Origin: Pseudomonadota bacterium
GTDB taxonomy: Bacteria > Desulfobacterota > Desulfobulbia > Desulfobulbales > SURF-16
Assembly: GCA_018816555.1 (NCBI GenBank)
Contig: JAHIVT010000065.1
Location: forward strand, 1 to 32,853
DNA: 32,853 nt
Direction: 5' to 3'
Positions 1 through 32,853 of the stretch are shown one piece after another. The translations under genes and the position numbers were made by a program. Within the stretch, counting starts at the first letter, position 1; each line of letters opens with the position of its first letter. The notes below the pieces were generated by a model, which was not told the origin of the DNA, ran no database searches, and saw only the letters and a list, made by a program, of their open reading frames with translations.

Positions 1-2
1 CA

Positions 3-92
3 TGCAAATTTGACGCAATATCGCTGACCGTGGGAGGCATCCCCCTGAGATCCGGCGATGTGCGGAAATCTGCAGTAAATAAAACTCTATAA
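3..92 (+). CDS. Possible C-terminal end of an upstream gene (partial)
   Basis: A reading frame is open from the window edge to a TAA at 90-92, encoding about 29 residues that include the stretch TVGGIPLRSGDVRK. It would end 23 bp before the next gene. I cannot identify the family. The other two forward frames stop within the first 27 bases, so this is the only frame that could be a gene tail, but a 29-codon open stretch can occur by chance. Treat it as a possibility only. Confidence 0.3.
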   Translation, partial: CKFDAISLTVGGIPLRSGDVRKSAVNKTL

Positions 93-115
93 AAGTCTCA
101 AGTCAGGTGTGAATA

Positions 116-553
116 ATGAAACAGATTGTTCTGACAATTCTGCTTCTCTTGTGCTGGATAGCGGTATCTCAGGCAAAAATGGTTAGTATTGTTGGAGACA
201 TGGTTAACATGCGCTCCGGCCCGGGCAATAATTACGAGGTGGTCTGGGAGCTTGGGCAGGGATACCCCTTAAGTGTCATAGATCAGCAGGGTGACTGGCT
301 GAAGGTCGCTGATTATGAGGGTGACATCGGCTGGGTGCAGCAAGATCAGGTAGCTGAAAAGGCCTACCTGGTGGTGAAAAAGAGAGTCGTCAACATCCGC
401 AGTGGACCTGGCGAAAATTATCGCGTCATCCGGCAGGCCCATCAGGGGGTGGTTTTCCGTACCCTGGGGAAAAAAGATGACTGGGTGAATGTCAGGCATG
501 AGGAGGAAGATATTACCGGCTGGGTTCTGCGGAGTTTGATGTGGGGCTGGTAA
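116..553 (+). CDS. Exported protein with two bacterial SH3 domains
   Basis: The 145-residue product starts with a typical signal peptide (basic MKQ, a leucine-rich core, cleavage probably after SQA near residue 20). The rest is two tandem SH3b-type repeats, roughly residues 22-80 and 85-145. Each carries the RSGPG signature followed by a tryptophan-containing strand (GDWLKV, DDWVNV) and GW near its end. SH3b domains generally bind peptidoglycan or envelope peptides, so a periplasmic cell-wall role is likely; no catalytic domain is visible. The start is supported by an AGGTG-like ribosome site about 8 bases upstream. The gene stands alone on this strand. The exact function is unknown. Confidence 0.85.
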   Translation: MKQIVLTILLLLCWIAVSQAKMVSIVGDMVNMRSGPGNNYEVVWELGQGYPLSVIDQQGDWLKVADYEGDIGWVQQDQVAEKAYLVVKKRVVNIRSGPGENYRVIRQAHQGVVFRTLGKKDDWVNVRHEEEDITGWVLRSLMWGW

Positions 554-650
554 GCTTTTGCCCCGGCCGGCGTTTACGCGTTAGCGCCTCACGCCGTCTG
601 CGGCGGCGGTTTATCATAAAGTAACTTGGTCGACCCTTCGAAATTGATAA
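554..650. other. Gap after the SH3 gene, including the left target-site copy
   Basis: No credible gene is seen. A GC-rich stretch containing GCGTTTACGCGTTAGCGCC follows the stop codon. The last eight bases (643-650, ATTGATAA) are the left copy of the duplication flanking the element at 651-918. Confidence 0.5.
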
Positions 651-918
651 AGGGGGGTATCCACTTAGCGCAAGTAGCCCCAATAAATAAACATATAAAG
701 GCCTGGAGAAATACAACCAAACTTATCGTTGGAGTCGACCATCTGCGGATATTACATGATTCAAATTATTTTTCCAAAACTATGTTTGCAACTCATTAAT
801 ATCTCGTTGATTTTCGTTTCCCTAAGGCTGTCAATGCACTGTGTGCGGGGCAAAGAAATATGCCATTGATGATGGGTCAGGCACAAAGAAATCAACTTGC
901 GCTAAGCGGATACCCCCT
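651..918. mobile_element. MITE-like element with terminal inverted repeats and 8-bp target duplication
   Basis: The left end (651-675) reads A, six G, TATCCACTTAGCGCAAGT. The right end (895-918), reverse complemented, reads A, five G, TATCCGCTTAGCGCAAGT. The two ends differ by one G and one A/G change over about 25 bp. The octamer ATTGATAA directly flanks both sides (643-650 and 919-926), as expected of a target-site duplication. The 268-bp body contains no transposase-sized reading frame, so this is a non-autonomous (MITE-like) element or an internally deleted insertion sequence. The family cannot be named from the termini alone; 8-bp duplications occur in several IS families. Confidence 0.75.
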
Positions 919-926
919 ATTGATAA

Positions 927-1223
927 TTATAACAAGCGGCAGCCGAACTGAGGAGACCGCATCGTCATTGGAGCCTTGTGCCAGTTTTTGGAAGCATGGT
1001 CGAGGGGCTGTGGCCGTATCACTGGTGAAGCGTGGCTATCCCGCTAATAAAGGTACTTAATTTATCACCCTCCCCTTCCTTGACTGTCATTCCGCCTAAT
1101 AACGTAAATTCAAATTGCTATCGTTTTTTCGGGCACTTCTGTTTGCAGGATTGCTGTTAGGGAGAATTATTCCGGTAGATTTAAATTTTTTTATGGTGTT
1201 TTTGGGGGGAAGGAGAGGGGCAT
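927..1223. other. Intergenic stretch without a recognisable gene
   Basis: About 300 bp between the MITE-like element and the tRNA terminator. Short open frames exist but lack ribosome sites and recognisable protein character. I see no further repeat or RNA structure here. Confidence 0.4.
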
Positions 1224-1259
1224 AAAAAAAGACCCATTCTGTTGCAGAAATGGGTCTTT
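1224..1259 (-). terminator. Rho-independent terminator of the tRNA-Ser pair
   Basis: Read on the minus strand, AAAGACCCATT pairs with AATGGGTCTTT across a short loop and is followed by a run of seven T. It lies just downstream of the second serine tRNA and would end the shared transcript. Confidence 0.85.
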
Positions 1260-1265
1260 CATCCA

Positions 1266-1358
1266 TGGCGGAGAGAGAGGGATTCGAACCCTCGGTAGAG
1301 CTTTTAACCCTACACTCGCTTAGCAGGCGAGCACCATCGGCCTCTCGGTCATCTCTCC
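1266..1358 (-). tRNA. tRNA-Ser (anticodon GCT)
   Basis: The minus strand folds as a class II tRNA. The 7-bp acceptor stem is GGAGAGA/TCTCTCC, the anticodon loop is CTGCTAA, the variable arm is long, the T-arm has GGTTCGAATCC, and the 3' CCA is encoded (1266-1268). Length is 93 nt. The GCT anticodon reads AGC/AGU serine codons. It is the second gene of a two-tRNA transcript. Confidence 0.95.
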
Positions 1359-1383
1359 GTAATCAGCGGCATCAGCAAAAAAA

Positions 1384-1469
1384 TGGCGGAGGAAGTAGGA
1401 TTCGAACCCACGGAACTTTCGTTCAACGGTTTTCAAGACCGCCGCCTTCAACCACTCGGCCATTCCTCC
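1384..1469 (-). tRNA. tRNA-Ser (anticodon TGA)
   Basis: This minus-strand class II tRNA has acceptor stem GGAGGAA/TTCCTCC, anticodon loop CTTGAAA, a long variable arm, T-loop GGTTCGAATCC and an encoded CCA (1384-1386). Length is 86 nt. The TGA anticodon reads UCN-type serine codons, chiefly UCA. It lies 25 bp upstream of the GCT gene in transcript order and shares its promoter and terminator. Confidence 0.95.
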
Positions 1470-1485
1470 CCTTGATTTGACCCGT

Positions 1486-1514
1486 TATTTACCATCTCAA
1501 AATTTTCATGTCAA
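1486..1514 (-). promoter_or_regulatory. Sigma-70-type promoter of the tRNA-Ser pair
   Basis: On the minus strand a perfect TTGACA (complement of 1509-1514) is followed after 17 bp by TAAATA (complement of 1486-1491). The first tRNA begins 16 bases downstream. The -10 box is weak, but the -35, spacing and location fit. Confidence 0.6.
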
Positions 1515-1619
1515 TGTTAGATGTTCCTTTCCGTGCTAATGAAGGGAAATTTTTGCCCCTGGAATCTTTGGTATTTTTGCATCAGCCTCTGCAGTTGCGG
1601 GAAAGGGGAGGCGCTTTTT

Positions 1620-2984
1620 TTATAAACCGGAGATTGCCGCCAGGGCATCGCTTAGTTTTTCCACCGGAAAGACGGTAAGCCCGGAAAATTTTTCCTGGGG
1701 GGCATTTGCCTTGGGAATGATTGCCCGGCGAAAGCCGTGCTTGGCTGCTTCTTTGAGCCGCTCCTGGCCGTTGGGGACCGGTCTTATTTCTCCGGCCAGA
1801 CCGATTTCGCCAAATATTATCAGATCGGTTGGCAGCGGCTTGTCACGAAGGCTTGAGGTGATTGACAGGAGTATGGCCAGATCCGCGCCTGTTTCATTAA
1901 TCTTCACCCCTCCCACCACATTGACGAAGACATCCTGATTATAGGTGATGATGCCGCCATGGCGATGGAGAACGGCCAGAAGCATGATGAGACGGTTCTG
2001 TTCGATGCCCACTGTGATCCGGCGAGGATTTTCCGCATGGCTCTCATCGACCAGGGCCTGGACCTCAACCAGCAGGGGGCGGCTTCCCTCCCAGATAACC
2101 ATGACAGCGCTGCCCGGCATGGGTTCGGCAAGGCGGCTCAGAAAAATAGCCGAGGGGTTGCTGATTTCTTTCAGGCCATTTTCAGTCATGGCAAAGACGC
2201 CCAGTTCGTTTACCGCCCCATATCTGTTCTTGACAGCCCGCATGACGCGGTATCTGCTGTCGCTATTGCCCTCAAAATAACAGACCACGTCGATGATGTG
2301 CTCCAGCACCCTGGGGCCGGCAAGATCTCCTGATTTCGTCACATGGCCGACAAGAAAAATGGCCAGATCGTTGTGTTTGGCAAAGTGGGTGAGCTGGGCG
2401 GCGGACTCGCGGACCTGGGATACACTGCCGGGAGCTGAAGAAGTGGTGGCGGTATGCATGGTCTGAATCGAATCAATAACCATGACCTGCGGTTGTTGCT
2501 GATAGGCGGTTGCGCAGATATTTCCCACCTCTGTTTCCGCCATGAGCAAGAGGTGCTGATTAGGCAGGCGGAGTCTTTTGGCCCGCATGGCAATTTGCTG
2601 GGGAGATTCTTCGCCTGTGACATACAGCACCTTCATTTCTTCGCTGAGTCTGCAGCAGACCTGCAAAAGACAGGTGCTTTTGCCTACGCCGGGATCACCG
2701 CCTACCAGAACCACCGAGCCTCTGACCAGGCCACCGCCAAGCACCCGGTCAAATTCGGACATGCCGGTGTTGATGCGTGGTGTGTTGGTGAGAGTGACTT
2801 GGGAAATCGTTTGTACTGGAGAGAGTGCTCCGCTGTATCCATGGTAAGGGGAGGAGGCCTGGGTCTCTACCTGCTCCTTGATGGTGTTCCATTCCTGGCA
2901 TTCTGGGCATTGACCGGCCCATTTGCTAAAAGTCGAGCCGCAGCTGTCACAGGCAAAGAGTGTTTTCGCTTTGCCTTCTTTCAT
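1620..2984 (-). CDS. radA: DNA repair protein RadA
   Basis: The 454-residue product has the RadA/Sms layout at full length. An N-terminal four-cysteine zinc finger (C12, C15, C26, C29; CDSCG and CPEC) comes first. A RecA-like ATPase follows with Walker A GGDPGVGKST at 95-104 and the RadA-specific KNRYG motif in the middle of the protein. The C-terminal part is Lon-protease-like (residues about 300-454). RadA is a hexameric helicase that promotes branch migration during recombination. The start codon overlaps the stop of the preceding small gene (ATGA at 2984-2981), which implies translational coupling; the ribosome site itself is weak. No key residue appears to be missing. Confidence 0.97.
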   Translation of the reverse strand: MKEGKAKTLFACDSCGSTFSKWAGQCPECQEWNTIKEQVETQASSPYHGYSGALSPVQTISQVTLTNTPRINTGMSEFDRVLGGGLVRGSVVLVGGDPGVGKSTCLLQVCCRLSEEMKVLYVTGEESPQQIAMRAKRLRLPNQHLLLMAETEVGNICATAYQQQPQVMVIDSIQTMHTATTSSAPGSVSQVRESAAQLTHFAKHNDLAIFLVGHVTKSGDLAGPRVLEHIIDVVCYFEGNSDSRYRVMRAVKNRYGAVNELGVFAMTENGLKEISNPSAIFLSRLAEPMPGSAVMVIWEGSRPLLVEVQALVDESHAENPRRITVGIEQNRLIMLLAVLHRHGGIITYNQDVFVNVVGGVKINETGADLAILLSITSSLRDKPLPTDLIIFGEIGLAGEIRPVPNGQERLKEAAKHGFRRAIIPKANAPQEKFSGLTVFPVEKLSDALAAISGL

Positions 2985-3250
2985 TTAATTTTTTTTAGTT
3001 CTTTTTCTAATTCGTTTAACTTTTTTTTGTAATAACTCAGGCATTTTCTGATATAGCGGCCATGTTGCCAGTTGGAATCGAGGTCGCCTCGTTCGACCGG
3101 GGCGTCTTTGCAGGCAAGAAGGTGCAGCGCAGGAGACAGCCGCTTGTTGCTCAAGCAGGCTATTTTGCTTTCGTAATAGAGCTTATAGGTCTGGATCCGG
3201 GCCAGCTCCCTGCTCTTTTCTGTTTTCGTTTGCGCTGTTGGTTCGGTCAT
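2981..3250 (-). CDS. Small basic protein of unknown function, coupled to radA
   Basis: Starting at the ATG at 3250, preceded by GGTGA, the product has 89 residues. It begins MTEPTAQTKTEK and ends in a lysine- and glutamate-rich probable coiled coil (KKKLNELEKELKKIK). Three cysteines are spread through the protein without forming a recognisable metal site. An in-frame upstream start at 3310 would add a hydrophobic MQIKRWLFFCIF segment but lacks a better ribosome site. The stop overlaps the radA start by 4 bp, so the two genes are probably co-transcribed. I do not recognise the family. Confidence 0.6.
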   Translation of the reverse strand: MTEPTAQTKTEKSRELARIQTYKLYYESKIACLSNKRLSPALHLLACKDAPVERGDLDSNWQHGRYIRKCLSYYKKKLNELEKELKKIK

Positions 3251-3535
3251 AGGGTCACCATATCTCACATTATAAAAGATGCAAAAAAAAAGCCAACGCT
3301 TTATTTGCAACTTGCTGCAGACTTTCCGGGAAATCGGATCGACTTAATCCGCTTTTCCTGTTTTGCGAAAAAATATGTCCGAAAAGAAATGAAATAAGGA
3401 GAGGGAGTTGGCGCGCCAGGGTTGGCTTGCTGGCCAATATACCGGAATTATAGGTGTTCTTCTCTGGCTGGTGTTGATGGTCCGGAAATTGCTTTAACCT
3501 ATAAGCAAGTTTCAAACATGCAAGGGAGGACCGCT

Positions 3536-3658
3536 ATGACACCTCGACAGGCAATCAGAGTTTTGATGCTGAGCCCCATATACTTTCGGCTGGATGTTGC
3601 TGCAAGAAGAAAACTTGTGTATGAATTTTGTGCTTTGTATGACGGGCTTGCCGGATAA
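3536..3658 (+). CDS. Possible 40-residue protein
   Basis: A strong ribosome site (GGGAGGA) lies 5 bases before the ATG at 3536. The 40-codon frame encodes MTPRQAIRVLMLSPIYFRLD at its start, then AARRKLVYEFCALYDGLAG. The composition is protein-like and amphipathic, and the frame fills the gap between a small minus-strand gene and the site-2 protease. An in-frame ATG further upstream lacks a ribosome site. There is no membrane segment or domain I can name. Confidence 0.5.
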   Translation: MTPRQAIRVLMLSPIYFRLDVAARRKLVYEFCALYDGLAG

Positions 3659-3671
3659 TCCGATACGATGA

Positions 3672-4286
3672 TCAACCAGTTATCATGCGCTCGGCAAGTC
3701 CGATGATGGGCATGAGTACCTTCTGCAGGAAACCGGTGTAAAAGAGGGCCAGCAGGATGAGAAAGCCGAATGGTTCGAGTCGGGCAAAGGTGGCTGCCTG
3801 GCGGGGCGGCAGGATGCCCATCAGGACTTTGCTCCCGTCCAGCGGAGGAATCGGCAGCAGATTGAAAACCGCTAAGACAATATTGATCCAGATGCTCGCC
3901 CCCACCATCTGAAAGAGGGGAAAAAGAATGGCCTTGGGGATAAAGGCCGCAAAGAGACTAAGAAGTTCAGCCACAAGGCTGCTGGCAATAGCAGTCATCA
4001 GATTTGCCGCTGGCCCTGCCAGCGCGACCCATATCATATCTTTCAAGGGATTTTTGAAATAACGCGGATTGACCGGCACAGGTTTGGCCCAACCTATTTT
4101 CATGATGATAAAGGCCAGCACGCCTAAAGGGTCCAGGTGCTTCAGTGGGTTTAAGGTCAAGCGTCCCAGATTGCTGGCTGTTGGATCGCCCAGGCGGTAA
4201 GCCACCAGTCCATGGCTGTACTCATGGATGGTAAGCGCGAAGAGAAAGGGCGGCGCCAGTATGATGATTTGTTGTATGATGTTCAT
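3672..4286 (-). CDS. Site-2 protease family (M50) membrane metalloprotease
   Basis: The 204-residue protein is mostly hydrophobic with about five to six membrane segments. The zinc ligand motif HEYSH lies near residues 21-25 in the first membrane segment, and a second motif, NLLPIPPLDGSKV, near 141-153 supplies the aspartate ligand. This is the compact M50 type without a PDZ domain, common in bacteria and distinct from RseP. These proteases cut substrates within the membrane; the substrate here is unknown. Its start overlaps the end of the tRNA nucleotidyltransferase gene by 4 bp, so they form an operon. Confidence 0.92.
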   Translation of the reverse strand: MNIIQQIIILAPPFLFALTIHEYSHGLVAYRLGDPTASNLGRLTLNPLKHLDPLGVLAFIIMKIGWAKPVPVNPRYFKNPLKDMIWVALAGPAANLMTAIASSLVAELLSLFAAFIPKAILFPLFQMVGASIWINIVLAVFNLLPIPPLDGSKVLMGILPPRQAATFARLEPFGFLILLALFYTGFLQKVLMPIIGLAERMITG

Positions 4287-6931
4287 TTGTTATCCTTATT
4301 TCTCTCTGGAGGCAAAGGGTACTCTCTGTCAAGAAATCTGCACTCGTCCTCTCTGGTGTGCAATTCTCCGTTCAGCTTATTTTCCAGAAGATGATTCAGT
4401 ATCGTCTGGTATTGCGGTCCTGGCCGGTATCCTAGTTTTTTCAAGTCCTCACCCCGCAGGTAGGTTCTCATGTGGCGCAGTTGCGTTACATAGAGCGAGA
4501 CAGCCTGTTTCCCCATTTTGTTCCGACAAAGCGCCATGACAAAAAGCAGCCCTTCATGGGTTAAACCCTTGAGCAACCAGTAGATTTCGCTGGGACACAG
4601 GTGCGCGCGTCGTTCCAGGATGCGGACAATCCGTTTTGCCTCAATTTTTTCCCTGATTAAGATCTGGGTGTGTCTTTCCGGTACCTCGAATTTCCGGCAG
4701 AATGCAAGCATTGCCCGGGTCTGGATTCGGGACATCAGGGCCAGCAGATAAACAATCCATGGCTGGCAGTTTTCGGATAGATAGAGGAGTTTGTGCCAGG
4801 AGATGGCTCGCTGGGTTTCTTCCAGGATTTGGCTCAGCCGAGGATCAAGTATTAATGAGTGATGCAGAAATTTCAGCAGGTCGAACTGGGCCATGCGCTG
4901 GATTGCCGGCAGAGGACTATGCTCGGAAAGAATCAGCTGGATCTCGTGAAAATAGCGGCGTCCCAGTTTCTGGTCAAACAGGTTCATTTTTACTGCGTTC
5001 TTCAGCTGCTTTTCCGTTAATTTTCCAAGAATAAAACCCATGCGCTGCTCAAGGCGAATGGCGCGGAAAATCCGGGTTGGATCTTCAACAAAACTTAAAT
5101 TGTGGATGATGCGGATTTGTCTGTCTTTGAGATCGTTCTGGCAGTTGAAGAAGTCGACAAGGATGCCGAACTTATCCGGATTCAAGTGGACAGCCATGGC
5201 ATTGATGGTGAAATCGCGGCGGAAGAGATCCAGCTTGATGGAGCTTAACTCAACCGTGGGCATGGCTGCCGGATATTCATAATATTCGAGACGGGCCGTG
5301 GCGATATCGATTTTAAGACCATTGGGCAGCTTCACCATGGCGGTATTGAATTTGACATGGGTACGCAAGGAACCGTCTAAGGCCTTGGCCAGCTTTTTAG
5401 CAAAGGTGATTCCGTCGCCTTCGACGACGATATCCAGATCATAATTTTCAATGTGCAGCAGCAGGTCGCGGACAAAACCTCCCACGGCATAGGCGGTAAA
5501 ATGGTTCTCCCTGGCCACTTCACCGATGGTTTGCAGGAGAATGAGCATTTTCCGGTTGAGTGACTGGCTGAGCAGGTTGGTCAGATTCCTGTTGCGCTCT
5601 GCCGAGGGCTGGCTCTGGGTTATGTTCAGGCTGGGGAGATAGGTTGGGTCATTGACCAGCAGGTTGAACAGATCCGTTCTGGTGATTACCCCTTGCAGGC
5701 AGCCCTCTTCCACAATGGGAATGAAGCGTTGCCGGTGCTCAATAATGAGTTCCTGGATATCGCCAAGGGTGGCGGATGGCGGCAGGGTGGCGAATTCCGT
5801 GGTCATGAACTCCGTGACAGGCAGATGGCCCAGATTATGGTAAATTGCTTTGCTGGCATCCCGCCGTGAAAAAAGTCCCAGGATTTTGTTGTCATTTATG
5901 ATCGGCAGCATGGTGATGCCGTAGCGGATAAGTATGTCGTTTGCCTCTGATGTCGTCAACTCCGGTCCCGCGGAAATAATGGGCGAGGACATCAGTTCCC
6001 AGGCCTTACTCTCGGGTCGAACATGCTTGTGCAGGAGGCGGATGAGCTTTTCTTCAGCCTCAATCAGGGTCATGTCGTTAATCGTTGCTGCTGCGGCAGA
6101 TGCATGTCCGCCGCCATTGAATTCCATGGCGATCTTACCCACATTGACCTCGGGGATTCTGCTTCTGGCAATCAGGTAAATCCGTTCTCCCATGCTGGCC
6201 AGGGCAAAGATGACGTTCAGGTTTTCCATGCTCATGAACTGGCGGACAATAAGGGAAAATTCATCAACATACTGGCGACAGGCAATCCGGGTGACGGTAA
6301 TGGGTATGGACTGGATCGTATAGGTGGTTGCTGACTTGATCAGTTCATGCAGCAGGGAGATATCGTAACTTGTCAGCTCATGGATGATATACTGGGAAAC
6401 AGTGTGCAGCTCGGCTCCGCACCCGAGCAGCCAGGCCATGGCGTGCAGGTCGGCAGGGGTGGTCGTGCTGAAGGTGAAGGAGCCGGTGTCTTCATGCTCA
6501 GCCATGGCCAGCAGGGTGGCTTCCTCTTTGCTGATGGAGATGCCCCGTGCCTGAAAAATTTCGATGAAAACAGTGGCGGTGGAGCCGACGGGTCTCACCA
6601 CTTCCACATCACCTTTCATATCTCCGGGGGCATCGGGATGGTGGTCGTACAGGTGGATTTGTATGCCGGGATTCTCCAGACATTTGGCAAAGCTGCCGAT
6701 GCGTGACGTCTGTCTGGTATCGACTACGATCAGTTTGGTTACTTTTTCCAGATCAATGTTTTTCAAGCGCTGGAAATCATAAATCATCATAGACTGCACA
6801 AAAAATTTGCGCAGGTTTTTTTCCTGGGATCCGGAAAAGGCCAGAACAGCCTCAGGGTAGAGTTTTTTCGCGGCAACCATTGAGGCCATGCCGTCGAAAT
6901 CGGCGTTTAGGTGAGTTGTTATGACTTCCAT
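4283..6931 (-). CDS. DHH-CBS-tRNA nucleotidyltransferase fusion (A-adding or CCA-adding type)
   Basis: The 882-residue protein contains three modules. Residues 1 to about 300 form a DHH-family phosphoesterase fold (NADFDG at 9-14, DHHPD at 96-100, GGGHASAAAA near 275). Two CBS repeats follow at about 310-430 (MSSPII, FMTTEF). The C-terminal half is a class II nucleotidyltransferase of the poly(A) polymerase/CCA-adding type with GGFVRD and the catalytic DLDIVVEGD. It repairs or completes tRNA 3' ends. Some bacteria split CC- and A-addition between two enzymes, and this domain order is known in Desulfobacterota and relatives. Both serine tRNAs and tRNA-Phe here already encode CCA, so repair is the likelier role for those tRNAs. 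It overlaps the downstream protease gene by 4 bp. Confidence 0.93.
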   Translation of the reverse strand: MEVITTHLNADFDGMASMVAAKKLYPEAVLAFSGSQEKNLRKFFVQSMMIYDFQRLKNIDLEKVTKLIVVDTRQTSRIGSFAKCLENPGIQIHLYDHHPDAPGDMKGDVEVVRPVGSTATVFIEIFQARGISISKEEATLLAMAEHEDTGSFTFSTTTPADLHAMAWLLGCGAELHTVSQYIIHELTSYDISLLHELIKSATTYTIQSIPITVTRIACRQYVDEFSLIVRQFMSMENLNVIFALASMGERIYLIARSRIPEVNVGKIAMEFNGGGHASAAAATINDMTLIEAEEKLIRLLHKHVRPESKAWELMSSPIISAGPELTTSEANDILIRYGITMLPIINDNKILGLFSRRDASKAIYHNLGHLPVTEFMTTEFATLPPSATLGDIQELIIEHRQRFIPIVEEGCLQGVITRTDLFNLLVNDPTYLPSLNITQSQPSAERNRNLTNLLSQSLNRKMLILLQTIGEVARENHFTAYAVGGFVRDLLLHIENYDLDIVVEGDGITFAKKLAKALDGSLRTHVKFNTAMVKLPNGLKIDIATARLEYYEYPAAMPTVELSSIKLDLFRRDFTINAMAVHLNPDKFGILVDFFNCQNDLKDRQIRIIHNLSFVEDPTRIFRAIRLEQRMGFILGKLTEKQLKNAVKMNLFDQKLGRRYFHEIQLILSEHSPLPAIQRMAQFDLLKFLHHSLILDPRLSQILEETQRAISWHKLLYLSENCQPWIVYLLALMSRIQTRAMLAFCRKFEVPERHTQILIREKIEAKRIVRILERRAHLCPSEIYWLLKGLTHEGLLFVMALCRNKMGKQAVSLYVTQLRHMRTYLRGEDLKKLGYRPGPQYQTILNHLLENKLNGELHTREDECRFLDREYPLPPERNKDNK

Positions 6932-7008
6932 CGGCAGTTACGCTCCCATGCTCGCATAATGCTTGATGTTGCCCGGAAAGTAAAGAGGCTTGTTGGCGGA
7001 GCTTTGGG

Positions 7009-7995
7009 TCACTTTTTCCTGATGCTGCGTGGATGGAATTTCTGATGGATGGCCTTCAGCCGGCTGCTGTCCACATGGGTGTATATCTGGGTTGTGGAGA
7101 TGTCGGCATGGCCGAGCATGAGCTGCACTGATCTGAGGTCTGCACCGTGCGCCAGCAGATGGGTGGCAAAGGAGTGGCGCAGCATGTGGGGGCTGATTTT
7201 TTTGGCAATGCCGGATTTGTATGTGGTTTCCTGGATTATCTGCCAGAAGCGGAGACGGGTCATGGTGGAGCCGCGGCTGGTAACAAAAAGGGCGCGGCTT
7301 TTTTTTGCGCCCAGCAGTTTGCCTCTGCTGTTCTGCAGGTAAAAAAGAAGCTTCTCCTTGGCCTCCTCGCCAAAGGGGATCAGTCTCTCTTTGGTTCCCT
7401 TGCCGATCACCCGGACAAAGCCTGCGTTCAGGTTGATCGCCATGAAGGGTAGATTGACCAGTTCGGAAACCCGCATGCCGGTTGCGTACAAAAGGTGGAG
7501 CATGGCTGTGTTGCGTATGCTGAGAGGTGTTTTGTCTCCTTGGCCGGCCAGAAGCTTGTCCACCTCGGCAACAGAAAGGTCTTCCGGGAGGGTGCGTCGG
7601 CTTTTGGGGATTTCCAGGATGCTGGTGGGGTCGTGATCAGTGATTTTTTCAGCCAGAAGAAAGCGAAAAAAGCTTCTAAGGCAGGAAAGTCGCCTGGCAT
7701 TGCTGCGGTTTGCTATCCCTTTTTTTTTGCTGGCGGAGAAATAGTCCCTTATGTGGGCAGACTCTGCCTTCGGAAGCGAGATATTGATACCGGCAAGAAA
7801 GGAAAGAAATGACTCGAGATCAGCCTGGTAGGAGCGGATCGTATTGTCGGAAAGTCTTTTTTCGGACGCAAGATAATGCAGAAACAGGTCCTGGCAGTGA
7901 TGCAGTTCCGCAGGAAGGACGCTGCCAGGAGACCTGTTCTGATAAAGGGGCGAAGACGGTGAGGGAGGTTGGAGGATTCCCCGATTTTTTGTCAT
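7009..7995 (-). CDS. xerD: Site-specific tyrosine recombinase, XerD-like
   Basis: The 328-residue product has an N-terminal SAM-like DNA-binding domain (about residues 30-120) and a C-terminal catalytic domain. All catalytic residues are visible: Arg in GMRVSEL, Lys in GKGTKER, HMLRH, the LGH histidine and the nucleophile Tyr in QIYTHV. XerC/XerD recombinases resolve chromosome dimers at dif. The protein is about 30 residues longer than typical XerD because of an N-terminal extension rich in Pro and Ser. The ATG at 7995 has no clear ribosome site, so a downstream start is possible. It lies 16 bp after rpsU and probably shares its transcript. Xer C versus D cannot be settled by eye. Confidence 0.88.
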   Translation of the reverse strand: MTKNRGILQPPSPSSPLYQNRSPGSVLPAELHHCQDLFLHYLASEKRLSDNTIRSYQADLESFLSFLAGINISLPKAESAHIRDYFSASKKKGIANRSNARRLSCLRSFFRFLLAEKITDHDPTSILEIPKSRRTLPEDLSVAEVDKLLAGQGDKTPLSIRNTAMLHLLYATGMRVSELVNLPFMAINLNAGFVRVIGKGTKERLIPFGEEAKEKLLFYLQNSRGKLLGAKKSRALFVTSRGSTMTRLRFWQIIQETTYKSGIAKKISPHMLRHSFATHLLAHGADLRSVQLMLGHADISTTQIYTHVDSSRLKAIHQKFHPRSIRKK

Positions 7996-8011
7996 CCGAG
8001 GAATGCGGGAA

Positions 8012-8209
8012 TTACCCTTCCCGCTCGATGCGGTACATGACCTTGCGGAGTTTTCTTTTTGCTTCCGCTTGTTTCCGCCGTTTTCTCACGCTGGGTTTTT
8101 CATAGTGCTCCCGGCGTTTCAGCTCTTTTTTGATACCGTCAAGCTGCAGTTTTTTCTTCAGCTGACGAATGGCGTATTCGATGTCTCCTCGTACCTCAAC
8201 CTCGATCAT
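8012..8209 (-). CDS. rpsU: Ribosomal protein bS21
   Basis: This 65-residue, highly basic protein begins MIEVEVRGDIEYAIRQLKKK and contains the family-typical RREHYEKPSVRKRRK. It is a component of the small ribosomal subunit involved in initiation. Length is normal. A good ribosome site (CGGAG, 7 bases before the ATG) and a strong promoter upstream at 8290-8319 support the start. It precedes xerD by 16 bp. Confidence 0.97.
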   Translation of the reverse strand: MIEVEVRGDIEYAIRQLKKKLQLDGIKKELKRREHYEKPSVRKRRKQAEAKRKLRKVMYRIEREG

Positions 8210-8289
8210 GGTAACTCCGAAAAATAAATTATGTTAAGTTGTGTAACCTAGTGCAAAAGGCTTACTCTTTAAAATTCCGTAAACAGAAA

Positions 8290-8319
8290 TTTATAATCTA
8301 CCAGCCGTTATTTTGTCAA
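8290..8319 (-). promoter_or_regulatory. Strong sigma-70 promoter for rpsU
   Basis: On the minus strand a perfect TTGACA (complement of 8314-8319) is followed after 18 bp by TATAAA (complement of 8290-8295), or after 17 bp by TTATAA. It lies about 80 bp upstream of the rpsU start. Confidence 0.7.
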
Positions 8320-8333
8320 TTGTTTTTTACTTG

Positions 8334-9713
8334 TCATTGGTTGGGAAAAATCTTTCCCGGGTTGAGAATGTTGTTTGGATCAAAGTATTTTTTGATACCT
8401 CGCATGACCTCAAGGCTTGCCGCGTCAAGTTCCAGAGGGAGATACGCAGCCTTGGTAATGCCGATGCCGTGTTCGCCGGAGAGGGTGCCGCCAAGCTTGA
8501 TTACCTTCTCAAACAGGGCTTTTGTGGCGATTTCGGCTCTGGCAACTTCCCGGGCATCATTTTTGTCAAGCATGATGTTGACGTGGATGTTGCCGTCCCC
8601 TGCATGGCCGAAGGTGAAAATGGTCAGGCCGTGTTCTGTTGCCAGGCTTTCCACAAAGAAGGCCAGGTCCGGAATTCTGCTGCGGGGCACTACCACGTCT
8701 TCACTGATCTTATGCGGTTTTAAAGTAAAGGCGGCAGGTGAGACTGAGCGGCGGGCGGTCCATAGGGCGTCAATTTCATCGTCCTTTTCGGCCTGCATAA
8801 CCGAGAGAAGATCCCCTTTCGTTGCCAGAAATTCTTGCAGAGCAGCTGCCTGGATGGCAACTGAAGGCGCGTCGCCATCCACCTCGAGCAGCAACAGGGC
8901 TTCTGTGTTCTTGGGTAGGCTAAAAGGCAGCTTGTCTCTGACGATTCGAATCGCGGTGCGATCCATGTATTCTAAAGTGCAGGGGCGGTGTCTGGCCAGG
9001 ATCTCGGCAACCAGTGAGGCGGCTTGCATGATGCTTTGGCACAGAATGAGATATGTTTTTTTTGCGCTGGGGTGTGGGATGAGTCTTACCGTTATTTTGG
9101 TGATTATGCCCAGTGTCCCTTCCGAGCCGATAAACAGCCGGGTGAGGTCATACCCCACCACCCCTTTGGCTGTTCTGGCCCCGGTTTGAATAATCCGGCC
9201 ATCGGGCAGGACCACCTCAAGGCCGAGCACGTAATCGCGGGTTACCCCGTATTTCACTGCGCTGGGCCCGCCGGCGCATTCGGCCACATTGCCTCCCATG
9301 GTGCAGAATTTCAGGCTGGCCGGATCAGGGGGATAATAGAGACCTCTTTTTTTAAGTGTTTTTCGTAAATCTCCGGTGATGACACCCGGTTCAACCACTG
9401 CGACCTGGTTTGCCTCATCGATTTCCAGAATGCGGTTGAGGCGGGTGAGGGCAATGACCACTCCGCCTGCAATCGGCAATGCGCCCCCAGTCATGCCGCT
9501 GCCGGCCCCGCGGGGCACCACGGGAAAGGGCGTGGCGTGAGCCAGTTGCATGATGGCGCTTATCTCTTTAGTGTTAGCGGGAAAAGCTACGGCTTCAGGG
9601 GGGTATTCCCGGCCGGTGCCATCGTAAGAGTAGCAGAGCAGTTCTTCCGGGGCAGTTGTCAACTGTTCCTTGCCGACAATGTCTTTCAGCTTGTTGATAA
9701 TTTCACGTTTCAT
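8334..9713 (-). CDS. FAD-linked oxidase of the GlcD / D-lactate dehydrogenase type
   Basis: The product of about 459 residues has an N-terminal FAD-binding (PCMH-type) domain with PRGAGSGMTGGALP and the GGNVAECAGG stretch. The C-terminal FAD-oxidase domain ends with the family signatures GHAGDGNIHVN and GGTLSGEHGIG. Enzymes of this family oxidise 2-hydroxy acids (glycolate, D-lactate or others) and pass electrons to a partner. In sulfate reducers they often pair with an iron-sulfur subunit, but none lies next to it here. The start is either the ATG at 9713 or the GTG at 9716; neither has a well-spaced ribosome site. The substrate cannot be told from sequence. The gene is divergent from ddl. 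Confidence 0.92.
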   Translation of the reverse strand: MKREIINKLKDIVGKEQLTTAPEELLCYSYDGTGREYPPEAVAFPANTKEISAIMQLAHATPFPVVPRGAGSGMTGGALPIAGGVVIALTRLNRILEIDEANQVAVVEPGVITGDLRKTLKKRGLYYPPDPASLKFCTMGGNVAECAGGPSAVKYGVTRDYVLGLEVVLPDGRIIQTGARTAKGVVGYDLTRLFIGSEGTLGIITKITVRLIPHPSAKKTYLILCQSIMQAASLVAEILARHRPCTLEYMDRTAIRIVRDKLPFSLPKNTEALLLLEVDGDAPSVAIQAAALQEFLATKGDLLSVMQAEKDDEIDALWTARRSVSPAAFTLKPHKISEDVVVPRSRIPDLAFFVESLATEHGLTIFTFGHAGDGNIHVNIMLDKNDAREVARAEIATKALFEKVIKLGGTLSGEHGIGITKAAYLPLELDAASLEVMRGIKKYFDPNNILNPGKIFPNQ

Positions 9714-9717
9714 CACC

Positions 9718-9746
9718 TTGCCAATGTATAGTGGAAAATGTAATAT
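9718..9746 (+). promoter_or_regulatory. Candidate promoter of ddl
   Basis: TTGCCA (9718-9723) and TAATAT (9741-9746) are separated by 17 bp and lie about 40 bp upstream of the ddl start. The match is moderate (5/6 and 4/6). The site overlaps the start of the divergent oxidase gene. Confidence 0.4.
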
Positions 9747-9788
9747 GCAAGCCGAAACAGGATTATCATTAAAGAAATGAGGAAGATT

Positions 9789-10727
9789 ATGACGAATAAA
9801 TTACGGCTTGCCCTGCTGGCCGGCGGCAAATCCGGTGAACGTGAAGTATCGCTGGCCGGCGCACGAGGTGTGCTGGCCGCTCTTGATAAGGAAAAGTATG
9901 CTGTGCGCCAGTATGACCCGGCCACGGATCTGGTTAGGTTGGCGGCGGATGCGGCGGATCTCGATGTTGCCTTTATTCTCCTGCATGGCCCTTTGGGCGA
10001 GGATGGCTCCATGCAGGGTTTTCTTGATCTGCTGGGTCTGCCCTACCAGGGGTCCGGGGTGCTGGGCAGCGCCCTGGCCATGAATAAAAATCTGGCGAAA
10101 ATTCTCTACAAACAGGCAGGGTTGCGGGTGGCAGACTGGAGTATGGCCTCTCTCAGGGATATCGACAGTCCGGAAAATCTTTCGGCCCAACTGCGCTTCC
10201 CTCTGGTTGTGAAACCTGTCGCTCAAGGTTCCAGTCTTGGCATGAGTATCGCCCATGATAATACTGCCCTTGCCACAGGTCTCAAAAGGGCCTTTGACTA
10301 TGACAGCGAGGTCATGGTGGAGGAATTTGTCCGCGGTCGGGAAATAACGGGTGGGGTTCTCGGTAATAATGATCTGCAGGCCCTGCCGCTGGTTGAAATC
10401 ATTCCCGGCAAGGATTATCAGTTTTTCGATTATGAGGCCAAATACAAGGCCGGTGCCAGCAGAGAAATCTGTCCCGCTGATTTTCCCGAAGAGATAACCA
10501 TCAAGGCCCAGGATTATGCCTTACGAGCTCATCGTGCCTTGCATTTAAGAGGTTACAGTCGGACGGATATGATTGTATCGGAAGAGGGGGAGGTGTTTGT
10601 TATTGAAACAAATACGATCCCCGGTATGACGCCAACCAGTCTCCTGCCTCAGGCCGCTCAGGCCGTGGGTTACAGCTTCCCTCAACTCCTTGATCAGTTG
10701 ATCGGGCTGGCGCTGGGAGAGAAATAA
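9789..10727 (+). CDS. ddl: D-alanine--D-alanine ligase
   Basis: The 312-residue ATP-grasp enzyme joins two D-alanines for peptidoglycan precursors. Family features are the N-terminal GGKSGEREVSL, LHGPLGEDG, the substrate and ATP segments VVKPVAQGSSLGMS and EEFVRGREITGGVLG, and the C-terminal ETNTIPGMTPTSLLPQ with metal-binding Glu/Asn. The start at 9789 is preferred over the in-frame ATG at 9777 because TGAGGAAGA gives a ribosome site 5 bases before it. The length is typical. It stands alone rather than in a mur cluster, and ends 2 bp from the convergent small gene at 10730. Confidence 0.95.
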   Translation: MTNKLRLALLAGGKSGEREVSLAGARGVLAALDKEKYAVRQYDPATDLVRLAADAADLDVAFILLHGPLGEDGSMQGFLDLLGLPYQGSGVLGSALAMNKNLAKILYKQAGLRVADWSMASLRDIDSPENLSAQLRFPLVVKPVAQGSSLGMSIAHDNTALATGLKRAFDYDSEVMVEEFVRGREITGGVLGNNDLQALPLVEIIPGKDYQFFDYEAKYKAGASREICPADFPEEITIKAQDYALRAHRALHLRGYSRTDMIVSEEGEVFVIETNTIPGMTPTSLLPQAAQAVGYSFPQLLDQLIGLALGEK

Positions 10728-10729
10728 CA

Positions 10730-10924
10730 TTACTGCGCCTCGCAGAGGGCTTGGCTGTCGATTCGTGAGGGTTTGATGGTGTAGCCTGTCACCAGCATAC
10801 CCAGCGGGGTGCAGACGTAATGCCATTCTATGTCTTCACTGGGGTAGACCCACACACCTTTTGGTGCTGCCCCATCCGCTTCCGGGCTTTTCATCCATAT
10901 CTGACCGTTCTCTCGGGTAAACAT
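10730..10924 (-). CDS. Small protein of unknown function behind a sigma-54 promoter
   Basis: A 64-residue product starts at the ATG at 10924, preceded by GAGGAG at 7 bases. It begins MFTRENGQIWMKSPEADG and contains GVWVYPSEDIEWHYV, rich in Trp and Tyr. There is no signal peptide, membrane helix or metal motif. A longer in-frame version starting at 11020 would run through the promoter and is rejected. A near-consensus sigma-54 element lies about 48 bp upstream. The family is not recognised. Confidence 0.7.
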   Translation of the reverse strand: MFTRENGQIWMKSPEADGAAPKGVWVYPSEDIEWHYVCTPLGMLVTGYTIKPSRIDSQALCEAQ

Positions 10925-10971
10925 TGCATGCTCCTCTATGCTTAGGTTTTTTGTATTGTATAGAGAGCTAT

Positions 10972-10988
10972 AAGCAATAAAAGTGCCA
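10972..10988 (-). promoter_or_regulatory. Sigma-54 (RpoN) promoter upstream of the 64-aa protein
   Basis: On the minus strand the sequence TGGCACTTTTATTGCT matches the consensus TGGCACGNNNNTTGCW at every fixed base but one. The GG and GC dinucleotides are 12 bases apart as required. Transcription would begin near 10962, giving a short leader before the well-placed ribosome site. An enhancer-binding protein site should lie further upstream, but none is obvious by eye. Confidence 0.75.
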
Positions 10989-11220
10989 CTTTGTATTCTG
11001 TTGTGTTTTTGGGCTATCATTTACAAAATAACTGACTGATATTAAAGAGTTTAATCGGTTTGTTTTTTAGTGTGGTCTAGTGGGGTGGGACCTTCGCGGT
11101 ACAGGAGTTGCTGGGTGATATGCCCAAAAAAATGAGGATTTCGCCAATGGGGAGAGGTGGGTTCGGGAGATTTGGCTAGTATTGGGTGTCAGGTTTCGCC
11201 TGCCCGTCAGTGCAGGGGAT
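10989..11220. other. Intergenic region upstream of the small gene
   Basis: About 230 bp with no credible gene. It would hold any upstream activator sites for the sigma-54 promoter at 10972-10988. It ends at the terminator of the PEP-CTERM gene. Confidence 0.4.
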
Positions 11221-11249
11221 AAAAAAAGGCGGAGCCGACCGGCTCCGCC
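11221..11249 (-). terminator. Rho-independent terminator after the PEP-CTERM gene
   Basis: A perfect GGCGGAGCC/GGCTCCGCC stem (11228-11249) with a four-base loop is followed on the minus strand by seven T. It lies 31 bp beyond the stop codon of the PEP-CTERM protein. Confidence 0.9.
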
Positions 11250-11279
11250 TGGGGAAAGAAGAGGATGAAGGTGTTTGTT

Positions 11280-12053
11280 TTATGCTTTTTTGAACTTGCG
11301 ACGTTGAAAGGCTGCCAGACCGCTGATGCCGGTGCCGAAGAGCAGCATGGTTGCCGGTTCGGGCACCGGAGCGGCAGCGTGTCCGTCAATGGCGTCGTTG
11401 CCGCATGACATTGTCCAGTGGGCGTCCAGAGCAGCGAAATTGCCGATTGATGTAATGTCAAAAGACACGATACGCCAGTAGGAATCGTTGTATTGGCCTT
11501 TTGATGTTGTGCCGTTGGCTGAACTTATCAGGGTGCCGGACTCCATGGCAAATGGATTTGAGATCACATGGCCTGAGTATACGTCGGTGTTCCATTTTGT
11601 CACTTTATATAGTCCGGCATCGTTTATTCCGTCAGTATCGCCAACCATATCCCCTTGGTAATCCTTGGTGAGCAGACCAAAATCAAAGCCATATTCGTAA
11701 GTGGCAGCATTGCCGGTTGAGGCATTTCCGTCAAAGGAAAGTGCCAAGTCCCCGGCATAGTACCATTTGCCGCTGTAATATACATCGCCGTCGACAAGGT
11801 CAAAGCCGGCCTGTAGTCCGATAGAAAGAGTGTTTCCATTTAATTTGTAGTAGAGGTACTCTGCGTCGAATGCCTGGCCGCCCCCTCCTGGGCCAACTAT
11901 TCCATCGTCATTGGCTATTTGAGTCCAGCTTGAGTCAAAAACAGTGGTGATGGGATCAGCATTTGCTGTCTGGCAGGCCGCACTTGCCACCGCCAAGGCG
12001 GCAATAACCCTGACTGCGTATTTTTTTGAAATCCCTAACAAGGTTTTTTTCAT
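11280..12053 (-). CDS. PEP-CTERM sorting-domain surface protein
   Basis: The 257-residue protein has a signal peptide (MKKTLLGISKK, hydrophobic core, cleavage near ANA-D at about residue 33). Its beta-rich, Gly/Asp/Tyr-rich body has no enzyme motif. The C-terminal PEP-CTERM tag consists of VPEPATMLLFGTGISGLAAF followed by the basic QRRKFKK. Such proteins are processed by an exosortase (EpsH/XrtA type) and are linked to extracellular polysaccharide production. A WTMSCGND segment precedes the tag. The ribosome site (AAGGAG, 7 bases) fits the start. A sigma-54 promoter lies about 95 bp upstream and a terminator follows. No exosortase gene is in the window. Confidence 0.93.
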   Translation of the reverse strand: MKKTLLGISKKYAVRVIAALAVASAACQTANADPITTVFDSSWTQIANDDGIVGPGGGGQAFDAEYLYYKLNGNTLSIGLQAGFDLVDGDVYYSGKWYYAGDLALSFDGNASTGNAATYEYGFDFGLLTKDYQGDMVGDTDGINDAGLYKVTKWNTDVYSGHVISNPFAMESGTLISSANGTTSKGQYNDSYWRIVSFDITSIGNFAALDAHWTMSCGNDAIDGHAAAPVPEPATMLLFGTGISGLAAFQRRKFKKA

Positions 12054-12147
12054 TTTTATCTCCTTATCCTCAGTTACTCGACTGTTGAAACATGGTTGTA
12101 TTGTTTTCTTGCAGAGACCCTCATTATCTCATTAACAGATTAACAAA

Positions 12148-12163
12148 AGCATTATTCGTGCCA
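12148..12163 (-). promoter_or_regulatory. Sigma-54 (RpoN) promoter upstream of the PEP-CTERM gene
   Basis: On the minus strand TGGCACGAATAATGCT (complement of 12148-12163) matches the -24/-12 consensus TGGCACGNNNNTTGCW except for one base of the -12 box, with the correct 12-base GG-to-GC spacing. Transcription would start near 12137, about 84 bases before the ATG. PEP-CTERM systems in other bacteria are known to be controlled by RpoN with the PrsK/PrsR two-component system. Confidence 0.8.
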
Positions 12164-12167
12164 ATTG

Positions 12168-12177
12168 TCACTAGTGA
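12168..12177. promoter_or_regulatory. Perfect palindrome beside the sigma-54 promoter
   Basis: TCACTAGTGA is a perfect 10-bp palindrome centred about 10 bp upstream of the -24 box. It could be a protein-binding site, but it is closer than usual for an RpoN activator site, and a 10-bp palindrome can arise by chance. Confidence 0.3.
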
Positions 12178-12330
12178 GACATTTTGCCGCGTTATCGATA
12201 GGTTGTCGATCTTCATCGGTGTGGGCTTGGGGCGAGTAGTGGTAAGGTTTCCATGTTTTTGGAGCCTGGATTCCAGAAAATCGGAAAAGCAGAAAGGGGC
12301 GGGGAGGGTTGTTGGGGGGGATGAGGCAGG
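12178..12330. other. Intergenic region between the PEP-CTERM promoter and serS
   Basis: No credible gene. It becomes increasingly G-rich towards serS. It is the expected place for upstream activator sites of the sigma-54 promoter; none is certain by eye. Confidence 0.4.
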
Positions 12331-12370
12331 GTTCCCGTTTACCCCTTTTTGGGAGTGGGTAAGCGGGAAC
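12331..12370. repeat. Long hairpin downstream of serS
   Basis: GTTCCCGTTTACCCC at 12331-12345 pairs with TGGGTAAGCGGGAAC at 12356-12370, giving a stem of about 14 bp with a small number of mismatches. It lies 20 bp beyond the serS stop. There is no T run on either side, so it is not a classic terminator. It could stabilise the mRNA 3' end, be a Rho-linked end, or be a repeat. Confidence 0.6.
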
Positions 12371-12389
12371 GCGATGCTGTTTCGTTTAA

Positions 12390-13658
12390 TCAGGCGAAGC
12401 GATTGGCAAAATAGGGGGCAAGCACTGCCGGGAGTTTGATGGTGCCGTCTTCCTGCTGATAATTCTCATAAATTGCGGCCAGGGTGCGGCCTACAGCCAG
12501 GCCGCTGCCGTTTAAGGTATGCAGGAGCGCGCTTTTTTTCTCGCCCTTGGGGCGGTAACGGATGCCCCCTCTTCTGGCCTGAAAATCGAGGAAATTGCTG
12601 CAGGATGAGATTTCCCGGTATTTGTTCTGGGCAGGCATCCATACTTCGATGTCATAGGTCTTGGTGGCGGAAAAGCCGATATCGCCCGTGCAGAGCACGA
12701 CAACTCTGTAAGGAAGCTGTAAGAGTTGCAGAACCTCTTCCGCGTCGGCAAGCAGGGATTCGAGTTCGGCCTCGGAGGTCTCCGGCGTGGTGAATTTGAC
12801 CAGTTCCACCTTGTCGAACTGGTGCTGACGGATGAGGCCCTTGGTGTCTTTGCCGTAAGAACCGGCTTCCGAGCGGAAGCAGGGGGTGTAGGCGCAGTAT
12901 TTGATGGGCAGATCATCGGCGGCCAGGGTTTCGTCCCGGTGGATATTGGTAACCGGCACCTCGGCCGTGGGGATAAGATACAGATCCCAACCTTTGGCAT
13001 TAAAAAGATCTTCCTCGAATTTCGGCAACTGGCCGGTGGCGGTCATGGTGGCGCTGTTGACCAGAAATGGCGGCAGAATCTCCTGGTAGCCGTGCTTCTG
13101 GGTATGAAGATCCAGCATGAAGTTGATCAGGGCGCGCTCAAGCCGGGAGGCAAAGCCTTTCAGCAGGACAAAGCGGGCTCCTGATATTTTGGCAGCCCGT
13201 TTAAAATCAAGGGTGCCGTCCGCTTCGCCAAGCTCCCAGTGGGCCTTGGGCTGAAAGGGGAAACGGGTGGGTTCTCCCCATTTTTTCACCTCAACGTTGT
13301 CGCTGTCATCCTTGCCCACAGGCAGCGAGTCGTGGCAGATGTTGGGGATATCCATGACGATCTTCTGCAGATCCTCCTCGATGGCTGACAGGCTTCCTTC
13401 AATCTCCTTGATCCTGTCGTTCACCTTGCGCATCTCCACAATAAGCGTTTCCGCGTCGGCCTGCTGTTTTTTCAGGGCAGCTATTTCCTGGGACACGGTT
13501 TTGCGGCGGTTGCGCAGGTCTTCAACCTCGGCGAGGAGTTCACGGCGGCTGCGGTCAATATCTACAAATTCATCAATACGGCTGTTGGTAATGCCGCGGA
13601 GTTTTATTTTCTCTTTAACCAGGTCGATATTTTCCCGGATGAAACGGAGTTCCAGCAT
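12390..13658 (-). CDS. serS: Seryl-tRNA synthetase
   Basis: The 422-residue enzyme is full length. An N-terminal antiparallel coiled-coil arm (about residues 30-100, charged heptads) grips the long variable arm of tRNA-Ser. The class II catalytic core has [27 protein letters not shown] (motif 2), [15 protein letters not shown] and the C-terminal [16 protein letters not shown] (motif 3). It charges tRNA-Ser in the cytosol. The ATG at 13658 is preceded by GGATAAGAG, which overlaps the stop of the HDOD gene (7 bp apart), so the two are co-transcribed. Two of its tRNA substrates lie about 11 kb away in this window. Confidence 0.97.
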
Positions 13659-13664
13659 GTTCTC

Positions 13665-15179
13665 TTATCCTTTTTTGCTGCTTTTCTTAATGGCCATGGC
13701 GGCAAAATCACGGAAAAGCCGGAGGGCCTTGATGCGGTCTTTGTTAAGTTTGGGCCTGCCTGCCTTGCGATCCATATACAGCAGGGCAATGGCCTTGTTG
13801 TTGATAACGATGGGGAAAAGGTAAACGGTTCTGCCTTTGACCAGGTAATGCATGTTTTCAGGAAAAGCTTCCAGCGCCTCAACTTCTACGGCAATATCCT
13901 TGCACTGCTTCATGGCTCTCGGGATCACCTGATCCACATTGGCCAGAGGCTGTTCAAAATTGGCAATATCCTGGGCATCTATGTCGCCTAAGCCGAAGCG
14001 TCCTGCCAGCACGATTTTAGTTGTCTGGATACTCATCACGCAGAGGATTACCCTGTCAAAGCCCACACCCCGGTATATGGCTTCCAGCAGGTTCGCATAG
14101 AATTCATTGAGTTGAAAGGAACCCATCAGCGTCTCGGTCATTTCTTTAATAAAATCGTTGATGGATTTGTCTGAGGACGGTAATTCGTCCAGTTCCTCAA
14201 TGTCTTGCCCGGTTTTTTTAGCCTTCTTGGCTGATTTTTCCTGTTCGGGTGAGGCGGTTTCGCGTCTTGCGGCCTTTTCCAGTCTGCTGTGAATTTTAAG
14301 TTTCGATAGACCGTAGCGGATGGAGTCGGAGATGTCCTGGGATGCCTCCACGCCTTTATTCAGCAGTTCCAGGGCTTGTTCCTGATTAATGGATAGGACT
14401 TCACCATAGTGGAGCAGTAGTTCGCTGGTATCTTCGTCGTTGCAAACCAGGTCGACAAAGCGGTTGCTGAAATCGGCGAGATTCTGCAGGTATCCTTCGG
14501 CGTCGTACCCGCTTTTGGGTTTGGCCGGATGGGTTTCCATGGAGATAACGACCTTGTGGGAGAGATTCCAGAATTTGGCAATCTCCTTCCCCAGGTCGGA
14601 AAAGGTGAGATCTTCGAGAAGTTGCCTGGTTGCAGTTTCTTCAGGGATCCCCAGTGCAATATTGCCCTCGATTTTTTTATAGATATCGGGCATGTAGATA
14701 AAGGTAATAATCTTGCCGAGATTGTGGAGCAGGCCGCAGATGAAAGCCTCTTCCGGCAGGACATTGAGCTTTTTCTCGCCGGCAAGGTCCCGGCAGTGCA
14801 GGGCGCTGAGAAAGGAGCGGGTCATCAGTTTGGTGACCCCCTCTTTTTCGACCCCGGATTTGATAAAATCTTCAAAAATTGCTATGGCGGTGGCAAGATC
14901 GCGCACGGCGTCAAAGCCGAGAATGGTGACAGCCTTGGAGATGGAGCTGACCGATTGCCCCAGGGAGTAGTAAGCTGAATTGACAACCTGCAATACTTTG
15001 TTGGTCAGGGAGTAGTCTTTCAGGATAACCCGTGACAGGTCGTAGGAGGCGCTACGGCTGCTGTGCACCAGGGAGATGAGTTCCTGCACATTAGTGGACA
15101 TGGCGGGCAGTTCGCTCATGTTCATCTTGGCAAAGATTTCAGCTAATTTCCCTGATGGCTTACTTTTCGATTCTGTCAT
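13665..15179 (-). CDS. HDOD-domain signalling protein with C-terminal GAF-like domain
   Basis: The 504-residue protein opens with an HDOD domain at about 15-215 (LPAMSTNVQELISLV, LLHNLGKIITF). HDOD is an HD-like fold that usually lacks phosphodiesterase activity and acts as a regulatory scaffold. A charged, lysine-rich linker follows at about 285-325. The C-terminal part (about 345-500) looks like a GAF sensor fold (GFDRVILCVM, IALLYMDRK). There is no transmembrane segment, so it is cytosolic. The ligand is unknown. It is upstream of serS in an apparent operon, 6 bp apart. Two TATAAT boxes lie upstream at 15205-15236. The ribosome site of the start at 15179 is weak. Confidence 0.85.
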   Translation of the reverse strand: MTESKSKPSGKLAEIFAKMNMSELPAMSTNVQELISLVHSSRSASYDLSRVILKDYSLTNKVLQVVNSAYYSLGQSVSSISKAVTILGFDAVRDLATAIAIFEDFIKSGVEKEGVTKLMTRSFLSALHCRDLAGEKKLNVLPEEAFICGLLHNLGKIITFIYMPDIYKKIEGNIALGIPEETATRQLLEDLTFSDLGKEIAKFWNLSHKVVISMETHPAKPKSGYDAEGYLQNLADFSNRFVDLVCNDEDTSELLLHYGEVLSINQEQALELLNKGVEASQDISDSIRYGLSKLKIHSRLEKAARRETASPEQEKSAKKAKKTGQDIEELDELPSSDKSINDFIKEMTETLMGSFQLNEFYANLLEAIYRGVGFDRVILCVMSIQTTKIVLAGRFGLGDIDAQDIANFEQPLANVDQVIPRAMKQCKDIAVEVEALEAFPENMHYLVKGRTVYLFPIVINNKAIALLYMDRKAGRPKLNKDRIKALRLFRDFAAMAIKKSSKKG

Positions 15180-15204
15180 TTTGTGATGTTGTGCTGGTTA
15201 AATA

Positions 15205-15236
15205 ATTATACCCTGCCCGGATAAAATGGTATTATA
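15205..15236 (-). promoter_or_regulatory. Two candidate -10 boxes upstream of the HDOD-serS operon
   Basis: Perfect TATAAT hexamers occur on the minus strand at 15205-15210 and 15231-15236, 26 and 52 bases upstream of the HDOD start. Neither has a good -35 at ideal spacing. Confidence 0.4.
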
Positions 15237-15239
15237 CGT

Positions 15240-15556
15240 GAAAAAAAAAAGAATTGCCACACTATAGGTTCAACATTCTCAGCCGGTTAACCATTCTCCC
15301 GCAAGCCGGGAGCCGCAATCCGGGCAAGGGTGCCGTATACCTTGCAGGTGTCAGGTAGGAGTTTGCCGGGGTGCTGCAGTGGTATTTTGCAGGCGCCTGG
15401 TGCGGCGTGCCAGGAATGGCCGTAGCCGGCGACAATGAGCAACCGCATGTTTTTCTTATTCCTGACCAGGTTGTTGAACAATGAAGCAAGCGCAGGAGTT
15501 TTTCAACAGCCTAAGAAGTAACAGTATATGAAATTTTCTATCATGAAAAGAGGACA
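15240..15556. other. Intergenic region with a gene-like but unsupported frame
   Basis: About 315 bp between divergent genes. A minus-strand frame at 15287-15481 could encode 64 residues (it contains LLIVAGYGHSWHAAPGACK) but has no ribosome site, and a plus-strand context with GTTTTTCAACAGCC resembles repeat DNA. It may be a dispersed repeat or decayed gene. The last 15 bases carry the ribosome site (AGAGGA) of the cyclase gene. Confidence 0.4.
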
Positions 15557-16531
15557 ATGAGCGATTCACCCAAAGCGTTTTTTAAACTTGTTGCCGGTGG
15601 AGAAGAACATACCTGGACGCTGGTCGGGAAGAGCACCTACCGCGTGGGGCGTGGTGAAGGCAGTGATATTCTCCTGCCCTATCCCTGGGTGTCCCGCCAG
15701 CATGCCATGGTCCAGGTGGAGTCGAATTTCAGTCACAATATCGTTGATCTCGGCAGTGCAAACGGTACCTTTGTCAATGGACGGCGGGTCTATACCCCCA
15801 CCAAGTTGAACTCCCTTGATCATGTCAAGATAGGCAAATCGGAACTGATTTTTCAGCAGGAAACCCTGGTTGCCCCCCCGTCCGGTGATGAGACAGATGG
15901 CACCGGCGATGAAACCGTCGCCTTTCTGCAGAAGAATCAGGTGACCATTCTTGTTTGCGATATTCGGCAGTTTACCCCGTTGTCGGAAGAGGTGGGGGCA
16001 GGTCCTATTTCGCAATTTCTGGCCCTGTGGAGCAAGAAGGTGGATGGGATTGTGCGGAAAAACGGTGGCCAGGTTGACAAGTTCATCGGGGATGCAGTGC
16101 TTGCCGTGTGGCCCGAGGGAGCGGATTTCGCCGCGGTGTCCACGGCTTTGCTTTCCGCTCTGGAAATCAGTATCCTGACTGGCAAACTCGGCCAGAGTGT
16201 GCCGGGGATCAGCCGGGCGTTGAAAATCGGGGCAGCCTTAAACAGCGGTGAAGCAGTGATGGGCAATATCGGTGTCGACGGACAACGGGATTTCACCATT
16301 GTCGGGGATGTGGTCAATGTGGCCTTCAGGTTGCAGGAAATCACCTCCCGGCAGAAAATAGATGTGATTCTCGGGGAAAAAACCTATCGGCAGCTCCAGG
16401 ATGCCTCGTCATATTTTACACCCCAGACGTATACGGTCAGAGGAAAGACTGAATCCGTGCTGACCTATAGTGCATCGTTTGAAAATTTACGGCAATATCT
16501 GTGCAAATGGAAATCTTTGTTGAAAAAATAA
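15557..16531 (+). CDS. FHA domain-class III adenylate/guanylate cyclase
   Basis: The 324-residue protein has an N-terminal FHA phosphothreonine-binding domain (about 25-100: GRGEGSD, SRQHA, SANGTFVNG). A class III nucleotidyl cyclase domain follows at about 128-300. Metal-binding aspartates are D135 (VCDIRQFT) and D179 (FIGDAVLAVW). K175 sits at the base-selecting position, and N254 and R258 (VVNVAFR) are the transition-state residues, so the enzyme should be active. Lys with Thr247 favours ATP, giving cAMP. It is probably cytosolic and controlled by phosphoprotein docking. The ribosome site AGAGGA supports the start. Nearby kinase and phosphatase genes suggest its partners. Confidence 0.92.
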   Translation: MSDSPKAFFKLVAGGEEHTWTLVGKSTYRVGRGEGSDILLPYPWVSRQHAMVQVESNFSHNIVDLGSANGTFVNGRRVYTPTKLNSLDHVKIGKSELIFQQETLVAPPSGDETDGTGDETVAFLQKNQVTILVCDIRQFTPLSEEVGAGPISQFLALWSKKVDGIVRKNGGQVDKFIGDAVLAVWPEGADFAAVSTALLSALEISILTGKLGQSVPGISRALKIGAALNSGEAVMGNIGVDGQRDFTIVGDVVNVAFRLQEITSRQKIDVILGEKTYRQLQDASSYFTPQTYTVRGKTESVLTYSASFENLRQYLCKWKSLLKK

Positions 16532-16541
16532 GCTCGGGAAA

Positions 16542-16553
16542 TGACATTTGTCA
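16542..16553. promoter_or_regulatory. Short inverted repeat between cyclase and FHA genes
   Basis: TGACATTTGTCA has two perfect 5-bp arms around a 2-bp centre and lies 11 bp after the cyclase stop, about 145 bp before the FHA gene. It could be an operator, but the evidence is slight. Confidence 0.25.
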
Positions 16554-16696
16554 AATTGTGTGACATAGTTGGGATAGGAAGAGTGTATCCGGAAGATATC
16601 CGTCGCATGGGAAGGTGAAGTTAACCCTATCGGAAGGGAAGCGGAAAAGGATGTCAAATTTTAATTTCGGCGCAGCGGCTGGCAGAGGAGTGTACT

Positions 16697-17395
16697 ATGG
16701 CTGTATGGGCAATTAAGCTTCATGACAAGGTTGTTAAGCAGTTTGCCATTGAGGATGGTGAGCGTCTGGTTATCGGCAGGAGTTCTGAAGCGGACGTGGT
16801 GGTTGATAATACGGCTATTTCCCGCAAGCATACTGCTCTTGAAAGAAGAAGCGGGGTCTATTTCCTGGAGGATCTCGGCAGCCTGAACGGGACCATGGTC
16901 AATGGCAAGAAGATCGATTCATGTGTGCAGCTTTTTGATGATGATGTCATCGAGGTCGGAAAATTCCTTCTGCTGCCTGCCGAGGCTTTGAAGGATGCCA
17001 AATTCGTTTCCCAGAGCGCGCCGATGGATTATGGCGATGAAACGGTTTTCGTCAACCGTGGCACTCGTTCGGCCGCTGCCCCGAAGGCCAAGGAAAAAGG
17101 GAAAGCCCCCCATCATCTGACCGTGATAAAGGGCAATGGCAGTCCGGCGGAGGTTCCCCTGCTTGGCCGCAGCAGCGTCAAGATCGGCAAGGACATCAAC
17201 TGCGACCTGCGGGTATCCGGCTGGTTTGTGGCCCAGGCCCAGTGTTATGTCATCAACCGTGATAAGAAATTTTATCTCGTCCCGCAGCGCAGCTGGGTAA
17301 AGACCTCAGTCAACGGCAATGCAGTGCGAGAGGAGCGGGAACTGCACAAAGGTGACATTATTGAAATTCGCGGGGTACAGATACGTTTTGAGTAG
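16697..17395 (+). CDS. Protein with two FHA-type domains
   Basis: The 232-residue protein has a clear N-terminal FHA domain (about 20-95) with IGRSSEADVVV, SRKHTALE and GSLNGTMVNGKKI. A Lys/Ala-rich linker follows, then a second FHA-like domain (about 135-232) with LGRSSVKIGKD and VNGNAVREERELHKGD. The second lacks the usual SxxH pair (it has VAQAQCYV), so phosphothreonine binding there may be lost. It probably acts as a cytosolic adaptor. The DDDV and DYGDETVF segments may offer phosphorylation sites (ET). The ribosome site GAGGAG at 6 bases supports the start. It lies between the FHA-cyclase and the Ser/Thr kinase. Confidence 0.85.
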   Translation: MAVWAIKLHDKVVKQFAIEDGERLVIGRSSEADVVVDNTAISRKHTALERRSGVYFLEDLGSLNGTMVNGKKIDSCVQLFDDDVIEVGKFLLLPAEALKDAKFVSQSAPMDYGDETVFVNRGTRSAAAPKAKEKGKAPHHLTVIKGNGSPAEVPLLGRSSVKIGKDINCDLRVSGWFVAQAQCYVINRDKKFYLVPQRSWVKTSVNGNAVREERELHKGDIIEIRGVQIRFE

Positions 17396-17569
17396 CGGCT
17401 GCAGATTTCGCCATATTCCGAGGTGATGCTGCCTGTGCCCTTGGATGCAGCAATTGTACCGCAACATTTGCGGTCTGTTAAAAAAGGTCTTTCCCCACTA
17501 TGCAGAAAAAACCACTGAAGGTATTTCTTCTCCCTGTATTGACTGTCATGCATATGGGTTTGTGAAATC
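17396..17569. other. Gap between FHA and kinase genes
   Basis: This 174-bp gap contains a small perfect hairpin (ACCGCA/TGCGGT near 17458-17474) without a T run, and no clear promoter or gene. Confidence 0.35.
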
Positions 17570-20035
17570 ATGCTCACCCGTTTTTTTAAAAGAGCAAGCA
17601 GGGGTTTCAAAGGATTGGAGGCTGTTGAGCCATCACCTCCGGCCGATGCCACCGAGATGATGTCCGAGTCTGCTGTCGCCAATCACGTCAACCACCTGAA
17701 CTGGCTGCCTGGTGAAGTTGTCCAGGACCGTTACCGTATTGATCGTATCTTCAGCGGCGCCATGGGCAAGGTCTATATTGCCGAACATCTGTCATGGGGC
17801 ATCTGGACGGCCATCAAGGCTCCCAAACCGGAGGTATGGGCAGACCGTGAAGGTTTGCAGCGTATCCTGACGGAGGCCAACAGCTGGATTCGTCTGGGCC
17901 TGCACCCCAATATCGCCTCCTGTTATTACGTCAAGTCAATTGCCGGCATACCCCATATCTTTATCGAATATGTGTCCGGAGGGACCCTTGAGGAATGGAT
18001 CAACAGGGGACGTTGCCAGGACATGCGAACCGCCCTGTCCATCGCCATCCAGTTCTGTAACGGCATGGAGTATACCCATTCCAAGGGGTTCATCCACCGT
18101 GACATCAAACCCCAGAATATTTTGCTCTCCAAGGACGGTCTGGTAAAAATCACGGATTTCGGCATCCTGCGTCTCATTGATGATACAAGCAGGGAGGTTG
18201 ATGCTCCGCAGAAAAAAGGACAATCCAGGGACGACACCGTCGGGTTCCGCGGCACCCCCAACTATGCCTCACCGGAACAGTTGCGTAATGCCCATAAAGT
18301 TGACCGGCGGACGGATATTTTTTCCTTCGGCCTCTGTCTGTGGATGATGTTCTGCGGCAAAAGACCATATAAGCACAATGCCCAGGGGAACTGCCCCGAA
18401 CCCGAGCCGGCAAAACCGGAAATTGTCCTGCCTGAGACGCTGAAAGATATTCTGAAAAAGTGCGTGGCCTTTCAGCAGGACGACCGTTTTCAGGATTTTA
18501 CCGAACTGAAGGAGGCTTTGAACCAGGTTTATCTCGAACTTTTCCAGGTGTCATGCCCCTATGCCATTATGGGAAAAATCGATCTGCGCGCTGAGAATAT
18601 GAATAACCGGGCGGTTTCCCTGGCGGAACTGGGCAAATACAAGGAGGCAGCCGGGTATCTTGACCGTACGCTGGAGATTAATGACTCCCTGACCGAGGCT
18701 CTCTACAACTCGTATATGATGAGATGGTGCAAAAGCACGGAAAACCCGGAGCGCCTGCTGCGCCGCATCGAGGCCAGTAAGAAGAGATTTCCCAAGCTCT
18801 CCATCTTTGACGATCTTGAAAAGGAGATTGCCGAATTTATTGAGCATGAAGGCGAGGTGCAGAGAAAAGAGCGCAACAGGGAACCCCAGCTGCTGCTCTG
18901 TTTTCCCAAGGCGCCCATGGAGATATTCCGTGATGCCCAGCTGCGCAGCTCGGTGCATCATAATATTCTTACTCTCCTGCAGAACAGGCGACTGACGGAA
19001 TGCTATGACACCCTCCTGGTCAGCTGGAGTAATGAACAGTTCAAGAAGGACAAGTTTTATTACAAGATCTATGAGCAGCTGCTGCCCGAGGGACGTAAAC
19101 GGGCGCTGTCCACGGTACAGAGGCTGATGACCCATACCGATGCCGATGCCGGTCCTGTTTCCTTTCTGGCCAGTCTGCCGGCAAGAAAGCTTGTTTTTTT
19201 CGTCGTTTCCGGGACCAGAGTACAGGTGCGGAGCGTTGGGGAGAAAAAAAAGAGTGTGCTTTTTACTGAGACGTCAAAAGCAATTACCGCACTTGCTGCC
19301 GGTCTGACCGCCCTTGCCGTGGGCCAGGAAAACGGTGCGGTCAGGTTCCGTTCTTTTAAGAGCGGGGAGCAGCAGGATGTGGCATTCGGTAAAAGCGCCA
19401 TCCTGTCCCTGGCCTTCACTCCTGACGGCAGACAGTTGTTGGCAGGGATGGCGGACGGCAACATCATGCTCTTTGAAACGGCGGACGGCAAACTGAAAAA
19501 AGTTGGCCTGTCCAAAGGAGGAGGGGTGCGCGGTCTTGCCTGGTTAAAGGATGGCAATTTTGCCGCCTCCTGTGAGGACGGCTCTTTGCGATTTTACGAT
19601 GGCCGCTCAGGTGAGTGCCGACGGGAGATCGAGGCCCACGCCCTGCCGGTGACAACGATGGCGGTGAGTGCTGATGGGACAAGAATTGCAACCGGCAGTG
19701 CCGACCGGCTGGTCAGGATCTGGGATTGCACGGCAGGCCGATGCCTGTTGACAATTGACGGTCATCAGGACGCGGTGACCGCGGTTTTATTTCTTGATGA
19801 CGGGCAGACGGTCATTTCCGGCTGTGAGGACGACATCATCCGCCTGTGGAACTGGCAGTCCGGTAAATGCAACCAGATTCTTGATGCCCGGGGAGACGGG
19901 GTCTCCACGCTGGCTCCGGGGCCGAAACCGCATACCTTTCTTTCCGGCCGCCAGGACGGGGCTATTGTCATGTGGAGCGTCATCTATCACCTGGAGTTTG
20001 ATGACGGGCTGCCCTCGGCATTGCGCAGCTTGTAG
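17570..20035 (+). CDS. Ser/Thr protein kinase with TPR-like segment and WD40 repeats
   Basis: The 821-residue protein has a Hanks-type kinase domain at about 55-325. The glycine loop is SGAMGKVYI (its first glycine replaced), the ATP lysine is K83 (TAIKAPK), the catalytic loop is HRDIKPQN (D178, N183), and DFG is at 196-198. A short TPR-like segment (NNRAVSLAELGKYKEA) lies at about 345-390, then a helical linker. The C-terminal part (about 530-815) is WD40 repeats, best seen in GSADRLVRIWDC and GCEDDIIRLWNW. No membrane segment is seen, unlike PknB-type kinases. The WD40 propeller may bind partners. The start at 17570 lacks a good ribosome site; a later start at 17657 would also keep the kinase domain. 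FHA and PP2C proteins flank it. Confidence 0.92.
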   Translation: MLTRFFKRASRGFKGLEAVEPSPPADATEMMSESAVANHVNHLNWLPGEVVQDRYRIDRIFSGAMGKVYIAEHLSWGIWTAIKAPKPEVWADREGLQRILTEANSWIRLGLHPNIASCYYVKSIAGIPHIFIEYVSGGTLEEWINRGRCQDMRTALSIAIQFCNGMEYTHSKGFIHRDIKPQNILLSKDGLVKITDFGILRLIDDTSREVDAPQKKGQSRDDTVGFRGTPNYASPEQLRNAHKVDRRTDIFSFGLCLWMMFCGKRPYKHNAQGNCPEPEPAKPEIVLPETLKDILKKCVAFQQDDRFQDFTELKEALNQVYLELFQVSCPYAIMGKIDLRAENMNNRAVSLAELGKYKEAAGYLDRTLEINDSLTEALYNSYMMRWCKSTENPERLLRRIEASKKRFPKLSIFDDLEKEIAEFIEHEGEVQRKERNREPQLLLCFPKAPMEIFRDAQLRSSVHHNILTLLQNRRLTECYDTLLVSWSNEQFKKDKFYYKIYEQLLPEGRKRALSTVQRLMTHTDADAGPVSFLASLPARKLVFFVVSGTRVQVRSVGEKKKSVLFTETSKAITALAAGLTALAVGQENGAVRFRSFKSGEQQDVAFGKSAILSLAFTPDGRQLLAGMADGNIMLFETADGKLKKVGLSKGGGVRGLAWLKDGNFAASCEDGSLRFYDGRSGECRREIEAHALPVTTMAVSADGTRIATGSADRLVRIWDCTAGRCLLTIDGHQDAVTAVLFLDDGQTVISGCEDDIIRLWNWQSGKCNQILDARGDGVSTLAPGPKPHTFLSGRQDGAIVMWSVIYHLEFDDGLPSALRSL

Positions 20036-20084
20036 CGTTTGCCCGCGAATAATTTTTTGATGGATTCGTAAAAACTTAAAATTT

Positions 20085-20155
20085 ACCACAGAGAGCACAG
20101 AGCTGACTGACTCTAATAAAAAATGTTTCTCTGTGATCTCTGTGTGCTCTGTGGT
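20085..20155. repeat. CACAGAG-type inverted repeat
   Basis: ACCACAGAGAGCACAGAG at 20085-20102 is mirrored by CTCTGTGTGCTCTGTGGT near 20138-20155, with a further CTCTGTGAT copy just before. The pair can form a long hairpin between the kinase stop and the phosphatase start. This kind of CACAGAG repeat is scattered in many bacterial genomes. Confidence 0.7.
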
Positions 20156-20273
20156 GAAAAAAGACTTTTTTCGAGTTGATCACTTTTTACTGTATGGAAA
20201 ATTTTACTCCGTAAGGACCCGCAAAAGGGACATGTGGCGACATATGCCCACCTGCCCTTACCATGGAGGCAGC

Positions 20274-21035
20274 ATGCTGCAGTTTCTTAAAAAATTCTTT
20301 GGAGCTCCCCAGAGCAGCCTTGGCTGTTTTGGCCGCACGGATACCGGCATGGTGCGGAAAAACAATGAGGACAATTTTGCCATTCTGGTTGAGCGGAACC
20401 TTTTTGTGGTTGCGGACGGGATGGGAGGCCATCAGGCGGGAGAAATTGCCAGCCGGGTGGCAACGGAGTATCTGATAAACTATTTTTCCGCAGAGAAAAT
20501 CCGCGAAATACAGGGCAATCCTGCGGCCATCCAGCATGGACTCATCGCGAGCTTTTATAAAACCAATGACAAGGTGATGGGCATGGCGGCGGAAAACCAG
20601 GATCTGCTTGGCATGGGCTGCACCCTGGTGGCCTGTCTGATCGATAGCGGTGTGGCCTCTATCTGCCATGTGGGAGATGTCCGCGCCTATCTTGACGATG
20701 GTTACATCTTAAAACAGCTCACCACCGACCATTCACTGGTGGCGGACCAGACGCTGGGGCTGGCGGATGGGGGGAAAGCGGTGGGCCGTAATATCATCAC
20801 CAGGGGGATCGGTTTTCCTTTTGCCGAAGATCCGGAGTTTCATCGGGTGCCGCTCTCTGGGGGCAATAAAATTCTACTCTGTTCCGACGGCCTGTGGGGC
20901 ATGGTCAGTGATGAGGAGATGCACCAGACCCTTGAGCGGTCCGGTTCGCCTGAGGAGGCCTGTGATGAACTTGTCCGGCAGGCCAATGCGGCAGGCGGCA
21001 AGGATAATGTTACGGCGGTGGTGGTGTTCTGCTAA
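20274..21035 (+). CDS. PP2C-type Ser/Thr protein phosphatase
   Basis: The 253-residue protein has the bacterial PP2C metal-site motifs: RTDTGMVRKNNEDN (residues 21-34), VVADGMGGH (45-53), CHVGDVRAYL, LCSDGLWGMVSD and GGKDNVTAVVV. It should dephosphorylate Ser/Thr phosphoproteins and oppose the kinase encoded just upstream. It is cytosolic with no membrane helix. The start at 20274 is chosen because GGAGG lies 4 bases before it. A longer frame from 20133 would run through the CACAGAG repeat and begins with non-domain sequence. Its stop overlaps the convergent moeA stop by 4 bp. Confidence 0.93.
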   Translation: MLQFLKKFFGAPQSSLGCFGRTDTGMVRKNNEDNFAILVERNLFVVADGMGGHQAGEIASRVATEYLINYFSAEKIREIQGNPAAIQHGLIASFYKTNDKVMGMAAENQDLLGMGCTLVACLIDSGVASICHVGDVRAYLDDGYILKQLTTDHSLVADQTLGLADGGKAVGRNIITRGIGFPFAEDPEFHRVPLSGGNKILLCSDGLWGMVSDEEMHQTLERSGSPEEACDELVRQANAAGGKDNVTAVVVFC

Positions 21036-22207
21036 TGCAGATGAACGGTCACCTTCTCACCGGCCCGGATTAAACGGCGGTTGCCGGGAATGAGAATGGT
21101 GGCGGTGGATGGTTCCGTCAGGCCGGCCGGCCGCACACAGAAGAGGCCTGAGCGGACGGTGGTGACGCCGCTTTTCAGATTCAGCACCCCTTTTTTGTGG
21201 ATAACAATATCCTGTTCCAGGATGGCCCGCACCTTTTCAGGGGTACCCCGTTTGCCCTGCAGGGCGAAAATTGCCGGCCGGACAAGCTCGTTGAACAGGA
21301 TATGCACCGCAGGCGGCGGTCCCGGCAGACTGAAGAACAGGGTTTGGTCTCTGACGCCGAAAATGGTGGCGCGCCCTGGTCTTACCTGCAGGGACCGGTA
21401 AAGGATTTTCACCCCGATCTTCTCCAGCACCTCCCCCATCAGATCATATTTTCCCGGCCCCATGCCGCCGGTGGTTATGATGACGTTGGGTTGACCCGCC
21501 TCCTGTAGTTTCATGGCGATTTGATCCGTATCATCAACTGCCGCGCCTAAATACCGGGAAATCCCTCCCGCCTGTCTGATCAGGCCATGGAGCATGGCGC
21601 GGTTGCCGCTGATGATCTGGCCCGGCAGGGGGCTTTTTTCGACAAGTTCACTGCCGGTGCAGAGAAAGAAGATTTGCGGTCTGGCAAACACCCGGACCTG
21701 GGCCATCCCCGAGGTGGCCAGCAGGTGCAGATGGAAGGGGGTAATGGCCTCTCCTTTGCGGATAATGAGCTGGCCTTTGTTCAGATCTGTCCCCACCTGT
21801 CTGATGTACCTGCCCTTTCTGCCGAATTTGAAAATGGTGACCCTGCCGTGTGCCTCCCGGCACCATTCAAAGGGAATGACCCGGTCGGCGCCGGCAGGAA
21901 CCGAACCGCCGGTCATGATGCGGATTGCTTCACCGCCTCCCAGAGCGGAGATTGTCGTGCAGCCGGCCGCAATTTCTCCGACGATGGGCAGTTCCAGGGG
22001 GGGCTTGATTCCGGCCAGGCTTTTGCCGTTGACCGCGTAGCCATCCATGGTGGATTGGCAGAAATGAGGAACCGGTATGGTGGTCAGCAGATTACACGAA
22101 GGCCTCCTGCTCAGGCAGTCCTGCAGGGGGACTGTTTCCTCGCGCACCGGGCAGACATGGTTGGTGATGAGTTTTCTGGCATCATCCAGAGAGAGAGGTT
22201 CATCCAC
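21032..22207 (-). CDS. moeA: Molybdopterin molybdenumtransferase MoeA
   Basis: The 391-residue protein shows the MoeA order of motifs: STMDGYAVNGKSL near the start, MTGGSVPAGADRVIPFE, TGSELVE, GGMGPGKYDLMGEVLEKIG and LPGPPPAV in place of the common LPGNPVSA. MoeA inserts molybdate (or tungstate) into adenylated molybdopterin. The asparagine of the usual LPGNP motif is absent, a variant seen in some family members. The gene starts with GTG at 22207 and overlaps mobA by 8 bp, implying coupling. It belongs to the hit-mobA-moeA operon and supports a molybdo- or tungstoenzyme-using anaerobe. Confidence 0.92.
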   Translation of the reverse strand: MDEPLSLDDARKLITNHVCPVREETVPLQDCLSRRPSCNLLTTIPVPHFCQSTMDGYAVNGKSLAGIKPPLELPIVGEIAAGCTTISALGGGEAIRIMTGGSVPAGADRVIPFEWCREAHGRVTIFKFGRKGRYIRQVGTDLNKGQLIIRKGEAITPFHLHLLATSGMAQVRVFARPQIFFLCTGSELVEKSPLPGQIISGNRAMLHGLIRQAGGISRYLGAAVDDTDQIAMKLQEAGQPNVIITTGGMGPGKYDLMGEVLEKIGVKILYRSLQVRPGRATIFGVRDQTLFFSLPGPPPAVHILFNELVRPAIFALQGKRGTPEKVRAILEQDIVIHKKGVLNLKSGVTTVRSGLFCVRPAGLTEPSTATILIPGNRRLIRAGEKVTVHLH

Positions 22208-22817
22208 AGTTGGTCACTTTTTCCATGAGAAACTGCAGATCTCCCACCCGGTTAATATTGTGAAAGGTCGTGAGATCGCCGGTGATGGCAAGCACCTCCT
22301 GTTCGGTCACTTTGTGCAGCTTCAGCTGTTCCAGGGTGAGGCGTATTTTCCCTTTTTTTTCTCGCAGCTGCCTGTCGATAACCGGCAGGCAGCTTTTGCG
22401 GTAGACGGCATAAAGAGGTTCAGGCCCGGCGTCAAGCCATGGCACGGCGGCGTCCCAGTTGCCGGCAAGATTGCACAGATAGGAAATCAACCTGCTGTCA
22501 ATGATCGGCATGTCGCAGCCGACAATAAATGCCTGGGCTGTTACCATATTGTGCAGGGCGGCCTGGATGCCTGCCAGTGGCCCGCTGTCGGTATGGATGT
22601 CGCCGACCATCGGCCAGCCGAGAAAGCGGTAGGTGTCCGGTGAATTGGTGACCAGCAGATGCTGCGGGAAGAGATTTTCCAGGGTCGAGGCCACATGCCT
22701 GATGATGTGGGTGCCGTGCAGCAGGGCCAGGGCCTTGTTGCTGCCGAACCTTGAGCTGGCGCCGCCGGCCAGAATAACGCCTGTTGTTTCTGCGGTTATT
22801 GTCGCCTCGGCAGACAT
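22200..22817 (-). CDS. mobA: Molybdenum cofactor guanylyltransferase MobA
   Basis: The 205-residue nucleotidyltransferase has the GTP-binding N-terminus LAGGASSRFGSNKAL (about 16-30) and the metal-binding VGCDMPIID near 100-108, followed by family-typical PLYAVYRKSCLP. MobA attaches GMP to molybdopterin to form the bis-MGD cofactor of formate dehydrogenase-type enzymes. The start (22817) follows the HIT gene stop by one base (TGATATG), and the end overlaps moeA by 8 bp. The length is normal, without a fused MobB. Confidence 0.93.
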   Translation of the reverse strand: MSAEATITAETTGVILAGGASSRFGSNKALALLHGTHIIRHVASTLENLFPQHLLVTNSPDTYRFLGWPMVGDIHTDSGPLAGIQAALHNMVTAQAFIVGCDMPIIDSRLISYLCNLAGNWDAAVPWLDAGPEPLYAVYRKSCLPVIDRQLREKKGKIRLTLEQLKLHKVTEQEVLAITGDLTTFHNINRVGDLQFLMEKVTNCG

Positions 22818-22818
22818 A

Positions 22819-23163
22819 TCAGCCCGGAGGCCAGGTCATTGTGCGGCCGCCCAGAACATGCATGTGGATATGAAAAACGGTCTGACCGGCTTCTGCGCCG
22901 TTGTTAAATACCACCCGGAAGCCGTCGCCGATGCCGTTTTCGCGGGCAAGCTTGGCGCCGATCCGCAGAACTTTGCCGATGAGCTGCTCGTCTTCACTGC
23001 CCATGGCTCCGGGGCCGGCAATGTGTTTTCTGGGAATGACGAGAAAATGCTTCGGCGCCTGGGGGGAGATATCCCAGAAGGCCATCACATCGTCATCTTC
23101 ATAGAGTTTGCTGGCCGGGATGTCGCCGTTGATGATTTTACAGAACAGGCAGTTTGGGTCCAT
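22819..23163 (-). CDS. HIT-family nucleotide-binding protein
   Basis: The 114-residue protein begins MDPNCLFCKIINGDIPASK, with family-typical FCKI and IPASK, and ends with the histidine triad HIHMHVLGGR. HIT (HINT-type) proteins hydrolyse adenosine phosphoramidates and related nucleotide conjugates. The start at 23163 is set by GAGGAG at 7 bases and by the family's usual N-terminus; upstream in-frame sequence overlaps the repeat at 23260-23306. It is the first gene of the operon with mobA and moeA. Confidence 0.95.
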   Translation of the reverse strand: MDPNCLFCKIINGDIPASKLYEDDDVMAFWDISPQAPKHFLVIPRKHIAGPGAMGSEDEQLIGKVLRIGAKLARENGIGDGFRVVFNNGAEAGQTVFHIHMHVLGGRTMTWPPG

Positions 23164-23259
23164 ATGGTAACTCCTCGGTTGGGTGTCAGAGGGATATGAT
23201 CTCGGGCAATTTGGCTGGAATGTACTGAAGCATGGTCCTGATGTCAATGTCTCAAAGCC

Positions 23260-23306
23260 GGGGACAGAATGATTTTCGCAAAAACCGCGAAAAAAATTCA
23301 GTCCCC
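23260..23306. repeat. REP-like hairpin in a divergent gap
   Basis: GGGGACAGAAT is mirrored by ATTCAGTCCCC, with an inner TTTTCGC/GCGAAAA stem, giving a 47-bp imperfect hairpin between the divergent HIT and amidohydrolase genes. The GGGGACAG...GTCCCC style resembles REP sequences mobilised by RAYT transposases. There is no T run at either end, so it is not a terminator. Confidence 0.6.
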
Positions 23307-23380
23307 TCAGTCTGAAAAACTTCTCGATAGGCATCTTTAAGTTGTTTGCGCAATCTTCCCCTTTGCGGTATTTTCAGGCC

Positions 23381-24688
23381 ATGCACAAAGAAATTGTCAT
23401 TATCAATGCAAAACTTTTCGCCCCTGACACGCCTGACGGGTTTGAGGCGGACGGGTTTATCGAGATCGGCGAGGGCCGCATTACGGCGCTCGGTCCCATG
23501 GCCCACTATGTGCCGTCCCCGTCTGCTGATATAATCGACGCGGGCGGTTCCCTGGTCATGCCCGGGCTGGTCAACGGCCATAACCATGCGGCCATGACCC
23601 TTTTCCGCGGCATGGCGGATGATCTTCCCCTCATGACCTGGCTTGAGCAGCATATTTTCCCGGCTGAGGCCCGTTTTGTCACGCCGGAGATGGTCTACTG
23701 GTGCACCAAACTTGCCGCAGCCGAGATGATCATGTCCGGCACCACCACCGTTGCCGATGCCTATTTTTATGAGGATGAGGCGGCCAGGGCCTTGGTCGAG
23801 ACGGGCATGCGCGCAGTTGCCGCCCAGGGGGTCATCGATTTCCCGGCGCCCGGCGTGCCCGATCCCGCGGAAAATGTGGCGACCGCCGCTCGATTTATTG
23901 AGCGCTGGCAGGGAAGTGAACTTCTTACTCCTGCGGTTTTCGCCCATTCACCCTACACCTGCTCAAGCCGCACCCTGGTGCGGGCCAAAGAGCTGGCCCG
24001 GGCGCGTAACGTCCCCTTTTTTATCCATCTTGCCGAAACCGGGGCGGAGAGCGGATTGCTCGCCGCAAAGTGGCAGGGGTCACCCACCGCCTATCTCCAT
24101 TCCCTTGACCTGCTTGATGAACAGACCGTCTGCGTCCATGCGGTCTGGCTTGATGAGCGGGATATCTCGCTGCTCGCCGCCAGCGGGGCTGCAGTGGTGA
24201 CCTGTCCCCAGAGCAATATGAAACTGGCCGCGGGCATTGCGCCGGTTGCCGAGCTGCTCGCCGCCGGGGTGCGGGTCGGTCTGGGCACTGATGGCTGCGC
24301 CGGCAATAATGATCTTGATCTGTTCGGCGAAATGGACACCTGCGCCAAACTGCACAAGGTCCGCTCACTGAACCCGGCCGCGGTCAAGGCCAGGGATGTT
24401 CTGCGCATGGCCACCAGCCATGGCGCCGGTCTGTTGGGATTTGCCGGGGGCGGCACCCTGGCCGCGGGCCTGCCGGCCGATGTCATCCTTATTGATCTGG
24501 ACCAGCCCCACCTCACCCCCTTTTATTCAGTGGACAATCTTGTTTATGCCGCCGGGGGCGCGGATGTGCAAAGCGTCATCATCAATGGCCGGCTCGTCAT
24601 GGCTGACAGGAAGATATTGACTTTTGACGTGGCCGAAGCTATGGAGATGGTGACCGGCATGGCAGCAGAGGTCAGAAAGATTCGCTAA
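23381..24688 (+). CDS. Amidohydrolase, SAH/MTA deaminase-like
   Basis: The 435-residue protein (start at ATG 23381, MHKEIVIINAKLF) has the metal-dependent amidohydrolase fold. Metal ligands are H67 and H69 (NGHNHAAM); further motifs are HLAETGAES, CVHAVWLDE and the Asp in GLGTDGCAGNNDLDLFGEM. PQSNMKLA and this last segment match the 5-methylthioadenosine/S-adenosylhomocysteine deaminase group, which releases ammonia from adenosyl thioethers in methyl-cycle salvage. Guanine- or chloro-triazine-type substrates cannot be excluded. The ribosome site is weak; a TTG at 23342 would add 13 unlikely residues. Confidence 0.88.
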   Translation: MHKEIVIINAKLFAPDTPDGFEADGFIEIGEGRITALGPMAHYVPSPSADIIDAGGSLVMPGLVNGHNHAAMTLFRGMADDLPLMTWLEQHIFPAEARFVTPEMVYWCTKLAAAEMIMSGTTTVADAYFYEDEAARALVETGMRAVAAQGVIDFPAPGVPDPAENVATAARFIERWQGSELLTPAVFAHSPYTCSSRTLVRAKELARARNVPFFIHLAETGAESGLLAAKWQGSPTAYLHSLDLLDEQTVCVHAVWLDERDISLLAASGAAVVTCPQSNMKLAAGIAPVAELLAAGVRVGLGTDGCAGNNDLDLFGEMDTCAKLHKVRSLNPAAVKARDVLRMATSHGAGLLGFAGGGTLAAGLPADVILIDLDQPHLTPFYSVDNLVYAAGGADVQSVIINGRLVMADRKILTFDVAEAMEMVTGMAAEVRKIR

Positions 24689-24745
24689 GCAGAGCCATCA
24701 TTCCAACAATCATTAAACAATCATCAAAAACCAAAAGACGGATAT

Positions 24746-25441
24746 ATGAACCACGACACAACAGCGGCGGCAACACCCGCCTGGCATATTCACCGCAGGC
24801 TCTACGACTGGGTTCTGCACTGGGCGGACACCCCCTATGGCCTGCCCGCCCTCATGCTGATCTCCTTTGCGGAGAGCAGCTTTTTCCCCATCCCGCCGGA
24901 TATTCTGCTCATCGCCCTGGTGATGGGCGCCACATCGCGCTGGTGGCGCTTTGCCCTCTGGTGCACATTGGCCTCGGTTGTGGGAGGGATCGCCGGCTAC
25001 GGCATCGGCGTGTTTGCCTGGGAGACGCTGGGTAAGTGGATTGTGGAAAATATCACTCATGTGCAGCTGGTACCGATCAACGGCAGGCAAGATATCGCCC
25101 TGCCGTCATACATCGTCAACACCTTCGGCCAGAGTCTGGGGGGGGAATATCTCTTCCAGGTATATGACAAGTGGAACGCCTGGATCGTCTATATCTTCGG
25201 ATTGACACCGCTGCCGTACAAACTGGTCACCATCACCGCGGGCGTAGCCAAGATCAATATGCCGATTTTTATTCTGACCTCGATTGCGGCCCGGGCCACC
25301 CGTTTCTTTGCCGTGGCCTGGGTGCTGAAAAAATGGGGTAAGCCTGCCAAGGCCTTTATTGACCGCTATTTCAACCTGCTCTGTGTCGCCTTTGTGGTGC
25401 TGCTGATCGGCGGCTTTGCGGTACTGAAGCTGGTGATGTGA
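24746..25441 (+). CDS. YqaA/DedA-type (VTT domain) membrane protein
   Basis: The 231-residue membrane protein has about five hydrophobic segments. The VTT/DedA signature region includes SFAESSFFPIPPDILLIALVMG, broken by the family's proline-rich re-entrant turn, then a Gly-rich VVGGIAGYGIGVFAWE. The C-terminal part has GLTPLPYKLVTITAGVAKI, typical of the YqaA branch. DedA-superfamily proteins are linked to flipping of undecaprenyl-phosphate or phosphatidyl lipids and to envelope homeostasis; the substrate is unknown here. It ends 14 bp from the convergent pcm gene. Confidence 0.88.
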   Translation: MNHDTTAAATPAWHIHRRLYDWVLHWADTPYGLPALMLISFAESSFFPIPPDILLIALVMGATSRWWRFALWCTLASVVGGIAGYGIGVFAWETLGKWIVENITHVQLVPINGRQDIALPSYIVNTFGQSLGGEYLFQVYDKWNAWIVYIFGLTPLPYKLVTITAGVAKINMPIFILTSIAARATRFFAVAWVLKKWGKPAKAFIDRYFNLLCVAFVVLLIGGFAVLKLVM

Positions 25442-25455
25442 TTGGGAGGTGGCTG

Positions 25456-26103
25456 CTACGCGGCCCAGCCCGCACTGCCGATCAGGCTGACGAAACGGAC
25501 CTTTTCTATGCATTTCTCGGTGATGACGCCGTCGATTTTGGTGACGGTGAGGAGATCCTGGCTGACGCGGTCGCCGACCGGTATCACCAGACGACCCGGG
25601 TCAGTCAGCTGTTCCAGTAAAGGGGAGGGGATCTGCGGCCCGGATGCCGTGACGATGATGACGTCATAGGGACCGTGTTCCGGCCAGCCCAGGGTGCCGT
25701 CATCGATTTTGCACATGATGTTGAGCAGTTTCAGCCGGTCAAAGATGCGGCGTGCCTTGATGTGCAGATTCTTTATCCGCTCCACCGTATAGACGCGTTC
25801 GCAGAGACTGGCCAGAATGGCACTCTGATAGCCGCAGCCGGTGCCGATCTCCAGGACTTTTTCATGGCCCTGCAAACCAAGGGCCTGGGTCATGAGGGCG
25901 ACGATATATGGCTGGGAAATAGTCTGTCCTTCACCGATGGGCAGCGGGAAATCCCCATATGCCTGGCTCTGCAGGGCATCCTCGACAAAGAGATGTCTGG
26001 GAACCTTGTCCATGGCGTGCAGAACGCGCTGATCCGTAATGTCTCGGGGAATAAGCTGTTCCCGCACCATTCTGGTTCTGGCCAGTTCGTAGTTATTCGC
26101 CAT
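25456..26103 (-). CDS. pcm: Protein-L-isoaspartate O-methyltransferase
   Basis: The 215-residue protein has the PIMT motifs GEGQTISQPYIVALMTQ, the SAM-binding VLEIGTGCGYQSAILA and VIIVTASGPQIPSPLLEQL. It methylates isoaspartyl residues in damaged proteins to allow repair. The start at 26103 (MANNYELARTRM) fits the family and overlaps the lipoprotein gene by 11 bp, giving coupled translation. Longer in-frame starts up to 26193 would lie inside that gene. The length is normal. Confidence 0.94.
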   Translation of the reverse strand: MANNYELARTRMVREQLIPRDITDQRVLHAMDKVPRHLFVEDALQSQAYGDFPLPIGEGQTISQPYIVALMTQALGLQGHEKVLEIGTGCGYQSAILASLCERVYTVERIKNLHIKARRIFDRLKLLNIMCKIDDGTLGWPEHGPYDVIIVTASGPQIPSPLLEQLTDPGRLVIPVGDRVSQDLLTVTKIDGVITEKCIEKVRFVSLIGSAGWAA

Positions 26104-26482
26104 CAGGAGCATTGTGTGAGGTGATGCCGGATTTTTTGAACTCGTCAACTGTGAGCGACCGGTAAGCGCAGGCGGTAATCTGGTCCCCCTCAAAGCGGAT
26201 GGTTACCACATCAACATCTTCCGTACCTAATCTGTCGCCGATAAAGGGAGCTTTACGCAGCAGGCTTTTGTTCACCTGATAATAAATCCACATTTCTCCA
26301 TACTGGTCAACCTGCTGGTCATCCGGCGGGCCCATATACCTCGTGACCTCCTGCCGGGTGGTGCCTTGACTCATCAGGCAGACATCGGACGCCAGATGGC
26401 GGACCGGAGCTTTAGAAAAACAGCCGGACAGGAAAAACAGGCCAAGGATGAGCAGCGATGCTGAAAGGATTCTCTGTATCAT
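26093..26482 (-). CDS. Small lipoprotein with BamE/SmpA-like fold
   Basis: From the ATG at 26482 the 129-residue product has a lipoprotein signal (MIQRILSASLLILGLFFLSGC, lipobox LSGC). The mature part has GTTRQEVTRYMGPPDD, the pattern of the SmpA/OmlA (BamE-like) fold, then Trp/Tyr-bearing strands (EMWIYYQV). It is probably anchored in the outer or inner membrane facing the periplasm. It is not certain to be BamE itself. An in-frame upstream start at 26584 would place a charged segment before the signal peptide and is rejected. It overlaps pcm by 11 bp. Confidence 0.8.
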   Translation of the reverse strand: MIQRILSASLLILGLFFLSGCFSKAPVRHLASDVCLMSQGTTRQEVTRYMGPPDDQQVDQYGEMWIYYQVNKSLLRKAPFIGDRLGTEDVDVVTIRFEGDQITACAYRSLTVDEFKKSGITSHNAPDGE

Positions 26483-26781
26483 GAGTTCGATTGTTCGCGC
26501 GGTAAAGGTTTTATAAGGAGTGAATGATTTTTCTATAAATATCCTGTAGGAGTGATTTTTGCAAGATTTCAAAGCACGGCGCATGGTTAATCGTGGGAAA
26601 ACTTTAAAAAATGGAGGCGCCTGACCGGGAATGTCTTGACCTTAAGGTGTGGATTATAATAATTTATTATATATTTTTGAAAAAATTCTCTTTTTCACTG
26701 AGAAATCAGTACCCCGCCCTGATGATTGAGGGATTCGGACAAGGAAAATTTGTTCATAATAATTTATGAGGGACAACTGCC

Positions 26782-27783
26782 ATGCGCTGCCCAAAATGCG
26801 GATATATCTCTTTTGATCAAGAAGAAACCTGTGCCAAATGTGATGCAAGCCTGACTGAAATAAGCAGAAGCCTTGCCGGAACAGCGGTCAGGGTTCACGA
26901 GCATTTTTTCCTTGCTTCCATATTAGGCCAGGGGGGGGAGCATGAGGCTGACGAAGAGGTGGAATTCGATTTGTCAGAGGCGGAGTCCGGGTCTGAATCC
27001 GATGTGGAAATTGAATTTGGTGAGGAGGAAGAAGGAATTCCCCGGGTGGATCTGTCTCCCTTTGAACAGCAGGAGGAGACTGCCGTCGAGGAGGAGTCCG
27101 GCATCAGTTTCGCCCTGCCTGAAGAGGAAGCGGAAGAGGAGCGGGTCGTTGAAGTTGCGGATGAGGAAGAAAAACCTGGCGTAGAGGGCACCATAGATTT
27201 TGCCTTTGGCGAAGAACCCATGCAGAAAGAGGAGCCGCCGCCTGCGGCCGAGGAAATTGCGGGGCTTGATCTTTCCCTGGATGAAGCCGGAGGCGAAGAG
27301 GCTCTCGAAGAGCTGGGCGGGTCCATGCTCGTACAGGATGAGGAACCGGAGATTGCTGCTCTGGAAGCAGAGGAGTCCCTGCCTGAACTGGAGCTTGAAA
27401 TGGACGCTGAGGCGGAGCAATCGCTGCAACTTGATGCCGGCATGCAACCTGATAGTCAGGGAGAGCCTGGTGCGAAAGGTTCCAGCCTGGATCTTGATAT
27501 TGATGTCAATCTGGAAGCAGACGAGCCTTCTGAAGAAGAGATGGTCTTTAATCTGGAAGATATCGATATGTCTGATCTTGTCATCGATGAATCAGGAGGA
27601 GCGGAGGAGGAAGCCGGACGGCCGGAAGATACGACACTTGATCTGGAAGACTTCCTCAGTGTCGGCAAGGGAAGTGATGCAGGCGCCCCCATGGATCTGA
27701 CCATGGAAGATCTTGATCTGGAAGAAGATGAGCGGGATAAACAGGATAAAAAGCCTGCGGATCTGCCGGATCTTGATCTGTAA
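26782..27783 (+). CDS. Zinc-ribbon protein with long acidic low-complexity tail
   Basis: The 333-residue protein starts with a zinc ribbon (C3, C6, C17, C20: CPKCGY, CAKCD). After about residue 50 it is strikingly acidic, dominated by Glu and Asp with repeated short hydrophobic-acidic motifs such as LDLDIDVNL, LDLEDFL, FNLEDIDMSDL and LEDLDLEED. These look like repeated docking motifs in a disordered region. No catalytic domain or membrane helix is seen. It is 11 bp upstream of an RDD membrane protein and the two form an operon, so it may be a cytosolic partner of that protein. The ribosome site is GAGGG. The function is unknown; the acidic repeats make gene prediction by homology alone unreliable. 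Confidence 0.85.
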   Translation: MRCPKCGYISFDQEETCAKCDASLTEISRSLAGTAVRVHEHFFLASILGQGGEHEADEEVEFDLSEAESGSESDVEIEFGEEEEGIPRVDLSPFEQQEETAVEEESGISFALPEEEAEEERVVEVADEEEKPGVEGTIDFAFGEEPMQKEEPPPAAEEIAGLDLSLDEAGGEEALEELGGSMLVQDEEPEIAALEAEESLPELELEMDAEAEQSLQLDAGMQPDSQGEPGAKGSSLDLDIDVNLEADEPSEEEMVFNLEDIDMSDLVIDESGGAEEEAGRPEDTTLDLEDFLSVGKGSDAGAPMDLTMEDLDLEEDERDKQDKKPADLPDLDL

Positions 27784-27794
27784 GGGCTGAAGAA

Positions 27795-28295
27795 ATGATA
27801 GAGAACGATTTGCCTTCCTCAGGCTTTGCCGAGCCCGAGCCGGATCATGTTGAGCTGAGCGGGACGGCGGCCGATTTCAGTTCACGCTGCATGGCCCTGC
27901 TGATTGATGCTGTTTTTCTGTCCTGTCTGGTTGGCTTTACTCTTTTTCTTTTTGTCAGGGTGGTCATGGTTCAGCCCCCGGCAACCTGGCAGAGTCTTTT
28001 CTATCTGCTGATCTCCTCCATGGCTCTGTTTATGGTGTGGCCTCTTTTTCTGGCGGCATTTTACTTTATCGTGCTGCACAGTTTCGGCGGCCAGACCCTG
28101 GGCAAGGTTTTTATGGGCATCAGGGTCGTTTCCGACCAGGGCAGCATGCTTTCCATCGGCTCTTCGTTTCTGCGGCTGGTGGGCTACCTCCTGTCAACCG
28201 TGCCCCTTGGGGCGGGTTTTCTCTGGGCTGCCGTGGATCAGCAGCATTCCGCCTGGCACGACAAGCTGGCCTGCAGCCGGGTCATTTATCTGTAA
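27795..28295 (+). CDS. RDD-family membrane protein
   Basis: The 166-residue protein has the RDD layout: SSRCMALLIDAVFL (Arg and Asp in the first helix), two further hydrophobic segments, GQTLGKVFMGIRVVSDQG, and a C-terminal segment ending in WAAVDQQHSAWHDKLACSRVIYL with the conserved acidic residue. RDD proteins are small three- to four-helix membrane proteins, some implicated in Na+/H+ antiport or membrane assembly; no function is proven for this one. It follows the acidic zinc-ribbon gene by 11 bp. The start is supported by an AAGGGCTGAAG leader. Confidence 0.85.
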   Translation: MIENDLPSSGFAEPEPDHVELSGTAADFSSRCMALLIDAVFLSCLVGFTLFLFVRVVMVQPPATWQSLFYLLISSMALFMVWPLFLAAFYFIVLHSFGGQTLGKVFMGIRVVSDQGSMLSIGSSFLRLVGYLLSTVPLGAGFLWAAVDQQHSAWHDKLACSRVIYL

Positions 28296-28310
28296 CCTAA
28301 GAAAAAAATC

Positions 28311-28339
28311 TTGACAAGGACACGGGTTTTCGCTACTTT
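28311..28339 (+). promoter_or_regulatory. Promoter of tRNA-Phe
   Basis: A perfect TTGACA (28311-28316) and TACTTT (28334-28339) are separated by 17 bp, with the tRNA beginning 11 bases later. The -10 box is weak, as is common for tRNA promoters. Confidence 0.65.
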
Positions 28340-28349
28340 CGCCCTTTAC

Positions 28350-28556
<207 letters not shown>

Positions 28557-28729
28557 AGAGAATGCGCTGTCATTTTTTTTGAAGCCCCCATTCCCCGCAG
28601 TCTCCCTATTCCAGGTAGGTCGAAGATAGTCGCTTCCTGCAGCGTTTTCTAATAGAAAGTTGCGTTAATTTCTAGTAAATGATACCGTTAATTTCTACAA
28701 AACAAACTTGTGAGGGGAGGAAGTAAAAA
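28557..28729. other. Leader region of the Fic gene
   Basis: AT-rich intergenic DNA between the first direct-repeat region and the Fic gene, with no clear promoter hexamers that I can defend. It ends with the strong ribosome site GGGGAGGAAG. Confidence 0.4.
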
Positions 28730-30256
28730 ATGCCTCGAACCAGAAAAAATCCTCAACAATTTTTCGCCGAATCCCTGAAAGAAGCACGATTAATTGCCCG
28801 GGATGGAATAGTAAAGTCTTCTGATCTTGATAGAAAATTCCGGGAAAAACTTATTGCCGAAGCCTGCCTCGCAGAAATTATAAAAGGCTGGTATCTGCTG
28901 ACTCCCCCTGGAGGAGAAGGGGAAAGCAGCGCTTGGTTTGGAGGCTTCTGGTCCTTTCTTAAATACTATCTCTCGGAAAGATTTGGGAAAGCCGGCTTCT
29001 GCTTATCGGCAGAGTCTTCTTTGAATGTGCATGCCGGGAATACGGCTATCCCGAAGCAAATCATAGTCCTTACTAAGAAGGCGAGTAACAAGAGTATAAA
29101 CCTGCCCCACGATACTTCAATTCTCCTGCTGATGGATGTAAAGAATTTCCCTGAAGATACAGAAGAGTGGAATGGTGTGAGGATAATGTCGCTACCCTCT
29201 GCCCTATGCCGTTTGGCTCCGGTTTACTTTCAGAAAAATCCGAGGAATATTGAGATTGTATTGAAAATATCCTCTTTGTCAGTGCCGGAAATTTCGAGAA
29301 ATATTCTCCATACTGGAGCAATCGCATCCGCTGAAAGGATTATCGGTGCATACCGGCACCTCGGAGAAGAGGTAAAATCAAAGCAAATACAAGAAGACTT
29401 GATCACGGCAGGATATCAGCTCAAAGAAGTCAATCCGTTCATCGAATACGAGCCCAAACTTGGATCGACCTTGAGCGCATCTCCTTATGCCGGACGTATC
29501 CGTATGATGTGGAATTCGATGAGAGACGAGGTGTTGCATATAATGCCCGCTTCACCCGGGATGAGAGGAGATGTCCAGGATGCGCTCAAATCCATTCAGG
29601 AAAGATATAGAGAAGACGCCTATCACTCCTTATCCATCGAGGGCTATCAGATAACGGAAGAGCTGATTGAGAAAATTGAATCCGGCGAGTGGGATCCAGA
29701 GAATGTTGCCGCGGACAGGAGGCAAAAAGATGCGCTGGCAGCAAAAGGTTATCAAGCCGCCTTTAAAGCTGTTCTGCAGAGCATAAGCAGGGTTCTTGAT
29801 GGAGATAGGGCCGGCAAGGTTTTTGAAGAGGACCTGCAAACCTGGTACAGGCAACTTTTTGCGCCTTTATTGAAAGCAAACATCCTTTCTGCAGAAAATC
29901 TTGTCGGGTATAGGAACCAACCTGTTTATATCTCCGGATCAAGGCATGTTCCCCCGCCCCGGAATGCTGTCCCGGATTGTATGGAAGCCCTTTTTGACTT
30001 ACTGAAGGAGGAACAAAATGCCGCCTTCAGGGCGGTTCTGGGCCATTTTATCTTTGTCTTCATTCACCCGTATATGGATGGAAATGGCCGGATTGGAAGA
30101 TTTTTGATGAACCTTATGCTTGTGTCCGGGGGATTCAGCTGGACAGTGATAAAAGCGGAAAAAAGAAATGAATACATGACTGCTCTGGAAAAAGCTTCTA
30201 CAGAAGAAGAGATCAAACCCTTTGTCGAATTTATAAAGAAATACTTAGAATCCTGA
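28730..30256 (+). CDS. Fic-domain AMPylator with AbiEi-like N-terminal region
   Basis: The 508-residue protein ends in a Fic domain with the full active-site motif HPYMDGNGRIGR (446-457). Upstream is the inhibitory-helix motif SLSIEG (SxxxE with E304), the class II arrangement in which the helix precedes the Fic domain. Fic enzymes transfer AMP or similar groups to hydroxyl side chains. The first about 190 residues look like an AbiEi-type antitoxin/winged-helix plus beta region (GIVKSSDLDRKF, FCLSAESSLNVHAG, IPKQIIVLT). The fusion suggests a self-contained toxin-immunity or stress-response protein. The ribosome site GGGAGG is strong. The gene is bracketed by copies of the tRNA-Phe 3' end, so it may have been acquired. 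Substrate unknown. Confidence 0.88.
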   Translation: MPRTRKNPQQFFAESLKEARLIARDGIVKSSDLDRKFREKLIAEACLAEIIKGWYLLTPPGGEGESSAWFGGFWSFLKYYLSERFGKAGFCLSAESSLNVHAGNTAIPKQIIVLTKKASNKSINLPHDTSILLLMDVKNFPEDTEEWNGVRIMSLPSALCRLAPVYFQKNPRNIEIVLKISSLSVPEISRNILHTGAIASAERIIGAYRHLGEEVKSKQIQEDLITAGYQLKEVNPFIEYEPKLGSTLSASPYAGRIRMMWNSMRDEVLHIMPASPGMRGDVQDALKSIQERYREDAYHSLSIEGYQITEELIEKIESGEWDPENVAADRRQKDALAAKGYQAAFKAVLQSISRVLDGDRAGKVFEEDLQTWYRQLFAPLLKANILSAENLVGYRNQPVYISGSRHVPPPRNAVPDCMEALFDLLKEEQNAAFRAVLGHFIFVFIHPYMDGNGRIGRFLMNLMLVSGGFSWTVIKAEKRNEYMTALEKASTEEEIKPFVEFIKKYLES

Positions 30257-30272
30257 TGCCCAGGAGAAAATG

Positions 30273-30360
30273 CTGAAAATCCGTGTGTCCCTGGTTCGAT
30301 TGCTGGTCCCGCCTCTGCCTCCTTTGCGCCTATCGTTTTCATTGTAAATTATTCCCTTAA
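30273..30360. repeat. Direct-repeat region, copy 2 (partial tRNA-Phe copy)
   Basis: 30273-30311 copies the 3' part of tRNA-Phe with one change (GATTGCTGG for GATTCCTGG). 30316-30360 copies the flank at 28512-28556 with four changes. It lacks the 5' half of a tRNA, so it is not a functional gene. It lies 16 bp after the Fic stop. Confidence 0.8.
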
Positions 30361-30605
30361 CCCGGATAATTCACGAGGCGAGGGTTCCTAAAATTGCCTA
30401 TCGTTTCTTGGTAGAATCGTTAAATCCTTAATGATGTGCTGTTTTGCCACACCCTTTGAGTCATTTTCCCCTTGCATTTTTGTTAGGGAAACACAAAGGT
30501 GATTTATTTGAAATGTTCTTTGAGAACGGAAACGGTTTCAGGTCTTAGCATATGAGTTTGTAATATTTCAAGACTTGATCCCGTTCCGTGTGTCCTTCCG
30601 GCCCG
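30361..30605. other. Non-coding accessory region before the tandem repeats
   Basis: About 245 bp without a credible gene. Near its end (30540-30587) lies a divergent copy of the repeat motif below (CAGGTCTTAG; TTTCAAGACTTGATCCCGTT). GGATAATTCACGAGGCG at 30364-30380 is reminiscent of insertion-sequence ends, but I cannot support that. Confidence 0.4.
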
Positions 30606-30850
30606 CATGGAATCCACGCACAACAATCAGGACGGAGTTGGGGTCTTAAAAATGAATTTTGAGAATTTTGTTTTGAAAAACTTATATTTCAAGACCTGAC
30701 CCTCTCCGTGCATGGAATCACGCGCACAACAATCAGGACGGAGTTGGGGTCTTAAAAATGAATTTTGAGAATTTTGTTTTGAAAAACTTATATTTCAAGA
30801 CCTGACCCTCTCCGTGCAAGACCTGACCGTATCCGTGTGACCCTATCCGT
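30606..30850. repeat. 105-bp tandem repeat with partial copies
   Basis: Unit 1 (30606-30710) and unit 2 (30711-30816) are nearly identical; each begins CATGGAATC and ends AAGACCTGACCCTCTCCGTG. Shortened copies follow (CAAGACCTGACCGTATCCGTG-like at 30817-30837, TGACCCTATCCGTGG to about 30851). Reverse complemented, GGGTCAGGTCTTGAAATA resembles REP-type sequences near RAYT transposases. There are no spacers of CRISPR kind. Confidence 0.8.
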
Positions 30851-30901
30851 GGCTCACAGGTTAGCTCGGCGATATGTATATAAAATGGAGATTAAATCAT
30901 A

Positions 30902-32737
30902 ATGGAAATAGGAATACTACATCTGACAGATATGCATATCTCGGAACAAACTAATTTGGACAACAAAATCACATCGCTTTGTAAAGCCATATCATATGAT
31001 TTTGCCAATATTGATACTTCATATCTTGTAATTAGTGGCGATATAGCTAATACAGGTAAAAAAGAAGAATACGAGAAGGCAAAAAATATTATCAACAGAA
31101 TCCAAACATATGTTTTTGAGCAGCATCAAAGATTAGAAATTAAAATAATTCTAGTTCCTGGAAACCACGACTGTGACTTTACTTTCGACTCTCAGATAAG
31201 AAAAAACTGCATCAATAAAATGGATTATAATGTGCTTGGCAAAGACAATAGTGTGTTGGAAGCATGCCTTACTGTTCAAAATAATTTTTGGGAGTTCTAT
31301 TGTAATTACAATGAAATGCCAAAAAATAAAATTTCATATGAAGTGATAGGAAATGTTGGTAATGAAACAATATGCTTTCATTGCCATAATACTGCATGGG
31401 TGTCACAAATAGATGAAAAACCAGGGACTCTATTTTTCCCAGTTAAAAACATTATCAATAATAAAGATATTGCTTGCGATATTAATATATCAGTTTTTCA
31501 CCATCCGATTAATTGGTTTAATCCAGATACTGAAACAAACAACAAAAGAGAATTTCAAAATTATTTAGATAAAATATCATCGATACAGCTATTAGGGCAT
31601 GAGCATGAATCTGTTCACGAGAAGAGAGTAGATCTAGATAACATAACAGACACGCTAAGTTTTTCAGGAGCTATACTGAATAATAATTCAGTACCTAATC
31701 AATCAGGTTTTCAAGTTTTTAAAATTTCAACAACAACGAAAAAAGGAATAATAAAAAAATATATTTGGAATGAGAATATTTATAGCACAGAGGATGATCT
31801 AACATTTGATTATAATAAAGTGATAAGAAGATGTTTCACGATAAATAAAAATTTTTATACGCAAATTAACGAAATTCAAATTCCATTAGCAATTAATAAC
31901 GGAAATTCCAAACTTTCTGATATTTACATTTTCCCAGACCTAGAATCTTTGGATGTTAATGAAAAGTATATTGATTCATATTTAGATTCAAAGTCATTAG
32001 TCGGCAACATGAAATTAAAGAAATGTATTCTTGAGGGAGAAAGTCAGGTTGGAAAAACGAGTTTATTAAAAATGCTTTTTTTGGAGTATTACAATAGAGG
32101 ATATTATCCGTTAATTATTGATGGTAAAGATATTAAAAAAAATGATTTCGATTTAATATTAAAAAGAAAATTTATTCAAACATATTCAGAAGAATCAATT
32201 GAATTTGATAGATACAAGCAACTTGAAAAAAATAACAAGATATTGCTAATTGATGATTTTCAACAAATGACTTTTGATTTGCATAAAGTACAACAAATTA
32301 TTAATCAAATTTCACAATGTTTTGATCAAATAATAATTGTAATCGACTCGTCTTATGGAATTTTTCCACAAATTCAAGCAGAGCTTGATGGATTTTATTA
32401 TTTTTTAATTAAACCTTTTGGCTATAAAAAAACAAATGATTTAATCATTCGTTATTTTTCAAACAAATGCTATTTAAGTTCTGACAAGCAGGAATTATTG
32501 CAAAAAATAAGATTTACATTTGATCAAGTTAGAAATATTTTGGGGAACAAATTTATACCGTCATATCCTGTATTTATTTTGTCAATTATTCAGTCACTTG
32601 AAAATGCATTATTTGATTTAAACAAAACATCTTATGGTTATTGTTATCAAACTTTAATTCATTATGCTCTTTCAGGCAAAGCCAACGTAAGGAATGAAGA
32701 TTTAGGTTCATATATTGTAACCGATCACGGGGTATGA
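30902..32737 (+). CDS. Calcineurin-like phosphoesterase fused to a STAND-like P-loop NTPase (probably 3'-truncated)
   Basis: The 611-residue product starts with a metallophosphoesterase domain (about 1-250) with all metal motifs: D10-x-H12, GD47, GNHD (87-90), H200/H201 and GHEH (232-235). After a linker comes a P-loop NTPase with Walker A GESQVGKTS (379-387) and Walker B ILLIDDFQ (447-453). Such effector-NTPase fusions occur in bacterial conflict and phage-defence proteins. The gene is far more AT-rich than its neighbours, suggesting transfer. It ends abruptly after GSYI with VTDHGV, in the GC-richer DNA of a following element, and has no C-terminal sensor repeats; truncation is likely. The ribosome site (GGAG, about 12 bases) is poor. 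Confidence 0.82.
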   Translation: MEIGILHLTDMHISEQTNLDNKITSLCKAISYDFANIDTSYLVISGDIANTGKKEEYEKAKNIINRIQTYVFEQHQRLEIKIILVPGNHDCDFTFDSQIRKNCINKMDYNVLGKDNSVLEACLTVQNNFWEFYCNYNEMPKNKISYEVIGNVGNETICFHCHNTAWVSQIDEKPGTLFFPVKNIINNKDIACDINISVFHHPINWFNPDTETNNKREFQNYLDKISSIQLLGHEHESVHEKRVDLDNITDTLSFSGAILNNNSVPNQSGFQVFKISTTTKKGIIKKYIWNENIYSTEDDLTFDYNKVIRRCFTINKNFYTQINEIQIPLAINNGNSKLSDIYIFPDLESLDVNEKYIDSYLDSKSLVGNMKLKKCILEGESQVGKTSLLKMLFLEYYNRGYYPLIIDGKDIKKNDFDLILKRKFIQTYSEESIEFDRYKQLEKNNKILLIDDFQQMTFDLHKVQQIINQISQCFDQIIIVIDSSYGIFPQIQAELDGFYYFLIKPFGYKKTNDLIIRYFSNKCYLSSDKQELLQKIRFTFDQVRNILGNKFIPSYPVFILSIIQSLENALFDLNKTSYGYCYQTLIHYALSGKANVRNEDLGSYIVTDHGV

Positions 32738-32760
32738 ATTTTTCACGGGCGACATGAATT
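32725..32760. repeat. Short tandem motif copies at the presumed element edge
   Basis: TCACGGG occurs at 32725-32731 and 32743-32749, and ATGAATT at 32734-32740 and 32754-32760, so a unit of 18-20 bp is repeated. They sit where composition changes from AT-rich to balanced. They may be end-binding sites of a mobile element. The following TATGGTGCGCTCCATA (near 32770-32785) is an imperfect palindrome. Confidence 0.5.
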
Positions 32761-32802
32761 CCGTTATGTTATGGTGCGCTCCATAGACTGGAGGGCACTT
32801 TC

Positions 32803-32853
32803 ATGGAACAAACATATCATATCCGTGGCCGGGATATCACTCCTGGCGATCTC
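32803..32853 (+). CDS. Start of a DUF4338/DruA-like protein (partial)
   Basis: A frame opens with ATG at 32803, 8 bases after GGAGGG, and runs to the window end: MEQTYHIRGRDITPGDL. The pattern YRYRGRxIT..D near the N-terminus is what I associate with DUF4338 proteins, which include Druantia DruA and transposase-like relatives. Seventeen residues are too few for certainty. Confidence 0.4.
   Translation, partial: MEQTYHIRGRDITPGDL

Follow-up and report, generated by a model that had tools for sequence, protein, structure and literature searches.

In the threonine phosphorylation pathway of type VI secretion systems (T6SS), a kinase (PpkA), a PP2C phosphatase (PppA) and an Fha protein occur together, and PkwA-type proteins consist of a kinase with a WD40 propeller. 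WD-repeat kinases are treated as an established architecture in the portions of PMC1262709 used here. Ser/Thr kinases are also joined to class III cyclases in Myxococcus Pkn2 and in TOMM kinase/cyclase fusions, as one fused chain for which the same portions mention no FHA coupling (PMC1262709; TIGR03903). In Actinobacteria, GarA and OdhI, together with the kinases PknB and PknG, combine an FHA domain with a phosphorylatable Thr segment that precedes it, and their output is 2-oxoglutarate metabolism. According to the sections of PMC8546545 consulted, the FHA domain of OdhI is the kinase docking site for PknG, with activity ~45-fold above that on a peptide, and the PknG tail or kinase autophosphorylation sites recruit the FHA substrate. 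FHA-gated cyclases are already known structurally from Bdellovibrio DgcB, an FHA-GGDEF diguanylate cyclase that is gated by docking of its own phosphorylated tail on the FHA domain; that study did not identify the kinase responsible, as far as the excerpted text goes (PMC6733907).

We analyzed a window of 32,853 nucleotides, the whole stretch of DNA considered here, from a member of the order Desulfobulbales. Plus-strand open reading frames at 15557-16531, 16697-17395, 17570-20035 and 20133-21035 match, in Pfam, FHA and Guanylate_cyc, two FHA domains, Pkinase and WD40, and PP2C, respectively, confirming the four co-oriented genes (FHA-cyclase, double-FHA protein, kinase-WD40 and PP2C) described in an earlier note. 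The conserved set is larger than these four, with a divergently oriented HDOD gene as its fifth member. This group of sulfur-cycle bacteria has a conserved set in which a kinase, a phosphatase and an adaptor probably control a predicted cAMP-making enzyme, apparently by way of a single short phosphorylation tag common to kinase, adaptor and enzyme. Specifically, we propose, with a probability of roughly 0.55, that a phosphothreonine-FHA switch couples a cytoplasmic Ser/Thr kinase to this cyclase.

The FHA-cyclase resembles DgcB in having an FHA domain N-terminal to a nucleotide cyclase, a partly disordered linker, and a Thr segment belonging to the same polypeptide, and we propose by analogy that FHA-phosphopeptide docking gates the enzyme here as well. 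It differs in carrying a class III cyclase (Guanylate_cyc) in place of GGDEF, in having the motif after the FHA domain and not in an N-terminal tail (as the excerpted study places it), and in being encoded alongside a candidate kinase and phosphatase. Compared with GarA and OdhI, the conserved motif lies C-terminal to the FHA domain in both FHA proteins, and the output would be a second-messenger enzyme. What is new is a single short motif, [DEN]xT[VI], that recurs in the cyclase linker, the linker of the second FHA protein (FHA2), and the kinase activation loop. Among the literature matches listed (titles and opening lines of open-licence papers), none was found to describe pairing between a kinase and an FHA-class III cyclase.

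The FHA-cyclase (324 aa; 15557..16531, plus strand) is predicted to contain an FHA domain (Pfam, 1.7e-17), a disordered linker, and a class III (IIIb-type) cyclase domain (Guanylate_cyc, 1.9e-12). Linker residues 104-125 have pLDDT below 50 in the structure model, consistent with disorder. When the PDB was searched for similar folds, the top FHA match was GarA, the closest solved FHA structure, and the top cyclase-domain match was CyaB (3r5g); DgcB (6hbz) was also among the matches (E 6.3e-11). We aligned 48 cyclase rows, comprising 44 of the 53 cyclase genomes (9 were not fetched), G015, G021 and two named MAGs; this set and the 49-row kinase set were preceded by a first full alignment of 28 and 30 rows. 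The two metal Asp residues, the substrate Lys, the adenine-position Thr, the Asn and the Arg are each present in 47/48 or 48/48 rows. Class IIIb cyclases have a Thr at the adenine-specifying position, and some respond to bicarbonate. This residue signature, including the Thr that replaces Asp, is found in 47 or 48 of the 48 rows at each position, and we predict that the enzyme is an adenylyl cyclase producing cAMP. The phosphothreonine-binding residues of its FHA domain are also kept (Arg, Ser, Arg and His in 45/45, Asn in 47/47 of the rows having a residue there).

FHA2 (232 aa; 16697..17395, plus strand) has a canonical FHA domain, a linker predicted to be disordered (residues 101-136, pLDDT below 50 in the model), and a degenerate second FHA domain. 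In the first domain, the phosphothreonine-binding Arg, Ser, His and Asn are each found in 49/49 rows, so that the canonical binding residues of both intact FHA domains, that of the cyclase and the first of FHA2, are invariant wherever a row covers them. In the second domain, Arg is replaced by Lys in 46/49 and His by Gln in 49/49; judged from these substitutions, its phosphothreonine-binding residues are largely lost. The name double-FHA adaptor given earlier thus holds for the two Pfam domains but needs qualifying, because one of them is degenerate and only the first retains the binding residues. Neither protein is an OdhI by the NCBIfam model, against which the cyclase scores 42.1 and FHA2 54.3 bits, far under the cut-off of 200 bits.

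The third gene (17570..20035, plus strand) encodes a predicted soluble Ser/Thr kinase of 821 aa whose C-terminal part is a WD40 propeller (Pkinase 6.8e-42, WD40 1e-36). From 51 kinase matches we struck those in G024 and G046, which show 34% identity, start at residue 285-287, and are of a type also seen on contig C5 of G000; genus g12 was lost thereby. The alignment combines 45 of the remaining 49 kinase genomes with G014, G015, G019 and G021, giving 49 rows, and the kinase Lys, HRD-Asp, DFG-Asp and APE-Glu are present in all 49. As in PkwA-type proteins, the sequence combines a kinase domain with its catalytic residues and a WD40 propeller, but here it is linked to an FHA adaptor, a PP2C and an FHA-cyclase. 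The suggestion that a kinase-WD40 joined to an FHA-cyclase is uncommon does not extend to the kinase-WD40 by itself, an established architecture (PMC1262709, in the portions used).

The PP2C-type phosphatase, as first called from GTG 20133, probably starts at ATG 20274 (253 aa; 20274..21035, plus strand; Pfam), since the aligned part of its homologues mostly begins at residue 48, which corresponds to this ATG (residue 39 or later in 39/44, most commonly 48). Each of its five metal-binding Asp residues is present in 43/44 or 44/44 rows; across the alignments of 48, 49 and 44 rows, the catalytic residues of cyclase, kinase and PP2C pointed out earlier are conserved. Judging from its score against the Stp1/IreP model NF033484 (211.3 bits over positions 2-231 of 232, under the equivalog cut-off of 230 bits), the protein is a close relative of Stp1/IreP phosphatases that falls below the equivalog line.

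The shared motif occurs as DETVAF in the cyclase linker (Thr120; 15908..15925, plus strand), DETVFV in the FHA2 linker (Thr116; 17036..17053, plus strand), and DDTVGF in the kinase activation loop (Thr223; 18230..18247, plus strand), and its Thr is conserved in 48/48, 49/49 and 46/49 homologues, respectively. Many such kinases have a Thr at that place in their activation loop, and therefore only the motif flanks are informative in the kinase; [DEN].T[VIM]GF is found in 40/49 loops, the full loop motif being missing from 9/49. The invariant Thr of the cyclase linker precedes the first metal Asp by 15 residues, in contrast to linker columns 103-117, where the commonest residue reaches just 15-40%. 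The broad motif is present in 44/48 cyclase and 46/49 FHA2 linkers, versus 2.15 and 0.75 expected in shuffled sequences, but it is not rare in itself: 15 other proteins of the window, with 5,852 residues in all, contain it 7 times, and long open reading frames contain it 80 times in 131,808 residues. A strict form, defined after the alignments had been seen, is present in 40/48 cyclase and 46/49 FHA2 linkers, compared with two occurrences among 131,808 control residues.

These Thr motifs might instead be structural or serve another reader, with the kinase-FHA2-PP2C core acting on other targets. In the cyclase, the motif runs up against the first catalytic-domain strand (residues 125-136 in the model), and folding might be what conserves V-A-F. 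The FHA2 motif, however, is in the middle of its linker and remote from the two folded domains, and its Thr is invariant all the same, which argues against this reading; we consider it improbable.

In the switch that we propose, the kinase would sense a signal, probably via its WD40 propeller, and autophosphorylate its activation loop at DDTVGF. Such phosphorylated Thr residues would be docking sites for the intact FHA domains of cyclase and FHA2, and the kinase could therefore phosphorylate the matching Thr in each linker: DETVAF just ahead of the cyclase domain and DETVFV between the two FHA domains of FHA2. The phosphorylated cyclase linker might then bind the FHA domain of its own or a partner subunit and alter the pairing of cyclase domains, which would in turn change cAMP output. 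FHA2 would compete or act as a scaffold, and PP2C would reset the switch; HDOD is a linked partner in the set. A broader version, in which [DE]xT[VI] is one phospho-code that the same kinase writes on its own loop, the FHA adaptor and the FHA-cyclase, directly wiring eukaryotic-like Ser/Thr kinase signalling to cAMP, is a reading that we consider slightly less likely than not. The earlier proposal, in which kinase activity governs the docking of FHA domains on the cyclase, is supported in part by synteny in the family, by co-occurrence of unlinked genes and by the shared Thr motif; phosphorylation, docking, the change in cAMP and the direction of regulation are steps that we infer.

Conserved gene order, the check suggested earlier, is seen for all four genes within the window's family and for FHA2-kinase-PP2C across the order, where the core consists of these three genes facing the divergent HDOD gene. 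FHA2 adjoins the kinase in 48/49 kinase-bearing genomes, the exception being G066, in which the contig ends first. The cyclase adjoins FHA2 in 16/22 genomes of the window's family and is found beside the core in this family only; elsewhere it lies beside housekeeping genes, often encoding alanine-racemase-fold (YggS-like), TatD, nitroreductase and CoaBC-type flavoproteins. Among 193 genomes of the order, 44 have both cyclase and kinase, 9 the cyclase only, 5 the kinase only and 135 neither (Fisher 9e-29, in a test that ignores phylogeny); the five with a kinase and no counted cyclase include G003, scored as lacking it despite a cyclase fragment at a contig edge. Hand counts by genus give 22, 6, 2 and 34 (9.6e-10, again ignoring phylogeny). 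The 44 genomes with both include 30 outside the family; in 28 of these, cyclase and kinase are on separate contigs, and in the other two they lie 22 and 47 kb from each other. In a phylum-wide draw of 394 genomes, cyclase and kinase were each found in the same five.

This distribution bears on a looser relationship, in which several kinases or bicarbonate control the cyclase and its presence in the kinase cluster reflects an accident of one lineage. Its unlinked position outside the family, the Thr at the adenine-specifying position, and the absence of the kinase from 9/53 cyclase-bearing genomes fit such a relationship; the strong co-occurrence despite lack of linkage, and the adjoining of cyclase and FHA2 in one family, argue against it, and we regard it as rather unlikely. 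The kinase-less genomes also count against the phospho-switch, since [DE]xT[VI] is retained in 8/9 of their cyclases; another kinase may therefore act there, or the motif may serve another role. G009, which lacks the kinase and retains cyclase, FHA2 and PP2C, has an intact cyclase motif and an FHA2 motif that has drifted to DATTLG. Phe or Tyr at +3 of the cyclase motif is found in 6/9 kinase-less versus 33/35 kinase-bearing rows, too few and too related for any claim of motif decay.

It is also conceivable, if unlikely, that the cyclase is simply positioned by docking of its FHA domain on phosphothreonine in the kinase or FHA2, yielding local cAMP or complex assembly with no intramolecular switch. 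The intact FHA residues of cyclase and FHA2 fit this reading. So do sites of the [DENG]xT type that 15/21 kinases of the window's family have in their N-terminal tail, counted from uncurated starts, which recall the PknG tail (PMC8546545, in the sections consulted). Such sites are present in just 3/28 kinases elsewhere, several of which have a printed tail that is clearly not the true N terminus, and recruitment by itself leaves the invariant linker Thr so close to the cyclase domain unexplained. We dropped a kinase N-terminal docking motif as a universal feature on the same 3/28 count.

If the phospho-switch is correct, the set would encode an FHA-gated adenylyl cyclase along with a kinase and a phosphatase of its own, confined in the sampled genomes to one order, with the cyclase at the kinase locus in one family and acting in trans elsewhere. 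Candidates for the kinase, the phosphatase, the adaptor and the target are all encoded in one place, and conservation points to the residues worth mutating, which makes a direct route from Ser/Thr kinase activity to cAMP in bacteria testable with a few soluble-looking proteins.

The combination of kinase, PP2C and FHA protein matches three component types of the T6SS pathway, and a fused VipA-VipB sheath gene occurs elsewhere in this genome, on contig C11, with other FHA, kinase and cyclase genes a few kb away. The earlier statement that T6SS genes are absent thus holds for the window, in which a Pfam scan of 25 proteins found no T6SS family, but not for the genome. That the cluster is a detached T6SS regulatory set is nonetheless very improbable, and we rejected it: FHA2 scores 50.9 bits against the TagH model, below the cut-off of 120.25, no T6SS family is encoded among those 25 proteins, and, in place of secretion genes, the cluster has a cyclase and an HDOD gene, the latter a recurring neighbour of the core.

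The HDOD protein (504 aa; 13665..15179, minus strand; Pfam HDOD 1.1e-41) is encoded divergently from the cyclase, and its gene is adjacent in 39/49 kinase-bearing genomes, absent in 4 and not visible in 6. By eye only, its C-terminal part looks GAF-like. Scans of the window for promoters and terminators gave no clear operon boundary: promoter-like sites number 10 versus 3.9 expected, two of them on the plus strand, and terminator-like sites 9 versus 6.2 expected, the only two on the plus strand both lying within the kinase gene. Co-transcription in the window is not assured, because the first three genes are separated by 165 and 174 bases; in some relatives (G020 and G021, for instance), genes of the set almost touch or overlap.

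We examined the four co-oriented genes that an earlier note had described as an FHA, cyclase, kinase and phosphatase circuit. All four are present with clear Pfam scores: an FHA-linker-class III cyclase (15557-16531, plus strand, 324 aa), a double-FHA adaptor, here FHA2 (16697-17395, plus strand, 232 aa), a soluble Ser/Thr kinase with WD40 repeats (17570-20035, plus strand, 821 aa), and a PP2C phosphatase that probably starts at 20274 and ends at 21035 (plus strand). The catalytic residues attributed to the three enzymes are conserved in aligned relatives, namely the kinase Lys, HRD-Asp, DFG-Asp and APE-Glu (49/49), the cyclase metal Asp, Lys, Thr, Asn and Arg (each 47/48 or 48/48), and the PP2C Asp residues (each 43/44 or 44/44). 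At each of four of the six cyclase catalytic positions a single row departs; for the substrate Lys that row is relative G030, which has Ile. The kinase of another relative, G002, lies in two overlapping frames (L159:8660-11153, a fetched sequence), reflecting a frameshift or assembly error. Named cyclase relatives come from a Desulfurivibrio sp. (86% identity) and from Desulfurivibrionaceae and Desulfobulbaceae MAGs, which points to Desulfobulbales as the probable order. The cyclase FHA domain and the first FHA domain of FHA2 carry Arg, Ser, His and Asn in all rows having the residue. The second FHA domain of FHA2 has Lys for Arg in 46/49, Gln for His in 49/49, and Ala or Gly for Ser in 42/49; largely lacking the canonical residues, it is, judging from the alignment, probably a non-reader of pThr.

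Using BLAST scores to locate the five proteins in neighbourhoods from many relatives and to assign orthology, we found that the four-gene set holds and that conservation goes beyond the genes reported, taking in a divergent HDOD gene (13665-15179, minus strand). FHA2 adjoins the kinase in 48 of the 49 kinase-bearing genomes examined, the contig ending first in the remaining one (G066). PP2C adjoins it in 43/49, partly via split contigs; in the other six the kinase lies at or close to a contig end, with a PP2C fragment still present in G014. The HDOD gene is adjacent in 39/49, by FHA2 in 26 and by the cyclase in 13; the contig ends first at six loci, and the gene is absent from the locus in G006, G007, G010 and G013. 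In G010 and G013, neither of which has a full-length cyclase match, seryl-tRNA synthetase adjoins FHA2, and in the window it stands beyond the HDOD gene. Within the window's family, 16 of 22 genomes have the cyclase beside FHA2; no other fetched genome shows this adjacency. Two further family members fit the arrangement but are cut: in G005 one contig ends with the cyclase and another with FHA2, and G003 has a cyclase fragment. G009 has cyclase, FHA2 and PP2C without kinase and HDOD. Since the cyclase lies away from the kinase locus in other families, it moved into or out of that locus. Within 4.5 kb of the unlinked cyclases (31 genomes) are genes for an alanine-racemase-fold (YggS-like) protein in 19, TatD in 19, a CoaBC-type flavoprotein in 16 and a nitroreductase in 12, with one member per group checked with Pfam.

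Across an order-wide sample of 193 genomes, the cyclase (E <= 1e-30) occurs in 53 and the kinase (E <= 1e-70; 51 matches minus two of another type) in 49. Both are found in 44, the cyclase alone in 9, the kinase alone in 5 and neither in 135 (Fisher 9e-29); by genus, counted by hand, the numbers are 22, 6, 2 and 34 (9.6e-10), these P values being too small because the tests ignore the tree. Thirty of the 44 genomes with both genes fall outside the window's family, with the two genes on different contigs in 28 and 22 kb (G103) or 47 kb (G077) apart in the others, and the association is therefore not accounted for by linkage. A phylum draw of 394 genomes (E <= 1e-40 for the cyclase, 1e-100 for the kinase) gave five genomes for each gene; the five are identical for the two genes and belong to this order. 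Cyclase and kinase are not exclusively paired: among the nine genomes with a cyclase but no kinase, eight of the nine cyclases retain a [DE]xT[VI] motif.

This motif recurs in three proteins of the set, as DETVAF in the cyclase linker, DETVFV in the FHA2 linker and DDTVGF in the kinase activation loop. The cyclase linker (48 aligned) varies freely except at its end, where one Thr is found in 48/48, with Asp, Glu or Asn at -2 in 48/48 and, after the Thr, Val or Ile (47/48), Ala (44/48) and mostly Phe (39/48). The FHA2 motif is of the same kind, with Asp or Glu at -2 (49/49), Thr (49/49), Val or Ile (48/49), Phe (48/49) and mostly Val (41/49). The activation loop reads [DEN].T[VIM]GF in 40/49, with Thr in 46/49. 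A broad form of the motif is present in 44/48 cyclase and 46/49 FHA2 linkers, against 2.15 and 0.75 expected from shuffled linkers; because the aligned rows are related, the contrast between columns is more telling than the row count. The broad form is not rare elsewhere: 15 other window proteins (5,852 residues) contain it 7 times, and long ORFs from the loci, some of which may not be genes, 80 times in 131,808 residues. A strict form, drawn up once the alignments had been seen, is present in 40/48 cyclase and 46/49 FHA2 linkers and twice in the same 131,808 residues. Both linkers are predicted to be disordered (pLDDT <50 at cyclase residues 104-125 and FHA2 residues 101-136), in models resting on alignments of 13 and 10 sequences, respectively. 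The cyclase motif lies near the catalytic domain and may have a partly structural role; that of FHA2 sits mid-linker. FHA domains often read the +3 residue relative to pThr (PMC6733907); in the window this position holds Phe in the cyclase, Val in FHA2 and Phe in the kinase.

The solved structures that best match the FHA domains are those of GarA and OdhI; for the cyclase domain they are those of CyaB, photoactivated cyclases, Cya2 and CyaC. GarA is reportedly recruited by PknB via its activation loop. Autophosphorylation sites in the disordered tail of PknG recruit an FHA substrate, the FHA raising activity ~45-fold versus peptide (PMC8546545), and an FHA domain of Bdellovibrio DgcB reads a phospho-Thr on its own chain to activate the GGDEF cyclase, the kinase acting on DgcB not being identified there (PMC6733907). 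The window set has the parts for a switch of this kind, with genes for a candidate kinase and phosphatase alongside. The proposal that kinase activity directs FHA docking and thereby cAMP production is partly supported and more specific: we infer that phosphorylation by the candidate kinase would lead to FHA docking, which would affect cAMP. By this comparison the set would be an FHA phospho-switch of a known kind, differing in its output, a predicted adenylyl cyclase; no description of this combination appears among the open-licence papers listed. The window's genome (G000; 4.93 Mb, 183 contigs) has 13 cyclic-nucleotide-binding domain matches, making cAMP receptors plausible.

Related genes lie elsewhere in this genome. 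Contig C11 holds a second, different FHA/kinase/cyclase neighbourhood, where a fused T6SS sheath ORF (L125:164-1687, 507 aa; VipA 1.3e-14, VipB 4.2e-69) lies a few kb from a TPR Ser/Thr kinase, a Cache-HAMP cyclase and an FHA-GAF-histidine kinase (L125:5116-6681) with the same kind of motif, EQTVVL, shortly past its FHA domain. Contig C5 carries a kinase-WD40 paralogue (L127:4525-6738, 737 aa); of its 37 Pfam matches, the top 25 fall in propeller families, and by eye it lacks HRD and DFG and is therefore likely a pseudokinase. On contig C93 (6.5 kb), which has no match to the window kinase, a second double-FHA gene precedes a PP2C gene (L126:470-2892). On contig C41 (L205:51-3898), an HDOD paralogue (46% identity) lies ~1 kb downstream of a cyclic-nucleotide-binding and PilZ protein, possibly forming a cAMP effector pair. 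Within the window, a protein with a PEP-CTERM motif is encoded at 11280-12053 (minus strand), and the right end (28730-32737), where GC drops from 48% to 29%, encodes a Fic-domain protein and a metallophosphatase/NTPase protein and looks like a horizontally acquired patch.
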